Shown here: one piece after another, positions 1-64,000 of the stretch | Numbering within the stretch: position 1 is the first letter of the stretch | Layout of the letters: every line of letters starts with the position of its first letter | Source: Variovorax sp. OAS795 | GTDB lineage: Bacteria; Pseudomonadota; Gammaproteobacteria; Burkholderiales; Burkholderiaceae_C | Reading direction: 5' to 3' | DNA length: 64,000 bases | Assembly (NCBI RefSeq): GCF_040546685.1 | Contig: NZ_JBEPOH010000002.1 | Span: 372,001-436,000 of the forward strand | Position numbers and translations under genes: made by a program | The notes under the pieces: generated by a model | Seen by the model: the letters and a program-made list of their open reading frames with translations, nothing else | What the model was told of the DNA's origin: nothing | Database searches by the model: none

Positions 1-533
1 TGTGCAGGCTCGGGCTCATGTTCTGCATGAACCCGGCCGCTGCGCTGGCCGCGGCATTCAGCGTGCTGCGGCCGGGCGGCCGCTTCGTTGCACTGGTGTT
101 CGGCGACCCCGCAGACAACCCTTGCATCACGACCATGATGAGGGTGGCCCGCAAGCACCGGGGGTTGACCGGTAGCGTGTCACCGTATGCCGATGGTGGC
201 CTGTTCAGCCTTGCGGCACCGGGCAGGCTCGCAAGTCTTTTGGCGGCGGCCGGGTTCGCCGAGATCGCGACGCAATCGGTTGCAGCGCCATTCGAATGTC
301 CCGATGCCGCTGCCTACGTCGCCTTCGTCCGAAGTTCGGGTTCACCGATCATGGAAGTGCTCGCGCCGCTGGATGCGAAAGCCAGGGAACTGGCTTGGCA
401 AGAAATGGTGGAGGCGCTCGAGCAATTCCAGTGCGATGGAGGCTGGCGCGGGCCCAACGCGCTGTTGCTCGGCTCGGCAACGCGAGCGGCGAGTGTGACG
501 ATCGATCGCGCGCTCGTCAGAAGGCGCTCTTGA
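1..533 (+). CDS. SAM-dependent methyltransferase, C-terminal part (cut by window edge)
   Basis: The reading frame is open from the first bases, with a coding-like CRLGLMFCMNP upstream of the first internal ATG at 18, so the real start lies outside the window. The visible part matches the C-terminal half of class I (UbiE/Coq5-like) methyltransferases: the post-motif-II segment with MFCMNP followed by LRPGGRFVALVFG, then a helical lid. The methyl acceptor cannot be told from this part. Its stop overlaps by 17 bases, tail to tail, the end of the minus-strand SDR gene, so the two genes are convergent. The assignment to the fold is fairly safe; the substrate is unknown. Confidence 0.75.
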   Translation, partial: CRLGLMFCMNPAAALAAAFSVLRPGGRFVALVFGDPADNPCITTMMRVARKHRGLTGSVSPYADGGLFSLAAPGRLASLLAAAGFAEIATQSVAAPFECPDAAAYVAFVRSSGSPIMEVLAPLDAKARELAWQEMVEALEQFQCDGGWRGPNALLLGSATRAASVTIDRALVRRRS

Positions 534-1308
534 CGATGCCGCCATCGACGCGAAGGGCCGCGCCCGTGGTCGCCGACGCGAGCGGACTCGCCACGTAGGC
601 CACGAGCGAGGCCACCTCCTGCGGCGAAGCGAAGCGCTTGATCAGCGAGGTCGGGCGAACGTCGTCGAAGAACTCCGCCTCGACCTGCTCGAAGCTCTTG
701 TTGGTCGAGCGGGCCATGCCTTCCACGAACTCACCGACGCCGCGCGATTTCGTGGGGCCGGGAAGGACGCTGTTGACCGTGATGCCGGTGCCGGCGACCG
801 ATTCCGCCAGCCCGCGTGACACCGCGAGTTGCGCGGTCTTTGTCATGCCGTAATGGATCATCTCGGCCGGGATCTGCACTGCGCTTTCACTGGAGATGAA
901 GACGATCCGGCCCCAGTTCGTGCGCCTCATCTCCGGCAGCACCAGGCGTGCAAGGCGAACCCCGCTCAGCACGTTGACGTCGAAGAAGCGCTGCCAGTCT
1001 TCATCGGGAATATCTTCGAAAGCCTTGGCCTCGAAGATGCCCAGGTTGTTCACCAGGATGCCGATGCCGGGGTGGCGGCGCACGGCTTCCTCGGCGGCGT
1101 CGGCCCGGCTGAGGTCTCCTGCATGGCCGAGCACCGTGCCTTGCGTTTCGGAGCGGATGCGGTCCACCGCCTCGTCGACCGCCGCCTGCGACCTGCCGTT
1201 CACGATCACGCTCGCGCCCTCCTGGGCCAGCGTGTGCGCAATTGCAAAGCCGATGCCGGCGGTGCTTCCGCTCACCAGGGCGAGCTTTCCTTTGAGTTGC
1301 AGGTCCAT
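517..1308 (-). CDS. Short-chain dehydrogenase/reductase (SDR), classical type
   Basis: A 263-residue NAD(P)-dependent oxidoreductase. The nucleotide-binding motif SGSTAGIG lies at residues 13-20, NNLG (usual NNAG) at 87-90, and the catalytic Ser140, Tyr153 and Lys157 in the YGMTK segment; the C-terminal DGG motif is present. The ATG at 1308 has GGAGAAC just upstream, which favours it over a start 60 bases further out. It follows the alpha/beta hydrolase gene by 94 bases on the same strand and is probably co-transcribed with it. This suggests oxidation or reduction of a product of that hydrolase, but the substrate is not evident. Confidence 0.85.
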   Translation of the reverse strand: MDLQLKGKLALVSGSTAGIGFAIAHTLAQEGASVIVNGRSQAAVDEAVDRIRSETQGTVLGHAGDLSRADAAEEAVRRHPGIGILVNNLGIFEAKAFEDIPDEDWQRFFDVNVLSGVRLARLVLPEMRRTNWGRIVFISSESAVQIPAEMIHYGMTKTAQLAVSRGLAESVAGTGITVNSVLPGPTKSRGVGEFVEGMARSTNKSFEQVEAEFFDDVRPTSLIKRFASPQEVASLVAYVASPLASATTGAALRVDGGIVKSAF

Positions 1309-1402
1309 CAGGGTTCTCCGGGGTTGGATTCGGCGTTCATGTTCGTCGAGTTCTGCAGTTCGCGCCACCCGCGCGGTGCACGCGTCGCGTCGGCTTTTTC
1401 TG

Positions 1403-2368
1403 CTAGCCCAGGAAGTTGACCAATGCCGGAATGACCTGCTCCGGCGCCTCTTCCATCAACCAGTGCCCGGAGCCTTTGACGATGATGCCCTGCACGTTGG
1501 TCGCAACCATCTTTCCTTGCTCGATCAGGAAGGCCCCGCCGGCCTTTTCACCGGAGAGCACCAGCATCGGCATGGGCAGCGGCGTCTTGCCCAGTTCGGC
1601 GAACTCGGCCGCATCCTTCTCGAAAGCCTTGAAGTATTCAAACCCTGCACGCATGCCGCCGGGTTGCGCATAGGCCCTGGCGTAGAACTGGCGGTCGGCT
1701 TCGGGCACCGAGTGCCTGGGGTCGGCCGCAAAGTCGTTCCAGAAATGCTCGAAATAGGTGCGCTCGCGTCCTTTCACGAGCGCCAGCGGTGTCGCGCCGT
1801 GGAAATGGAAATGCCACAGGTCGCGCAGGAGCCAGACGTTCTGCCATTCGCCGATGCCGGGCAGGAAGGCGTCCATGAGCACCACCTTGTCCGTCTCCGA
1901 AGGAAACTGCGCGGCATAGGCGTAGGCCACCATCAGGCCGATGTCGTGTCCGACGATGCTCGCGCTGCGAATGCCGAGCGAGCGCACGAGCTCGTGAATG
2001 TCGATCGCCATGTTCTTCTTGCCATAACCCGTCTCGGGCTTGGAGGAATTGCCGGCTCCCCGAAGATCGGGCACGACCACGGTGTGCGTCCTGGCCAGGA
2101 GCGGCATCAGCGGGTTCCACATGTGCCCGGTCTCCGCGTAGCCGTGCAGCAGCACGACAGCAGGCCCGCTGCCGCCGATGCGGTAGTGGATGCGGGTGCC
2201 GTTCACCTCCGCGCTGCCCGCGCGGAATCCCGGCACCGCGTCGGCGGCGGGTGCCGCGTGTGCGGCGCGGCCCATGGTCAGCGCGGCGCCGACGGCGACT
2301 GCGCCGCCAAGGAGCGCACGGCGCGTGGGAGCGGACGGGGCGGCGGGGGTGAAGTCGATCTCGGTCAT
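1403..2368 (-). CDS. Tat-exported alpha/beta hydrolase, epoxide hydrolase/haloalkane dehalogenase type
   Basis: A 321-residue alpha/beta hydrolase. Residues 15-22 (TRRALLGG) followed by an Ala-rich hydrophobic stretch ending in AHAAP look like a twin-arginine signal, so the enzyme should act in the periplasm. HGY at 75-77 is the oxyanion region. GHDIG at 140-144 places an Asp (142), not Ser, at the nucleophile elbow, which is typical of epoxide hydrolases and dehalogenases. His302 in GSGHW is the likely general base. The gene is divergent from the LysR gene at 2489, its likely regulator, and the SDR follows on the same strand. Epoxide hydrolase is slightly preferred over dehalogenase. Confidence 0.82.
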   Translation of the reverse strand: MTEIDFTPAAPSAPTRRALLGGAVAVGAALTMGRAAHAAPAADAVPGFRAGSAEVNGTRIHYRIGGSGPAVVLLHGYAETGHMWNPLMPLLARTHTVVVPDLRGAGNSSKPETGYGKKNMAIDIHELVRSLGIRSASIVGHDIGLMVAYAYAAQFPSETDKVVLMDAFLPGIGEWQNVWLLRDLWHFHFHGATPLALVKGRERTYFEHFWNDFAADPRHSVPEADRQFYARAYAQPGGMRAGFEYFKAFEKDAAEFAELGKTPLPMPMLVLSGEKAGGAFLIEQGKMVATNVQGIIVKGSGHWLMEEAPEQVIPALVNFLG

Positions 2369-2453
2369 GTTGAACTTCCTTCTGTCGGTTGATAGGGTGA
2401 AGCGAATTTATGGTTCAGCTTCACTTCCAGAAAGAGCCCAAAAGTGGTTTACT

Positions 2454-2472
2454 CATTCAGCTTTTATGAATG
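2454..2472. promoter_or_regulatory. Candidate LysR-type binding site in the divergent promoter
   Basis: A perfect dyad, CATTCA, 7 bases, TGAATG, contains the T-N11-A signature of LysR boxes and sits 17 bases before the LysR start in an AT-rich intergenic stretch. Its position next to the LysR ATG fits autoregulation and control of the divergent hydrolase. The regulator-site pairing is inferred from position only. Confidence 0.45.
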
Positions 2473-2488
2473 ATTGGAAGAGGCTCCC

Positions 2489-3388
2489 ATGGACCGATTG
2501 CGTGCGTACGAGGTGTTCGTCACCGTGGTGGCGCGGGGCAGTTTCACCAAGGCGGCCGACGCGCTGGACACCTCGCCGGCCAACGTCACGCGCTACGTCA
2601 ACGAGCTGGAAGCCCACCTGCGCACGCGGCTCATCAACCGCACGTCGCGCCGACTGTCGCTCACCGAAGGCGGCGAAGCGCTCTTCGACCGTGCGAAATC
2701 GATCCTCGAGGAAGTGGCGGAGACAGAGGCCCTCGCGACCACCGCGTCATTGCAGCCGCGGGGGCGCCTGCGCATCAACGCGCCGCTGAGCTTCGGCAGC
2801 CTCGTGCTGGCGCCGTTGTGGCCCAGGTTCATGGCGAAGTACCCGGACGTCGAGCTCGACATCGCGCTCATCGACCGCGTGGTCGACATCGTCGAAGAGG
2901 GCTACGACCTTGCCATCCGCATCTCGCGGACCACGTCGGGCAACCATATCGCGCGCCTCCTGGGCCGCTCGCACAACCTGGTCTGTGCCTCGCCCGGCTA
3001 CCTTGCATCGCATGGCATGCCCGAGAGGCCGGCGGACCTTTCGCGGCATCCGTGCCTGGGCTACACGTACGGTGCGACCTCCGACGAGTGGCAGTTTGCC
3101 GGCCCCGGCGGAACACTGGAATCCGTGCGCGTGCGCTGGGCCCTGCGCGCCAACAATGGCGAAACCGCCCGCGCCGCGGCGCTCGCCGGTGCCGGCGTCA
3201 TCTGGCAGCCGAGCTTCGTGATCGGCGGGGATGTGAAGGCCGGACGGTTGGTCGAGGTCATGCCCGGCTATCACATGCCGCCCGTCGACGTGCTGGCGAT
3301 CTACGCAAGCCGCCGGCATCTCAGCGCGAAGGTGCGCGTGATGGTCGACTTTCTGGTCGATGCGTTTCGAGACTCGCCACTGGTGTAA
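2489..3388 (+). CDS. LysR family transcriptional regulator
   Basis: A 299-residue LysR-type regulator. The winged helix-turn-helix (residues about 3-60) includes GSFTKAADALDTSPANVTRY, followed by the linker helix and a two-lobed periplasmic-binding-like effector domain. The ATG at 2489 follows GGAAGAGG and starts the protein at MDRLRAYEVF, the usual LysR N-terminus; a TTG five codons earlier is less likely. It is divergent from the alpha/beta hydrolase-SDR pair, the normal layout for a LysR gene and its targets. The sequence resembles the CrgA/DmlR-like branch, whose effectors vary widely. Confidence 0.88.
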   Translation: MDRLRAYEVFVTVVARGSFTKAADALDTSPANVTRYVNELEAHLRTRLINRTSRRLSLTEGGEALFDRAKSILEEVAETEALATTASLQPRGRLRINAPLSFGSLVLAPLWPRFMAKYPDVELDIALIDRVVDIVEEGYDLAIRISRTTSGNHIARLLGRSHNLVCASPGYLASHGMPERPADLSRHPCLGYTYGATSDEWQFAGPGGTLESVRVRWALRANNGETARAAALAGAGVIWQPSFVIGGDVKAGRLVEVMPGYHMPPVDVLAIYASRRHLSAKVRVMVDFLVDAFRDSPLV

Positions 3389-3460
3389 GACATCAAACGC
3401 TCGCTCAAACGGCAAGCCGGCATGCTGAAGCCTTCTTCAACTTTTCAGCAGGTCAGCACC

Positions 3461-3736
3461 ATGCCCAAATTCGTGATTGAACGCGCCATCCCCGACATCG
3501 GTGCCACAAGCGCCGCAGACTTGCAGGCGATCTCGCAGAAGTCCTGCAGTGTGCTCAACGAACTGGGCCCCGAGGTCCAGTGGGTGCACAGCTACGTCAC
3601 CGGCGACAAGATCTACTGCGTCTACAACGCGGCCAGCGAAGAGCTGGTTCGCGAGCACGCGCGCCGAGGCGGCTTTCCGGCCGACAGCGTCGCCCGCGTC
3701 ATGGCCACGATCGATCCCACGACGGCCGAGGCCTGA
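3461..3736 (+). CDS. DUF4242 domain protein (small ferredoxin-like fold)
   Basis: A 91-residue protein matching the DUF4242/SCO4226 type: MPKFVIERAIP at the start, a central WVHSYVTGDKIYCVY strand pair and a C-terminal helix with ARRGGFPADSV. Characterised relatives are small dimeric proteins reported to bind nickel; whether this one binds metal is not known. The ATG at 3461 gives the family's usual N-terminus, better than the ATG at 3422. It ends 40 bases before the BTAD-type regulator gene on the same strand, so the two may be co-transcribed. Confidence 0.75.
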   Translation: MPKFVIERAIPDIGATSAADLQAISQKSCSVLNELGPEVQWVHSYVTGDKIYCVYNAASEELVREHARRGGFPADSVARVMATIDPTTAEA

Positions 3737-3776
3737 GGGCGGCGACAAGGGGGACAGATGCTGCGACACTGGCCGC

Positions 3777-5564
3777 ATGGCTGCCTCCATCCAACTGCTC
3801 GGCGTGCCGCAGGTCGTCCTGCAGGACGGCACGGTGGTGGTGCTACGGGGCCACAAGGCCTGGGGCCTGCTGGCTTACCTGGTGGCCCAGCAGGGCGCTG
3901 TGAGTCGGCAGCACCTCGGCCGCCTGCTGTTCGAGGACGCGGAAGACCCGCTTGCAGCGCTGCGCTGGAATCTCACCGAGCTTCGGCGGGCACTGGGTCC
4001 CGCCAGCCTGAGGGGCGAAGCGATCGCTCTGGATCGCAGCTCGGTGGCCTCCATCGACGTGGATGTGCTTCGGCGCGGCGGATCGTCCGAAGGCGTGCGA
4101 CTGCCTGGCATCGGCCGGGAATTGCTCGAGGGGATGAACTTCTCCGGCAGCCCTTCTTTCGATGGGTGGCTTCAAGCCGAACGCCGCCGCATGCATGCCA
4201 CCTCGCAGGCCGTGCTGCACGAGGCCGCACTGGCCCGGTTGGCGGCCGGCGCAGGTGACGAAGCCGTCGACCTGGCTGGCCGTTTGTTGGTACTCGACCC
4301 GCTGGATGAAAACTCCCAGGTCCTTCTGGTCCGCTGCCTGGCGAATGCCGGCGATGGCGTAGGCGCAGCCCGGCAAGCCGCTGCATGCAGAGAACTCTTC
4401 CAGCGTGAACTGGGTGTGCTGCCAGGCACCGCGTTGGGCGATGCGCTGCGAACCTCCACGTCGACGGCCGTGTCGCGCCCGGCGACCGGGCGAGCGGGCG
4501 CACTCGCGCAGATCGAGGCTGGCGAAGCTGCGATCGGCGCCGGTGTGCTGGAGGCCGGCCTGCAGTGTCTGCGCAGGGCCATCGTCGATGCCGATGCCAC
4601 CGGCGATCCGGCGCTGCGCTCGCGTGCGCGCATCGCGCTGGGAGGGGCGCTGGTCCATGCGGCGCGCGGCCGCGACGCCGAAGGGGCTGCGGCGCTGCAC
4701 CAGGCACTCGCGATCGGACGCGAGGCAGCACCACAACACGTGGCGGCGGCGTGCCGGGAGCTGGGCTACGTCGAGTTTTTGCTGGGTCGCTATGAACGCG
4801 CCCTGACCTGGGTGGAACGGGCCGAACCCTTGGCCCAGGACGTAGCCGAGCGGGCACGGGTGGCGACGCTGCACGGTTCCATCTTGAGCGACATGGCGGA
4901 CTACGAGGCCGCACAGGTGCAACTGCGGCAGGCGCAGGCCTGGGCCGAGGAAGCCTCCGACACCAGGCAAGGCATCTACGCCGCGTCCATGGCGGGCCGG
5001 GTGCTGGTCCTGACGAGACACCTGGATGAAGCCACCTTGCTGCTGGATCGCTGTATCGGTGAGGCACGGCGCATGTGGACCGCGTTTCTGCCGTGGCCGC
5101 AGTCTTTCCGTGCCGAAGTGGAGCTGCTGCGCGGGCACATCGACGAAGCGGCCGATCGTTTCGAACACGCGTTTGCGCTGGGTTGCCAACTGGCCGACCC
5201 CTGCTGGGAAGGCATCGCCGGCCGCGGGCTCGGCCTGGTGGCTGCTGCGCGCGGCGATGCCGACGGGGCAATGGCGATCCTGCTGGACACACTTCAGCGC
5301 TGTGGCCGGCTGCCCGATGCCTATGTCTGGGGCGGCGCCTATGCGCTGGATGCTGCGTGCACGGTGGCCATCGAGCGGGGCGATGACCGGGCAGCTGCGT
5401 GGGCCGATCGGTTGCTGGCGATTTCCGCCGGCGCGGGAATGCGTGAGCTGGTCGTTCGCGCCCATGGGCACCGGGCGCGACTGGGGGAGGCAGGTGCGGC
5501 CGAGGCCTCGAGACTTCTTGCCGACGGGATCTGCAACCCGGCGCTGGATGTGCTGCTCGCGTGA
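3777..5564 (+). CDS. Large transcriptional regulator with BTAD and TPR repeats
   Basis: A 595-residue protein. Residues about 1-95 form an OmpR/SARP-like winged helix (IQLLGVPQVVL, LAYLVAQQGAVSRQHLGRLLF, ALRWNLTELRRALG). Residues about 95-245 match the bacterial transcriptional activation domain (helical, ENSQVLLVRCLANAGD, RELGVLPG). The remainder is Ala-rich helical TPR-like repeats. It lacks the NB-ARC ATPase of longer AfsR-type proteins. The ATG at 3777 is the first start giving a complete DNA-binding domain. The partner DUF4242 gene lies immediately upstream and may be its target or effector partner, but nothing in the sequence names the regulated pathway. Confidence 0.75.
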   Translation: MAASIQLLGVPQVVLQDGTVVVLRGHKAWGLLAYLVAQQGAVSRQHLGRLLFEDAEDPLAALRWNLTELRRALGPASLRGEAIALDRSSVASIDVDVLRRGGSSEGVRLPGIGRELLEGMNFSGSPSFDGWLQAERRRMHATSQAVLHEAALARLAAGAGDEAVDLAGRLLVLDPLDENSQVLLVRCLANAGDGVGAARQAAACRELFQRELGVLPGTALGDALRTSTSTAVSRPATGRAGALAQIEAGEAAIGAGVLEAGLQCLRRAIVDADATGDPALRSRARIALGGALVHAARGRDAEGAAALHQALAIGREAAPQHVAAACRELGYVEFLLGRYERALTWVERAEPLAQDVAERARVATLHGSILSDMADYEAAQVQLRQAQAWAEEASDTRQGIYAASMAGRVLVLTRHLDEATLLLDRCIGEARRMWTAFLPWPQSFRAEVELLRGHIDEAADRFEHAFALGCQLADPCWEGIAGRGLGLVAAARGDADGAMAILLDTLQRCGRLPDAYVWGGAYALDAACTVAIERGDDRAAAWADRLLAISAGAGMRELVVRAHGHRARLGEAGAAEASRLLADGICNPALDVLLA

Positions 5565-5589
5565 TGAGCCAGTCGCTGACGTCGGGGCC

Positions 5590-7734
5590 TCAGCCCAACA
5601 CGATGGTCTGCCGCAGCAACCCAGATTGCTCCGCACTCGGCCCCACGAGGATCTCGACTTCGCCCGCCTCGAACAGGGGCTGCAGGTCCGGCCCGAGATA
5701 GCGCAGCTCGGCCGCGGGCAGCGCCAGGTTCACCGAGCCGGCTTCGCCAGGCCTCAATCGCAGCTTCGCGTAGCCCTTGAGTTCGAGCAGCGGCCGGGTG
5801 ACGCGGCTCACCTTGCCGCGAATGAACAGGAAGACGGTTTCCTCGGCCTCGCGCGCGCCGTCGTTGCGCAGCCTCACGCTGATCTTCAGGGTCTCCTGCT
5901 CGCTCACGCGCCGCGGCTCGACATGAAGCTCGTCGTAGTTGAACCGGCCGTAGGTCAGGCCGTGGCCGAAGGCATAGAGCGGCGTGTTCTCGACGTCCTG
6001 GTATTTGCTCGTGAAGTAATCGGCCGGGTTGATCGGCCGGCCTGTGGGGCGCTGGCCGAAGTAGATGGGCACCTGTCCGACGACGCGCGGCCAGCTCATC
6101 GGCGTGCGGCCGGTGGGAGATGCCTGGCCGGTGACCACGTCGGCAATCGCATGGCCGGCTTCGGCGCCGAGGAACCACGCGGCCAGCAGCGCGTCGGCAT
6201 GTTCGGCCAGCCAGGGAACGACGAGCGGGCGGCCCGAGAACAGGATGGCGACAACGGGGATGCCGAGCGCGTGTGCGCGCGCGATCACTGCTTCGGCCAG
6301 CGCCTGTTGCCGGCCCGGGAGGGCGGGCGTGGCGCGGCTCGCCGCCTCGCCACTCATCCTGGCACTTTCGCCCAGGCACAGCAGCACGGCCTCGGCACCC
6401 TCGCACATCGCTATGGCGGCTTCGATGCCGCTGTCGTCGCCGCCTTCGATGGCGACCCCGGGCGCATGGCGGATGTCCGCCTGCGGCAGCGCGGCGCGCA
6501 AGCCGGCAAGCACGCTGACGGCGGGCTCGTGTTCGCCGGCACCCCACCACGGGCCTTTCATCTCGGTGCTTGCGTCGGCCAGCGGCCCGATGACGCACAG
6601 TGCCTTCGGCGCCGCAGGCAAGGGGAGGGTGTCACGCTCGTTCTTCAGCAAGACGATGGCCTTGCGCGCGGCCTCGCGCGACAGCGCGTGCCGCTCGGCG
6701 ACGAGCGCCGCCGGCTCCGGTGTCGCGCCGCGGCGGTAGGGGTCGTCGAACAGGCCGAGCTGCTCCTTCAGCCGCAGCACGCGGCGCACGCTGGCATCGA
6801 TCTCCTCGATCGTCACCCGTCCCTGCTCGAGCGCGACCGGCAGGCCCTTGCGGTACGCGTCGGCCATCATGTCGATGTCGACACCGGCCTTCAAGGCCAG
6901 TACCGCGGCATCGGCGAGATCGGCCGCGACGCCATGCTTGATCAGTTCCGCGATTGCGTTGTAGTCGCTCACGATGACACCGTCCCAGCCCATCTCGCCG
7001 CGCAGCCAGTCGCGCAGCAAGGGGATGTGCGCCGTCATCGGCACGCCGTTCAGGTCGGTGAAGGCGGGCATCAGCGTCGCGACGCCGGCGCGGACCGCGG
7101 CTTCGAAGCCCGGCAGGTGCACCTCGCGCAAGGTGCGCTCGGAGATGTCCACCGCGGCGTACTCCCGCCCCGCATTGACCGCGCCGTACGCGACGAAATG
7201 CTTCGCACAGGCGGCCAGCGCGTCGGCCGACGACAGGTCGGCCCCCTGGAATCCGCGCACCTTGGCCTCCGCGATGCGTGCGTTGAGCCAGGGGTCTTCG
7301 CCGGGCCCTTCGGCGGTGCGCCCCCAGCGGGGATCGCGCGACACATCGAGCATCGGCGCAAAGGTCATCGCCAGGCCCTCGGCGGCGCCTTCGCGCGCGG
7401 CCTCCCGTGCCGTGCGCTCCCACACGTCCGGGTCGAAGGTGCCGGCCTCCGCGAGCGGAATCGGAAAGAGCGTGCGATGGCCATGGATGATGTCCAGGCC
7501 GATCAGGAGCGGAATGCCCAGCCTCGACTTCTCGACGGCCAGCCGCTGCATCTCGTGCGTGGGGCCGGCGCCCACCATGTTCAGCAGGTTGCCGACGGTG
7601 CCGTCGATGATCGACTGCGTGGAGTCTCCCGCGAGCACCGGTCCGGTGACCGTGTAGCTGGAGGCAGTCATCGTGAGTTGACCCAGCTTTTCAGCCAGCG
7701 TCATCCGGGCCATGAGTGTGTCGATACGGCTCAT
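5590..7734 (-). CDS. Glycoside hydrolase family 3 beta-glucosidase
   Basis: A 714-residue GH3 enzyme of the BglX type. The (beta/alpha)8 domain begins MTLAEKLGQLTM and has KHF (178-180) for substrate binding and VIVSDY with nucleophile Asp257. The second alpha/beta domain follows (KAIVLLKNERDTLPL), then a C-terminal fibronectin III-like domain (GRFNYDELHVE). No signal peptide is visible, so it is probably cytoplasmic, unlike periplasmic BglX. The start at 7734 gives the normal family N-terminus; its ribosome site is weak. It is divergent from the glucanase operon at 7866, suggesting that it trims the short beta-glucans made there. Linkage preference is not determinable. Confidence 0.9.
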   Translation of the reverse strand: MSRIDTLMARMTLAEKLGQLTMTASSYTVTGPVLAGDSTQSIIDGTVGNLLNMVGAGPTHEMQRLAVEKSRLGIPLLIGLDIIHGHRTLFPIPLAEAGTFDPDVWERTAREAAREGAAEGLAMTFAPMLDVSRDPRWGRTAEGPGEDPWLNARIAEAKVRGFQGADLSSADALAACAKHFVAYGAVNAGREYAAVDISERTLREVHLPGFEAAVRAGVATLMPAFTDLNGVPMTAHIPLLRDWLRGEMGWDGVIVSDYNAIAELIKHGVAADLADAAVLALKAGVDIDMMADAYRKGLPVALEQGRVTIEEIDASVRRVLRLKEQLGLFDDPYRRGATPEPAALVAERHALSREAARKAIVLLKNERDTLPLPAAPKALCVIGPLADASTEMKGPWWGAGEHEPAVSVLAGLRAALPQADIRHAPGVAIEGGDDSGIEAAIAMCEGAEAVLLCLGESARMSGEAASRATPALPGRQQALAEAVIARAHALGIPVVAILFSGRPLVVPWLAEHADALLAAWFLGAEAGHAIADVVTGQASPTGRTPMSWPRVVGQVPIYFGQRPTGRPINPADYFTSKYQDVENTPLYAFGHGLTYGRFNYDELHVEPRRVSEQETLKISVRLRNDGAREAEETVFLFIRGKVSRVTRPLLELKGYAKLRLRPGEAGSVNLALPAAELRYLGPDLQPLFEAGEVEILVGPSAEQSGLLRQTIVLG

Positions 7735-7793
7735 CAGGGATTTCGAATAGAACCCAAGGGCCTCAATGATGGCATGCTGCGGGCACAGAGCCT

Positions 7794-7865
7794 CGGCCGC
7801 GTTGTGCGGCCGACAAATCGGTGAAACCAAAGGTGTTACCGAGACGACAACGAAAGGAACCGTTC
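7794..7865. promoter_or_regulatory. Intergenic control region between GH3 and the glucanase operon
   Basis: A perfect 19-bp dyad (CGGCCGC, 5 bases, GCGGCCG) lies at 7794-7812. A little further on are two tandem GGTnnnACC elements three bases apart (GGTGAAACC and GGTGTTACC, 7821-7841). Such paired dyads between divergent sugar genes suggest operators, for instance for a LacI-type repressor, but no such gene is in the window. The ribosome site AAAGGA is at 7854-7859, before the GTG start at 7866. Confidence 0.35.
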
Positions 7866-9161
7866 GTGTTGAAGGATGACAGGAACCCCAAGGCACTGGC
7901 AGCCCTGCCCGATGAAGCCTTGATCGACGCCGTGCAGCGGCAGACCTTCCGCTATTTCTGGGACGGTGCCGATGCCGCCAGCGGCCTGGCGCTCGACCGC
8001 CGCACGCTCGTCGGCGCCACGGGCGAAGACCTGGCCGACGAGAGGGTGGCCATCGGCGGCACGGGCTTCGGGATCATGGCGTTGATCGTCGCGGTGGAGC
8101 GCGGCTGGGTCACGCGGGACGCGGCGCTGGAGCGCCTGGGGCGCATGCGGGACGCTCTCATGCGCGCCAAGCGGTACCACGGCGCCTTTCCGCACTTCAT
8201 GGACGGGGCGAGCGGCGCAACGATCCCGATGAGCCCCAAGGACGACGCGGGCGATCTGGTCGAGACCTCGTTCCTGTGCATGGGCCTGCTGTGTGCGCGC
8301 CAGTATTTCAGCGAGGACACGGCCATGGCGCGCCAGCTGCGCGCCGACTTCGACACGCTGTGGCAAGAGGTCGAATGGAACTGGTTCACGCAGGGCGGGC
8401 AGGACGTGCTGTACTGGCACTGGAGCCCGACGCACGGCTGGGCCATGAACCACCAGGTGCACGGCTGGAACGAGTGCCTCATCACCTACTTTCTGGCGGC
8501 AGCCGCGCCGCGCCATGCGATCGATCCGAAGGTCTACCACCACGGCTACGCCTCCGGCCCCGACTTTCTCAATGGCGGCTCCTACCAGGGCATCGAACTG
8601 CCGCTGGGCCCGCCGAACGCCGGCCCGCTGTTCTTTGCGCACTACTCGTTCTGCGGCCTGGATCCGCGCGGCCTGAAGGACCGCTACGCCGACTACTGGG
8701 ACCTGAACAGCCGCCATGTGCGGATCAACCGCGCCTACTGCATCGCCAATCCACGCGGCCATGCGGGCTATGGCGCATCGTGCTGGGGCCTCACGGCCAG
8801 CGACGACCCCGACGGCTACCTTGCGCACGATCCGAACAACGACAACGGCACCATCTCGCCGACGGCCGCACTGGCCAGCCTGCCGTATGCGCCGGCCGAG
8901 GTGATGCAGGTGGTGCGGCATTTCCTCACCGCGCATGGCGAGCGGCTGTGGAGGGACTACGGCTTCGTCGATGCGTTCTGCGCGCAGCGGGACTGGTTCG
9001 CGGACACCTACCTTGCCATCGACCAGGGCCCGATCGTCGTGATGATGGAGAACCATCGTACGGGCCTCCTGTGGAAGCTGTTCATGAGCGTGCCTGAAGT
9101 GCAGGCCGGGCTGCGGCGTCTCGACTTCAGCAGCCCGCATCTCGTGCCAGCGGAAGCATGA
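7866..9161 (+). CDS. Glucoamylase-like glycoside hydrolase, GH144-type (beta-1,2-glucanase-like)
   Basis: A 431-residue member of the Glycoamylase/COG5368 family, which contains the CAZy GH144 endo-beta-1,2-glucanases. Typical segments are TFRYFWDGAD, the conserved HGWNECLITYFLAAAAP core, YHHGYASGPDF, the LFFAHYSFCGLDPRG loop and ENHRTGLLWKLFM near the C-terminus. It has no signal peptide. The GTG at 7866 is preceded by AAAGGA at good spacing; an upstream GTG at 7821 has none. It opens a four-gene operon in which every junction is an ATGA overlap. A substrate of beta-1,2-linked or cyclic beta-glucan is suggested by family and the neighbouring GH3, but is not proved. Confidence 0.8.
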   Translation: MLKDDRNPKALAALPDEALIDAVQRQTFRYFWDGADAASGLALDRRTLVGATGEDLADERVAIGGTGFGIMALIVAVERGWVTRDAALERLGRMRDALMRAKRYHGAFPHFMDGASGATIPMSPKDDAGDLVETSFLCMGLLCARQYFSEDTAMARQLRADFDTLWQEVEWNWFTQGGQDVLYWHWSPTHGWAMNHQVHGWNECLITYFLAAAAPRHAIDPKVYHHGYASGPDFLNGGSYQGIELPLGPPNAGPLFFAHYSFCGLDPRGLKDRYADYWDLNSRHVRINRAYCIANPRGHAGYGASCWGLTASDDPDGYLAHDPNNDNGTISPTAALASLPYAPAEVMQVVRHFLTAHGERLWRDYGFVDAFCAQRDWFADTYLAIDQGPIVVMMENHRTGLLWKLFMSVPEVQAGLRRLDFSSPHLVPAEA

Positions 9162-10543
9162 TTTCCGGCGTGGCGAGCGCGCAAGACCCGGGCTTCGAGG
9201 CCTGGCTCGAGACACAGCTGCGCCATTCGGCCGCGGCAATGCTGACCAGCATCTCGCCCGTGTCGATCGTCAAGCACCGGCCGGGCTTCGGCCAGACCGT
9301 GCGGCCGCTGCCCGGGGCCATCGTCGCCTCGCCCGTGCTTGCCGACTACAACCCGGACCCGGACTACTTCTTTCACTGGTTCCGCGATTCCGCCGTCGTC
9401 ATCGATGCGCTGCGCCTGCTCCACGCCGAAGGGCGCGTCGGCGATGAAGCCCTGCAGCACCTGCGCGACTTCATCCGCTTCAGCCTGGACCTGAACCGCC
9501 TCGACGGCCGCGCGGCGGCCGCGGTGGAAGACCGCCGCGCGTGCGTGGCCCCCGAGCTCCTGCAGTACCTGCGCGAAGACCAGGACCTGGCCAAAGCCTT
9601 CGGCGACCTGGTGGCCGCCGAGACACGGGTGAACCCCGACGGCACGCTCGATGCCTGCCGATGGAATCGCCCCCAGCACGACGGCGCGCCGCTGCGCGCG
9701 CTGGCGCTCTTGCGCTGGGTGGCCGGCGGGCACCTCGACGCGCCGCTGCAGGCACAGGCGTCCAAGCTGATCCGCTTCGATCTCGGCTTCACGCTGCGCT
9801 ACTGGCGCGAGCCGTCCTACGACATCTGGGAGGAGGAGCTCGGCCACCACTACTACACGCTGCGTGTTTCAGGGGCCGCGCTCGCCGAAGGCGCGGCATG
9901 GCTCGAAGGCGTGGGCGACACGGCGCTGGCGCAGCGCTGCCGGGACGAGTCGCTGGCCGTGCTGCGCCTGCTCGACGGCTACTGGGTGGATGAAGGAGAC
10001 GGCGCGGCGCGCGGCTATTACCGTTCCCGCGCGCTCGCGGACGGCCGGCCCGGCCCCAAGGCGCTGGACATCGCGGTGATCCTGTCGGCGATCCACAGCC
10101 TTGGCGCCGGGGACGCGCACGGACCGGCCGACCCGCGCATGCAGGACACGCTCGCGCGGCTCGACGCGCTGTTCGATGCGGCCTATCCGATCAACCATGG
10201 CCGCAGCGCAGGGCGTGGCGCGGCAATGGGCCGGTACGACGGCGACGTGTACTGCTCGGGCGGCGCGTACTACTTCTCGACGCTCGGTGCCGCCGAGTTC
10301 TGTTTCCGCGCCGCAGCGGCGGTAGGCGGTGACGCACGCCAATGGTTCGAACGCGGCGACGCCTACCTCGCCACCGTGCGCGCGTACACGCCGGCCGGCG
10401 GCGAGCTGTCGGAGCAGTTCGACCAGCGCAGCGGCGCGCAGACCTCGGCGAAGCAACTGGCCTGGAGCCACGCCGCGTTCATTTCATGTGTCTCGGCGCG
10501 CCGCCTCGCGGCCGCCGCTTGCCAGGCGCCGCAGCGTCGATGA
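9158..10543 (+). CDS. GH15 glucoamylase-like enzyme
   Basis: A 461-residue glucan 1,4-alpha-glucosidase-family protein. It contains HWFRDSAVVIDAL (residues 73-85), the acid-bearing motif YDIWEEELG with Glu225/226, and the base-bearing region GGELSEQFDQ near 414-423, followed by SAKQLAWSHAA. Both catalytic carboxylates therefore appear intact. It should release glucose from ends of alpha-glucans or related oligosaccharides. No signal peptide is evident. Its ATG overlaps the stop of the GH144-type gene (ATGA), and its own stop overlaps the ABC gene in the same way, so translation is coupled. Whether alpha-1,4 is its true linkage is open. Confidence 0.85.
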   Translation: MISGVASAQDPGFEAWLETQLRHSAAAMLTSISPVSIVKHRPGFGQTVRPLPGAIVASPVLADYNPDPDYFFHWFRDSAVVIDALRLLHAEGRVGDEALQHLRDFIRFSLDLNRLDGRAAAAVEDRRACVAPELLQYLREDQDLAKAFGDLVAAETRVNPDGTLDACRWNRPQHDGAPLRALALLRWVAGGHLDAPLQAQASKLIRFDLGFTLRYWREPSYDIWEEELGHHYYTLRVSGAALAEGAAWLEGVGDTALAQRCRDESLAVLRLLDGYWVDEGDGAARGYYRSRALADGRPGPKALDIAVILSAIHSLGAGDAHGPADPRMQDTLARLDALFDAAYPINHGRSAGRGAAMGRYDGDVYCSGGAYYFSTLGAAEFCFRAAAAVGGDARQWFERGDAYLATVRAYTPAGGELSEQFDQRSGAQTSAKQLAWSHAAFISCVSARRLAAAACQAPQRR

Positions 10544-12300
10544 GCGCGAGGCCGGAGCACCGCGTCGAGCCGGCGGCCAGGACCGGTTTCTTCCGCCAGG
10601 TCAGCGAGCTGCTCGGCGCCTTGCGCGTGTCCCCGGTGGCAAGGACGCTCGTCATGCTGATGGGCGCGATCGTCGTCGTCGTCGCGCTCACGGCCTATGG
10701 GCAGATCGAGCTCAACAGCTGGAACAAGCCGTTCTACGACGCGATCTCGCGGCGCGACCTGGGTGAATTCGTCGTACAGGTCGGCGTGTTCGCGATCATT
10801 GCGGGCGTGCTGCTGGTCCTGAACGTCGCGCAACGGTGGCTGGGCGAAACCTTGCAGCTGAAGCTGCGCCAGGCCGTGGTCAACGACCTCGTCGGGCTGT
10901 GGCTGCAGCCGCGACGGGCGTTCTGGCTCCAGGCCAGCGGCCCGATGGGGGCCCATCCGGACCAGCGCATGCACGATGACGCGCTGAAGCTGTGCGACCT
11001 GTCGGTCGCGCTCGGCGTGGGCCTGTTGCAGGCGGCAATGCTGTTCGGCAGCTTCGCGAGCGTGCTGTGGGTCCTCTCCAAGGACTTCAGTCTCTTCTTC
11101 GACGGCAAGGACCACGTGCTGCCGGGCTTCATGCTGTGGGCCGCCATTGCCTATGCCATTGCCGGCTCGCTGGTCACCTACTGGGTCGGGAGCGGGCTGA
11201 TCTCGCGCAACGCCGAACGCTACGCGCGCGAGGGCGAATTGCGCTTTTCGCTGACGCGCATCAACGAGCATCTCGACGGCATCTCCCTGGCGGGGGGCGA
11301 GGCCGACGAGAAGCGCCGTGTCGCCATGCACCTGGGCGACGTCTTGCGCGCCACTTCGCGCGTCGTGCTCGGGCTGACCAACCTGACCTGGGTCACGGCG
11401 GGCTTCGGCTGGGTCACCATCATCGCGCCCACGCTGGTGGCTGCACCCCTGTACTTCTCGGGCAAGGTGTCGTTCGGCGGCTTGATGATGGCGGCCGCGG
11501 CCTTCACGCAGGCGCAGTCGTCGCTGCGCTGGTTCGTGGACAACTTCAGCATCATTGCCGACTGGCGCGCCACGCTGCTGCGCGTGGCCGACCTGCGCCG
11601 GATGCTGGCGTCCGACCTGGAGGCACAGGCAGGCGGCAGCCGCATCGCCTACGAGGAGAGCGAAGCCGGTGCGCTCGCGATCGAGGCGCTCGAGGTTCGC
11701 TCCTGGACGGGCCACGATCGGCTGGACGCGCCGAGCCTGGTCGTGCACCGTGGCCAGCGCGTGCTGATCCTCGGCACACCGGGCACCGAGAAGACCTTGC
11801 TGTTCCGGGCGCTTGCGGGCCTCTGGCCCTGGGGCTCCGGCACCGTGCGCCGGCCCGCCGGCGAGACGATCCACTACATGCCGCGCGGCACGCCCTACAT
11901 TCCCCGCGGCACGCTGGCCGAAGTGCTGTCGTACGCCATGGAACCGTCGAGCTACCCGCGGGAAGCCATGGTGGCCGCGCTGGCGAGCGTGGGCCTCCAG
12001 CGCCTGGAACCATGGCTCGACAAGACGGCCCGCTGGGAGCGCGAGCTCAGCATGGACGAGCAGTTGCGCCTGGGCTTCGCCCGCGTGGTGCTGCAGTCGC
12101 CGCCCTGGCTGGTGATGGACGAAGCCTTCGGCGCGTTCGAGGACGACACGCTCGAACTCATCATCGACCTGTTGGGCAAGCTCACGCAAACGGGCATAGT
12201 CCACATAGGCTCGGCCGGAGAAGCGCACGACCGGCTGTTCACGCAGGTGGTGCACCTGGTCAAAGCGCCGAACGACGTGCCCGAGGAGCCGCGACCATGA
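10540..12300 (+). CDS. YddA/SbmA-type ABC transporter, fused membrane and nucleotide-binding domains
   Basis: A 586-residue half-transporter. Residues about 30-340 form an ABC_membrane_2/SbmA-like domain with hydrophobic segments near 35-52, 78-98, 155-178 and 195-218; residues about 380-580 form the ATPase domain. Walker B (LVMDE, 524-528) is present. Walker A reads GTPGTEKT (412-419), with Glu417 where Gly is expected before the Lys. The Q-loop position is Arg449 (usual Gln), the signature is LSMDEQ, and there is no clear switch His. The last two are partly normal for this subfamily; the first two look aberrant. ATGA overlaps on both sides couple it to the GH15 and CocE-like genes. Confidence 0.82.
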   Translation: MSARPEHRVEPAARTGFFRQVSELLGALRVSPVARTLVMLMGAIVVVVALTAYGQIELNSWNKPFYDAISRRDLGEFVVQVGVFAIIAGVLLVLNVAQRWLGETLQLKLRQAVVNDLVGLWLQPRRAFWLQASGPMGAHPDQRMHDDALKLCDLSVALGVGLLQAAMLFGSFASVLWVLSKDFSLFFDGKDHVLPGFMLWAAIAYAIAGSLVTYWVGSGLISRNAERYAREGELRFSLTRINEHLDGISLAGGEADEKRRVAMHLGDVLRATSRVVLGLTNLTWVTAGFGWVTIIAPTLVAAPLYFSGKVSFGGLMMAAAAFTQAQSSLRWFVDNFSIIADWRATLLRVADLRRMLASDLEAQAGGSRIAYEESEAGALAIEALEVRSWTGHDRLDAPSLVVHRGQRVLILGTPGTEKTLLFRALAGLWPWGSGTVRRPAGETIHYMPRGTPYIPRGTLAEVLSYAMEPSSYPREAMVAALASVGLQRLEPWLDKTARWERELSMDEQLRLGFARVVLQSPPWLVMDEAFGAFEDDTLELIIDLLGKLTQTGIVHIGSAGEAHDRLFTQVVHLVKAPNDVPEEPRP

Positions 12301-14582
12301 GACGCCCCGAGTCGACCGTCAGCCGTGCGCGCCGCGCCGTCACGCGGCTGATTCTTGCGTTGCCCGCGTGGGCCTCGGCGGCGGATTTCGGCTTCCGGCC
12401 CCCGCCCGATCCCGACGATGCCGCCGCGGCCTACCTGATGCGGGACCTGGCCGAGCGCATCCTGCCGGTGTACCAGGAGGCCGACACCGATGTCTTCCTG
12501 GCCAACCTCACCGCCCTGCAGATCGTCAGCGGCGCCTACCGCGCAGCCTCCGACAGCAGCGGGTCCCTGCGCAGCCGCCGCCAGGGCAAGCCGTTCGACA
12601 TCCTGGTCGAGCGTGCGATCCTCGACGGCATCTATGCCCGCGCGCGCACGGTCGAAGCGGAAGGGCGCCTGGGCTTCGCCGAAGCCTACGCGCGCTCTTT
12701 CCGGGAGCTGGTGTCGCCGCTGGACAACGCGCAGGCCGAAGCCATCATGGCGCGGCTCGCCATTCCGCCGGACGCTTTCAGGGAGCCGCTGCGCCAGGCT
12801 TTCGACCTGTGGCGCGCGAAGGGCAGCCTGCCGGAGGCCGATGCGCTGGCGCTGGTGCGAACCTGGCATTCGTACCAGTCGCGCCGCGCCTTCGGTGCGC
12901 TGCTGCCTGGACTGTTCGCGGCGGAAAACCGCGCCCGCTATGTGGCACAGGCCGAGGTCACGATTCCCGTGCGCGGGGGTGTCATCTACGCGAACGTGGT
13001 TCGGCCGGGCCGCGTGGACGACGCGCTGGGCGCACTGCCGGCGCTGCTGCGCTTCACGCTCGATCCGGCCGAGGACGACGCCCGGCAGAGCGCCGTCAAG
13101 GGCTTTGTCGGCGTTACCGCGTACGTGCGCGGACGCACGCCCGACGGCAAGGGCGCGGTGTGGCCGTTCGTCCGCGACGGCGAAGACGCCGCCGCGGTCA
13201 TCGACTGGATCGCCCAGCAGGCATGGAGCGATGGCCGCGTCTGCATGATCGGCGACGGCTACTCGGGCTACACCGCCTGGGCCGCCGCGCGATTGCGGCC
13301 GGCCGCCCTCAAGGCCATTGCCACCATTGCGCCGATGGCGCCGGGCATCGACTTCCCGATGGCCGGACAGATCTTCCGCAACGCCATGGTGCGCTGGGCC
13401 CACGAGCACACGAGCGACGAGCTGCCGCGCACCGGCACCGACGCCAACCCGGACGCGGCATGGCAGGCACTCGACGCGCGCTGGTACCGGGGCAATCGCC
13501 CGTACTGGGACATCGACCGCGTGCTGATCGGCAAGCGCAGCAAGCTGATCCGCACCTGGCTGACGCACCCGAGCCACGATCGCTACTGGCAGAAGTTCCT
13601 GCCGTCGGCGCAGCAGTTTGCGCGCATCGACATTCCGGTGCTCAGCGTTGCCGGCTACTACGGCGCCGACGCCGGCGCGCTCTATTTCCACGACGAGCAT
13701 CGCCGCAACCGGCCGCAGGCCGACACGACGCTGCTGCTCGGCCCCTACGACGCGGCCTCGATCCGGCTCGGCACGGCACCGGCGCTGCGCGGCTACACGC
13801 TGGACCCGGTCGCACGCGTGGACCTTCCCGAGCTGCGCTACCAGTGGCTCCACCACATCCTGAACGGCGCGGAAAAGCCTTCGCTGTTGATCGACCGCAT
13901 CAACTACCAGGTCATGGGCGCGGACCAGTGGCGCCATGAGCCGACGCTGGAGGTGCCGGAGCGCACCCGGCTGCGCCTGTATCTGGGCACCGGCGAGCGC
14001 GACGAGCCACACCGCCTGTTGCCGTCGCCTTCCGAAGGCGGTGGCAGCGCACGGCTTTCGGTCGATCTCGCCGACCGGCGCGACGTGGGCATTCCGTGGC
14101 CCGACGCGCTGCGCGTGAAGCAACTGCCGACGCGCAACAGCCTGAGCTTTGTCGGCGATCCACTCCCCGAGGACACCGAGATCTTCGGCAGCCTGCGCGG
14201 CGTGTTCGACATCACGCCGTCGCGGCAGGACTTGGACTTCAACATCTCGCTCTACGAACTGACGCAAAGCGGCGAGTACCAGCTGCTGTTCGAACCCTAC
14301 GACTTCCGCGCCAGCTATGCAGGCCATCGCGTGCGCCGCCGGCTGCTTCGGGCCGGCGTGCGCCAGCTGCTTTCGTTCACCACCGAACGCGTGACGGCGC
14401 GCAGGCTTGCGGCGGGCAGCCGCATCGTGCTGCTGGTCGGCCTCGACAAGCGGCCCGACCGGCAGATCAACTACGGCAGCGGCAAGGACGTGAACTCCGA
14501 AACCATCGCCGACGCGAAGTGGCCCGTGCGGGTGCGCTGGCACGCGCGCAGCCACGTCGAGATCCAGGCCGGCAAGCCTTGA
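12297..14582 (+). CDS. CocE/NonD-type alpha/beta hydrolase homologue, probably exported and catalytically dead
   Basis: A 761-residue protein. Residues 1-29 (basic RRAVTR, hydrophobic LILALPAW, ASA cut site) resemble a Sec signal peptide. About 190 helical residues follow, then an X-Pro dipeptidyl-peptidase-like hydrolase core and a C-terminal jelly-roll domain. In active relatives the elbow reads GxSYxG; here it is G-D-G-Y-S-G (319-324), with Gly321 at the Ser position. The acid position after GYY is Gly456, and the His position after GPYD is Ala486. All three triad residues appear lost although the fold is kept. It is the last gene of the ATGA-coupled operon. A binding or scaffold role is possible. 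Confidence 0.8.
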   Translation: MRRPESTVSRARRAVTRLILALPAWASAADFGFRPPPDPDDAAAAYLMRDLAERILPVYQEADTDVFLANLTALQIVSGAYRAASDSSGSLRSRRQGKPFDILVERAILDGIYARARTVEAEGRLGFAEAYARSFRELVSPLDNAQAEAIMARLAIPPDAFREPLRQAFDLWRAKGSLPEADALALVRTWHSYQSRRAFGALLPGLFAAENRARYVAQAEVTIPVRGGVIYANVVRPGRVDDALGALPALLRFTLDPAEDDARQSAVKGFVGVTAYVRGRTPDGKGAVWPFVRDGEDAAAVIDWIAQQAWSDGRVCMIGDGYSGYTAWAAARLRPAALKAIATIAPMAPGIDFPMAGQIFRNAMVRWAHEHTSDELPRTGTDANPDAAWQALDARWYRGNRPYWDIDRVLIGKRSKLIRTWLTHPSHDRYWQKFLPSAQQFARIDIPVLSVAGYYGADAGALYFHDEHRRNRPQADTTLLLGPYDAASIRLGTAPALRGYTLDPVARVDLPELRYQWLHHILNGAEKPSLLIDRINYQVMGADQWRHEPTLEVPERTRLRLYLGTGERDEPHRLLPSPSEGGGSARLSVDLADRRDVGIPWPDALRVKQLPTRNSLSFVGDPLPEDTEIFGSLRGVFDITPSRQDLDFNISLYELTQSGEYQLLFEPYDFRASYAGHRVRRRLLRAGVRQLLSFTTERVTARRLAAGSRIVLLVGLDKRPDRQINYGSGKDVNSETIADAKWPVRVRWHARSHVEIQAGKP

Positions 14583-14589
14583 GGACCCG

Positions 14590-16212
<1,623 letters not shown>

Positions 16213-16418
16213 CGGGATCCCTTCATGTTCGGTTGCGGGCGCTTCCATTGTCTCCAGAAAGTGAAGGGCATACCCACGCCGAGTTGCGCAACACCGGCGC
16301 GCACCCGGTCGGGCGGCCGATCCGTGCGACCGCGTGCCGCTTCGAAAAAGTTGCGAGGAGCGGCGGCTCATCAGGGAGGCTACAGTTTTGACTTTCTGCC
16401 TGCGAAAGGACACCCGCG

Positions 16419-17081
16419 ATGACCATCACCATCACCGCCTTCGAACGATCGCCGGACGGCGGCAAGGGCCTGGCGCGCGACACGCGCGTGCGCTGGGCGC
16501 TGGAGGAGGCCGGCCTGCCTTACGGTGTGCGGCTGGTGTCCTTCAAGGCAATGAAGGAACCCGCGCACCTGGCGCTGAATCCCTTCGGCCAGATTCCCAC
16601 CTACGAGGAGGGCGAGCTGGCGCTGTTCGAGACCGGCGCGATCGTGCTGCACATCGCCGAGCACCATCCGGGGCTGTTGCCCGCCGATGCCAACGCAAGG
16701 GCGCGGGCCATCACGTGGATGTTCGCGGCGCTCAACACGGTCGAGCTGCCCATCCTCGAACTCGTCACCGTCAAGCTGGTGGAGGGCAACATGCCCTGGA
16801 AGGCCGAGCGCCTGCCCCTCGTGCAGGACCGGGTGCGCGCCCGCCTGAACCAACTGGCCGCAAGCTTGGGCGACAAAGACTGGCTGGACGGCGGCTTCAG
16901 CGCCGGCGACCTGCTGATGGTGTCGGTGCTGCTGAGGCTGCGGCCGTCCGGCCTGCTGAGCGAATTTCCCACGCTGGCCGCCTATGTCGCGCGCGGCGAA
17001 GCGCGGCCTGCGTACCAGCGGGCGTTTGCAGCGCAATGGGCGGTCAACGCTGCGCCATCGGCGGCGGGAACGTCGACCTGA
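16419..17081 (+). CDS. Glutathione S-transferase family protein
   Basis: A 220-residue GST. The N-terminal thioredoxin-like domain (about 1-82) has the glutathione-site motifs NPFGQIPTYEEGELALFETGAI in outline (cis-Pro in QIPTY, then E-T near residue 67). The C-terminal helical domain contains the N-capping-like SAGDLLMVSVLL segment. AAAGGA precedes the ATG at good spacing. It sits alone between the GH13 gene (divergent) and the RraA gene (convergent). Its substrate cannot be read from sequence; detoxification or an auxiliary metabolic step is usual for such GSTs. Confidence 0.88.
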   Translation: MTITITAFERSPDGGKGLARDTRVRWALEEAGLPYGVRLVSFKAMKEPAHLALNPFGQIPTYEEGELALFETGAIVLHIAEHHPGLLPADANARARAITWMFAALNTVELPILELVTVKLVEGNMPWKAERLPLVQDRVRARLNQLAASLGDKDWLDGGFSAGDLLMVSVLLRLRPSGLLSEFPTLAAYVARGEARPAYQRAFAAQWAVNAAPSAAGTST

Positions 17082-17090
17082 TCGACCCTT

Positions 17091-17762
17091 TCAGTTGGCG
17101 CAGCGCGCCTCGAGCGCGTCGATGAACGCGCGGTCCCAGCGGCCTTCCTTCATGGCGCGGATGGTTTCCGCTTCCGTCGCGAGGTGCGCGCGCGCCTTCT
17201 CGATCAGCAGCCCGGCTTCTTCCGGCGCAAAAGCCATGAGCCCGTCCTGGTCGCCGACCACGATGTCGCCGGGGTTGACGACCATCCCGCCCACGGACAC
17301 CGGCACGTTGATCTCGCCGGGCCCGTCCTTGTAGGGGCCGCGATGGGTCACGCCGCGCGCATAGACCGGAAACTCGCGCGCCCGGACCTCGGCCACGTCG
17401 CGGATCGCGCCGTCGATCACCACGCCCAGCACGCCGATGTGCGCGGCGTAGAACGAGAGGATGCCGCCGACCACCGCGTTGTTGAGGTCGCCGCCGGCAT
17501 CGATCACCAGCACGTCGCCGGGACGGCAGAACTCGAGCGCGCGCAGGTACGTGAGGTTGTCGCCGCCGCGCGAGCGCGCCGTCACGGCCGTGCCGGCCAT
17601 CGTCCTCGCCACCGGACGGTGGTAGGGATGCAGGCCGGTGCTGCCGATGTTGCGGTGCATGTTGTCGCTCAGCGCGGCGACAGGCATCTCGCGCAGTGCG
17701 GCAAGGATTTCGGGGGCCACCGGAGCGGCGGAGGCGTTCTTGCGGATGGCTTTGTAGGGCAT
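17091..17762 (-). CDS. RraA-family aldolase/decarboxylase (4-hydroxy-4-methyl-2-oxoglutarate aldolase-like)
   Basis: A 223-residue RraA-fold protein. It has GDVLVIDAGGD, then VVIDGAIRD, containing the Arg-Asp pair that in HMG/CHA aldolases binds substrate and metal, and GDIVVGDQDGLMAFAP. These residues argue for a metal-dependent aldolase or oxo-acid decarboxylase rather than the RNase E inhibitor RraA. Known relatives cleave 4-hydroxy-4-methyl-2-oxoglutarate or 4-carboxy-4-hydroxy-2-oxoadipate to pyruvate plus a second oxo-acid. It follows the aminotransferase gene by 26 bases on the same strand and shares the LysR-type promoter at 19031-19095. An aminotransferase feeding a 2-oxo acid to this aldolase is a natural reading. 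Confidence 0.8.
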   Translation of the reverse strand: MPYKAIRKNASAAPVAPEILAALREMPVAALSDNMHRNIGSTGLHPYHRPVARTMAGTAVTARSRGGDNLTYLRALEFCRPGDVLVIDAGGDLNNAVVGGILSFYAAHIGVLGVVIDGAIRDVAEVRAREFPVYARGVTHRGPYKDGPGEINVPVSVGGMVVNPGDIVVGDQDGLMAFAPEEAGLLIEKARAHLATEAETIRAMKEGRWDRAFIDALEARCAN

Positions 17763-17788
17763 GTCTTTCCTCGGTGACGGGGGGCGTC

Positions 17789-18997
17789 TCAGCGCAGGGC
17801 GGCCACTGCTTGCGCGATGCGTGCGCAGCCTTCCTCGAGCGTCTCGATGGCGGTGGCGATGGAAAGGCGGAAGTAGGGCGACAGGCCATAGGCGGTGCCC
17901 GCGACCACGGCCACGCCCTTGCTCTCGAGCAGGTACATCACCACGTCGCCGTCTTCTTCCAGCCGCTTGCCTTGCGGCGTGGTCTTGCCGACCAGGCCGC
18001 CGCAATGGATGTAGAGGTAGAAGGCGCCGGGCGGCGGGGTGCAGCGCAGGCCGGGGATCTCGTTGACGAGCGCCAGGGTGCGGTCGCGCCGCTTCCTGTA
18101 CACCGCCACGCTCTCCGCCACGAAGCCCTGGTCGCCGTTCAAGGCGGCGGCCGCGGCCGCCTGGCTCACCGAGCAGCAGTTGCCGGTGGACTGCGACAGC
18201 AGCGTGTCCATTGCCTTGACCAGGTCGGCCGGACCGGCCGCATAGCCGATGCGCCAGCCCGTCATCGCGTAGGTTTTCGAGACGCCGTTGACCACCAGCG
18301 TGCGCTCGCGCAGCGCGGGCGCTACCGCGAGCAGGTGCGGCGTCGCCCCGCCGTCGAAGCGGATGTGTTCGTAGATGTCGTCGGTCATCACCATGACGTG
18401 CGGATGCCGCTGCAGCACCTCGGCCAGCGCACGGTATTCATCGGCGGTGTAGCTGGCGCCGGTCGGATTGCTGGGCGAGTTGATCAGCAGCCAGCGCGTG
18501 CGCGGCGTGATCGCGGCCTCCAGCTGCGCGGGCGCCAGCTTGAAGCCGTTGGTTTCGGGGCAGGCGACGGTGACCGGCGTGCCTTCGCAGGCCAGCACCA
18601 TGTCGGGGTACGACACCCAGTAGGGCGCGGGAATGATCACCTCGTCGCCCGGCTCCAGCGTGACCGCAAAGGCGTTGTAGATCGCGCTCTTGGCGCCGCT
18701 CGTGGCGATGATTTCGTTCAATGCATAGCGCAGGCCGTTTTCGCGCTCCAGCTTGGCGACGATGGCCTGCCGCAGCTCCACCGTGCCGGCCATCAGCGTG
18801 TAGCGGGTCGCGCCTTGCTCGATGGCGGCAGCGGCGGCCTGGCGGATGTGGGGCGGGGTGTCGAAGTCGGGCTCGCCCACCACCAGGTTCACGATCGACT
18901 TGCCCTGGCGCCGCAGCTCGTTGGCGCGGTCGGCGGCCGATGTGCTGGGCGAGGGCTTGATGCGCCGCACGCGGGCGGCAATGCGGGAGGGCGTCAC
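17789..18997 (-). CDS. Class I pyridoxal-phosphate aminotransferase (aspartate aminotransferase-like)
   Basis: A 402-residue fold-type I aminotransferase. It shows VGEPDFDTP (40-48), the SGAKSAIYNAF cofactor-phosphate region (100-110), NSPSNPTG (173-180), DDIYE (206-210), NGVSKTYAMTGWRIG with Schiff-base Lys241, and a C-terminal FRLSIA with the carboxylate-binding Arg. GTG at 18997 follows AGGAAGA and starts the protein at TPSRIAARVRRIKPS, the normal family start; a longer reading has no ribosome site. It heads a two-gene unit with the RraA-type aldolase and has the LysR-type promoter 34 bases upstream. Amino-donor and acceptor specificity are not determinable. Confidence 0.9.
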   Translation of the reverse strand: MTPSRIAARVRRIKPSPSTSAADRANELRRQGKSIVNLVVGEPDFDTPPHIRQAAAAAIEQGATRYTLMAGTVELRQAIVAKLERENGLRYALNEIIATSGAKSAIYNAFAVTLEPGDEVIIPAPYWVSYPDMVLACEGTPVTVACPETNGFKLAPAQLEAAITPRTRWLLINSPSNPTGASYTADEYRALAEVLQRHPHVMVMTDDIYEHIRFDGGATPHLLAVAPALRERTLVVNGVSKTYAMTGWRIGYAAGPADLVKAMDTLLSQSTGNCCSVSQAAAAAALNGDQGFVAESVAVYRKRRDRTLALVNEIPGLRCTPPPGAFYLYIHCGGLVGKTTPQGKRLEEDGDVVMYLLESKGVAVVAGTAYGLSPYFRLSIATAIETLEEGCARIAQAVAALR

Positions 18998-19030
18998 TTG
19001 TCTTCCTGGGTTGGCAATGGCATGGACCGA

Positions 19031-19095
19031 ACGGTACGCACATCGATCGCGCGAGGCCAAGACGAGATTGCACTGGTTCTATAGGCGCAGCTTAT
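19031..19095 (-). promoter_or_regulatory. LysR-type promoter copy 1, driving aminotransferase-aldolase
   Basis: Read on the minus strand: ATAAG-CTGCG-CCTAT (19095-19081), an ATA-N9-TAT box of the kind bound by Nac-like LysR proteins; then CGTCTTGG ending at 19057; then 20 bases; then TACCGT (19036-19031) as a -10. The same three elements occur at identical distances at 20108-20172 and 24944-25008. The box centre would lie near -64 from the predicted start, the classical LysR recognition position. It also lies 65 bases before the LysR gene, consistent with autoregulation. Confidence 0.7.
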
Positions 19096-19159
19096 GGTGA
19101 GCCCGGATGGCCGCTGCGCGGGGGCGGTGCTAGGCTCGGGTTTTGCTTGGGGACAAGGC

Positions 19160-20098
19160 GTGAACCTGCGACGCCTCAAATATTTCGTGAAGATCGTGGA
19201 CATCGGCAGCCTGACGCAGGCGGCCGAGGTTCTTTTCATCGCCCAGCCCGCGCTGAGCCAGCAGCTGGCCACGCTCGAAGGCGAGGTGCGCCAGCAGCTG
19301 CTCGTGCGCACCAAGCGCGGGGTCACGCCCACGGAGGCCGGCAAGGTGCTGTACCGGCATGCGCAGATCATCCTGCGCCAGTGCGAGCAGGCGCGCGTGG
19401 ACATGGAAGCGGCCGGCGAGGGACTCTCGGGCCAGGTGTCGGTGGGTCTTGCGCCCGGCACGGCGGCCTCCGCGCTTTCATTGCCGCTCTTGCGCACCGT
19501 GCGCGCACGCCACCCCGGCATCCTGCTCTACCTGAACGAGAACTACGGCACCACGCTGAGCGAGCTCATCATGAACGGCCGCATGGACCTGGCCGTGCTC
19601 TATGGGGACAAGGCGATCCATGGCTTGAGCTTTCAGCCGCTGCTCAAGGAGCCGCTGTTCCTGGTCGGGCCGGCCGCGATGCCGGCGCCGGCGCAGCCGG
19701 TGAAGCTGGTCGATCTGCGCGACATCGAACTCTTCCTGCCGCGCCCCTACAACGTGGTGCGCAAGCTGGTCGACGCGGCTTTCGTGCGTGCGGGCATGGT
19801 GCCGCGCGTGGTGGCCGAGATCGAATCCGCCTTCACGCTCACGGCGGCCATTGCCGACGGGCTGGGCGCGACCATCCTGCCGGCCTCGATGGCGCGCGAG
19901 GTGGTGGCTTCTTGCGGCGCCTGGCAGTTCCAGATCGTCGAGCCGGTCATCGAGGCGCCGCTGGCGCTGTGCCAGTCGGACCACCTGCCGCTTCCCGAAC
20001 CGGCGCAGGCGGTGAAGAGCATCCTGCTCGAGCTGGTGGTCGACCTCGCGGGCAACTTCGCGGCCACGCCCGAACCCGGGCTGGCCGCGCTGGCCTGA
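19160..20098 (+). CDS. LysR family regulator, Nac-like
   Basis: A 312-residue LysR protein. The N-terminus NLRRLKYFVKIVDIGSLTQA and helix-turn-helix AAEVLFIAQPALSQQLATLE are of the Nac/Cbl-adjacent branch; an effector-binding domain follows. GTG at 19160 has GGGGACAAGG upstream and gives the usual LysR start; the ATG at 19094 would add 22 untypical residues. It lies between the divergent aminotransferase-aldolase pair and the downstream carboxylase/oxoprolinase operon. ATA-N9-TAT boxes occur in front of both and also in front of the SDR/importer operon. Its effector could be a pathway intermediate or nitrogen status; that is inference. Confidence 0.88.
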   Translation: MNLRRLKYFVKIVDIGSLTQAAEVLFIAQPALSQQLATLEGEVRQQLLVRTKRGVTPTEAGKVLYRHAQIILRQCEQARVDMEAAGEGLSGQVSVGLAPGTAASALSLPLLRTVRARHPGILLYLNENYGTTLSELIMNGRMDLAVLYGDKAIHGLSFQPLLKEPLFLVGPAAMPAPAQPVKLVDLRDIELFLPRPYNVVRKLVDAAFVRAGMVPRVVAEIESAFTLTAAIADGLGATILPASMAREVVASCGAWQFQIVEPVIEAPLALCQSDHLPLPEPAQAVKSILLELVVDLAGNFAATPEPGLAALA

Positions 20099-20107
20099 CG
20101 TGCCGTC

Positions 20108-20172
20108 ATAAGCCGCCCTTATCGCGGCACAGCCAATCCGTCTTGGGCTTTGTGCCCGCGGCCCGTTACCTT
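20108..20172 (+). promoter_or_regulatory. LysR-type promoter copy 2, driving the carboxylase/oxoprolinase operon
   Basis: ATAAG-CCGCC-CTTAT (20108-20122), then CACAGCCAATCCGTCTTGG (20128-20146), then 20 bases, then TACCTT (20167-20172). The box is the exact reverse complement of that in copy 3, and the 19-base block is identical in both. The predicted transcript start near 20179 lies after the ATG at 20175, which supports the internal ATG at 20247 as the start of the biotin-carrier gene. Confidence 0.75.
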
Positions 20173-20246
20173 TCATGCCTGCCGTCACGCGTTCGCTGGA
20201 TGCGTCGGCCACCAAGGATGTCCTGTCGCCAGAGGCAGGCCCCGAC

Positions 20247-20681
20247 ATGAAGCAGGAACAGATCAAGACGCTCATCGATGCACTCGCCGCTTCGGACCTG
20301 GCGGAGCTGGAGTACACGGAAGACGGCAGCACGCTCAGGCTGGTGAAGCAGTCGGCGCTGAAGGCCGTGCCCATGGCACGGCCCCCCGCCGGCGCACGCC
20401 ATGCAACCGGCGCGGCTTCCGCGGAAACGGCACTGCCGGAGGCCGCCGCGGACGAATGCCGCGCACCGCTCCATGGCGTGGTGCACCTGCAGCCCGCGCC
20501 CGGCGAGCCGCCCTTCGTGCACCCGGGACAGGCCGTCGAGGCCGGCCAGATGCTCTGCGTGATCGAGGCCATGAAGATGTTCAACGAAGTCCGCGCCGAG
20601 GTCGCCGCCACCGTGCAGTCCGTGCTCGTGAGCTCGGGCCAGGAAGTGGAAGCAGGCGAGCCCCTGTTCCGTTTCGGTTGA
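20247..20681 (+). CDS. accB: Biotin carboxyl carrier protein (AccB-like)
   Basis: A 144-residue BCCP. The N-terminal part ([23 protein letters not shown]) matches the AccB start, followed by an Ala/Pro linker and a biotinyl domain with [10 protein letters not shown], the Lys to be biotinylated being residue 110. The ATG at 20247 fits both the AccB N-terminus and the predicted promoter. It is the first gene of an operon with biotin carboxylase and 5-oxoprolinase-like subunits, so it is more likely a pathway-specific paralogue than the housekeeping acetyl-CoA carboxylase subunit. Such accBC pairs often accompany pxp genes; their exact role there is unclear. Confidence 0.85.
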
Positions 20682-20694
20682 GGAAGACCACGCC

Positions 20695-22043
<1,349 letters not shown>

Positions 22044-22047
<4 letters not shown>

Positions 22048-22715
22048 CGACCCGGCAACGACCTTCGACCAGCCTGCTGGGCACCACCGCGCTGCTGTTC
22101 GAGCCCCCCGGCGAGATGAACCTCGGCACGCAGCAGCGCATCTGGGCGCTGGCGCACGAAGCAGGGGCCTGGCCGGAAATCCGCGAAGCCGTGCCGGGCA
22201 TGAACAACCTGATGCTGACCTTTCTTCGCCCGCCGCGCGGCCTCGAAGCGCTCGAAGCCCTCGAGGCTCGCCTGGCCGATGCGTGGGATGCGGCGGTCGC
22301 CCGGCCGCGCGAAGGCCGCGTGGTCGAGCTGCCTGTGGTCTACGGCGGCGCCGGCGGCCCGCACCTGTCCGACGTGATGGCGCACACCGGCCTCAGCATC
22401 GAGCGCATCGTCGAGCTGCACAGCGCGCCGCTCTACCCGGTGTACGCGCTCGGCAGCCATCCGGGCTACTGCTACCTGGGCGGCATGGACGCGCGCATCG
22501 CGACACCGCGCCGCAAGGTGCCGGTGTTGAGCATTCCGGGCGGCGCGGTCTCGATCGGCGGCGCGCAGACCGGCGTGTCGGCGTCGCCGGGGCCGAGCGG
22601 CTGGAACACCATCGGCAGCACCTCGATGTGCTTCTTCGATCCCGCGCAGGACCCGCCGGCGGCGCTGCAGCCGGGCGACATGATCCGTTTCCGCGTGGAG
22701 GGCATCGTCCGATGA
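22044..22715 (+). CDS. pxpB: 5-oxoprolinase subunit B-like (PxpB/KipI)
   Basis: A 223-residue protein of the allophanate hydrolase subunit 1 (KipI/PxpB) family. It has the conserved [17 protein letters not shown] segment, [18 protein letters not shown] and the cyclophilin-like core [15 protein letters not shown], ending GDMIRFR. With PxpC and PxpA it forms the ATP-dependent prokaryotic 5-oxoprolinase, which opens 5-oxoproline to glutamate. Its start overlaps the biotin carboxylase stop and its stop overlaps pxpC, so translation is coupled. The co-operon carboxylase genes leave room for a related lactam or urea-type substrate. Confidence 0.88.
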
Positions 22716-23701
22716 TCGAAGTGCTTTCATCGGCCGCGCTCGCCACCGTGCAGGACCTGGGGCGCACCGGCAGCCTGCGCTGGGGCGTCGGCACCTCGGG
22801 CGCCATGGACAACCTGGCGCTCGCGGCCGGCAACCTGCTGCTGGGCAATGCGCTCGGCGCTGCCGCCATCGAGATCCCGGTGTTCCCGTTCAAGGTGCGC
22901 TTTGGCGAGGACTGCGCATTTGCGCTGACCGGTGCCGACTGCGCGGCCCGGCTCGACGGCCAGCCCCTGCTGCCGTGGTGGGTGCACCAGGCGCGCGCCG
23001 GGCAGGTGCTGGCGTTGGGCCTGCCGCAAGGCGGCGCGCAGCGCGGCACCCGCGCCATGCTGTGCGTGGCCGGCGGGGTCGACGTGCCCGAAGTGCTGGG
23101 CTCGCGCAGCACGCAGCTGCGCGGTGCCTTCGGCGGCCACGAAGGGCGTTCGCTGCGGCGAGGCGACATGCTGCGCGCGGCCGGTGCGGGCGCGGCATGC
23201 AAGACCGGCTTCGGACTGGTGCCGCCCGCGCTCGCAATGCCGCTCGAACGCGACGGCCTGCCGGCCGTGCGCGTCTTGCCCGCGGCCGAATACGCGGGCT
23301 TCGATCCCGCGTCGCGTAGCGCCTTCTGGGCCGGCGAATGGAAGATCACTTCGCAGAGCGACCGCTACGGCTACCGCCTCGAAGGCGAGGCGCTGCGCCC
23401 CATCGCGCCGATGGAGTTGCGTTCGCACGGCATCGTGCCCGGTGTGATCCAGGTGCCGCACAGCGGGCAGCCGATCATCCAGATGCGGGACGCCCAGCCC
23501 TCCGGCGGCTACCCCAAGTTCGGCACGGTGATCGAGGCCGACATGTGGCGCCTCGGGCAGGCGCCGATCGGCAGCCGCGTGCGCTTCATCGAAGCCGATT
23601 GGGACGAGGCGGTGGCTGCCCTCGACGAAGTGCGCGCCTGGCTCGACAAGGTGGCGCGCATGGTCGAACTGCACCGCGCTGCGCCCGGGGCAAGGCGCTG
23701 A
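22712..23701 (+). CDS. pxpC: 5-oxoprolinase subunit C-like (PxpC/KipA)
   Basis: A 329-residue protein of the allophanate hydrolase subunit 2 (KipA/PxpC) family. It begins [20 protein letters not shown], has the GVGTSGAMDNLALAAGNLLLG signature in the first 45 residues, CVAGGVDVPEVLGSRST in the middle, and the late segment HGIVPGVIQVPHSGQPII followed by GGYPKFGTV. Length and motifs are complete. ATGA overlap with pxpB supports a stoichiometric PxpB-PxpC complex. It probably performs the ATP-dependent part of lactam activation together with PxpA. Confidence 0.9.
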   Translation: MIEVLSSAALATVQDLGRTGSLRWGVGTSGAMDNLALAAGNLLLGNALGAAAIEIPVFPFKVRFGEDCAFALTGADCAARLDGQPLLPWWVHQARAGQVLALGLPQGGAQRGTRAMLCVAGGVDVPEVLGSRSTQLRGAFGGHEGRSLRRGDMLRAAGAGAACKTGFGLVPPALAMPLERDGLPAVRVLPAAEYAGFDPASRSAFWAGEWKITSQSDRYGYRLEGEALRPIAPMELRSHGIVPGVIQVPHSGQPIIQMRDAQPSGGYPKFGTVIEADMWRLGQAPIGSRVRFIEADWDEAVAALDEVRAWLDKVARMVELHRAAPGARR

Positions 23702-23702
23702 C

Positions 23703-24116
23703 ATGCGGGACGTCGCGCTGCACGCCAGCCTGTTCGCCGCGTGGCTGGCCGACACGGACATCGGCCTGTTCGAACTGCGCACGCCCAACGGCACGCTGCG
23801 CCTGGGACGGCAGGGCGACGACATCGTCGAACTGCCCGTCGAACCGTCCGACGCGCAGGGCGCGGCCGGGGCGGCGCTTGTCACGGTCAAGGCCCCCACG
23901 GTCGGCGTTTTCCTGCACGGCCATCCGCTCGGCAACGCACCGTTGGTCCGCATCGGCGAACGCGTGACGGCCGGCCAGACCGTCGGCCTGATGCAGATCG
24001 GGCCGCTGCTTCTGCCCGTCGCTGCGGCCGAGGCGGGCAAGATTGCCGCCGTGTGCGTCGGCCATGGCCTTTCTGCCGGCTACGGCACGCCGCTGGTCGA
24101 ACTGCAACCCCTCTGA
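23703..24116 (+). CDS. Biotinyl-domain protein lacking the biotin-accepting lysine
   Basis: A 137-residue AccB-like protein. Residues about 60-137 align along the whole biotinyl domain: VKAPTVGVF, IGERVTAGQTVGLM, EAGKIAAV, GTPLVELQ. The EAMKM hairpin is replaced by MQIGPLL, so Pro101 stands where the biotinylated Lys should be. The protein cannot carry biotin in the normal way. It starts one base after the pxpC stop and precedes pxpA, so it belongs to the same operon, which already has a complete BCCP gene. A structural or regulatory subunit of the oxoprolinase/carboxylase complex is plausible. Confidence 0.8.
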   Translation: MRDVALHASLFAAWLADTDIGLFELRTPNGTLRLGRQGDDIVELPVEPSDAQGAAGAALVTVKAPTVGVFLHGHPLGNAPLVRIGERVTAGQTVGLMQIGPLLLPVAAAEAGKIAAVCVGHGLSAGYGTPLVELQPL

Positions 24117-24130
24117 CGCGCAAGGACCCC

Positions 24131-24895
24131 ATGGACATCGACCTGAACGCAGACCTCGGCGAAGGCTTCGGCCCCTGGCGCATGGGCGAGGACGAGGCGC
24201 TGCTGGACATCGTCTCTTCCGCCAACGTGGCCTGCGGCTTCCATGCGGGCGACCCCGTCATCATGGACCGCACCGTGCGCATGGCGCTTGCCCGGGGCGT
24301 CGACGTGGGGGCGCACGTGGGCTTTCCCGACTTGCTCGGGTTCGGCCGCCGGCCGATGCAGATCGAGCCCGAGGAACTCGTGGCCTGCGTGCTCTACCAA
24401 CTGAGCGCGCTGGACGGCATGGCGCGCACGGCCGGCCACCGCATGACGCACATGAGCTTTCACGGCGCGCTCGGCAACATGGCCGCGGCCGATGCCGCGC
24501 TTGCCGAGCCGCTGGTGCGCGCAGTGGCGGATTTCAATCCGGCGCTCATCATCAGCTCTTCCGCCAGCCGTGCCATCGAGGATGCAGCCGCGCGCTCGGG
24601 CCTGCGCGTGCGCACCACCTTCCTGGCCGACCGCGCCTGCGGCGACGACGGCCTGCTGGTGCCGCGCAAGCTGCCCGACGCGGTGATCCACGACCGGGGC
24701 GCGGTGCTGGCGCGCGTGCGCCAGCTGCTGGAGCAGGGCACCGTCACCAGCTACAGCGGCCGGGAGATCCCGATGCGCGCCCATTCCATCCTGCTGCACG
24801 GCGACACGCCCGGCGCGGTGGAACTGGCCCGCGCGGTGCGGGAGGTGGTCGAGCAGGCGGGGCGCGTCGTGCCAATCTCCAGGCAGCGGGACTAG
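24131..24895 (+). CDS. pxpA: 5-oxoprolinase subunit A-like (PxpA, LamB/YcsF family)
   Basis: A 254-residue LamB/YcsF protein: MDIDLNADLGEGFGPW at the start, SSANVACGFHAGDP (29-42), GVDVGAHVGFPDL, HMSFHGALGNMA, the ADRACGDDGLLVPR loop and ILLHGDTPGAV near the end. The conserved Asp and His residues of this polysaccharide-deacetylase-like fold are present. AAGGACCCC precedes the ATG. It is the last gene of the operon. With PxpB and PxpC it completes the three subunits of prokaryotic 5-oxoprolinase, so lactam opening is the best-supported function. Confidence 0.9.
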   Translation: MDIDLNADLGEGFGPWRMGEDEALLDIVSSANVACGFHAGDPVIMDRTVRMALARGVDVGAHVGFPDLLGFGRRPMQIEPEELVACVLYQLSALDGMARTAGHRMTHMSFHGALGNMAAADAALAEPLVRAVADFNPALIISSSASRAIEDAAARSGLRVRTTFLADRACGDDGLLVPRKLPDAVIHDRGAVLARVRQLLEQGTVTSYSGREIPMRAHSILLHGDTPGAVELARAVREVVEQAGRVVPISRQRD

Positions 24896-24943
24896 CCCGG
24901 ACATGGTGCTTACCCTAGGTCGCACGCACGAACACGGGGCAAC

Positions 24944-25008
24944 ATAAGGGCGGCTTATCGCTCCACAGCCAATCCGTCTTGGCGCTGCGAAGAAGCGCTG
25001 GATACAGT
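24944..25008 (+). promoter_or_regulatory. LysR-type promoter copy 3, driving SDR and importer
   Basis: ATAAG-GGCGG-CTTAT (24944-24958), then the same CACAGCCAATCCGTCTTGG block as copy 2 (24964-24982), then 20 bases, then TACAGT (25003-25008), the best -10 of the three. The spacing matches the other two copies base for base, although the intervening sequence differs. It separates the pxp operon from a second co-regulated unit. Confidence 0.75.
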
Positions 25009-25052
25009 GAATTCAAGGCAGTGATCTGCCGTTCCGAATGAAAGAAGCAAAG

Positions 25053-25805
25053 ATGCCGTTTTCCGACTACAAGACCGCGCTGGTGACGGGAGCCTCCTCG
25101 GGCATCGGCGCCGCCGTCGTCGAGCGCCTCTGCAAGGAAGGTCTCCAGGTCCATGCGCTGGCGCGCAGCGCCGACAAGCTGGCCGAGCTGGCCGCGCGCA
25201 CCGGCTGCATTCCGCACGCCATCGACGTGAGCGACCTCGCAGGCATCACCCGTATCACGCAGGAGGTGGCGTTCGACGTGCTGGTCAACAATGCCGGGGT
25301 CGACCGCCCGGGTTCGATTCTGAAGGCCGACGCCGAGGGCATCGACCTGCTGGTCGACGTGAACCTGCGCGCCGTGCTGCACCTGTGCCGCCTCGTGGTG
25401 CCCGGCATGGCCACGCGCGACCGGGGCCACGTGGTCAACATCAGTTCCATTGCCGCGGCCTACAACTTCGGCGGCAACAGCACCTACCACGCAACCAAGG
25501 CGGCCGTGAGCATGCTGTCGCGCCAGCTGCGCATCGACGTCTTCGGAAGGCGCGTGCGGGTGACCGAGATCTGCCCCGGCCGCGTGGCCACGGACATTTT
25601 TGCGCACGTGCACGGCGATTCCGAGGAAACCTACAAGCGCTTCGTCGAAGGCTACGAGCTGCCGCAGGCGGAGGACATCGCCAACGCCATTGCCTTTGCG
25701 ATTGCGGCGCCCATCGCCGTCAACGTGGGCCACATGGAGATCACGCCCACGCTGCAGGTGCCGGGCGGACTCTCGACCGCGCGGCCGGAAGCGCCGCAGG
25801 CCTGA
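25053..25805 (+). CDS. Short-chain dehydrogenase/reductase (SDR)
   Basis: A 250-residue classical SDR of the YdfG/serine-dehydrogenase-like kind. It has TGASSGIG near the N-terminus, NNAG after a hydrophobic strand, ISSIAAAYNFGGNSTYHATKAA with the Ser-Tyr-Lys triad, and ICPGRVATDIF. The ATG at 25053 (MPFSDY) has an AAGAAG element upstream; an ATG at 25038 is also possible. It is the first gene behind promoter copy 3 and is followed after 49 bases by the importer genes. It probably oxidises or reduces a hydroxy group of the imported compound; the exact substrate is unknown. Confidence 0.87.
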   Translation: MPFSDYKTALVTGASSGIGAAVVERLCKEGLQVHALARSADKLAELAARTGCIPHAIDVSDLAGITRITQEVAFDVLVNNAGVDRPGSILKADAEGIDLLVDVNLRAVLHLCRLVVPGMATRDRGHVVNISSIAAAYNFGGNSTYHATKAAVSMLSRQLRIDVFGRRVRVTEICPGRVATDIFAHVHGDSEETYKRFVEGYELPQAEDIANAIAFAIAAPIAVNVGHMEITPTLQVPGGLSTARPEAPQA

Positions 25806-25854
25806 GCTGCGCCACGCCCCACACGCCACGCCAAGCCAAGCCAAGGAACCGCGC

Positions 25855-26556
25855 ATGAAGGACTTCGACCTGCTGGCGATCCTGCTCAAGCCCGAATTCA
25901 GCGCGATGCTCTGGCACGGGCTGCAGGAGACGCTGAAGATCGCGGCCGGCTCCTGGCTGCTGGCCATGGCCATGGCGGTCGTGCTGCTGGTCGTGCGCCT
26001 CACGCCGAGCCGGCTGGCCGAACGCCTGGTGGCCGGCTATGTTTCCTATCACCGCAACGTGCCGACGCTGGTGCAGCTCATGCTCTGGTATTTCGGCATC
26101 TTCAGCCTGCTGCCCGATGCGCTGCAGGGCTGGCTCTCGGCGCACAACGCGGAGACGATTCTCTCGATCGTCGCGCTCGGCCTGTGCCAGGCAGCGTATT
26201 TCAGCGAGGACATGCGTTCGGGCCTGCGCTCCATTCCGGCCGGGCAGGCCGAGGCCGCGCGTGCGCTCGGCCATGGCTACATCGGTTCGATGCGCCACGT
26301 GATGCTGCCGCAGGCCATCCGCAACGCGGTGCCGGCGTTGGTGAACCACAGCGTGTCGCTGTTCAAGAACAGCAGCCTGGCCATGGCGATCGGCGTGGCC
26401 GAGCTGACCCATGCGGTGAAGGAAATCGAGAGCCAGAGCTTTCGCACCTTCGAGGCCTACAGCATGGCGACGGTGCTGTACCTGGTGTGCTCGCTGCTGA
26501 TCATGGCGGTGGGCGGCTGGCTGTCGCGTCGCTACCGCGTCGCCGGAGCAAGGTAG
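25855..26556 (+). CDS. Amino-acid ABC transporter permease (HisM/GlnP type), first subunit
   Basis: A 233-residue inner-membrane permease with about five hydrophobic segments. The EAA loop [26 protein letters not shown] (contacting the ATPase) is in the usual place. The segment [17 protein letters not shown] is characteristic of the polar amino-acid uptake family. It precedes the second permease by three bases, so the two likely form a heterodimer. With the ATPase at 27363 and the receptor at 28178 it makes a complete importer under promoter copy 3. Confidence 0.9.
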
Positions 26557-26559
26557 GCC

Positions 26560-27318
26560 ATGTTCAGCGTCTACGAGATCCTTCGCGACAACTGGCTGCT
26601 GCTGCTGGTCGGCCAGTATCCCAGCGGCCCGCTCGGCGGCATCGTCGCCACCTTGATCCTCTCGGTGCTGGGCATCGTGCTGGCGTTTCCGCTCTCGGTG
26701 CTGCTCGCGCTTGCGCGGCTCTCGCCCTGGCGCGTCCTGCGCTGGCCGGCCACGGTGCTGGTCTACGTGGTGCGCGGCGTGCCGCTCCTGATGGTGATCC
26801 TGTGGGTCTATTTCCTGGTGCCCATCCTGATCGGGCGCGAGGTGTCGGGCTTCACCACCATGCTGTGCACGCTGGTGATCTACGAGGGCGCCTACCTGTC
26901 GGAGGTGGTGCGCGCCGGTATCCAGGCCTTGCCCAAGGGCCAGACCGAAGCGGCGCGTGCGCTCGGCCACGGCCACCTGGGCACCATGTGGTTCGTGATC
27001 CTGCCGCAGGCGCTCTACAACATGCTGCCGAGCATGCTGAGCCAGTTCATCTCCACCATCAAGGAGACCACGCTGGGCTATGTCATCAACGTGCAGGAGC
27101 TGACCTTTGCGGCCAACCAGATCAACAACCAGTTGCTGACCAAGCCGTTCCAGGTGTTCTTCATCCTGGCGATGACGTACTACGTCGTCTGCTTCAGCCT
27201 GACCCAGCTCACGCAATGGCTGGAGCGGCGCATCGCCCACAAGCGGCTCGGCGCCGCGTCCGTGAAGGCATCGCAAGACGGTGTCTCGCTGCCGCCTCCG
27301 GTGGCGGCGAACCCGTGA
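26560..27318 (+). CDS. Amino-acid ABC transporter permease (HisQ/GltK type), second subunit
   Basis: A 252-residue permease. It has [18 protein letters not shown] (the family's conserved second-segment motif), the EAA loop [22 protein letters not shown], and a final hydrophobic segment before a polar C-terminal tail of about 35 residues ending PPPVAANP. This tail is longer than usual. It probably pairs with the preceding permease to form the channel of a polar amino-acid importer. The next gene encodes the ATPase after 44 bases. Confidence 0.9.
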
Positions 27319-27362
27319 GGCCGCGTCGACGGCCATCGACAGGAAAACAAGGAGACAGATCC

Positions 27363-28133
27363 ATGAACCCCGTTCCACATTCCGCAGGGGATGACACCAT
27401 GATCCTGTTCTCCAACATCAACAAGTGGTACGGCGACTACCAGGCGCTGGCAGACGTCAATGCCGAGGTCAAGAAGGGCGAAGTGGTGGTGGTCTGCGGG
27501 CCTTCGGGCTCCGGCAAGTCCACTTTGATCCGCACCGTGAACCGGCTGGAGGAGGTGAAGTCGGGGCAGCTTCTTTTCGACGGCCACGACATCCACGCGC
27601 CGATGAGCAGCGCGGCGCTCAACAAGCTGCGCAGCCGCATCGGCTTCGTGTTCCAGAGCTTCAACCTGTTTCCGCACCTGTCGGTGGTGGAGAACATCAT
27701 GCTGTCGCCCATGCGTGTCCTGGGCGTGAAGCGGGCCGAGGCGAAGGAGCGCGCGGCGCAACTGCTGGAGCGCGTCGGCCTGTCGAACAAGGCCGGGGCG
27801 TATCCTGCCCAGCTTTCGGGTGGGCAGCAGCAGCGCGTGGCCATTGCCCGGGCGCTGGCCATGGAGCCGCCCGCGATGCTGTTCGACGAGCCCACCAGCG
27901 CGCTCGATCCCGAGATGGTGGGCGAGGTGCTGTCGGTGATGCGCAGCCTTGCCAACGACGGCATGACCATGATGTGCGTCACGCACGAGATGAACTTCGC
28001 CCGCGACGTGGCCGACCGGGTCTGGTTCATGGACGCGGGCCGCATTCTCGAGAAGGCCGACCCCGAAGCCTTCTTCGGCAGCCCGCAGCATCCGCGTGCG
28101 CAGCGCTTCCTGTCGGATCTGCGCGCGCATTGA
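27363..28133 (+). CDS. Amino-acid ABC transporter ATPase (GlnQ/HisP type)
   Basis: A 256-residue ATPase with Walker [10 protein letters not shown]-loop [11 protein letters not shown], signature LSGGQQQR, Walker [16 protein letters not shown] and switch His in VTHEM. All are intact, in contrast to the ABC protein at 10540. The class-specific segment [15 protein letters not shown] is that of polar amino-acid transporters. AAGGAGA precedes the ATG. It powers the two permeases encoded upstream. Confidence 0.94.
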
Positions 28134-28177
28134 CCGCCTCGTTTTTCTTCTACCCCGTCTCTCCCCAGGAGCTCACC

Positions 28178-29017
28178 ATGACCAGAACCGTCTTTCGCCT
28201 CAGCCTCATCGGAACCTGTCTTTGCGCCGCGTCCTTCCTGTCGCATGCGGATCAATGGAGCGACATCAGCCAGCGCAAGGAACTGCGCTGCGGCACATTC
28301 GCCGATGTGCCGCCCTTCGCGGCCCCCGATCCCAAGACGCGCGAGATGGTGGGCCACGACGTCGACCTGTGCCAGGCGCTCGCCAAGGAATTGGGGCTCG
28401 CGGCCAAGGTCACGCCGCTGTCGGTGGAGGCGCGGGTGCCCGAGGTGAAGCTCGGCCGCGTCGACGTGACCATCGCGAACCTGGCCTACACCAAGAGCCG
28501 CGGCGACCAGATCCAGTTCAGCGACCCGTACTACGTGGCCAAGGAAATGCTCGCGGTGAAGGCCTCCGACCCGGGCACCAGCAAGGCCGACTTCAAGGGC
28601 AAGCGCCTGAGCTCGACCAAGGGCTCGACCTCCGAGCTGTCGATCAAGATGAACGGCTCGGAGCCCGTGACCTTCCAGGACACCGGATCGGCGTTCATGG
28701 CGGTGCAGCAGAACAAGTCGGTCGGCATGGTGGCGAACACGATGACCATCACCAAGCTGGTCAACCAGTCGAAGGCCGAAGGCGTGGCGCTGAAGATGAT
28801 CACGGAACCGATGGTGCTCCAGCCCATTGGCGTGGGCATGAAGAAGGACGAGCCGGTGCTGCTGTCGAAGGTCAATGCCGCGCTCTACGCGCTGGAGAAG
28901 TCGGGCGAGCTCGACAGGATCTGGGCCAAGTGGCTCGGGCCCAATACCGAATACAAGATGGCGCGCCAGGAAAAGGTCACGCCGCTGGCCGACCTGAAGT
29001 TCGAGCTTCTACCCTGA
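28178..29017 (+). CDS. Periplasmic amino-acid-binding protein of the ABC importer
   Basis: A 279-residue family 3 solute-binding protein. A Sec signal (MTRTVFRLSLIGTCLCAASFLSHA) runs to about residue 24. The mature part has LRCGTFADVPPFAAPDP, GHDVDLCQALAKELG, VDVTIANLAYTKSRGDQIQFSDPYY and the C-terminal GELDRIWAKWLGP. It lacks the usual Arg in a TxxR ligand loop in obvious form (AYTKSR is closest). AGGAGCTC precedes the ATG. It is the last gene of the importer operon and should define the compound handled by this locus, probably an amino acid or a derivative. Confidence 0.92.
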   Translation: MTRTVFRLSLIGTCLCAASFLSHADQWSDISQRKELRCGTFADVPPFAAPDPKTREMVGHDVDLCQALAKELGLAAKVTPLSVEARVPEVKLGRVDVTIANLAYTKSRGDQIQFSDPYYVAKEMLAVKASDPGTSKADFKGKRLSSTKGSTSELSIKMNGSEPVTFQDTGSAFMAVQQNKSVGMVANTMTITKLVNQSKAEGVALKMITEPMVLQPIGVGMKKDEPVLLSKVNAALYALEKSGELDRIWAKWLGPNTEYKMARQEKVTPLADLKFELLP

Positions 29018-29030
29018 CCGGCATTGCCGG
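29018..29030. terminator. Short convergent hairpin between importer and esterase genes
   Basis: CCGGC-ATT-GCCGG lies exactly in the 14-base gap between two convergent stops. It could act as a bidirectional terminator but has only five pairs and no T-run, so it is weak. Confidence 0.3.
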
Positions 29031-29031
29031 C

Positions 29032-30741
29032 TCAGGAAGCCCGGCACGCATAGCTCGATGCCTGCGCCGGGTCGCCGCCGGTGTAGTGCGGGTAGCCCGG
29101 ATAGCGGCACATCGGGCGCGAGGCCTGCATGGCGAACGGCGGCAGCGGCGCCTTGACGACCTGCACCAGCGCGTTCGCAGGCGCACTGCCTGCGCTCACC
29201 CACCGGTCCAGGGGGTCGAGCAGGTCCACCATCGTCGGCACGACGGGGCCGCCCGCCACGGCGCGCGCGTTGCCGGTATGGGTCGAGCCCGGTGAGACGT
29301 AGAGCCGCACCGAGCCTTCGGCCGCCCCCGCACCCAGTCGCGCCACGAGCGCATCGTGGTACTGGATGCCCATGAGCGCGCTCTGTGCGCGGTCGCCGGC
29401 GTTCTCGCGCAGGATCAGCTTGCCGCCACGCGCGAAGAAGGCCGACAGGTCCGGGTTGGTAGCGTCCATCAGCGCCGAGGTTTTCTGCACACGGTCGCGA
29501 AAGTCTTCGGGCCGATAGCCGCGCACGTCGTAGCCCTTGTCGCGCACGATCGCGTGGCGGACCCAGTTGCTTCCATAGATCCATTGCGTCGAATTGCGCG
29601 CCGCGTCCGGCGGCGAGGCGGGTGCGGCGGTACCGGAAACCCAGCGCACCATGCTGACCGCGGAAGGCCCGTCGAGGCTGTCTTCGTGCCCGTAGAGCCA
29701 GGGCGGATACGCCGTGAGGCCGTTGGCAAGGGGAAACGGAAACACATAGGGGGAGTGGATGTCGCGCACCAGGCGCAGCTCGGCATCCGACAGGCAATGC
29801 ACGCCGGCATCGCTGCCACCGGGGCAGCGCAGGGGCTGCAGGTCCACGCGCGCCTGGCACCCCATGTAGTTGTTCACCACGCCGTCAGCCAGCCCGTCGA
29901 GCGCATCGCACGCGTTCGATGTGGCCCTGGCGATGAGCGCCGTCTTCTCGGGCTGCAGCCAGTCCGCATGCTGCGGCACCTGGTTGCGCACGAAGGCATG
30001 GAACAGGCCGGTCCAGTTGATCACGGGAACGACACTGACGATGCCGTCGTAGTCCGCCGGAAAGCGCTGCGCCATGGCCAGGCCTTCGCGGCCCCCTTCG
30101 GAGCCGCCGAAGTAATACATGCGCTGCGGCGGGCGTGCGTAGTAGGCGCGCATGATGTCCACGGCCGCGTCCTTCACCTTCTTGTAGGAGGCGAAGGCGA
30201 AGTTCTCGAGCATCTCGTCGTTCGACGCAAAGGCGCCGGGCTCGCCGGGCGCGAACGCGGAGGCCTGGTGGCCGGAGTCCTGGCCGAAGGTCGCATAGCC
30301 CCGTGCGATGGGGAGCAGGTCGTCCGGCGCCGCGTCGCGCAGGGGAGCCAAGCCGGTGATCAGCACCCCGTTGAAGCCACCTCCGCCGTACTGCAGGGCC
30401 TTGCCGTTCCAGGTGGTCGGCAGGTTGAGCTGGAAGTTGATGGCCTGGGCCGCCGGGTCGCGCGACGCGATGGTGCCGCTGACCTTGCAGAACTGCGGCA
30501 GCGCCGGCACGAAGGCCCCGGCGTTCACCGTGGCAGGAGAGGCCGGCGCGAGAACGGCCGAAGCGATCGAGGCCCTGCCGCTCGGCAATCCGATTGCGCC
30601 TGGTGCGATGGCATGGCCCGCGAGGCTGGCGCAAGAGGCCGCGAGCTGGCCCGCGTCCGGGACGGTGCCGCATGCCGACAAGGCCAGGGCAAGCAGCGCG
30701 AGGGCGGTACGGACGAAGGGGCGCAAGGCGGAATGGTTCAT
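29032..30741 (-). CDS. Tannase/feruloyl esterase family lipoprotein
   Basis: A 569-residue secreted esterase. The signal peptide ends in the lipobox LSAC (Cys24), so it should be a lipid-anchored envelope protein. Typical tannase-family segments are LPTTWNGKALQYGGGGFNG in part, FGGSEGGREGL with nucleophile Ser214, the Cys-rich linker around NACDALDG and YMGCQ, SPGSTHTGNA with the His, and a C-terminal CRYPGYPHYTGGD. The family includes tannases, feruloyl esterases and MHETase-like enzymes. GGAGACCCC precedes the ATG at 30741. It stands alone between the importer and the malonate operon, with no visible link to either. Confidence 0.88.
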   Translation of the reverse strand: MNHSALRPFVRTALALLALALSACGTVPDAGQLAASCASLAGHAIAPGAIGLPSGRASIASAVLAPASPATVNAGAFVPALPQFCKVSGTIASRDPAAQAINFQLNLPTTWNGKALQYGGGGFNGVLITGLAPLRDAAPDDLLPIARGYATFGQDSGHQASAFAPGEPGAFASNDEMLENFAFASYKKVKDAAVDIMRAYYARPPQRMYYFGGSEGGREGLAMAQRFPADYDGIVSVVPVINWTGLFHAFVRNQVPQHADWLQPEKTALIARATSNACDALDGLADGVVNNYMGCQARVDLQPLRCPGGSDAGVHCLSDAELRLVRDIHSPYVFPFPLANGLTAYPPWLYGHEDSLDGPSAVSMVRWVSGTAAPASPPDAARNSTQWIYGSNWVRHAIVRDKGYDVRGYRPEDFRDRVQKTSALMDATNPDLSAFFARGGKLILRENAGDRAQSALMGIQYHDALVARLGAGAAEGSVRLYVSPGSTHTGNARAVAGGPVVPTMVDLLDPLDRWVSAGSAPANALVQVVKAPLPPFAMQASRPMCRYPGYPHYTGGDPAQASSYACRAS

Positions 30742-30853
30742 GGGGTCTCCGGATTCTTTTTTTCGATTGTCTCGGCCCGCTGTCACGGCCGGCTACGCCG
30801 ATTGTCCACGGACGCTGACCCAATCCACCGCACAGCTGCGCGCTCGGTCCGGT

Positions 30854-32824
<1,971 letters not shown>

Positions 32825-32874
32825 GATGGGATCTCCGGTGGTTCGATTCAAGACATCAGGCGCGCGGCCTGGAT

Positions 32875-33783
32875 TCATTGCTCCGCATGGCTGTTCAGCC
32901 ACGCGGCAACCGCCGCGGCGCTGCGGAAGTCGTCGCAGGCGCGTGCCGGCACAGTGGGATAGCGCTGGTTCCACATGCGCGCGAGCGCCTGGCCCGGGCC
33001 GATTTCGAGCACGCAGCGCACCTGCCGGGCCGAGATGTTTTCCATGCATTCGTCCCAGCGGACCGTCTGCGCGATCTGGGCGGCCAGCGCCGCGCGGGCG
33101 GCGCTGGCATCGCGGACGCGATCGCCCGTGTTGCTGAACAGCAGGGCGCGGGGCGCAAGAAAAGGTACGTCGGCCAGTGTTTGCGAGAAGCTTTCCGCCG
33201 CCTCGCGCATCCAGCGCGTGTGCGAGGCGACGTTGACCCGGAGGCGCGTGCATTGCGCACCGGCCGCCACGGCCATGCGCTCGGCGCTGTCCAGTGCGTC
33301 GACCGGTCCGCCGAGCACCACGCTGGCGTCGCCATTGCGGATGGCGAGTTCGAGTCCCGCATCGCTGCGCAGCTGTTCGAGCGCCTGCCCGGCAAGGCCG
33401 GTGACGGCCACCAGGCCGCCGGGGGATTCGGCGGCGCAGCGGTCCATCGCCTCGGCCCGCCGCGGTGCCAATGCCGCCGCCGCGGCGGGATCGATCACGC
33501 CGGCCGCGCTGAAGGCCGCCAGTTCGCCGACGCTGTAGCCGGCGACCGCGGCGGGCGGAGGAACCTTGGGCGCCAGCTGCCCCCAAGCCGCCAGCGCGAG
33601 GCTCGTCAGCAGCGTCTGCGCGTTGTCGTTGCGTTCGGCCCAGCCTGCATCGGCGAGCGCTTGGCGCCAGTCGCCGACCCCAAGCCGGGCGCACATGCCG
33701 CGCACGGTCGCGTCGTCCGCCAGCCACGGCAGCATGGCGGGATGCTGGTTGCCCTGGCCCGAAAAAAGAAGTGCGAAGCTCAT
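32875..33783 (-). CDS. mdcH: Malonate decarboxylase, epsilon subunit (malonyl-CoA:ACP transacylase)
   Basis: A 302-residue acyltransferase of the FabD fold. It starts [15 protein letters not shown], has the nucleophile elbow GYSVGE (Ser84) and the second motif [11 protein letters not shown] with the catalytic His. In the Mdc system it transfers malonyl from CoA to the acyl carrier MdcC to prime the enzyme. The ATG at 33783 overlaps the mdcB stop (ATGA). It is the last mdc gene before acs. Confidence 0.9.
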
Positions 33784-34643
33784 GGTGCAGCACACACGCG
33801 CTGGATCCAGCAGGCCGCGGCGAGCGTGTCGGCCGCGCCCCCGGGCGAGAGACGCTGCCGCACGAAATCGTCTGTGATCGCTTGCGCATGCGAAAGGCCA
33901 CCGGCCCGCGCAATGCCGCCGCGATCGAGAAAGCCCTGCGCGGCGCGCTGTGCAGCACGCAGGCCGGCAAGACCGCCGCGGTGCGCGAGGTTGCTGTCGT
34001 CGAGCACCGCGATGATGCGGAACAGGGTCTCGAGCCGGGCTTGGCGGGGCGTAAGTCCCCGGGCCAGCGCATCGCCCAATGCGGGCAGCGCGGTCTCGAA
34101 CAGCACCGGAAATGCCAGGGCCGCCTCCTGGGATGCGCTGCGCAGGCCGAGGCGCCGCGCCGCGATGCCGCCGGGGAGGACGGATGGGCGCTGGCTGCGC
34201 CTGGCCAGTGCATCGCCCCAGTGGCGGCGCAGCGCATCGCGCAGCGCGGCCGGGTGCAAGGGGCCGTGTTGTTCACGCAGCGCCGCGCCCGCCGAGGCGC
34301 ACAACAGGCCCAGCATGAAGATCGCGCCGCGGTGGGTGTTGATGCCGCGGGTCGCGGCCAGCATGCGTGCCTCGGCCGCGATGCCGTGCCGCTCGAGCAC
34401 GGCGAAATCCGCGCCGTCCGCGCCCGCCTCGGCGATCTGCACGAAGTAGCGGCGCAGCGAGAACAGGCTGCGCATGAAGGTGTGCGCGTCCATGTCGTCG
34501 TGGCTGCCGCAGTCGATCAACGTGACCAGGCCGGGCTTGGGCGACAGCGACAGCTCGTCGTACAGCGCAAGCGTGGCGGCGTGCCCGATTGCCGACGGCG
34601 TGAGCCGCGCATCGGGTTGCAGCGGGAGCGCAGCGGTCCTCAT
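33780..34643 (-). CDS. mdcB: Triphosphoribosyl-dephospho-CoA synthase
   Basis: A 287-residue CitG/MdcB protein. It has [26 protein letters not shown] in outline (KPGLV, DxGxHxDMD), [12 protein letters not shown], and the late segment [16 protein letters not shown]. These are the conserved residues of the enzyme that joins ATP and dephospho-CoA to make the precursor of the MdcC prosthetic group. The ATG overlaps the mdcG stop and its own stop overlaps mdcH, so translation is coupled on both sides. Confidence 0.92.
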
Positions 34644-35329
34644 GCGGCGAGCTCCTTCGTTCCTGCCGATTCGCACCAGGCGCCATCGTGCTGCAGCGCG
34701 ACGCCATCGAGCCGCTTGACCATCACGGCCCGCGCGCGGCCGGCGCGCCATTCGTTCCATTCGCGCCAGGCCACCGCCGCGCCGTCCGCGAACATGACCT
34801 CGCCATCCAGCCTGGGCTGTTCCGCCTCGAATGCGCAGAGTGCGCGAACCACGTCGTCGGCATGCGCCGCCCCATCGACGGCGATGGACAGGTCGAGGTC
34901 GGACCCGGTCCGTACATGATCCAGGCCGCTGATCGCCTGCCAGCCGTAGCTGCCGAACGCGCGTGCCGCCGCATGGCATTCGCCGAGCCGGCCGAGCAGT
35001 GTGCGCGCCGCGTCCCGCGCTGCCCGAGGCAGCAAGTCCTGCATGTCGGCAAGCAGCGGAAACTCGCCGTAGCCATGCACATCGGCGAGCGGCACTTGCA
35101 GGGCAAGCCGGCGCCTGTTCCAGCGCGCAGGCGCGGGCAAGCCCAGCGCAATGCATCCAGCGGCGGCGCCTGCCGGCTGGCGCGTCACGACCAGAGGCAG
35201 CCCATTCGAGTCCCAATGCGCGAGGCAGTCGCTCGCCTGCACATCCCACGGCCGCGCCCGCACGGCGCTCCACCCGCTGCGGGAGAGCCAGGCAAGCTGG
35301 TGGCGGTGCAGTGCGTGCATGGCGGCCAT
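34640..35329 (-). CDS. mdcG: Phosphoribosyl-dephospho-CoA transferase (holo-MdcC synthase)
   Basis: A 229-residue MdcG protein. The nucleotidyltransferase-like core is visible as SGLDHVRTGSDLDLSIAV, with the two Asp residues of the GSDLD motif. It attaches the dephospho-CoA group made by MdcB to a Ser of MdcC. Starts at GTG 35335, ATG 35329 and ATG 35320 are all in frame; the GTG has the best-spaced GAAGG, and the ATG is listed as conservative. The start region follows a hairpin that contains the mdcE stop. Confidence 0.85.
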   Translation of the reverse strand: MAAMHALHRHQLAWLSRSGWSAVRARPWDVQASDCLAHWDSNGLPLVVTRQPAGAAAGCIALGLPAPARWNRRRLALQVPLADVHGYGEFPLLADMQDLLPRAARDAARTLLGRLGECHAAARAFGSYGWQAISGLDHVRTGSDLDLSIAVDGAAHADDVVRALCAFEAEQPRLDGEVMFADGAAVAWREWNEWRAGRARAVMVKRLDGVALQHDGAWCESAGTKELAA

Positions 35330-35340
35330 TTCCACGCAGC

Positions 35341-35354
35341 CCGCCTTCAGGCGG
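35341..35354 (-). promoter_or_regulatory. Intra-operon hairpin at the mdcE stop / mdcG ribosome site
   Basis: CCGCCT-GA-AGGCGG on the mRNA strand is a perfect 6-base-pair inverted repeat. The mdcE stop UGA sits at its apex and the GAAGG that would serve mdcG lies in the 3' arm. Ribosomes ending mdcE would open it, which suggests translational coupling. Confidence 0.35.
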
Positions 35355-36048
35355 CGTCCAGCACGCGCTGCACGACCGAGGCGGCGAGCCGGCGTCCACC
35401 CCGTTCGGCGCCGTCGAAGGCGCGTCGGTCTTCGGTCGGTGTGTGGGCCAGCGCGTCGCGAAGGCAAACCTGCAGGTCGCCCTGCCAGAGTGCACGCACG
35501 CCGCCCATCGCCACGTAGTTCTGCACGCCGGGTGCGAACACGGGGTTGGATTGCGACAGGGCCGTGAGCTTCTCCTCCGGCAGCTTGGTCACGCGCGCCA
35601 TGGCCGGGATGCGCATCACGCGGATCTCGGCGTCGGGCAGTGCGTAGCAGGCGTCGGCTATCAGGCCCGAGGTGATGAAGCCGCCCGACAGCGCCTGGTC
35701 GTACACCAGGCCGATCACGCGGTGGCCGCGCCGCCGCGCCAGGTCGATGCTCGCGCCGAGGTGCGCCATGGCGCGGTTGATGCCGAGCAGCTCGTCGCGC
35801 CGCCGCAGTTGCTGGCCCTGGGTGTCGATCAGGAGCAGGATCGGCCGGCCCGGATGTTGCGCGACCGTGTCCAGCACCACGCGGGCCTGCACCAGCGCGA
35901 GCCGCACGCCGATCGGCGCGTGGTGGGTGGTGCCGATCACGGCGATGGGTTCGCCATCGAAGATGACTTCGCCCTGCAGAAAATCGCCGTCTTCGCGCAT
36001 CCCGTGGTAGGGGCCGAAGAGCTGGGTGACAAGTGAATTCCACTGCAT
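35347..36048 (-). CDS. mdcE: Malonate decarboxylase, gamma subunit
   Basis: A 233-residue MdcE protein of the carboxyltransferase-like crotonase superfamily. It has ILLLIDTQGQQLRRRDELLGIN, SGGFITSGLIAD with the oxyanion-hole Gly residues, and a C-terminal Arg-rich end. With MdcD it decarboxylates malonyl-S-MdcC to acetyl-S-MdcC. It starts 18 bases after the mdcD stop. Length agrees with the family. Confidence 0.92.
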   Translation of the reverse strand: MQWNSLVTQLFGPYHGMREDGDFLQGEVIFDGEPIAVIGTTHHAPIGVRLALVQARVVLDTVAQHPGRPILLLIDTQGQQLRRRDELLGINRAMAHLGASIDLARRRGHRVIGLVYDQALSGGFITSGLIADACYALPDAEIRVMRIPAMARVTKLPEEKLTALSQSNPVFAPGVQNYVAMGGVRALWQGDLQVCLRDALAHTPTEDRRAFDGAERGGRRLAASVVQRVLDAA

Positions 36049-36066
36049 GGAGTGCCCCGCTTTGTT

Positions 36067-36948
36067 TCAGATGGTGCGCAACGCGCGGACCGCTTCGACC
36101 GAAAGCTCGGAGACCTGCTGCGCGTCGGCGATGCCCAGCGCGCTCCAGAGCAGCACGGCCTCGTCGAGGTCCGTGGTGTCGGTGGCGTCCAGGGCGTGCA
36201 GGCGTCGTGTGAGCAGTGCGTGCTCCTGCTCCAGCGCCGCCAGCGTGAACGGCTTCGATTCGCCGATCGCTGCGATGGCCGCCGCGCGAAAGGCGGCCAC
36301 ATCGTCTTCGACGAGCGCATCGCAGTCGCCGATGAGCCAGCGGTGCTTGCCGCCGGTCGTGCGCCAGACCAGCGCCCGGTCGCGCGAGTCGAATTCGTCC
36401 ACGCCGTGAGAAGCCTCGATCACCTCGGGGCCCGACATGGCCAGCCGGCCGACATCGCTCATCACGACGTGGTCGGCACAGCGCGCCACGATGCCCATGC
36501 CGCCGAAGCAGCCGTTGGCGCCGCCGATCAGCACCACGACCGGGATGCCGGCGGCGCGCACGTCGAGCAGGGCGCGCATCACTTCCGACACCGCGATGAG
36601 TCCGGCATTGGCCTCGTGCAGCCGCACGCCGCCCGATTCGGCCAGCAGCAGCACGGCCGCCGGCCGGTCGCGCAGTGCGCGCTGCATCAGGCCGACCAGC
36701 TTGGCGCCGTGGACCTCGCCGACGCCGCCGCCCATGAACGCGCCTTCCTGCGCGGCCACGAAGACGCTGTGGCCATCGAGCGTCGCGCGGCCGACCGCCA
36801 CGCCGTCGTCGAAGGCGGACGGCACGCCCAGCTGCGCGAGGTGCGGGCTCATGACCCGCTCGCTCGGGGGCAGCCATTCATGAAAACTGCCGGGATCGAG
36901 CAGCAGCGCGAGACGCTCGCGCGCCGAGCATTCGGCATAGCTGATCAT
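36067..36948 (-). CDS. mdcD: Malonate decarboxylase, beta subunit
   Basis: A 293-residue MdcD protein, related to the beta subunit of acetyl-CoA carboxyltransferase. Conserved stretches are SARERLALLLDPGSFHEWLPP, GEVHGAKLVGLMQRALRDRPA in part, ESGGVRLHEANAGL and GGANGCFGGMGI. It forms the decarboxylase with MdcE. Its ATG overlaps the mdcC stop (ATGA). Confidence 0.93.
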   Translation of the reverse strand: MISYAECSARERLALLLDPGSFHEWLPPSERVMSPHLAQLGVPSAFDDGVAVGRATLDGHSVFVAAQEGAFMGGGVGEVHGAKLVGLMQRALRDRPAAVLLLAESGGVRLHEANAGLIAVSEVMRALLDVRAAGIPVVVLIGGANGCFGGMGIVARCADHVVMSDVGRLAMSGPEVIEASHGVDEFDSRDRALVWRTTGGKHRWLIGDCDALVEDDVAAFRAAAIAAIGESKPFTLAALEQEHALLTRRLHALDATDTTDLDEAVLLWSALGIADAQQVSELSVEAVRALRTI

Positions 36949-37277
36949 GGCCGGCCTCCCGCGATCTCGGCCACGGCCTGGTCGAGCCGCAGGCTCACCA
37001 CCGCGGGCGTGGCGCCCATGTCGTTGATCGAGACGCGCACGCCGGCCAGCGGATGGCGCGCATGGAAGTCGTCCATCACGGCCTGCCAGATGGGGCCGAA
37101 GCCGCGCGCCGAAGTCTCCACGCGCACCGCGCAAGCCGTGCCTGCGGCCGGCTCGAGCATGACCTCGAGGTTGCCGGAACCGACCACGCCGACCAGCACC
37201 GGCGCAAAGGCACCGGCCGGCCGGCCGCCGGAGAAAGAAAAGTCCAGGGTCTCGAGCCCTGCGGGAACGTCGCTCAT
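36945..37277 (-). CDS. mdcC: Malonate decarboxylase acyl carrier protein, delta subunit
   Basis: A 110-residue MdcC. The segment VVGSGNLEVML (31-41) contains Ser34, which matches the position where the 2'-(5''-phosphoribosyl)-3'-dephospho-CoA group is attached by MdcG. GVRVSINDMGATPAVV near the end is also typical. It carries malonyl and acetyl groups between subunits. GGAGATCCC precedes the ATG at 37277, and it starts 14 bases after mdcA ends. Confidence 0.9.
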   Translation of the reverse strand: MSDVPAGLETLDFSFSGGRPAGAFAPVLVGVVGSGNLEVMLEPAAGTACAVRVETSARGFGPIWQAVMDDFHARHPLAGVRVSINDMGATPAVVSLRLDQAVAEIAGGRP

Positions 37278-37291
37278 CGTGGGATCTCCTG

Positions 37292-38974
37292 CTACCAGTT
37301 TCTGAAGCGCCTGGGCGGCTGGTACAAGCCGCCGGAAGCGCGCACCAGGTCGCGCATGCTGCGTGCCGCCAGCAGGTTGCGCGTGGCCTGGCGGGGGTCG
37401 ATGCCCAGGTCCTGCGGCCGGCGGATCACGCCGCGGTCGCGCAGGTTCTCGACCGCGCGCCTGTCGCGCGCGAGGCCCACGGCGGTGTAGCCCGCCACGC
37501 CGCGAATCGCCTGTTCGCGTTCCGCGTCGCTGCGGCACATCAGCAGGTTGGCAATGCCTTCCTCGGTGAGGATGTGCGAGACGTCGTCGCCGTAGATCAT
37601 GATCGGCGGCAGGTCCATGCCGGCCTGCTCCTGCAGCGTCCAGGCATCGAGCCGGTCGACGAAGGCCGGCTGCATGTGCTCGCGGAAGGTCTCGACCATC
37701 TGCACCACCAGCTTCTGCCCGCGCGGCGTGCCGGCCGCCCCGGTGCGCCCGGCCCGCGCCTCGCGCCCGGCCTTGAGCCAGGCCGGGCTCGCATGCCGCC
37801 GGCCGCGCGCGTCGGCGCCCATGTTGGGCGCGCCGCCGAAACCGGCAATGCGGCCCAGCGTGGCGGTCGAGCTGTTGCCGTCGAGGTCGATCTGCAAGGT
37901 CGAACCGATGAACATGTCGCAGGCGTAGTGGCCCGCCGCCTGGCAGAACGCGCGGTTGCTGCGCAGGCTGCCGTCGGGGCCGGTGAAGAACACGTCGGAG
38001 CGCGCGCGGATGTAGTCCTCCATGCCCAGCTCGGAGCCGAAGGAGTGGATGGATTCCACCCAGCCCGCCTCGATGGCCGGAATCAGCGCCGGGTGCGGGT
38101 TGAGCGCCCAGTGCTTGCCGATCTTGCCCTTGAGCCCGAGCGACTCCGCATAGGTCGGCAGCAGCAGCTCGATGGCCGCGGTGTCGAAGCCGATGCCGTG
38201 GTTCAGGCGCTGCACGCCGTACTCGGCATAGATGCCCTTGATGGCCATCATGGCCATCAGGATCTGGACCTCGCTGATCTGCGCCGGGTCGCGCGTGAAC
38301 AGCGGCTCGATGAAGTTGGGGCGCGGCGCCTTGACCACGAAGCTCACCCAGTCGGCCGGAATGTCGATGCGCGGCAGCGTGGTGGTCTTGCCGTCGACCA
38401 TTTCGTTGACCTGCGCAATCACGATGCCGCCCGAGAACGCGGTGGCTTCGACGATGGCCGGCGTGTCTTCGGTGTTGGGGCCGGTGTAGAGGTTGCCTTC
38501 GGCATCGGCGGCCTGAGCGGCGACCAGCGCGACCTTGGGCGTGAGGTCGACGAAGTAGCGCGCGAACAGCTCGAGGTAGGTGTGGATGGCGCCGATCTCG
38601 ATGCGCCCCGCCGACACCAGCTTGGCCAGCCGTGCGCCCTGCGGCCCCGAGAAGCTGAAGTCCAGCCGCGCGGCCACGCCGTTCTCGAACACGTCCAGGT
38701 GCTCCGGCAGCGCCAGCACCGACTGCACCATGTGCAGGCCGTGCACCTTGGCCGGATCCACCTGCACCAGCGCCTGCGCGAGGAAGTCGGCCTGCTTCTG
38801 GTTGTTGCCTTCGAGGCAGACCCGGTCGCCGGGCGCGAGCACCGCTTCGAGCAGGGTGGCGATGGCGTCGGTCTCGACGCGCTTGCCGGCGAGCCGCTTG
38901 CCGAGGGCTTCGGCCGCGCGCGCCAGCCGCGCGGCGCGGTCGTCGGCCTTGGAGGTCCAGGTGGTGGAGATCAT
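37292..38974 (-). CDS. mdcA: Malonate decarboxylase, alpha subunit (acetyl-S-ACP:malonate ACP transferase)
   Basis: A 560-residue MdcA, related to citrate lyase alpha and CoA transferases. It has APGDRVCLEGNNQKQADFLA near the N-terminus, GRIEIGAIHTYLELFARYF, FSGGIVIAQVNEMVD and the long C-terminal half with NHGIGFDTAAIELLLP. It exchanges acetyl on MdcC for malonate, releasing acetate. It is the first mdc structural gene, 43 bases after the transporter gene. The full set A-C-D-E-G-B-H is present in one direction. Confidence 0.95.
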   Translation of the reverse strand: MISTTWTSKADDRAARLARAAEALGKRLAGKRVETDAIATLLEAVLAPGDRVCLEGNNQKQADFLAQALVQVDPAKVHGLHMVQSVLALPEHLDVFENGVAARLDFSFSGPQGARLAKLVSAGRIEIGAIHTYLELFARYFVDLTPKVALVAAQAADAEGNLYTGPNTEDTPAIVEATAFSGGIVIAQVNEMVDGKTTTLPRIDIPADWVSFVVKAPRPNFIEPLFTRDPAQISEVQILMAMMAIKGIYAEYGVQRLNHGIGFDTAAIELLLPTYAESLGLKGKIGKHWALNPHPALIPAIEAGWVESIHSFGSELGMEDYIRARSDVFFTGPDGSLRSNRAFCQAAGHYACDMFIGSTLQIDLDGNSSTATLGRIAGFGGAPNMGADARGRRHASPAWLKAGREARAGRTGAAGTPRGQKLVVQMVETFREHMQPAFVDRLDAWTLQEQAGMDLPPIMIYGDDVSHILTEEGIANLLMCRSDAEREQAIRGVAGYTAVGLARDRRAVENLRDRGVIRRPQDLGIDPRQATRNLLAARSMRDLVRASGGLYQPPRRFRNW

Positions 38975-39017
38975 GGGAAGAGGGATTGGATTGCGGTCGA
39001 AAACGGAAAGCTGCGCT

Positions 39018-40391
39018 TCACAGGACCACGAAGAGCAGCCACACCACCACGGGCGCCACCAGCGTCACGATGGCGCCGTACACCATCAGCTGCCGGAAGA
39101 ACACGTCGCGGTCCACGCCCTTGGCATTGGCGAGCACCAATGCGCCGTTGGTGGAGAACGGGCTGACATCGACGATGGTCGATGACACGGCCATGGCTGC
39201 GATGAAGCCGATCGCGCTGACGCCGGCATCGCCCTGCAGGAACGGCACCGCCAGCGGGATCAGCGAACCGAGCACCGCGGTCGACGAGGCGAAGGCCGAG
39301 ACCACGGCGCCGACGAAGCACAGCAGCAGCGCGGCGACCATGGGCGAGGTGAGCCCGGCCACGCTGTGGCCGACGAAATCGATGGTGCCCATCTTTTCCA
39401 TCACGCCCACATAGGTGCTGACACCCACGATCAGCATGATCTCCGGCCACGAGACCTGGCCCAGTGCGCGCTTTTGCAGGTTGGGCGCCATCAGCGTGAG
39501 CACCAGGCCGATGGTGATGGAGACGAAGCCGATGTCCTGCTTGAAGAACAGCGTCAGCACGGCCAGCGCCAGCAGGCCGAGGACGGTGGCGACCTGGTAG
39601 CCGCGCGAGCCTGCGTTCGCGGCTTCGGCCGGCGCAGATTCCATCAGCGAGTTACGTGCGCCGTCCGCGGTGCGCCGCTCTTCGGAGAACGACTCGCCTT
39701 CGGCGTCGCCATACACCTGGGCCCCGCCTTGCCCATGCGACACGCGCTGCACCACCGGCGCACTGCCGTCGAGGTTCGCGCGCTGGCGCAGCAGCTTCAT
39801 GCCGCCCATGAGGAAGAACAGCAGCAGCGACACCGCCAGGTTGACGCCCAGGCTTGCGAGCATGGTGGCGATCTCGTTCAGCGGCAGGCCGGCCTTGGCG
39901 ACAATCTTGTTGGTGATGCCGCCGTAGATGCTGATCGGCGAGAAGCCGCCACCCTGCGCGCCGTGCACGACCATCAGTCCCATGAGCAGCGGATTGATGC
40001 CGTACTTGGCCGCAAAGCCGAGCGCAATGGGCGCGATGATCGCCACCGCCGCCGGGCTCACGGCACCTACCGCCGTGAGCAGCGCGGCGATGAAGAACAT
40101 GATCCACGGAATGGCTGCGATGCGCCCGCGCACGGCGCGCACCGCCAGCCTCACGAGCCAGTCGATGGTGCCGTTGTTCTGCGCCAGCGCAAACAGGTAG
40201 GTGATGCCCACCAGCGTGAGGAACAGGTCGGCCGGAAAGCCGCCCATGATCGCCTTGGCGTTCATGCCGGCCACCAGCGTGCCGACCAGGAACGCACCGA
40301 CGAAGGCGATAACGCCCATGTTGATGGGCAGCACCGTGGCCAGCACGAACATGCCGACCAGTGCGTAGATCGAAATCCAATGTGAACTCAT
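39018..40391 (-). CDS. MatC-type dicarboxylate (malonate) carrier
   Basis: A 457-residue membrane protein with about ten to twelve hydrophobic segments and a hydrophilic central loop of about 60 residues (around QRVSHGQGGAQVYGDAEGES). The N-terminal half matches the dicarboxylate carrier MatC domain (GTLVAGMNAKAIMGGFPADLF, VSPAAVAIIAPIALGFAAKYGI, HGAQGGGFSPISIYGGITNK) and the second half the citrate/SLC13 type (VSSTIVDVSPFSTNGALVLAN). Neighbouring mdc genes make malonate the likely substrate. It occupies the position taken by mdcLM in other organisms. GGAG precedes the ATG at good spacing. Confidence 0.87.
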   Translation of the reverse strand: MSSHWISIYALVGMFVLATVLPINMGVIAFVGAFLVGTLVAGMNAKAIMGGFPADLFLTLVGITYLFALAQNNGTIDWLVRLAVRAVRGRIAAIPWIMFFIAALLTAVGAVSPAAVAIIAPIALGFAAKYGINPLLMGLMVVHGAQGGGFSPISIYGGITNKIVAKAGLPLNEIATMLASLGVNLAVSLLLFFLMGGMKLLRQRANLDGSAPVVQRVSHGQGGAQVYGDAEGESFSEERRTADGARNSLMESAPAEAANAGSRGYQVATVLGLLALAVLTLFFKQDIGFVSITIGLVLTLMAPNLQKRALGQVSWPEIMLIVGVSTYVGVMEKMGTIDFVGHSVAGLTSPMVAALLLCFVGAVVSAFASSTAVLGSLIPLAVPFLQGDAGVSAIGFIAAMAVSSTIVDVSPFSTNGALVLANAKGVDRDVFFRQLMVYGAIVTLVAPVVVWLLFVVL

Positions 40392-40549
40392 CGAGGCGTC
40401 TCCGGTGTTTTAGGTACGGCGCACATGCCTGTGCGCCTGGGTACGTACGGTACGCACCCCCTCCGGGACGATCAATGAAGCGGCGTCGTCGACCTTTACG
40501 CTGGGTGAAACGATCGAGGGTTAACCCTCAACGATTCGTGGCGGCGCAC
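40392..40549 (-). promoter_or_regulatory. Promoter region of the matC-mdc-acs operon with three dyads
   Basis: Three inverted repeats are packed in 158 bases. At 40418-40437: GGCGCACA, 4 bases, TGTGCGCC. At 40439-40459: arms GGGTnCGTAC and GTACGnACCC around a central G. At 40516-40529: GAGGGTT-AACCCTC, perfect. The first two lie 27-68 bases before the transporter start and are likely operator or hairpin elements; the third is near the mdcR stop. MdcR is the obvious candidate ligand. A terminator function for mdcR is also possible for the hairpins. Confidence 0.5.
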
Positions 40550-41464
40550 TCAGGCGAGGTCGGCCCTCGCCAGCCGGCACACCGACAGCAGCGCGAGCAG
40601 GTTGGGATCGCGCTCGCGCGTGCGCAAAAAATTGAGCGCGATGGTCTGGCGCATCAGGTACCGCGGCTGCAGCGGGATCAGCTGCACCTTCTGCGGCATG
40701 ACCCCGCGCACCCGCCCCGGCAGCAGCGTGTAGCCGACGCCGCCGCTCACGAGGTTCATCAGCGAGAAGATGTCGTCGGTCTTCATCACCACGTTGGGCG
40801 TGAAGCCGGCGATGCGGAAGGTCTCGACGAAGCCCCGGTAGGTCACGAAGCCTTCGCTCAGGCTCACGAAGCGTTCGCCCGCGCAGCTGCCCAGGTCGAT
40901 TTCCTTCAGCGCGGCGTAGGGGGAGCCTACGGGCGCGGCAAACTGGATGTCGTCTTCGAACAGCGGCTCCGATTCCACGTCGGCAACGTCCTCCGGAATT
41001 GCCATCAGCGCGGCATCGATCGCGCCGTCCCGCAGCTTCTGCAGCAGGTGCGCGTTGGAGCCGAGCACGAGCTCCGTGTGCAGCTCGGGCTTGCGCAGCT
41101 TCATTCCCATGATCAGCTGCGGCACCGTGCGGCTGGTGAGCGAATACAGCGAGCCGATGCGGATCCGGTCGGCCGAGTAGCCGGCCACTTCCCGCGTGGC
41201 GCGTATGCCCTGTGCCATGGTGCGAAGCACATCGCGCGCCACTTCCGCCAGCGCATGGGCCGCCTCGGTGGGGTGCAGGTTGCGGCCTTCATGCCGGAAC
41301 AGCGCGCAGCGCAGCCCGGTCTCCAGCGAATGCAGCGCGCGATGCACGCTCACCGCGCTGATCTCGAGCTTTTCCGCCGCGCGCGCCAGGTTGCCGGTCT
41401 CCATGAAGGCCAGCAGGATCTCGAGCTTCCGGAAGGTGATTTCTTCGTCGACGTGGAGGAGCAT
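40550..41464 (-). CDS. mdcR: LysR-type malonate operon regulator
   Basis: A 304-residue LysR protein of the MdcR type. The N-terminus has ITFRKLEILLAFMETGNLARAAEKLEISAVSVHRALHSLE in outline, matching MdcR rather than general LysR proteins; an effector domain follows. The ATG at 41464 yields the usual N-terminus; a reading from 41539 adds 25 atypical residues. It is transcribed in the same direction as, and just upstream of, the matC-mdc-acs operon. It probably activates the operon with malonate as effector. Confidence 0.88.
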   Translation of the reverse strand: MLLHVDEEITFRKLEILLAFMETGNLARAAEKLEISAVSVHRALHSLETGLRCALFRHEGRNLHPTEAAHALAEVARDVLRTMAQGIRATREVAGYSADRIRIGSLYSLTSRTVPQLIMGMKLRKPELHTELVLGSNAHLLQKLRDGAIDAALMAIPEDVADVESEPLFEDDIQFAAPVGSPYAALKEIDLGSCAGERFVSLSEGFVTYRGFVETFRIAGFTPNVVMKTDDIFSLMNLVSGGVGYTLLPGRVRGVMPQKVQLIPLQPRYLMRQTIALNFLRTRERDPNLLALLSVCRLARADLA

Positions 41465-41542
41465 GGAGGGCCTGTGTGTGAATGCGGATCGTAAGCCTTG
41501 CCGGCTTGGTGGCGGCGTGTTGATGTCATGTGTCGTCATGCA

Positions 41543-41555
41543 ATTGAATTACAAT
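41543..41555 (+). promoter_or_regulatory. Candidate operator/-10 of the toxin-antitoxin pair
   Basis: ATTG-AATTA-CAAT is a small dyad 34 bases before the antitoxin ATG; its right end TACAAT is a good -10 element. RelB-type antitoxins commonly repress their own promoter at such dyads, so autoregulation is likely. No convincing -35 was found. Confidence 0.4.
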
Positions 41556-41589
41556 CCAGAGGCTGTTTTTCAAACTGGAGGCTTCTGCC

Positions 41590-41898
41590 ATGGCCGCTAA
41601 CGCATTGGTACAGACCCGCATCGACGCCGAAGTGAAAGAGCGCGCGACCGCAGTGCTCGACAACATCGGGCTCACCGTCTCCGACGTGATGAGAATTGTC
41701 CTGACTCGGGTGGCCAAGGAGGGCGCATTGCCCGCAGGCCTGATCGTGGATGCCGCGGCCCACGATGCGTGGTTCCGAGCCAAGGTGCAGGAGGCCCTGG
41801 ATGATCCGCGCCCCGCCATCCCGCACGAGAAAGTTGAAGCGCATTTCTCCAGGCGCCGAGCTGCTGCACGGCGAAAAGCGGGTGAAGGGTCTGCGTGA
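41590..41898 (+). CDS. RelB/DinJ-family antitoxin
   Basis: A 102-residue protein whose first half is the ribbon-helix-helix of RelB/DinJ antitoxins: ALVQTRIDAEVKERATAVLDNIGLTVSDVMRIVLTRVA in outline, with TVSDVMRI being the usual helix. The C-terminal half is basic and probably disordered until bound to the toxin. GGAG precedes the ATG. Its stop overlaps the toxin GTG (GTGA), the standard layout of such pairs. It should neutralise the next gene product and repress the pair. Confidence 0.85.
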   Translation: MAANALVQTRIDAEVKERATAVLDNIGLTVSDVMRIVLTRVAKEGALPAGLIVDAAAHDAWFRAKVQEALDDPRPAIPHEKVEAHFSRRRAAARRKAGEGSA

Positions 41899-42191
41899 GG
41901 CTGGAGTGGTCGCCTCTGGCGATGGATGACCGGGAGCGGATTTTCGACTTCATCGAGCAGGACGACCCGCGCGCGGCGATCGCAGTGGACGAGCGCATTG
42001 CGATGCAGGTGCTCGTGCTGTTGCAATACCCGGAGGGTGGGCGTCCAGGGCGAATCGAAGGCACGCGCGAGCTGATCGTTCGCCGAACGCCGTACGTCGT
42101 TGCCTACCGCGCCGGCAAGGACTGCGTGATCATCCTGCGAATTCTTCACAGCGCGCAGCGCTGGCCTGGAGAGTTCGCAGAACTGCCGTGA
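41895..42191 (+). CDS. RelE/ParE-family toxin
   Basis: A 98-residue RelE/ParE-fold protein. The pattern WSPLAMDDRERIFDFIEQDDP, then GRPGRIEGTRELIVRRTPYVVAYRAGKDCVIILRILHSAQRWP in outline, is that of type II toxins. RTPYVVAY, ILRILHSAQRWP and the basic Arg residues are typical; the target (ribosome-bound mRNA or gyrase) cannot be told. It begins with GTG overlapping the antitoxin stop and probably relies on coupled translation. The pair lies between mdcR and an unrelated hydratase gene, as mobile toxin-antitoxin pairs often do. Confidence 0.85.
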   Translation: MRLEWSPLAMDDRERIFDFIEQDDPRAAIAVDERIAMQVLVLLQYPEGGRPGRIEGTRELIVRRTPYVVAYRAGKDCVIILRILHSAQRWPGEFAELP

Positions 42192-42237
42192 AGACCGGAA
42201 ATGTTCATTGCACTCCGGCTTGCGTCGGGATCGCGCT

Positions 42238-43029
42238 CTACATTGCGCCGGCGTTCCCCTGCTTGCGCTCGGTGAATTTTCTCGCGCCGAGCGAGTAGGC
42301 GCCCGACGCGAAATTGATGGCGTGGCCGCGCCGGGCTGCGGCCGCAGCCTTGGCGAACATCTCGTCGCCCATCTCCTTCCACCACGATTTGGTGATGGCC
42401 ACGGAGGTGGGGGACCACTGGGACATCTGCGCGCAGATCTCGGCGACGCGCGCATCGAGGCGAGCGTCGTCCACGACTTCATGGACCATGCCGAGTGCCA
42501 GGGACTCCGCGGCCGGCACGATCTCGGCCAGCAGCACGAGCCGCTTCATCGCGGCCTCGCCGATGATCGAATGCAGCAGGGCACTGCCGAAGATGGCCGC
42601 GGAGCCCACCTTGAACTCCGTCATGCCGAAGCGGGCCTGGGTGGAAGCGATGCGGAGGTCCGACATGAGCGCGATCTGCAGTCCTGCGCCGGCCGCGACG
42701 CCGTTGATGCGGGCAACGACCGGCTTCGCGAGCGCGCGGAACACCTCGTAGAGCGCCATGTAGCTGTCGATGCGCGCGGCGGAGCCTGCGGCGTCCATGG
42801 CGGCGCTCTCGTGCTGGTCCTGGCCTGCGCAGAAGGCCTTGCCGGCGCCGGTGATCACGATCGCGCGCACGTCGGCATCGGCGTCGGCCGACAGCAGGGC
42901 GGACTGGAAGCGCTCGCGCTGGGTCCGGTCGAACGCGTTCATGGCCTTCGGGCGGTCCATCGTGATCAGGGCCACGCCCTTGTCGACGGCAAGCGTGACG
43001 CAGGGCCGGGTGGAAAGGGTGTCGCTCAT
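42238..43029 (-). CDS. Enoyl-CoA hydratase/isomerase family protein
   Basis: A 263-residue crotonase. It has VALITMDRPKAMNAF, the oxyanion segment TGAGKAFCAGQDQHES (CAGQD), RINGVAAGAGLQIALMSDLRIAS and FGMTEFKVGSAAIFG. The usual catalytic Glu pair is not fully evident (TEFKVG keeps one Glu), so it may be an isomerase or lyase rather than a hydratase. GGAGACAG precedes the ATG. It is the last gene of a unit with a Bug receptor and an acyl-CoA ligase, suggesting that it acts on the CoA ester made by that ligase. Confidence 0.87.
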   Translation of the reverse strand: MSDTLSTRPCVTLAVDKGVALITMDRPKAMNAFDRTQRERFQSALLSADADADVRAIVITGAGKAFCAGQDQHESAAMDAAGSAARIDSYMALYEVFRALAKPVVARINGVAAGAGLQIALMSDLRIASTQARFGMTEFKVGSAAIFGSALLHSIIGEAAMKRLVLLAEIVPAAESLALGMVHEVVDDARLDARVAEICAQMSQWSPTSVAITKSWWKEMGDEMFAKAAAAARRGHAINFASGAYSLGARKFTERKQGNAGAM

Positions 43030-43058
43030 GGGTCTGTCTCCAGGATGTGGGTGGGGTT

Positions 43059-44042
43059 CTAGCGCGCAACCTTGATCCGCTGCACGACCTGCTCCCATTT
43101 GCCTGCTTCGTTCAGCAGCCGCTCCCGCGACTGCGCGGGCGTGCTGCGGACAGGCTCGATCCCGAGCTGCGCGAAGCGGCGCTTGACGGCTTCGTCGTCC
43201 AGGGTCTCGTTGAGTGCGGCATTCAGCGTGGCGATCACGTCGTCCGGCGTCCCCTTGGGCGCCAGCACTGCATACACCGATGCGGCGACGAACTGCGGAA
43301 GGCCCTGCTCCGCAAAGGTGGCCAGGCCCGGGAAGATGTCCAGCCGCTGGGGGCTCGCCACGCCGACGGCCACCACCTTGCCCGATGCCAGGTTGGTGAG
43401 CGCGGTGGGCGAGGTGGTCACCATGAACTGGATCTCGCCCGCGAACAGGTCGGCCATGGCGGGTGCGGAACCGCGGTAGGGCACGTGCAGCAATTCGACC
43501 GATGCCTGTTGCCGGAACCACTCGGTGACGATGTGCTCGGTCGAGCCGTTGCCCGACGAACCGTAGGCCAGCTTGCCCGGCTGCTGCCGGGCCTTGGCGG
43601 CCAGCTCCGCGTACGTGGTGATCCCGCTCGCCTTCGATGCGAGCATGACCAGCGGCAGCTCGCCGACAGTGGCCACGGGCCTGAAATCCTTGGCGATCTC
43701 ATAACCCACGGCCTCGGCGCCGGACATCTTTTCCGACATGACGTAGGAGGTGGTCGGGGCCATGAGGAGCGTGTGGCCGTCCGGCGCCGCACGCTTGACG
43801 AACTGCGCCCCGATGGCGCCTGAAGCGCCGGCCTTGTTGTCCACCACCACCGACAGCTTGAGCTTCTGCGACATGCCCTGCGCGAGGATGCGGCCGACCA
43901 CGTCGACCCCGCCTCCGGCCGGAAAAGCCACGACCAGGGTGATGGGCTTGTCCGCGAGCGCGGCCTGGGCCCAGGCGCAGAACACGAGGCTGGAAACCAT
44001 CACCATCGCCTGCCGCCAGCGATTCAGGGGAGTTCGGATCAT
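43059..44042 (-). CDS. Bug/TctC-family periplasmic solute receptor
   Basis: A 327-residue tripartite tricarboxylate receptor. A Sec signal ending ALA-DKP is followed by ITLVVAFPAGGGVDVVGRILAQ, NKAGASGAIGAQFV, YGSSGNGSTEHIV and HVPYRGSAPAMADLFAGEI. These are the Bug family landmarks. No tctA/tctB membrane genes are in the window, so it is an orphan receptor, as is common in Burkholderiales. AAAGGA precedes the ATG. It lies between the CoA ligase and hydratase genes and probably captures the acid these enzymes degrade. Confidence 0.92.
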   Translation of the reverse strand: MIRTPLNRWRQAMVMVSSLVFCAWAQAALADKPITLVVAFPAGGGVDVVGRILAQGMSQKLKLSVVVDNKAGASGAIGAQFVKRAAPDGHTLLMAPTTSYVMSEKMSGAEAVGYEIAKDFRPVATVGELPLVMLASKASGITTYAELAAKARQQPGKLAYGSSGNGSTEHIVTEWFRQQASVELLHVPYRGSAPAMADLFAGEIQFMVTTSPTALTNLASGKVVAVGVASPQRLDIFPGLATFAEQGLPQFVAASVYAVLAPKGTPDDVIATLNAALNETLDDEAVKRRFAQLGIEPVRSTPAQSRERLLNEAGKWEQVVQRIKVAR

Positions 44043-44107
44043 GATTTTTCCTTTCAGTTGAGCATGGGCAATCGGGAAATCGATGGAGAGCTTGACTCGG
44101 CCGGGCC

Positions 44108-45685
44108 TCAGTGCCTTGCCGCGCGAAAGCCCGCGGCTTCGGCGTCCCAGATGCCGGCGACGCTGCGGGACAGCTCCTTCTTCTGGATCCGCTGCGTCGG
44201 TGTCTTGGGGAAGGCGTCGATGAACTCGACGTAGCGCGGGACCTGGAAGTACGCCAGCTTGCCGCTGCACCATCCGATGAGGTCGGCCGGCGTGAGACTT
44301 GCACCTTCGCGCACGCGCACGAACAGCTTGAGTTCGTCCTCGCCGAGTTCGCTGGGGACGCCGACCAGCGCGACCTCGGCCACCGCATCGTGCTGCGCGA
44401 TGACGCTCTCCACGTCCCAGGCCGCAATGTTGATGCCGCGGCGCCGCAGCATGTCCTTCTTGCGTCCCGCGTAGAAGAGGTTGCCGTCCGCATCGCGGTG
44501 CGCGAGATCGCCGCTCAGGAACAGCTCGCCGCGGCGCGCCGCGGCGTCGGCCTGCGGGTTCCTGAAGTAGCCGAGAAAGCCGAGGCCCGGTTCGAGCGCA
44601 CGGATCGCGATCTCGCCCTTGTCGCCGGGCTCGACCGGCGAGCCGTCGTCCGCGAGCAGCGAGATCTCGTAGTACGACAGCGGCTTGCCGATGGAGCCCG
44701 CCGGGCCGTCGATGTTCGCCGTCACGAAGGTGATCAGCTCGGACAGGCCGTAGCCCTCCCGCATCGACACGCCGAAGCGCTCGGCGAAGGCATGCCAGAC
44801 GTCGGCGCTGCAGCCGCCGCCCCACGCGATCCGCACGCCGTGCGCGCGGTCGTCGGGGCGCTGCGGTTGCTTCAGCAGCATCGGCAGCACGCTGCCGAGA
44901 TAGTGGATGTGCGTGGCGCCGTGGCGGCGGACATCGTCCCAGAACCCCGAGGCGCTGAAGCGTTCCAGCATTGCCAGCTGGAAGCCTCCCATCAGCGCGG
45001 CAATCGCGACGGCCACGCCGGAGCCGTGGTGCAGCGCCTCCCAGAACAGGAAGGTGTCACCCGGCCCGGCCTCCGTCAGGCGAAGGATGGCCATCGGTCC
45101 GGCGCGCAGCTGGCGGTCGGACTTCAGCACGCCCTTGGGGGCGCCGGTGGTGCCGGAGCTCGGGCTGAGCGCGATGATCTCGTCGGTATTCACGCGCGGC
45201 GGCGCGTCGTCTTCCTCGCAGGTGGCGAAGCGGTCGAACGCTGCGTCGGTGCCGTTGCGCCAGAGGATCCGGGGCAGCGTGCCCGAGAGTTCCTCGAGGT
45301 TGGCGCGGAACGCAATGTCGGCCACGATGGCTTGCGGCGCGAGCTCGTCCAGCAGGTGGGCCAGCGGTGCGCCCACCAGGTGCACGTTGATGGGCACGCG
45401 AACCATGCCCAGGCGCGCCAGCGCAAAGAGCAGGTAGAGGTGGTCCGGGTGGCTGGGCAGCATGACCGCGACGCGGTCGCCCTTTTGCAGGCCCTCCGAC
45501 TTCAACAGGGCCGCGACCTGGTTCACGCGCCGGTCCAGCATCCCCACGCTGATGCGCTCGCCCTGGAACGTGCAGTAGATGGGGTCGGGGCTGGTGCGCG
45601 CGCGGCGGGCGAGCAACTCTGCAATGGTTTCGTCGCCGAGCGGGGCCATGGCAACGGAATCGGTCGATGGGGTTTCCTGCTGCAT
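44108..45685 (-). CDS. Acyl-CoA ligase, AMP-binding family
   Basis: A 525-residue adenylate-forming enzyme. It has the P-loop SPSSGTTGAPKG, the core MREGYGLSE, LFLSGDLAHRDADGNLFYAGRKKDM with the hinge Asp, and the C-terminal Lys in PTQRIQKKEL. It resembles crotonobetaine/carnitine-CoA ligases (CaiC-like) and short aromatic or aliphatic acid ligases. The start at 45685 avoids a 12-residue upstream extension; the ribosome site is weak. It heads the ligase-Bug-hydratase unit, controlled probably by the IclR gene upstream. Confidence 0.88.
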   Translation of the reverse strand: MQQETPSTDSVAMAPLGDETIAELLARRARTSPDPIYCTFQGERISVGMLDRRVNQVAALLKSEGLQKGDRVAVMLPSHPDHLYLLFALARLGMVRVPINVHLVGAPLAHLLDELAPQAIVADIAFRANLEELSGTLPRILWRNGTDAAFDRFATCEEDDAPPRVNTDEIIALSPSSGTTGAPKGVLKSDRQLRAGPMAILRLTEAGPGDTFLFWEALHHGSGVAVAIAALMGGFQLAMLERFSASGFWDDVRRHGATHIHYLGSVLPMLLKQPQRPDDRAHGVRIAWGGGCSADVWHAFAERFGVSMREGYGLSELITFVTANIDGPAGSIGKPLSYYEISLLADDGSPVEPGDKGEIAIRALEPGLGFLGYFRNPQADAAARRGELFLSGDLAHRDADGNLFYAGRKKDMLRRRGINIAAWDVESVIAQHDAVAEVALVGVPSELGEDELKLFVRVREGASLTPADLIGWCSGKLAYFQVPRYVEFIDAFPKTPTQRIQKKELSRSVAGIWDAEAAGFRAARH

Positions 45686-45724
45686 CTTGTTCACTTGGAG
45701 CCGTCTCGAATGAGCGTACACATA

Positions 45725-45758
45725 AATTGAATAGCAATTTCAATGCTTGTATTTCAAT
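45725..45758. promoter_or_regulatory. Repeated half-sites before the CoA-ligase operon
   Basis: An AT-rich stretch carries AATTGAAT (45725-45732), ATTTCAAT (45737-45744) and ATTTCAAT again (45751-45758). The first two form an inverted pair and the last two a direct repeat 14 bases apart. Located 40 bases before the ligase start and downstream of the IclR gene, they look like an IclR-type operator array. Confidence 0.45.
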
Positions 45759-45887
45759 TAATCTTCCGCGCATTGGCCCCTCGCGTCAAGTGCGGGCGTG
45801 TGTCCGTCTGAAAGCCGCGCGGCCGTGTCGCCGGGGATTTCGGCGACCGGAGGGAGAACGTGAAACGCGGCCCGCAAGCCGCAGCGC

Positions 45888-46712
45888 TCAGGCGGAGGCT
45901 TCGCGCGCCGCCAGTTCGAGGCGGGGAAGAATCAGCTCGCGCACCTGCGCGATGTCGTAGCGCGACCGGACGGTCGACACGTTGAGGGCGGCAATGGGCC
46001 GCCCCGAAAGATCCGTCACGGGCACCGACACCGAGACGCCGTCATCGCCAAAATTCTTCTCGGTGAACGAGTGGCCGTCCTGCGCTGCCTTGCGAAAGAT
46101 CGAGAGCACCTCCGAGCGGCTGCGGGTGCCGAAGCGGGCCCGCACCTCGGGGGACAGCGCATCGAGCATCTTGGCCAACTGCGCCTGCGGGGCTTGCGAG
46201 AGCAGCACCTGGCCGGACGAAGAAGTGAGCGCCGGAAACCGGCTCCCCACCGGAAGGTTGATGGCCGTGACGTGCGCCCCGGGAATGTTCAGCAGCACGA
46301 CCACCTCGTTCCCATCCAGCTCGACCCACGACACCGTTTCGCGCGTCTCCCTGGCAAGCTTCTCCAGCAGCGGAACCGCGAGCTCTCGCTGCGGATGGTG
46401 GCGATGGATGCCGCGCACCAGCCCCAGCAGCTTCAGCGAAGGGAGGTACTTCTTCGACGCGCCATCCTTGCCGAGGTAGCCGAGCCGGTGAAGCGTGTAG
46501 ACGAAGCGCTGCGCGGCGCTACGGCCCATGCCCGTGTGCTGCGCGATGTCGCCGATCGAAAGGGCCGACGGATGTTCATTGAACAGTTCCAGCACGCGCA
46601 TGCCCTTTTCGACCGAACCCACGAACAGCCGTTCGTCGACCTCGCCCGGGCGCTCGTGCGAGTCGGCCTGCGCGGCGGGGCGGTGTCTGGAGAGTTTTGG
46701 AGACGTGTCCAC
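45888..46712 (-). CDS. IclR family transcriptional regulator
   Basis: A 274-residue IclR protein. The winged helix (about 28-90) contains VEKGMRVLELFNEHPSALSIGDIAQHTGMGRSAAQRFVYTLHRLGYL in outline; the effector domain includes SSSGQVLLSQ and VSVPVTDLSGRPIAALNVS. The start at 46712 is GTG, with GGAGAC upstream. It lies 202 bases before the ligase-Bug-hydratase operon in the same direction and is divergent from a LysR gene. It is the likely regulator of the ligase operon; its own effector would be the acid or its CoA ester. Confidence 0.9.
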   Translation of the reverse strand: MDTSPKLSRHRPAAQADSHERPGEVDERLFVGSVEKGMRVLELFNEHPSALSIGDIAQHTGMGRSAAQRFVYTLHRLGYLGKDGASKKYLPSLKLLGLVRGIHRHHPQRELAVPLLEKLARETRETVSWVELDGNEVVVLLNIPGAHVTAINLPVGSRFPALTSSSGQVLLSQAPQAQLAKMLDALSPEVRARFGTRSRSEVLSIFRKAAQDGHSFTEKNFGDDGVSVSVPVTDLSGRPIAALNVSTVRSRYDIAQVRELILPRLELAAREASA

Positions 46713-46846
46713 GAGGAGCGCAGATGTGGAAGAAAGGGTATGCGTTCGAAGCGGCGCTCACAGGGGCAGGGCGGATGCTTCGGGGCAAAAAATAGTGTAG
46801 CGCACCCGCCGCGGCGGCTATGCCACACTTGCCGATCCACCCACCG

Positions 46847-47743
46847 ATGAAGTCCGTGAACCGCCGAATCGACTCCTACAGCATCAGGTTGTTCGTGGCG
46901 GCGGCTCGCGCCGGCTCCATCGTGCGCGCGGCGGCCGCGGAGAACATCGCGCCTTCGGCGTTGAGCCGCAGGATCGCGGATCTGGAACACGCATTCGGCA
47001 CGCCGCTGCTCGTGCGCTCGCCGCGTGGGATTGCGCTGACCGAGGCGGGCAGGCTGGTGCTGGCCCGGGGCGAACGTGTGGACGACGAGCTGCAAGCCTT
47101 GCTGCGCGAGGTACAGAGCGAAGGCGGCGAAGTGCGGGGCACCGTGCGCCTTCATGCCAACATGTCCTCCGTGATCGGCTTCCTGCCCGAGCGCCTGCAC
47201 CGTTTCATGGAGACATACCCCGGCGTGGAGGTCGCCCTGCGCGAGGAAGACACGCGCGACGTGCTGCGCGCCTGCCTGGACGATCGCGCCGACGTCGGCG
47301 TGGGCGCCGATGTTGCGGTACCGGCGGGCATGGATTCATGGCACTTTGCCTCCGACCCGTTGCTCGTGGTGCTACCCGCGGGGCATGAACTGTCGGACCT
47401 GCAGGCCATCACATTCGCGCGTGCGCTCGAATATCCCTTGGTCGGCGTGCATCAGGGCGGCGCGATGGACCGCTCGCTGGGCGAGCGCGCCACGGCATTG
47501 GGCAGGCGTTTCAACCCGAAGGTGACGGTCAGCAGCTTCGACGCCGCCTGCCGCATGGTGGAGGCCGGCCTCGGCATCGCCGTGGTGCCCCGGAGTGCCG
47601 TCACGGCGTATGCGGGGACCGAACGCTTCGCCAGGCGTCCGCTGGCGGAAGAATGGGCCGACCGCGTGCTGAACATCTACGCCCTGCGCAAGACGCCGCA
47701 GCCGCGCGCAGTGGCGGCGCTGATCGAGAGTCTCCGCGGGTAA
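46847..47743 (+). CDS. LysR family transcriptional regulator
   Basis: A 298-residue LysR protein. It starts MKSVNRRIDSYSIRLFVAAA with the helix-turn-helix GSIVRAAAAENIAPSALSRR, followed by the effector domain. A start at 46820 would add nine residues; neither has a clear ribosome site. It is followed after 80 bases by the fused aconitase gene and then a Bug receptor, all on the same strand, so it probably controls them. The divergent neighbour is the IclR gene. Confidence 0.87.
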   Translation: MKSVNRRIDSYSIRLFVAAARAGSIVRAAAAENIAPSALSRRIADLEHAFGTPLLVRSPRGIALTEAGRLVLARGERVDDELQALLREVQSEGGEVRGTVRLHANMSSVIGFLPERLHRFMETYPGVEVALREEDTRDVLRACLDDRADVGVGADVAVPAGMDSWHFASDPLLVVLPAGHELSDLQAITFARALEYPLVGVHQGGAMDRSLGERATALGRRFNPKVTVSSFDAACRMVEAGLGIAVVPRSAVTAYAGTERFARRPLAEEWADRVLNIYALRKTPQPRAVAALIESLRG

Positions 47744-47823
47744 TCACCGATCTCGCGCCCGGCGAGAGCCCCTGTGCCGTACCAGCGCTTTATGGCGCTG
47801 CCACGGCCCGCGAACATCGGGGC

Positions 47824-49818
47824 ATGCCAGCCTCCACGCCAGCCGCCCCAAGCGCCGAAAGCATCCGGTTCGACCCGCGCATCCTCTTCCTGAGCTGTTC
47901 CGCACGCATCGTCGAACGAGGCCTGGAAGGAGAACCGCTCGATCTCGCCGATGCGTTGCCGTTGCGTGACGATGTGTCGACCGACGAGATCACGCCGCTT
48001 CCGATCCTCACGCACTACGACGACAAGCTGGGCCGCTACCCCTACACCGGCTTCAAGGCAGGCGAGGCAACTCCGATCGGCACCGATGCCGTCCGCGCCT
48101 CGGGCATCGAGGTCGTCGTCGCGGGCAGGCGCTATGGCAAGGGCTCGTCGCGCGAGCACAGCCCGACCGCCGAGAAGGCGGCCGGCGTGCGGCTGGTCAT
48201 CGCCGAAAGCTTCGAGCGCCTGTACCGCCAGAACGCCGACAACATCGGATTGTTCACCTCGACCGACTTCGGCCTGGTCGCGCGCATCCGCGGCGGCGAG
48301 GCGATCCCGGTCGATGACCTGGTGGCCGGGCGCGACGCGCTGGCTGCGGCGATCCTCCGAAGCGGCGGGTTGCTGCGCTTCGGCCAGAGATTCATGCGCG
48401 ACATCACGGTCCCGCCCGAGGCTCGAGACGCGGGTCCGCGCACGCTGTTCGAGAAGATCGTGTCGCGCCACGCGCTCGCCACCGAGCTGACGCAGGCGCA
48501 TCCCGCGCCGGGCGACGGTGCCTTCGTGCGCGCCGACCTTCGCTTCATCCACGAGTACTACACCGGCATGGCCGCCCACATGCTGCACGCCACCTTCGGC
48601 CGTCCGCTGGCGCTGCACGACGCCGGTTCCATCGTGGTCTTCGAAGACCACACCTCCTATGTCGCGGAGAGCCCCGCGCACGTGCGCGGCGGCCTGGTGC
48701 CGAACGTGCATCGCATGGTCGAGGCGCAGCGCGAATTTGCCGCCGCCCACGGCTTGCGCTCGCACCGCACCCTGACCGAAGAAGAGGCCGCCATGGACGA
48801 CGGCACCAATGTGGCGGGCATCTCGCACGCCATGGTGGCGGAACACTATGCGCTGCCGGGCCAGCTGGTGGTGGGCACGGATTCACACACGCCGCACAGC
48901 GGCGCGCTGGGTTGCGTGGCCTTCGGCGTCGGCACCACGGACATGGCGAACGCCTTCGTGACGGGTGCGGTGCGGCTGACGGTGCCGCAGTCCCTGAAGA
49001 TCGTGCTCGACGGCGCGCTTGCCGTTGGCGTGACCGCGAAAGACGTCGTGCTGCATCTGCTCGCGCTGCCGTTCGTGCGCGACGGCGGCGGCGTCGGCAA
49101 GGTGTTCGAGTTCACGGGCGACGTGGTACGGCGCATGACCATCGATGAGCGCGCCACGCTCACCAACATGACGGCCGAACTCGGGGGCTTCACCGGCCTG
49201 GTCGCGCCCGATGCCGAGACCGTGCGCTTCCTGCGCGAGCGCCGCGGCATCGATTTCGAACTCGAGCCCTGGATGCGCAGCGACGATGGCGCGGTCTATG
49301 CGAGAACGCTCCATGTCGACGGCACGCGGATTCCTCCCATGGTCGCGGCACCGGGCGATCCGGGCAATGGCCTGCCGCTTGCGGCAGTCGCCCAGCGGGT
49401 GCGCATCGACATCGCCTACGGCGGCTCGTGCACGGCCGGCAAGCGCGAAGATTTCGACCACTACCACGCGGTGCTTCGGTGGGCGGCGGACCGCGGGCTC
49501 CAGGTCGCGCCCGGGGTGGAGCTGTTTCTCCAGTTCGGAACGACCGCGGTGCGCGACCACTGCGTCGCAGCGGGGTACATGAATGCGTTCGAACGCGTGG
49601 GCGCACGCATGCTCCAGCCTTCCTGCGGTGCCTGCGGCAATTGCGGGCCGGGCGGTTCGGTGCGCGCCGACCAGGTCACCGTGAGCGCCATCAACCGCAA
49701 CTTCCCCGGCCGGGGCGGCCCGGGACAAGTCTGGCTCGCGAGCCCACCGACCGTGGCGGCCAGCGCGATCGCGGGCGAATTGATTTCTTTCGCCGCCCTG
49801 CAGGCGCGCCACCCTTGA
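47824..49818 (+). CDS. Aconitase/isopropylmalate isomerase-type hydro-lyase with small-large domain order
   Basis: A 664-residue fusion. Residues about 20-210 are the LeuD-like swivel domain: DDVSTDEITPLPILTHY in outline and GRRYGKGSSREHSP. The rest is the LeuC-like catalytic part: VVGTDSHTPHSGALG, FGVGTTDMANAF, the GGSCTAGKREDF cluster Cys, and PSCGACGNCGPGG with two more, completing a [4Fe-4S] site. The swivel domain is N-terminal, as in AcnB but without the HEAT domain, and opposite to AcnA or a LeuC-LeuD fusion. Its substrate is unclear; a Bug receptor follows, suggesting an imported tricarboxylate or hydroxy-dicarboxylate. Confidence 0.88.
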   Translation: MPASTPAAPSAESIRFDPRILFLSCSARIVERGLEGEPLDLADALPLRDDVSTDEITPLPILTHYDDKLGRYPYTGFKAGEATPIGTDAVRASGIEVVVAGRRYGKGSSREHSPTAEKAAGVRLVIAESFERLYRQNADNIGLFTSTDFGLVARIRGGEAIPVDDLVAGRDALAAAILRSGGLLRFGQRFMRDITVPPEARDAGPRTLFEKIVSRHALATELTQAHPAPGDGAFVRADLRFIHEYYTGMAAHMLHATFGRPLALHDAGSIVVFEDHTSYVAESPAHVRGGLVPNVHRMVEAQREFAAAHGLRSHRTLTEEEAAMDDGTNVAGISHAMVAEHYALPGQLVVGTDSHTPHSGALGCVAFGVGTTDMANAFVTGAVRLTVPQSLKIVLDGALAVGVTAKDVVLHLLALPFVRDGGGVGKVFEFTGDVVRRMTIDERATLTNMTAELGGFTGLVAPDAETVRFLRERRGIDFELEPWMRSDDGAVYARTLHVDGTRIPPMVAAPGDPGNGLPLAAVAQRVRIDIAYGGSCTAGKREDFDHYHAVLRWAADRGLQVAPGVELFLQFGTTAVRDHCVAAGYMNAFERVGARMLQPSCGACGNCGPGGSVRADQVTVSAINRNFPGRGGPGQVWLASPPTVAASAIAGELISFAALQARHP

Positions 49819-49846
49819 GCTTGAACAAATAGAGAGAGACAACCCC

Positions 49847-50830
49847 ATGCGTCCACATTCCTTCCGAAAAGCGATTTCTGTTTCGTTTGCGACGGCGTTG
49901 CTGGCCACGTCCTGGCTTGCCGCGGCGCAACCTTCCAATGCCGATCGGCCGATACGGGTCGTCGTTCCACTGGCCGCCGGCTCGACGGTCGATGCGGTCG
50001 CCCGCGCGGTCGCGCCGGCCTTCGGTCGCGCGACCGGCCACCCGGTCGTGGTGGAGAACGTTGTCGGCGCCGGTGGGATTCCGGGTACCGCCCAGATCGT
50101 GAAGGCGCCCAAGGATGGGCTCACGCTCGGCATGGTGTCGTCCAACCATGTCATCAATCCAGGCATCTACAAGACGATCCCGTACGACAGCATGAAGGAC
50201 ATCACACCCATCGCGGTACTGGCCACCGTGCCCGTCGTGCTGGTGGTGAACAACGCGCTTCCGGTGAAGAGCGTGAAGGACCTGCTGGCCTATGCAAAGG
50301 ACCATCCCGGCAAGCTCAACTACGGATCCGCCGGGAATGGGAGCGTGCTCCACCTGGCAGGGGAACTGATGGTGAGCGAGACCGGCATCGACATGAAGCA
50401 CGTACCCTATCGCGGCACCGGGCCGCTCGTCACCGACCTGATCGGCGGGCAGGTGCAACTCGCGTTCGTCTCGATCTCGCAGGTGGCCCCGCAGATCAAG
50501 GCCGGGGCGCTGCGCGCATTGGCGGTGTCGACGCCGGCGCGCTCCGCGGCCCTGCCCGAGGTGCCGACGATGATGGAGTCGGGCGTGCCCAAATACAGCT
50601 TCGATGCGTGGATCGCGCTGATCGGCCCCGCGGGCCTGCCCAAGCCTGTGGTCGACAGCTATGCCGCCGCGGTGCAAGAGGCCCTGGTGTCGCCGGAAGC
50701 ACGAAACGTCATCGCCGGCCAAGGCCTCACGGTGCTCAACACAGGACCCGGACTGGCGCCGGCCTTCTTCGAGTCCGAACTGGTGAAGCACCAGAAGCTG
50801 GTGAAGCAGTCCGGTGCCACCCTGGATTGA
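49847..50830 (+). CDS. Bug/TctC-family periplasmic solute receptor
   Basis: A 327-residue receptor. The signal peptide (MRPHSFRKAISVSFATALLA, cleaved near WLAAA-Q) is followed by RPIRVVVPLAAGSTVDAVAR, VENVVGAGGIPGTAQIV, NYGSAGNGSVLHLAGELM and HVPYRGTGPLVTDLIGG. It starts 28 bases after the aconitase gene and is probably co-transcribed. No TctAB partner genes are nearby. A carboxylic acid that the hydro-lyase uses is the natural ligand guess. Confidence 0.92.
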   Translation: MRPHSFRKAISVSFATALLATSWLAAAQPSNADRPIRVVVPLAAGSTVDAVARAVAPAFGRATGHPVVVENVVGAGGIPGTAQIVKAPKDGLTLGMVSSNHVINPGIYKTIPYDSMKDITPIAVLATVPVVLVVNNALPVKSVKDLLAYAKDHPGKLNYGSAGNGSVLHLAGELMVSETGIDMKHVPYRGTGPLVTDLIGGQVQLAFVSISQVAPQIKAGALRALAVSTPARSAALPEVPTMMESGVPKYSFDAWIALIGPAGLPKPVVDSYAAAVQEALVSPEARNVIAGQGLTVLNTGPGLAPAFFESELVKHQKLVKQSGATLD

Positions 50831-50961
50831 GTCGAATGTGTGAGGGGGCGGTTGCCCGGAACCGTTAGACCAGGAACCCACGGTGAAAGACCGGCGCTGC
50901 CGTGACGGGCTAGATTGCGCACTTCATGGTCGTGGCGCCGGGCGGTGGGCCGGATGTTTGG

Positions 50962-51510
50962 TCAGTCGTCCCCACCCGAAGCTGGTAGCGCCAGAATTTC
51001 CAAGGCTTCGCGCGTGAAATCGAGCCACAGCTCTTCGTACCCCATCCCTGCCTTGAGAACGAGATGCTGCAGGCGGCGTGCTCGGCTGGCGGGCTTGCCG
51101 TGAAAGTCGCGTTGTTCCAATCGCCGGTAGAGGTCGAGTTTTTCCTGGTGCATCGCCTGGCGGCGTGCAATCTCCTTCTGCAACCCGGTAGGCCCAATCA
51201 CCGCCTCAGCGCGAAGGCGAACCATCAACTCTTCGCGCAACCACGTGGGATCCTTGCGTTCGGCCACCCACCGCCGCAGCTCCTTGCGCCCCGCAGCCCG
51301 TATCCGGTACTGGCGCTTGCGCCCCCTTCCGGATTCGGCGGGGAGGGCCTCGATCCATCCTGCTTCCTCGAGCCGTGCGAGTTCGCGATAAATCTGCTGG
51401 TGCGTAGCATGCCAGAAGTACCCGATGGACTTGTCGAATCGCTCGGCAAGTTCGGAGCCCGAGCACGGGTGCTCGATCAATGCGGTGAGAAGGGCGTGAG
51501 GTAATGACAT
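50962..51510 (-). CDS. PadR family transcriptional regulator
   Basis: A 182-residue PadR protein. The winged helix (1-85) has LPHALLTALIEHPCSGSELAERF, FWHATHQQIYRELARLEEAGWIE in outline and GRGRKRQYRIRAAGRKEL, and a Vir-like C-terminal helical domain with EKLDLYRRLEQRDF follows. PadR repressors often respond to phenolic acids. It overlaps head to head, by 7 bases, a short thioesterase-like reading frame on the plus strand. Its target is not visible; a gene lost with the thioesterase remnant may have been one. Confidence 0.9.
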   Translation of the reverse strand: MSLPHALLTALIEHPCSGSELAERFDKSIGYFWHATHQQIYRELARLEEAGWIEALPAESGRGRKRQYRIRAAGRKELRRWVAERKDPTWLREELMVRLRAEAVIGPTGLQKEIARRQAMHQEKLDLYRRLEQRDFHGKPASRARRLQHLVLKAGMGYEELWLDFTREALEILALPASGGDD

Positions 51511-51674
51511 CGGGACAGGAGCCTTGGCGGCCGAGCATTTTGCCCGAACTGCATGGCGCCTTCACGCATCGCGGCCCGTTCGCCATTGCTGCAACGGCCT
51601 TCGTCGGGCCGGACGGCAAGCTGTATGCGCATGGCACTACCACCTGCCTGGTGTTCGAGCTGAAGCCGCGTTGA
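51504..51674 (+). pseudogene. Thioesterase C-terminal remnant (short ORF)
   Basis: ATG at 51504 opens a 56-codon frame whose last 35 residues (GPFAIAATAFVGPDGKLYAH, then GTTTCLVFELKPR) read like the final two strands of a PaaI/hotdog thioesterase. The catalytic part of such a protein, normally about 130-150 residues, is missing, so it is probably a deletion remnant fused to a chance start. GTGAGG lies 2 bases before the ATG. It overlaps the PadR start region on the other strand. A genuine short protein cannot be excluded. Confidence 0.45.
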
Positions 51675-51718
51675 TGGTCCTGTGACGATGCGGGCGCTTC
51701 AAGCGCTTGCGCGGCTCT

Positions 51719-52522
51719 CTAGATGTCCGCGATGTTCTTTCCGAGGTTCGACTCGAACTCGCCTGGCTTGCCGATGCCGCGCTTCGTCAGTTTCGGAATT
51801 CGTTCCTGGAATCCCTCCCAAGCGAACGTCTTGAAGAAGGTGTCTTGCGTATCCTGAAGATCCGCACGGCTGGGCAAGCCAATCCGGTTGATGGTCGACT
51901 TCGATACAGCCAGCACGCGTTTGTCGAACGACAGCACGCGTGCCACGAACTTGGCGACATGCGCGTCCAGTTCGTCTTCAGGAATGGCACGATTGATCCA
52001 GCCGTAGCGTTCCGCGGTGTCCGCACTGTGGTCGTCTGCGCCGAGCACGATCTCCAGGGCGCGCGCGCGGCCGACGAGCAGGGGCAGGCGCTCCAAGGCA
52101 CCCCCACCCGGAATCAGCCCGATGCCGACTTCCGGCTGTCCGAAGATGGCTTTCTCTCGGCTCGCGAAACGGATGTCGCACGCCAACGCGAATTCGCTGC
52201 CCCCACCACGTACGCGCCCGCGGATGACCGCGACGCTCAGCACGCTGCTGGCGGCAAGGCGCTGCGCCGCCTCGATCCAGGGGGGGAGGCCGAAGCGACT
52301 GCGCGGCTCCGCCGGGCTGTAGTGTGCGATGAAGAAGTCGGGGTTGGCGCTTTCGAAAGTCACTATCTTCAGCGCCTCGTCGGTCTCCATCTCGGTCACG
52401 AGGTCGTAGAACTCGTCGTACATGCTGTCGTCGATCAGGTTGATCGGCGGGTTGTCCAGGATCACTTTCCAGTGACCTTCGACCGTCTTGTCGACAAGCA
52501 GCTTTTTCTTTCTCTCAGTCAT
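51719..52522 (-). CDS. Enoyl-CoA hydratase/isomerase family protein
   Basis: A 267-residue crotonase-like protein. It has NPPINLIDDSMYDEF, an oxyanion region that is altered (ANPDFFIAHYSPAE; no AGxD), VIRGRVRGGGSEFALACDIRFAS and FGQPEVGIGLIPGGGALERL with one catalytic-type Glu. It therefore is a divergent family member. GGAGAAGAG precedes the ATG at 52522. It is divergent from the TetR gene, and two matching palindromes lie between them, so it is very likely TetR-controlled. Confidence 0.85.
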   Translation of the reverse strand: MTERKKKLLVDKTVEGHWKVILDNPPINLIDDSMYDEFYDLVTEMETDEALKIVTFESANPDFFIAHYSPAEPRSRFGLPPWIEAAQRLAASSVLSVAVIRGRVRGGGSEFALACDIRFASREKAIFGQPEVGIGLIPGGGALERLPLLVGRARALEIVLGADDHSADTAERYGWINRAIPEDELDAHVAKFVARVLSFDKRVLAVSKSTINRIGLPSRADLQDTQDTFFKTFAWEGFQERIPKLTKRGIGKPGEFESNLGKNIADI

Positions 52523-52578
52523 CTCTTCTCCAGGTAAGTTTTCAGGACTCGCGTTGAACTCATCGGTCGTCGACTGGG

Positions 52579-52618
52579 TGTACCGAGCGGTACAGAAAAG
52601 TATATACCAATCGGTACA
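52579..52618. promoter_or_regulatory. Two TetR-type operators
   Basis: TGTACCG-AG-CGGTACA at 52579-52594 is a perfect dyad. TATACC-AATC-GGTACA at 52603-52618 repeats its TACC-N4-GGTA core, 24 bases away. Both are within the 104-base gap between the hydratase and TetR genes and the second ends 8 bases before the TetR ATG. This is the classical layout for an autorepressing TetR protein that also controls its divergent neighbour. Confidence 0.65.
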
Positions 52619-52626
52619 ATGCGCAA

Positions 52627-53259
52627 ATGGCAAGAAAATTGATTCGAGAGGAAGGGTTGGAGCGGGCCTTGCGCCTTTTCTGGCGCAACGGCTACAACGG
52701 GACGTCGATGGAGATGTTGACGAAGGAACTCGGCGTCGAAAAGCCCAGCATCTACGCGACATTCGGCAGCAAGCGAAGCCTCTATCTGGAGGCATTGCTT
52801 CACTACCGGACCAGCATGGTCAGGCGGGTTGCGGAATTCCTCGACTCCGCGGCCACCCCGCGTGCAGGCATCGACCGTGTAGTCCGTTTCATGATGACGT
52901 CGCTGTACGAACCAGGCGTGCAGGAGGGCTGCATGGTGACCAATGCCGCACTGGAGCTGGCCGACCAGGACCGGGAAGTCGCTGCCCACGTGAGTACCAT
53001 GCTCGGCGAGATCGGCAGTTTGTTCGAGAAGTCGTTGCTGGCGGGACAGAAGTCGGGCGAGGTGACGACCCGTGTCTCCGCCGACCTGCTGGCCGCTTAC
53101 CTCGTCAACATGATCGAAGGGACGCGGATCACGGAGAAGACTCGCCCAAGCAAGGAGAAGCTACGGGCACTCGCGCAGTTTTCCTTGAGCGCCTTGGACC
53201 CTGCGTTCGATGCGCCGCACGCTCACAGAGCTTTGAACTCCGGGGCTGTGACAACGTAG
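52627..53259 (+). CDS. TetR family transcriptional regulator
   Basis: A 210-residue TetR protein. The helix-turn-helix (about 1-50) has LERALRLFWRNGYNGTSMEMLTKELGVEKPSIYATFGSKRSLY in outline, typical of the AcrR/NemR-like branch; the ligand domain contains GCMVTNAALELADQDREV, like NemR/YcdC relatives. The divergent hydratase gene and the two TACC-N4-GGTA operators next to its start make repression of both genes likely. Its ligand is unknown. Confidence 0.9.
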   Translation: MARKLIREEGLERALRLFWRNGYNGTSMEMLTKELGVEKPSIYATFGSKRSLYLEALLHYRTSMVRRVAEFLDSAATPRAGIDRVVRFMMTSLYEPGVQEGCMVTNAALELADQDREVAAHVSTMLGEIGSLFEKSLLAGQKSGEVTTRVSADLLAAYLVNMIEGTRITEKTRPSKEKLRALAQFSLSALDPAFDAPHAHRALNSGAVTT

Positions 53260-53341
53260 GACGGCGGTTCCGAGGTGCTGTGAACAGTCACCTGGACCAG
53301 GCGGTTCGACGGTCAGTGCGCCCCGACGGGGAACCTCATTT

Positions 53342-55435
<2,094 letters not shown>

Positions 55436-55485
55436 CGCGCAGCGACCGTCTCACTTTCTTTTCACCACCAGCAAGGAGTCGACAA

Positions 55486-55926
55486 ATGTCGCAGCCCCCG
55501 AAAAACACCCAACCCGCCGTCGCCCGGTCTCTCGATCTTTGGCACCGAATGATCGCAACATCCGACCTCGGCGAATTGCACACCATCGTCCACCCGGATG
55601 CCCTCTTTCGCTCGCCCATGTCGGCCTCGGCCTATGCCTCGGCGCCAGCGCTCACCCTTGCGCTGTCCACAGTCATCAAGGTCTTCGAGAACTTCGCCTA
55701 TCACCGCCAACTGGTCAGCGACGATGGCCTGAACGTGGTGCTGGAGTTCAGCGCAAACATTGGCGACAAGAAGCTCAAGGGCATCGACCTCATCCGGTTC
55801 AACGAGAGCGGTCAGATCGAGGAGTTCGAAGTGATGGTTCGCCCGATGAGCGGTCTGCAGGCGCTCGGCGTGGAAATGGGCAAGCGCGTGGCCGACCAGT
55901 TGCCCGCCTTCAAGGTCAAGGCCTGA
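55486..55926 (+). CDS. NTF2-like/SnoaL-fold small protein
   Basis: A 146-residue protein with the pattern of the nuclear transport factor 2-like fold: an N-terminal helix (VARSLDLWHRMIATSDLGEL), HPDALFRSPM, a helix, then VLEFSANIGDKKLKGIDLIRFNESGQIEEFEVMVRPMSGL in outline. Such proteins are often isomerases, hydratases or binding proteins; no catalytic residue can be assigned with confidence. AAGGAGTC precedes the ATG. It follows fadH by 50 bases and may belong to its transcript. Confidence 0.75.
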   Translation: MSQPPKNTQPAVARSLDLWHRMIATSDLGELHTIVHPDALFRSPMSASAYASAPALTLALSTVIKVFENFAYHRQLVSDDGLNVVLEFSANIGDKKLKGIDLIRFNESGQIEEFEVMVRPMSGLQALGVEMGKRVADQLPAFKVKA

Positions 55927-56184
55927 GGGCTGAGGCAGGCACGCCACTCCAGCGGCAAAAGTGTCGGACAAAGCTGCTTGCGATGCTGGCTCCGGCTGGA
56001 TGCACGAATCCGAATGCCGCGGGCGACCGATACACGGTGCACGAGCATAAAGCGACGCGCGACCAGTTCATCGCCGTCCGGTAGGCCCCCTCGGGGCGAG
56101 GTGAGTCTCTCTGCCGTGCGATTTGATGTTAAACGTCAGTTCAGTAAACGAGTTATAAACCACGTTCTTTGAACGCCCTTTTAC
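55927..56184. other. Gene-free spacer with possible hairpin
   Basis: No convincing gene is seen in these 258 bases. GCCCC-CTC-GGGGC at 56085-56097 is a short hairpin that could end the fadH transcript. The part after 56110 becomes AT-richer (around GATGTTAAACG and GTTATAAACC), which suggests a promoter for the next gene, but no clear -35/-10 pair was found. Confidence 0.4.
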
Positions 56185-57048
56185 ATGAAGAGGCGCGGCC
56201 CTGAAACGCTTTGGGAAAGCCTTGTGCACCACGACGAATCTGTTGTTGCCATTGAAACCGGCACGCCGCAACTGCTTTTACGCCGCGAAGGACGCGTGGC
56301 TGTGATGACGCTCAACCGGCCAGCGTCGATGAATGCGCTTTCCGGCGAGCTGACGCCGGCGATCCGGCGAAGTATCCAGCGCTGTGCCGACGATCCCGAC
56401 ATCGGTGCGCTATTGATCACTGGCGCCGGCAAGGCCTTCTGCGCGGGCGGCGACGTCAAGGGCATGGGCGATCGCTTTGAAGGCGCGCAACAAAGCGAGG
56501 CCGAGCGCATCGCCGACCTGCAGCGCAAACAGCGCACGTTGACCGGCGCGTTGTTTCGGCTGAACAAGCCCACTGTCGCGGCATTGCCTGGTGCGGCTGT
56601 GGGCGCGGGGCTGGCGTTGGCCCTCGCATGCGACATACGGATTCTCGCCGCGTCGGCCTTCATGGCCACGGGCTACGCGCGTCTCGCGATGAGCGGTGAC
56701 TACGGCGTGAACTGGTTCCTTACGCGACTCGCAGGCCCTGGTGCGGCACGCGACATGATGCTCACGGCCCGGCGCATCGAGGCCGTGGAATGCAAGGCCT
56801 TTGGGTTGGCCAGCCAGATCGTCCCCGATGGCGAACTGCAGGCCACGTCATTGCGGACCGCCGATACGCTCGCATCGGTCTCAGGAGCGGCCGTGCGCAG
56901 CATCAAGCAGAACCTGAACGATGCATTGCACTTGGACCTGGAATCCATGATGGACAAAGAGGCCGACCGCCTGATCCGGCTGCTGCACAGCGATGAGCAT
57001 CGACAGGCTGCGGAAGCTTTCAGGAACAAGTCGAAGGATCGCAGTTGA
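56185..57048 (+). CDS. Enoyl-CoA hydratase/isomerase family protein
   Basis: A 287-residue crotonase. It has VAVMTLNRPASMNALS, TGAGKAFCAGGDVKGMG (the CAGGD oxyanion motif), VAALPGAAVGAGLALALACDIR and MSGDYGVNWFLTRLAG. It resembles PaaG-like isomerases and hydratases and seems intact. The ATG at 56185 has no clear ribosome site; GTG 56224 follows GGGAAAG and may be the real start. It ends 140 bases before the insertion sequence. Confidence 0.87.
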   Translation: MKRRGPETLWESLVHHDESVVAIETGTPQLLLRREGRVAVMTLNRPASMNALSGELTPAIRRSIQRCADDPDIGALLITGAGKAFCAGGDVKGMGDRFEGAQQSEAERIADLQRKQRTLTGALFRLNKPTVAALPGAAVGAGLALALACDIRILAASAFMATGYARLAMSGDYGVNWFLTRLAGPGAARDMMLTARRIEAVECKAFGLASQIVPDGELQATSLRTADTLASVSGAAVRSIKQNLNDALHLDLESMMDKEADRLIRLLHSDEHRQAAEAFRNKSKDRS

Positions 57049-57188
57049 GGGCGGTGGGCATAGGCACGTGTGATAGTTGCCAATGGTGTTGCCATCGCTG
57101 TGCCTTGGATCCAGGAACTGGACCGGAGCAGCAATGCAACATTTCCTATTCGGGCCAAAGGCGACATACAATCAGCCGCTACACACCA

Positions 57189-57239
57189 TGTCAAGGCCAA
57201 GTTCAGATGTCGCACTGCCAGCCAAATAGAAATGTCGCA
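57189..57239 (+). repeat. Left terminal inverted repeat of the IS
   Basis: Contains AAGTTCAGATGTCGCA followed by a second ATGTCGCA at 57232-57239. It aligns, imperfectly, with the reverse complement of the right end. Confidence 0.65.
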
Positions 57240-57305
57240 TTTCTGCTTTTTGGATGGACCCGGTGAACGCCGTGACTGCCTTGCCTTTGAGCCTGCGCAG
57301 GCCTT

Positions 57306-58727
57306 TCAGCCGGAGGCCAACACGGTTGTTTTCTTGGGTGCCCGGCAGACCGCTCTGACCGCTTCGTCGAGGTCCTGTGACGTGAACTGCCTGGACCGTT
57401 TGGTCCCTGGCAAAGCCTTGGTGGAGTAGGGCGCCTGCCCCTGATTCGTGCGCGAGGGCGTACTGGATTTTCTTCTGTCGTCACGCTGCGCCTGGATCAC
57501 CAGCGCAGCCTGCAGTGCGTGGCTCAGGCGCTTGTTCTCGACGATGGCGGCGGTGTCGACCTGTGGCAATCGGTCATAGCGCTCGTAGACCAGGTTTGCA
57601 CCGTCGGCTCGCAGCTCAATCCGGCCATCCGGGTACTCGAAGACATCGATGTAGCGATGGATCAGCTTGCGGTTGGCTGGCGTGTCCTTGAGCAGGTAGA
57701 TCACCCGGTCGTGCTGCAGCGTGAGCGACAGCGACACCTTGCGCTGCAGCCGCCAAGTGAACAGCAGATCCAGATCTTCATCATCGCGCACAGGACGGTG
57801 GGCATCGAACTCGCGCAGCGGCGCCTTGGCGAAACGCGCGTTGAAGTCGGCAATGAAGTGCGGTGCGAACGCATTGGCCGCTTCGCGCGTGTTGATCCCA
57901 CGCAGGCGCAGTTCCTTCACCAGGCGGTCCTGCAATGTGAGGTTGGCACGCTCTACACGGCCCTTGGCCTGGCTCGTGTTGGCACACATGATGTCGATGT
58001 TCAGCTCGAAGAGAACGCGTCCGAACTGCGTCGTGCCGCGGCCGAAATCGGTCGAGTCGCGCACTGAGCGGAAGATGCTCGCCTTGTCGCTGTAGAACGC
58101 TACGGGCTTGCCATGCTGCTCGATATAGCCTCGCGTGGCTTCGAAGTACGCGAAGGCCGACTCGGTCGGCACGAAGTGCAGCTGCATCAGCTGGCTGGTG
58201 GCGTCGTCGATGAACACCAGCAGTGTGCACGCCGGCGCACGATCCTCGAACCAGGCATGGTCGCTGCCGTCGATCTGGATCAGTTCGCCTCGGCAGGATC
58301 GACGGTTGCGCGGCTGGTGGATCTTGGGGGCGCGCTGCCTGCGCGGCGTCCACAAGCCTGTAGCGACCATCAGCGCCCGAACCGTTTCCTTGCTGAGCGC
58401 AATCCCGTGGCATTCCTGCAGCTTCTCGGTGGCCAGCGTCGGGCCGAAGTCGGCATAGCGCTCGCGGATGAGCATGATGGCACGCTCGGCAATGCCAGGA
58501 GCCAGCTGGTTGTTGCTGGGTCGCCCGCGCTTGCGTGAGACCAGACCGGAGGGCCCGTCGTCCAGATATCGACCCACCAGCCGCTCGACCTGCCTTCGGC
58601 TCATGCCGAGGCGCTGCGCGGCCTGGCCGACCCGCAGCATCCGGTCGACCACCGCCTGAATCGTCTTGAGCCGATCGGCTTCGCGCATCGTCATCGTGAT
58701 CGTCGCTGCAGATGTCGCCATGGCCAT
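57306..58727 (-). CDS. ISNCY/IS1202-like transposase
   Basis: A 473-residue DDE transposase. It has an N-terminal helix-turn-helix (LKTIQAVVDRMLRVGQAAQRLGMSRRQVERLV in outline), a second DNA-binding part with RKRGRPSNNQLAPG, and the catalytic core: IQIDGSDHAWFED (first Asp), FYSDKASIF (second Asp) and KGRVERANLTLQDRLVKEL in part (Glu). The C-terminal tail is basic. No internal stop or shift is present. The start could also be ATG 58694 (MTMREADRL). It is read on the minus strand and fills most of the element. Confidence 0.88.
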   Translation of the reverse strand: MAMATSAATITMTMREADRLKTIQAVVDRMLRVGQAAQRLGMSRRQVERLVGRYLDDGPSGLVSRKRGRPSNNQLAPGIAERAIMLIRERYADFGPTLATEKLQECHGIALSKETVRALMVATGLWTPRRQRAPKIHQPRNRRSCRGELIQIDGSDHAWFEDRAPACTLLVFIDDATSQLMQLHFVPTESAFAYFEATRGYIEQHGKPVAFYSDKASIFRSVRDSTDFGRGTTQFGRVLFELNIDIMCANTSQAKGRVERANLTLQDRLVKELRLRGINTREAANAFAPHFIADFNARFAKAPLREFDAHRPVRDDEDLDLLFTWRLQRKVSLSLTLQHDRVIYLLKDTPANRKLIHRYIDVFEYPDGRIELRADGANLVYERYDRLPQVDTAAIVENKRLSHALQAALVIQAQRDDRRKSSTPSRTNQGQAPYSTKALPGTKRSRQFTSQDLDEAVRAVCRAPKKTTVLASG

Positions 58728-58753
58728 GCCTTCGAGCTCGGGGCGGCCAACTT

Positions 58754-58803
58754 TGCGACATTTGAACTTTGCTGGAATGCGACATTACAACTTTGCTCCC
58801 ACA
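58754..58803 (-). repeat. Right terminal inverted repeat of the IS
   Basis: On the minus strand: AAAGTTGTAATGTCGCA, then a second ATGTCGCA (58761-58754). The outer motif starts 18 bases from the end, the same as on the left. Confidence 0.65.
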
Positions 58804-58822
58804 CACCAAAGGAATACAATGT

Positions 58823-58841
58823 ATCTTATGTTAAATAAGAT
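58823..58841. promoter_or_regulatory. AT-rich perfect dyad between IS and livF
   Basis: ATCTTAT-GTTAA-ATAAGAT is a perfect 7-5-7 inverted repeat in otherwise G+C-rich sequence, 15 bases beyond the IS target duplication and preceded by TACAAT (58815-58820). It could be an operator of a promoter split off by the insertion or a hairpin after livF. No adjacent gene uses it clearly. Confidence 0.4.
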
Positions 58842-58988
58842 GTGAGATCCGGAACCCGCCGCGGAGACGCTCGCGGCGGCGGCGTATCCAATGTGGCCGC
58901 ACACGCTTGCATGGCACGGCACGGAACACCACACGCAGCGAGGCATGAACCGCCGACCGCGGAACCCCTTTTGTACGGCCGGCCCGGA

Positions 58989-59714
58989 TCACACGGACTC
59001 GGCATGGGTCCCCGCCAGGTAAGCCGCCTTGACCTCCGGACTCTTGAGCAGTTCGGCTCCCGTGCCAGACAGCGCGATTTCTCCATGCTGAAGAACGTAG
59101 GCATGGTCTGCAAGCCGCAGCGCATGGTGTGCGTTCTGCTCGACCAGCAGAACAGTCATACCGTCGGTGCGGTTCACTTCACGAATGATCTGGAAAATCT
59201 TCCGGATATAGATCGGTGCCAGCCCCAGTGAAGGCTCGTCAAGCATCAGCAGCCGCGGCCGGCTCACAAGCGCCCTGCCAATCGCCAGCATCTGCTGCTC
59301 GCCTCCCGACAAGGTGCCGGCGCGCTGCTGGTGACGCTCACCCAGGACGGGAAACAGCGCGAAGATCCGTTCGAGGTCCGAGCCAAAGTGCGCCGGATCG
59401 ACAAAGGTGGCGCCAAGCCGGAGGTTCTCCATCACCGTCATCCGCGGAAAGATCCTGCGGCCCTCGGGCGACAGGGCGATTCCCAGCTGAGACACCTTGT
59501 GCGACGGGACGCGGCTGATGTCCTGCCCGCGAAACAGGATTTGCCCCGACGAAATACGGGGCGCCCCGAAGATGCCGGTCATCAGCGTCGATTTGCCGGC
59601 ACCGTTGGCCCCGATGAGCGTGACGATCTCGCCTTCGCGAACCCGCAGGTCAACACCACGCAACGCCTGAACCGGGCCGTAGTGTGCATCCACGTTCTTG
59701 AGTTCCAGCATCAT
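58989..59714 (-). CDS. livF: Branched-chain amino-acid-type ABC transporter ATPase LivF
   Basis: A 241-residue ATPase: Walker A GANGAGKS, the LivF-specific ALSPEGRRIFPRMTVMENL, signature LSGGEQQM, Walker B LLMLDEPSLGLAP and switch His-position VEQNAHHAL. All motifs are intact. Its ATG overlaps the livG stop (ATGA region). It is the last gene of the operon and, with LivG, drives the LivHM channel. Confidence 0.94.
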   Translation of the reverse strand: MMLELKNVDAHYGPVQALRGVDLRVREGEIVTLIGANGAGKSTLMTGIFGAPRISSGQILFRGQDISRVPSHKVSQLGIALSPEGRRIFPRMTVMENLRLGATFVDPAHFGSDLERIFALFPVLGERHQQRAGTLSGGEQQMLAIGRALVSRPRLLMLDEPSLGLAPIYIRKIFQIIREVNRTDGMTVLLVEQNAHHALRLADHAYVLQHGEIALSGTGAELLKSPEVKAAYLAGTHAESV

Positions 59715-60574
59715 GCCGCCGCCTCCTCGGAAACGCCTGTACTCTCTTCGTGGTCCGCCTCATCAGGCTCATCCGGCGCACCCAAATAGGCCGCAATGAC
59801 GTGGGGATCGTTTTGAACCTCAAGGGGCGTCCCCTCGGCGATCTTGCGACCGTAGTTCAATACGACGACCCGCTGGGAAACTCTCATCACGACAGCCATG
59901 TCATGCTCAACCAGCAGTACGGCAACGCCCTCCTCCGAGATCAAGCTCAGCAGAAGGTCATTCAACGCTGCGGATTCGCTGGGGTTGAGGCCGGCGGCCG
60001 GCTCATCGAGACAGAGGATGCGTGGCCGTGCGGCCATGGCGCGCGCGATCTCCACGCGGCGCTGCACCCCATAGGGCAGCCCCCCTGCAGGCGAGTCCGC
60101 CTGGGCCAGGAGACCAAACCGCCGCAGCAGCGCCAAGGCGGTCTGCACGGCGCCTTCCTCTGCGTTCCGATAGCGCGCCAAGCCCAGCAGCCCGGCGAGC
60201 GAAAACATGCTCGCGTGCTGCAGCGCGTTGTGTTGCGCCACGATCAGGTTTTCCAGCACCGTCATCTTCGGGAACAGGCGGATGTTCTGGAACGTGCGCA
60301 GAATCTGCGCCTCGCGTGCCAGTTCATGGCTGGGCAGGCATTCGAGCCGCAGGGCCCCGTGTTGCGGGTGCTGCATCGTGACCGTGCCCGATGTGGGTCG
60401 ATAGAACCCGGTCAGGCAATTGAACAACGTTGTCTTTCCAGCACCGTTCGGGCCGATGATCGAGGTGATCTCGCGGGCTTGGACAGACATCGAAAGGTCG
60501 TCGATCGCGGTCACGCCGCCGAAGCGCATCGTCAGGTGGCTGACCTCGAGGAGCGCGGGTGTCGAGGGATTCAT
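59711..60574 (-). CDS. livG: Branched-chain amino-acid-type ABC transporter ATPase LivG
   Basis: A 287-residue ATPase with Walker A GPNGAGKTTLFNCLTG, RTFQNIRLFPKMTVLENL (LivG type), signature LPYGVQRRVEIARA (the usual family deviation from LSGGQ), Walker B ILCLDEPAAGLNPSES and switch His in VEHDM. The C-terminal tail is acidic (PDEPDEADHEESTG). Its start overlaps the livM stop by an ATGA. Confidence 0.94.
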   Translation of the reverse strand: MNPSTPALLEVSHLTMRFGGVTAIDDLSMSVQAREITSIIGPNGAGKTTLFNCLTGFYRPTSGTVTMQHPQHGALRLECLPSHELAREAQILRTFQNIRLFPKMTVLENLIVAQHNALQHASMFSLAGLLGLARYRNAEEGAVQTALALLRRFGLLAQADSPAGGLPYGVQRRVEIARAMAARPRILCLDEPAAGLNPSESAALNDLLLSLISEEGVAVLLVEHDMAVVMRVSQRVVVLNYGRKIAEGTPLEVQNDPHVIAAYLGAPDEPDEADHEESTGVSEEAAA

Positions 60575-61890
60575 GAAGGCACCCCCACTTCGCGAAGTGC
60601 CGCGGCCCTCTCCTCGCGCGCGGAGTTCACGGTCGCTCTCCGCATGGAAAGCAGGCCGCCAGGACGCCAAACCATGATCGCCACCATGGCGGCACCGAAG
60701 AGAAGCATCCGGTACTCGCTGAAGTTGCGGCCGAGTTCGGGCAGCAGTACCAGAACGCATGCGGCCAGCACCACGCCGAACTGGCTGCCGGATCCACCCA
60801 GAACGACGATTGCGAGGATGATGGCGCTCTCGGTGAACGTGAAGCTCTCCGGCGAAATGAAGCCCTGCCGCGCGGCGAAGAAGACTCCGGCGACGCCACC
60901 GAGCGCGGCGCCCAGGGCAAACGCCGAAAGCTTGACGTTGGTCACGTTGATGCCCAAGGCCCTGCACGCGATCTCGTCTTCGCGCATGGCCTCCCAGGCC
61001 CGGCCGATCGGCAGGCGGCGCAAGCGCAGCACAAGCAGGTTGGTGAGAAGCGCCAGGCCCAGGATCACGAGATAGAGAAAGACCATGCGGTGCCACGGCG
61101 CGAACTCGATGCCGAGCGTTCCCGCCACCGTTGCCGCATTCCCCGGCGGCGCGAACGACAGCCCGAACAGCGTGGGACGCGGAATCGACGCGATGCCATC
61201 CGGTCCATGGGTCAGATCGGTCCAGTTCAGCAACACCAGCCGGATGATTTCGCCGAATCCGAGCGTCACGATGGCAAGGTAGTCGCCGCGCAATCGAAGC
61301 GTCGGATAGCCGAGCAGGACCCCGAAGGCCGCCGCGAAAAGACCGGCGATCGGCAGGCACCACCAGAACGAAAGGCCGAACTGGGTGGCCAGCAGCGCAT
61401 AGGTGTAGGCGCCGACGGCATAGAAGGCAACGTAGCCCAGGTCCAGCAGCCCGGCCAGTCCCACCACCACGTTGAGCCCCCAACCGAGCATGACGTAGAT
61501 CAGGACCGTGGTGGCCGTGTCGACGACGTATCGGTTGTCGTGGAAGGCGAACGGAAGCACCACCGCCACGCCGATCGCGAAGGCGCCAGCCAACTTCGAG
61601 CCATTGGCCCTCCCCAAGCGATGCATGGCGCTCGGGCGGTTGCTTCGGCCGCGCGCCACCTGTTGGCGCTCGAACAGCCAACGTACCGCCAGCCGTCCGA
61701 GGAAGACCAGCCCCGCAGTGGCAAGAAGCCAACTCCATCGTGTCTGCACCGCAAGCCGCCCGCCCACATCGACCGTCGTCAGACCGATGAACGGGATGCC
61801 GAGCAGAAACGCGACCAGCGCGGCCAGCGCCGCGTCCGCCAGCCAGCGCAGCGGATGGCGCCCCTTGTCTTGTGCCATTGGATCGGCCAT
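60571..61890 (-). CDS. livM: Branched-chain amino-acid-type ABC transporter permease LivM
   Basis: A 439-residue permease with an N-terminal extension of about 110 residues holding two hydrophobic segments, as in E. coli LivM. The main part has WGLNVVVGLAGLLDLGYVAFYAVGAYTYALL in outline, the LRGDYLAIVTLGFGEIIRLVL motif and the EAM loop RAWEAMREDEIACRALGIN. It forms the channel with LivH. Its ATG overlaps the livH stop. Confidence 0.93.
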   Translation of the reverse strand: MADPMAQDKGRHPLRWLADAALAALVAFLLGIPFIGLTTVDVGGRLAVQTRWSWLLATAGLVFLGRLAVRWLFERQQVARGRSNRPSAMHRLGRANGSKLAGAFAIGVAVVLPFAFHDNRYVVDTATTVLIYVMLGWGLNVVVGLAGLLDLGYVAFYAVGAYTYALLATQFGLSFWWCLPIAGLFAAAFGVLLGYPTLRLRGDYLAIVTLGFGEIIRLVLLNWTDLTHGPDGIASIPRPTLFGLSFAPPGNAATVAGTLGIEFAPWHRMVFLYLVILGLALLTNLLVLRLRRLPIGRAWEAMREDEIACRALGINVTNVKLSAFALGAALGGVAGVFFAARQGFISPESFTFTESAIILAIVVLGGSGSQFGVVLAACVLVLLPELGRNFSEYRMLLFGAAMVAIMVWRPGGLLSMRRATVNSAREERAAALREVGVPS

Positions 61891-62804
61891 CACACCTTCT
61901 CCACTTCGGGACGGCCCAGCAGGCCGGAGGGTCGGAAAACCAGCACGAGGATGAGGATGCCGAACACGGCCACATCCTTGTACTCGGCGGAGAAGTAGCC
62001 CGCATAGAACGCTTCGATCAGCCCGATCAGCAGGCCGCCGAGCATCGCGCCAGGCAGCGACCCGATGCCTCCGAGCACTGCGGCGGTGAATGCCTTCACC
62101 CCCGCGAGAAAGCCGATGTAGAAGTCGATCACACCGTAGTACAGCGTCACCATCATCCCCGCGACGCCCGCCAGCGCCGCGCCGATCATGAAGGTCATCG
62201 AGATCGTTCGGTCGACGTTGATGCCAAGCATTCGCGTCATGCCCTGGTCCTGTTCGCAGGCCCGCTGCCGGCGGCCGAAGGAGGTTCGCGTGATCATCCA
62301 GGTGAATGCCAGCATGAGCACGGCGGTGACGACGATGATCAGCAGCTGCACGTGGGACAGGCGCACGGAATCGGCGCCCGTTCCGAAGAACTCGAAACCG
62401 CCTTCCAGCAGTGGCTGTATCTGCTTGATCCGCGCGCCCTGGAGCAATTGAACGCCGTTCTGCAGGAAGATCGACGCTCCGATTGCCGAGATCAGCGGCG
62501 CGAGCTTGGTCGAGCCGCGCAAAGGCCGATAGGCCATGCGTTCGACCGCCCAACCGTAGCCGGCGGTGAACAACACAGCCACCAGCAACACGACGAGCAG
62601 CGCCAACGGCAGTGAAGTCATGCCCGCGGCCGCGAGCACCGTGAAGGCCGTGAGCGAGATGAACGCGCCGAGCATGTAGATCTCTCCATGCGCGAAGTTG
62701 ATCATCCCGAGGATGCCGTACACCATCGTGTAGCCGATGGCGATGAGGCCGTACAGCGATCCGAGCGTCAGCCCGTTGATCGCCTGCTGTAGGAACTGCG
62801 ACAT
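61890..62804 (-). CDS. livH: Branched-chain amino-acid-type ABC transporter permease LivH
   Basis: A 304-residue permease: MSQFLQQAINGLTLGSLYGLIAIGYTMVYGI at the N-terminus in outline, FAHGEIYMLGAF, the loop GRRQRACEQDQGMTRMLGIN facing the ATPase and a C-terminal VFRPSGLLGRP. About eight hydrophobic segments. It starts 31 bases after the binding-protein gene and its stop overlaps livM. Confidence 0.94.
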   Translation of the reverse strand: MSQFLQQAINGLTLGSLYGLIAIGYTMVYGILGMINFAHGEIYMLGAFISLTAFTVLAAAGMTSLPLALLVVLLVAVLFTAGYGWAVERMAYRPLRGSTKLAPLISAIGASIFLQNGVQLLQGARIKQIQPLLEGGFEFFGTGADSVRLSHVQLLIIVVTAVLMLAFTWMITRTSFGRRQRACEQDQGMTRMLGINVDRTISMTFMIGAALAGVAGMMVTLYYGVIDFYIGFLAGVKAFTAAVLGGIGSLPGAMLGGLLIGLIEAFYAGYFSAEYKDVAVFGILILVLVFRPSGLLGRPEVEKV

Positions 62805-62835
62805 GGTGGATCCGTACGCGAAAGGTGAATTTGCG

Positions 62836-63939
62836 TCAGTGCGCCAGGTCGTACTGGTTGCCCTTCCATTGGTACACGACGAAGCCGGGATCCTTCGGGT
62901 CCCCCTTCGCATCGAACGCCACCTTTCCAAGCACCGTGTCGAAGCTGCCGCCGGCCAGCGCCTTTTGCACGTCGGCGTACCTCAGGCTGCCCGCCTTCTG
63001 CAGCGCCTGGGCGTAGACCTGGACGGCCGCGTAGCAGAAGAGCACGTACCCATCGGGCTCGATCTTGTTGTCACGGAAGCGTTTGACGATCTCCGCCGAG
63101 GCCGGGTACTTGCGCGGATCCGGATAGAAGGTGAACAGCAAGCCATCGATGGCCGAACCGGCCGCCGTGGCCAACTCGGCACTGGTCGAGGTGTTGCCAC
63201 TCATCACCGCAAGCTTCAGGCCGCCCTGCGACGACTGGCGAAGGATCAAGCCGAGTTCGGTGTAGTAGCCGCCGTAGAACATCGCGTCGACGCCGCCCGC
63301 CTTCAGCTTGCTGACCAGCGCGGTGTAGTCCTTCTCGCCGGCGGTGATCGACTCCCGCAGCACCGGGGCGTTCTTGTGGTCGGCCAGGTACTTGGCGACG
63401 ATGTCGGCCTGGCCCTTGCCGAAGGCGCTCTTGTCGTCGATGACGGCGATCTTCTTGCCAGCGAACTTCCTGACGATGTAGTCGGCCGCCACCACGCCTT
63501 CCTGATCATCGCGGCCGGTGATGCGGAACACGTTCTTCAGTCCGCGATCGGTCACCTTCCCGTTGGTCGAGATGGTGATCATCGGCACCTGCGCTTCGCT
63601 GTAGACCTCGGAGGCCGGAATGCTCGAGCTCGAGCAGTAGTGGCCCACGATGGCGGAGACCTTCTTGTTCACCATCGCGTTCGCAACGGCCACGGCCTGC
63701 TTGGGATCGCAGACGTCGTCGCCGACCTCGACCTTCAGCTTCTGGCCGAGCACCCCACCGGCAGCGTTGATGGCAGCGACTGCCGCCTCGACACCATTGC
63801 GCATCTGCTCTCCGCCCGATGCGTACTGACCTGACATGGGACCCGCTACGCCGACGAGGATGTCGGCACTGGCAACCGCCGGCGCGAACAAGGCGGCCAA
63901 GGCGAGAAGAGGGGCGGCTATGCGCTGAGAAGGGTGCAT
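62836..63939 (-). CDS. livK: Periplasmic binding protein of the liv importer (LivK/LivJ type)
   Basis: A 367-residue leucine-binding-protein-like receptor. A Sec signal ends at VASA-D; the mature part has ILVGVAGPMSGQYASGGEQM, DDVCDPKQAVAVANAMV, VGHYCSSSSIPASEVY (ligand-contact Ser residues), and FRITGRDDQEGVVAADY. It is the first gene of livKHMGF. The ligand may be a branched-chain or other amino acid, amide or aromatic acid, since this family is broad. GGAGAAATTCC precedes the ATG. Confidence 0.93.
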   Translation of the reverse strand: MHPSQRIAAPLLALAALFAPAVASADILVGVAGPMSGQYASGGEQMRNGVEAAVAAINAAGGVLGQKLKVEVGDDVCDPKQAVAVANAMVNKKVSAIVGHYCSSSSIPASEVYSEAQVPMITISTNGKVTDRGLKNVFRITGRDDQEGVVAADYIVRKFAGKKIAVIDDKSAFGKGQADIVAKYLADHKNAPVLRESITAGEKDYTALVSKLKAGGVDAMFYGGYYTELGLILRQSSQGGLKLAVMSGNTSTSAELATAAGSAIDGLLFTFYPDPRKYPASAEIVKRFRDNKIEPDGYVLFCYAAVQVYAQALQKAGSLRYADVQKALAGGSFDTVLGKVAFDAKGDPKDPGFVVYQWKGNQYDLAH

Positions 63940-64000
63940 GGAATTTCTCCGGTGGTGAATACCGTGGCGACGGCGGGGATCGGATCGGTGATGAGGCCTC

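Follow-up and report, generated by a model that had tools for sequence, protein, structure and literature searches.

A NAC-family LysR regulator and three matching two-part promoter sites form a candidate regulon around a biotin carboxylase and Pxp-type gene cluster of Variovorax

The nitrogen assimilation control protein, Nac, of E. coli and Klebsiella is not known to need a small-molecule co-effector in its enteric form, and ATA-N9-TAT is what we take to be the consensus site of the Klebsiella protein. The enteric nac gene is read from a sigma-54 promoter that depends on NtrC. At several unlinked operons of E. coli Nac sites are found, according to the accessible part of PMC5217608. For other LysR proteins ATA-N9-TAT is also reported in the excerpts available of PMC12016517 and PMC5002191. 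In the first of these excerpts BhbR1, a LysR-type regulator of Pigmentiphaga kullae, has its box at about -65, together with a putative activation site that covers part of the -35; both lie within a footprinted region. Local regulation of a pxp operon is described for Corynebacterium glutamicum, where, in the available part of PMC13274462, the operon is pxpTABC and PxpR is a GntR-type repressor that binds 5-oxoproline. Within the accessible text of open-licence papers, a literature search found no Pxp cluster controlled by a LysR or Nac protein.

The window analysed here, a stretch of 64,000 nucleotides from Variovorax sp. OAS795, contains a LysR-type regulator gene at 19160..20098 on the plus strand (GTG start, 312 amino acids). 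The earlier note called this gene Nac-like and by sequence the description holds. The protein scores 495.8 bits against the NCBIfam NAC model NF008410 (cut-off 309), it is the sole match above that cut-off in its own genome, and 158 of 293 residues (54%) are identical to E. coli Nac, including 53 of the first 60, the DNA-binding region being nearly identical. In trees enteric Nac lies among the relatives of the window protein and apart from two other LysR proteins of the same genome (L102 and L103), whose long branches raised a warning; its exact place among the relatives is only tentative (AU p 0.18). The regulator differs from enteric Nac in sitting inside the cluster that it appears to serve and in having a second conserved element after the box. 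From PxpR it differs in protein family. BhbR1 resembles it in the site layout but serves bromo-hydroxybenzoate catabolism through another activation site (PMC12016517, in the part available). Upstream of the regulator, 28 bp before the start codon, there is a GG-N10-GC match with 10 of the 12 consensus letters (E. coli nac has 11). This possible sigma-54 promoter, AGGCTCGGGTTTTGCT (19132..19147, plus strand), is ambiguous and is overlapped by a possible extended -10, TGCTAGGCT. Among 79 relatives, matches of at least nine letters were found on the forward strand in 46 and on the reverse strand in 11, which is no more than suggestive of sigma-54 control.

Divergent from the regulator, on the minus strand, is an operon that begins with an aminotransferase (17789..18997; aspartate transaminase model NF004769, 728.7 bits, cut-off 617) and continues with an RraA-family protein (17091..17762). 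These had been described as an aminotransferase–aldolase pair. The aminotransferase passed its model, but the aldolase was named from resemblance; the aldolase models scored below their cut-offs and only an unnamed subfamily model passed (NF004850, 'hypothetical protein', 303.5 bits, cut-off 231), so the RraA-type protein can be called aldolase-type by resemblance only. Downstream, on the plus strand, the first gene encodes a biotin carboxyl carrier-type protein with an AMKM motif (20247..20681), which scores 106.8 bits, below the TIGR00531 cut-off of 115.2. We prefer its ATG at 20247 to that at 20175 because the latter precedes the expected transcript start; in the longer reading the TIGR00531 match begins at residue 27. 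It is followed by a biotin carboxylase (20695..22047; TIGR00514, 660.5 bits, cut-off 626.5), a PxpB-type subunit (22044..22715; TIGR00370, 188.7 bits, cut-off 145.55), a PxpC/urea-amidolyase-type subunit (22712..23701; TIGR00724, 299.9 bits, cut-off 230.2), a second carrier-like protein without the AMKM motif (23703..24116) and PxpA of the LamB/YcsF family (24131..24895; NF003814, 333.6 bits, cut-off 226). The cluster shares biotin carboxylase, carrier, PxpB-, PxpC- and PxpA-type proteins with urea carboxylase and 5-oxoprolinase-type enzymes, but its subunits are separate and stand alongside PxpA and two carrier-like proteins. In the test for a PxpABC 5-oxoprolinase, PxpA and PxpB were both above their family cut-offs, but the PxpC-type subunit, which passes the broader TIGR00724, reached 300 bits against the 500 of the equivalog NF045499, and for this reason we do not class the cluster as a 5-oxoprolinase. 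The third operon, also on the plus strand, opens with an SDR-type oxidoreductase (25053..25805), which has matches to many SDR models, each of the 25 listed falling below its own cut-off. An ABC importer follows (25855..29017), its reading frames named by eye as permeases (25855-26556 and 26560-27318), ATPase (27399-28133) and binding protein (28178-29017).

Each operon is preceded by the same layout of ATA-N9-TAT, 20 nt, TTGG, 20 nt and TACnnT, and the coordinates and 20-nt spacings given in the earlier note proved exact on re-reading. Copy 1 (19031-19095, minus strand) lies between the aminotransferase and the regulator and is kept at the orthologous place; it consists of the box ATAAGCTGCGCCTAT (19081..19095), a second element AGAACCAGTGCAATCTCGTCTTGG (19057..19080), predicted to be an activation site reaching the -35, and the -10-like hexamer TACCGT (19031..19036). 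In copy 2 (20108-20172, plus strand) the box ATAAGCCGCCCTTAT (20108..20122) and second element CGCGGCACAGCCAATCCGTCTTGG (20123..20146) are conserved in relatives and the hexamer is TACCTT (20167..20172), and in copy 3 (24944-25008, plus strand) the box ATAAGGGCGGCTTAT (24944..24958) and second element CGCTCCACAGCCAATCCGTCTTGG (24959..24982) are likewise conserved, with TACAGT at 25003..25008. The 19-base block common to copies 2 and 3 is confirmed as CACAGCCAATCCGTCTTGG, and their boxes are reverse complements of each other. The spacing is fixed as had been claimed, but the spacers were also said to differ, and the stretch from box to TTGG is in fact the conserved second element and not a free spacer. 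Over the 64-kb window ATA-N9-TAT was seen 3 times against 0.21 expected and TTGG-N20-TACnnT 3 times against 0.18, at the identical three places, with at least three matches in 0 of 100 shuffles for either. When the 100 nt downstream of each box were shuffled by single bases for 20,000 rounds, TTGG-N20-TACnnT occurred exactly 20 nt past the box 0, 0 and 0 times for the three copies.

In 80 related loci the box and the second element, CAnAGnCAAnCCGTCTTGG, which is the better defined of the two, precede the corresponding genes with a constant distance between them. Where a relative has both parts, the end of the box is 18 nt from TCTT in 66 of 69 for copy 1, 74 of 74 for copy 2 and 66 of 66 for copy 3, these relatives not being independent of one another. 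TTGG and TACnnT are less well preserved than TCTT and TAnnnT, and in 16 aminotransferase promoters the -10 is shifted one base further. The earlier note had proposed conservation at orthologous loci as a test; when it was run, the layout was found to be kept in Comamonadaceae, Burkholderiaceae, Pseudomonas, Marinomonas and records labelled alphaproteobacterial. Sites were missing at the aminotransferase (no box in 5 and no TCTT in 1 of 75 relatives), the carrier gene (2 of 76) and the SDR (8 of 74). The eight SDRs without a site are three matches of 31-32%, four Caballeronia loci, in which the SDR lies close behind PxpA, and one other (L076). Two loci (L054 and L061) have the Pxp cluster with the adjoining site absent, and three (L072, L087 and L089) have a nac–aminotransferase pair with no box between. 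Of 12 loci classed as having the RraA-type gene apart from its usual operon, 11 show a separate site for that gene; in the remaining one, L043, the gene is frame-broken and lies next to the aminotransferase.

Among 61 genomes of the genus, 26 have a refined pattern and these are also the 26 that have the regulator gene (reversed control, 0); among 299 genomes of the family the two again coincide, in 6 (control, one place). In nine further genomes, chosen by way of named loci, all 27 places with at most two mismatches had a nac gene no more than about 25 kb away, against 3 control places. That the sites exist, are conserved and go with the regulator gene can be read directly from the sequences. 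Such co-occurrence would also be seen if the entire cluster had been gained or lost as one unit, and does not single out the regulator. No fourth two-part site was found in the Variovorax genome at up to two mismatches of the refined pattern, an apparent further difference from enteric Nac, and at three mismatches there was one extra place, as in the reversed control; a wider regulon of two-part sites in this genome was rejected on these grounds, though simple boxes elsewhere may include further targets. ATA-N9-TAT itself occurs at 40 places in the 6.09 Mb (31 for the reversed pattern), 3 of them in these 6 kb, and among the 37 others the second element was absent by eye at the three inspected with their flanks. 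The scan suggested in the earlier note, ATA-N9-TAT with TTGG-N20-TACnnT, uses a loose pattern that we rejected as a probe for the regulon: 11 of its 20 places in the 299 genomes were away from the cluster, no cluster gene being present in the roughly 3 kb examined at each, and it misses one genome (G162) that has both regulator and sites. Sampling across the class, with 369 genomes, was too thin to be informative: the own genome was the sole match to the NAC model at E ≤1e-85, and outside it the pattern at up to one mismatch had a single place, as did the control.

The candidate regulon proposed around 19160 is thus supported by conservation at orthologous loci and by co-occurrence with the regulator. 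It would seem highly likely that this pathway-specific NAC-family LysR protein binds the three two-part sites and activates three sigma-70-type promoters, and very probably it turns on an entire pathway for the use of amides or lactams. As the conserved, shared control sequence goes together with the regulator gene in the genomes sampled, the regulator is the very probable activator; we infer binding, activation rather than repression, the start points and the signal. Its targets would be the three operons described above, those of the aminotransferase, of the carboxylase and Pxp proteins, and of the SDR and importer. The ATAAG-N5-CTTAT box, a T-N11-A box of the kind expected near -65 at LysR-activated promoters and here centred about 64 bp before starts that were placed from the -10-like hexamers, would be the anchoring site and the second element, ending in the -35 region, the activation site, while the weak -35 (TTGG) would make the promoters dependent on an activator. 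From its position, the box of copy 1 might also allow the regulator to repress the gene that encodes it. The mechanism would be ordinary for a LysR protein, and the targets are apparently undescribed.

It is unlikely, though the best of the alternatives, that the regulator represses some of these promoters until a compound of the pathway lifts the repression; in favour are the reach of the second element to the -35 region and the annotation of E. coli Nac as a dual regulator. The poor -35 at these promoters argues for activation instead, and in the available part of PMC12016517 LysR activation goes with a box at about -65 and another site that covers the -35. It is very improbable that a different LysR-type protein of the genome binds the three sites. 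This would fit a family-wide box: the genome has 122 matches to the NAC model at E ≤0.001, with one over the cut-off, and 7 of the genome's 40 boxes are less than 200 bp from the 5′ end of a LysR match, where 0.32 are expected. For the same reason ATA-N9-TAT, which the earlier note took as the Nac-type consensus and which is present at all three promoters, is by itself no pointer to Nac, being general to LysR proteins (PMC5002191), and was rejected as a signature. The two-part site, however, occurs only with the 19160-type regulator gene in the genus and family samples, and one copy sits between the regulator and its divergent neighbour. The similarity of the sites, with the 19-base block, could also have come from recent duplication of one promoter with no shared regulator. 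We consider this scarcely credible, and conservation contradicts it: from Variovorax to Pseudomonas, copies 2 and 3 persist at their orthologous positions although the bases around have diverged. Chance, for which the 11 other places of the loose pattern might speak, has a negligible probability given the shuffles and, for the refined pattern, is refuted by conservation and co-occurrence.

NAC proteins that are linked to the cluster and have the sites occur in both beta- and gammaproteobacteria, and enteric Nac falls among them on a long branch, which is suggestive of enteric Nac having arisen within the cluster-linked group; a grouping of the 29 non-enteric rows (at least 60% identity) was not rejected (AU p 0.18). 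Tentatively, and with rather less than even probability, the global enteric Nac may descend from a local regulator of this amide/lactam cluster, the cluster later being lost and genome-wide targets gained. If so, Nac would first have used the two-part site as its operator, of which enteric targets would keep only a remnant in their single ATA-N9-TAT box. The authors of a 2026 paper state, in the part available, that to their knowledge regulation of bacterial 5-oxoproline metabolism had not been studied earlier (PMC13274462). The candidate regulon would give the biotin carboxylase and PxpABC-type cluster a sharply defined and testable regulon, would tie the aminotransferase, RraA-type protein, SDR and importer to one pathway, and may offer, in Nac, a concrete example through which to study the change from local to global regulation.

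The three boxes and their 65-bp layout are present in the window as the earlier note described them, at 19031-19095 on the minus strand, 20108-20172 and 24944-25008, before the aminotransferase, carrier and SDR operons, respectively. In the direction of transcription they read ATAAGCTGCGCCTAT-AGAACCAGTGCAATCTCGTC-TTGG-N20-TACCGT, ATAAGCCGCCCTTAT-CGCGGCACAGCCAATCCGTC-TTGG-N20-TACCTT and ATAAGGGCGGCTTAT-CGCTCCACAGCCAATCCGTC-TTGG-N20-TACAGT. The ATA-N9-TAT half occurs 3 times in the window against 0.21 expected and the TTGG-N20-TACnnT half 3 times against 0.18, none of 100 shuffles reaching three in either case, and both halves coincide at one set of three places. The window is part of contig 2 in a 6.09 Mb genome, and its regulator (19160..20098, plus strand) is 97-98% identical to that in two Variovorax paradoxus records (L021 and L024).

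The scan of related genomes that had been proposed as a check was made on the best 80 among 334 relatives from named genomes, a set picked by similarity to the window's regulator, in which many rows are close kin. The two-part site, a box followed by TCTT, is kept at the orthologous promoters: among loci having the gene concerned, it precedes the aminotransferase in 69 of 75, the carrier gene in 74 of 76 and the SDR in 66 of 74. The end of the box and the first TCTT are separated by 18 nt in 66/69, 74/74 and 66/66 of these. Of the eight SDR misses, L072, L087 and L089 have SDR matches of 31-32% identity only, four are Caballeronia loci (L095, L096, L097 and L099) with the SDR at most ~60 nt after PxpA, and the last is L076. 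The consensus across relatives, CATAAG-N5-CTTATC-N4-CAnAGnCAAnCCGTCTTGG, shows a second element between the box and the -35, the most variable part of the layout being the stretch preceding the -10. The TACnnT of the earlier note is kept in just 36/69 aminotransferase, 50/74 carrier, 33/66 SDR and 8/8 RraA promoters, while the looser TAnnnT is found at the exact place in 50/69, 71/74, 62/66 and 8/8; in 16 further aminotransferase promoters, all from Pseudomonas, it is shifted one base further and TTAT replaces TTGG.

With a refined pattern, ATAAG-N7-TAT-N5-CA-N5-A-N4-GTCTTGG, the site was found in 26 of 61 genus genomes, the same 26 that carry the regulator at E ≤ 1e-60 (lists matched by eye), and the reversed control gave none in the 61. 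Among 299 family genomes the NAC model picked out six at E ≤ 1e-85, five of them above the cut-off, and the pattern with at most one mismatch found these same six (16 places; control one). G104 is fragmented: its best regulator match lies on one contig and the site on another, which begins with a regulator fragment. Nine genomes reached via named loci gave 27 places with at most two mismatches, all ~25 kb or less from a nac gene (control three); two stand at other genes: in Polaromonas one adjoins a second Nac-like gene, and in Cupriavidus the other lies ~0.5 kb before an ORF that by eye is porin-like. At this tolerance the OAS795 genome has nothing beyond the three sites. In a class-wide sample, with at most one mismatch, pattern and control each gave a single additional place. 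One family regulator (G150:C7:24671-25558) has an internal stop, yet its sites are kept. Co-occurrence cannot tell the regulator from the remainder of its cluster.

The original, looser pattern fared less well: in the 299 genomes it matches 20 places in 16 genomes (control none), nine at this cluster and 11 elsewhere. Nor is ATA-N9-TAT, given in the earlier note as the Nac-type consensus, specific to Nac; it is common to the LysR family, and of the 40 boxes in the OAS795 genome 7 adjoin LysR matches, against 0.32 expected. An extended LysR consensus, CTATA-n9-TATAG, is reported (PMC5002191), and BhbR1 is reported to use ATA-N9-TAT together with a putative activation site that overlaps the -35 (PMC12016517). 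Six loose matches in family genomes (L003-L008) share TTGGA and a CTAC/TTAC-type -10, and four of their downstream ORFs look by eye like a CoA-transferase (L003, L006), an enoyl-CoA hydratase (L005) and a binding protein (L007); the six are perhaps another LysR promoter class. Three others (L010, L011 and L014) have ATAGG, GTTAT, CTTTCATTGGC and CCTTACCCT in common, and the ORF that comes next in L010 and L011 looks by eye like a D-amino-acid dehydrogenase.

In 31 loci the RraA gene lies downstream of the aminotransferase and is read in the same direction, in one it lies downstream of the SDR, and in 36 it was not found at >48% identity. It was classed as apart in 12 loci and has its own site in 11 of these, several being related Paraburkholderia and hence not 11 independent events; in the twelfth, L043, a frame-broken copy directly adjoins the aminotransferase.

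Gene families were assigned by NCBIfam models with their cut-offs, which were exceeded by the regulator (NAC), the aminotransferase (aspartate transaminase), biotin carboxylase, PxpB and PxpA. The RraA-type protein exceeds that of an unnamed RraA subfamily model and is below those of aldolase models. The PxpC-type protein passes the 5-oxoprolinase/urea-amidolyase family model and misses the PxpC equivalog cut-off (300 against 500), so we do not call the cluster a 5-oxoprolinase. The first carrier is below its model's cut-off (106.8 against 115.2) and contains the biotin motif AMKM; its gene should start at ATG 20247 rather than 20175, because the latter lies upstream of the expected transcript start and, in the longer reading, residue 27 is where the family match begins. 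No AMKM was found in the second carrier-like protein (23703-24116), which is poorly conserved (37-76% identity in relatives, among the matches listed). Among the matches listed for the SDR, no SDR model was above cut-off, and the importer genes were identified from their ORFs by eye.

The description of the regulator as Nac-like holds: its identity with E. coli Nac is 54%, and the first 60 residues agree at 53 positions. Of eight genomes examined, six have a single protein above the NAC cut-off and two have two. Trees put enteric Nac among the window protein's relatives (support 95/92), and again when four additional enteric proteins are included (91/94). A constraint uniting the 29 non-enteric rows with identity of 60% or more, four of which (L022_4963, L132_3133, L072_5481 and L087_6029) are not regulators of a Pxp cluster, was not rejected (p 0.18, with a long-branch warning from the program). 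In Polaromonas and Variovorax (L132 2028-4160; L022 and L037 near 3900-5850) an additional Nac-like gene of 63-65% identity adjoins one of 45-47%; in L132 this additional gene is followed by a site with one mismatch. L072 (600-760) and L089 (2250-2400) have adjacent boxes that point away from each other and are flanked by the second element; they precede an ORF read by eye as a 2-hydroxyacid dehydrogenase, and a Nac paralogue pair lies a few kb away.

The regulator gene is preceded by a sigma-54-like match in which 10 of the 12 letters agree (11 for E. coli nac), also at 10 in all 16 Pseudomonas loci with enough sequence; across the relatives at least 9 letters match on 46/79 forward against 11/79 reverse strands. 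In Variovorax a possible extended -10 overlaps this match, and the leader would be almost nil. An RpoN promoter before nac is reported for Ralstonia (PMC4676750). In Pseudomonas loci, L063 and L080 among them, the aminotransferase-nac gap contains a second ATA-N9-TAT box shortly before the sigma-54-like match, where self-repression of nac would need one.

Judged from these comparisons, the three sites are a real, conserved regulon of the local NAC-family regulator. The protein would be anchored at the box and contact the second element beside the -35, recruiting polymerase in response to a signal, perhaps a pathway compound or the mere amount of regulator. Copy 1 may act at the aminotransferase promoter and also in controlling the regulator gene itself. 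The proteins encoded have the look of a pathway that would run from import through biotin-dependent carboxylation and amide or lactam opening to transamination and cleavage. The mechanism of such a regulon is ordinary; its targets are, as far as literature searches show, new.
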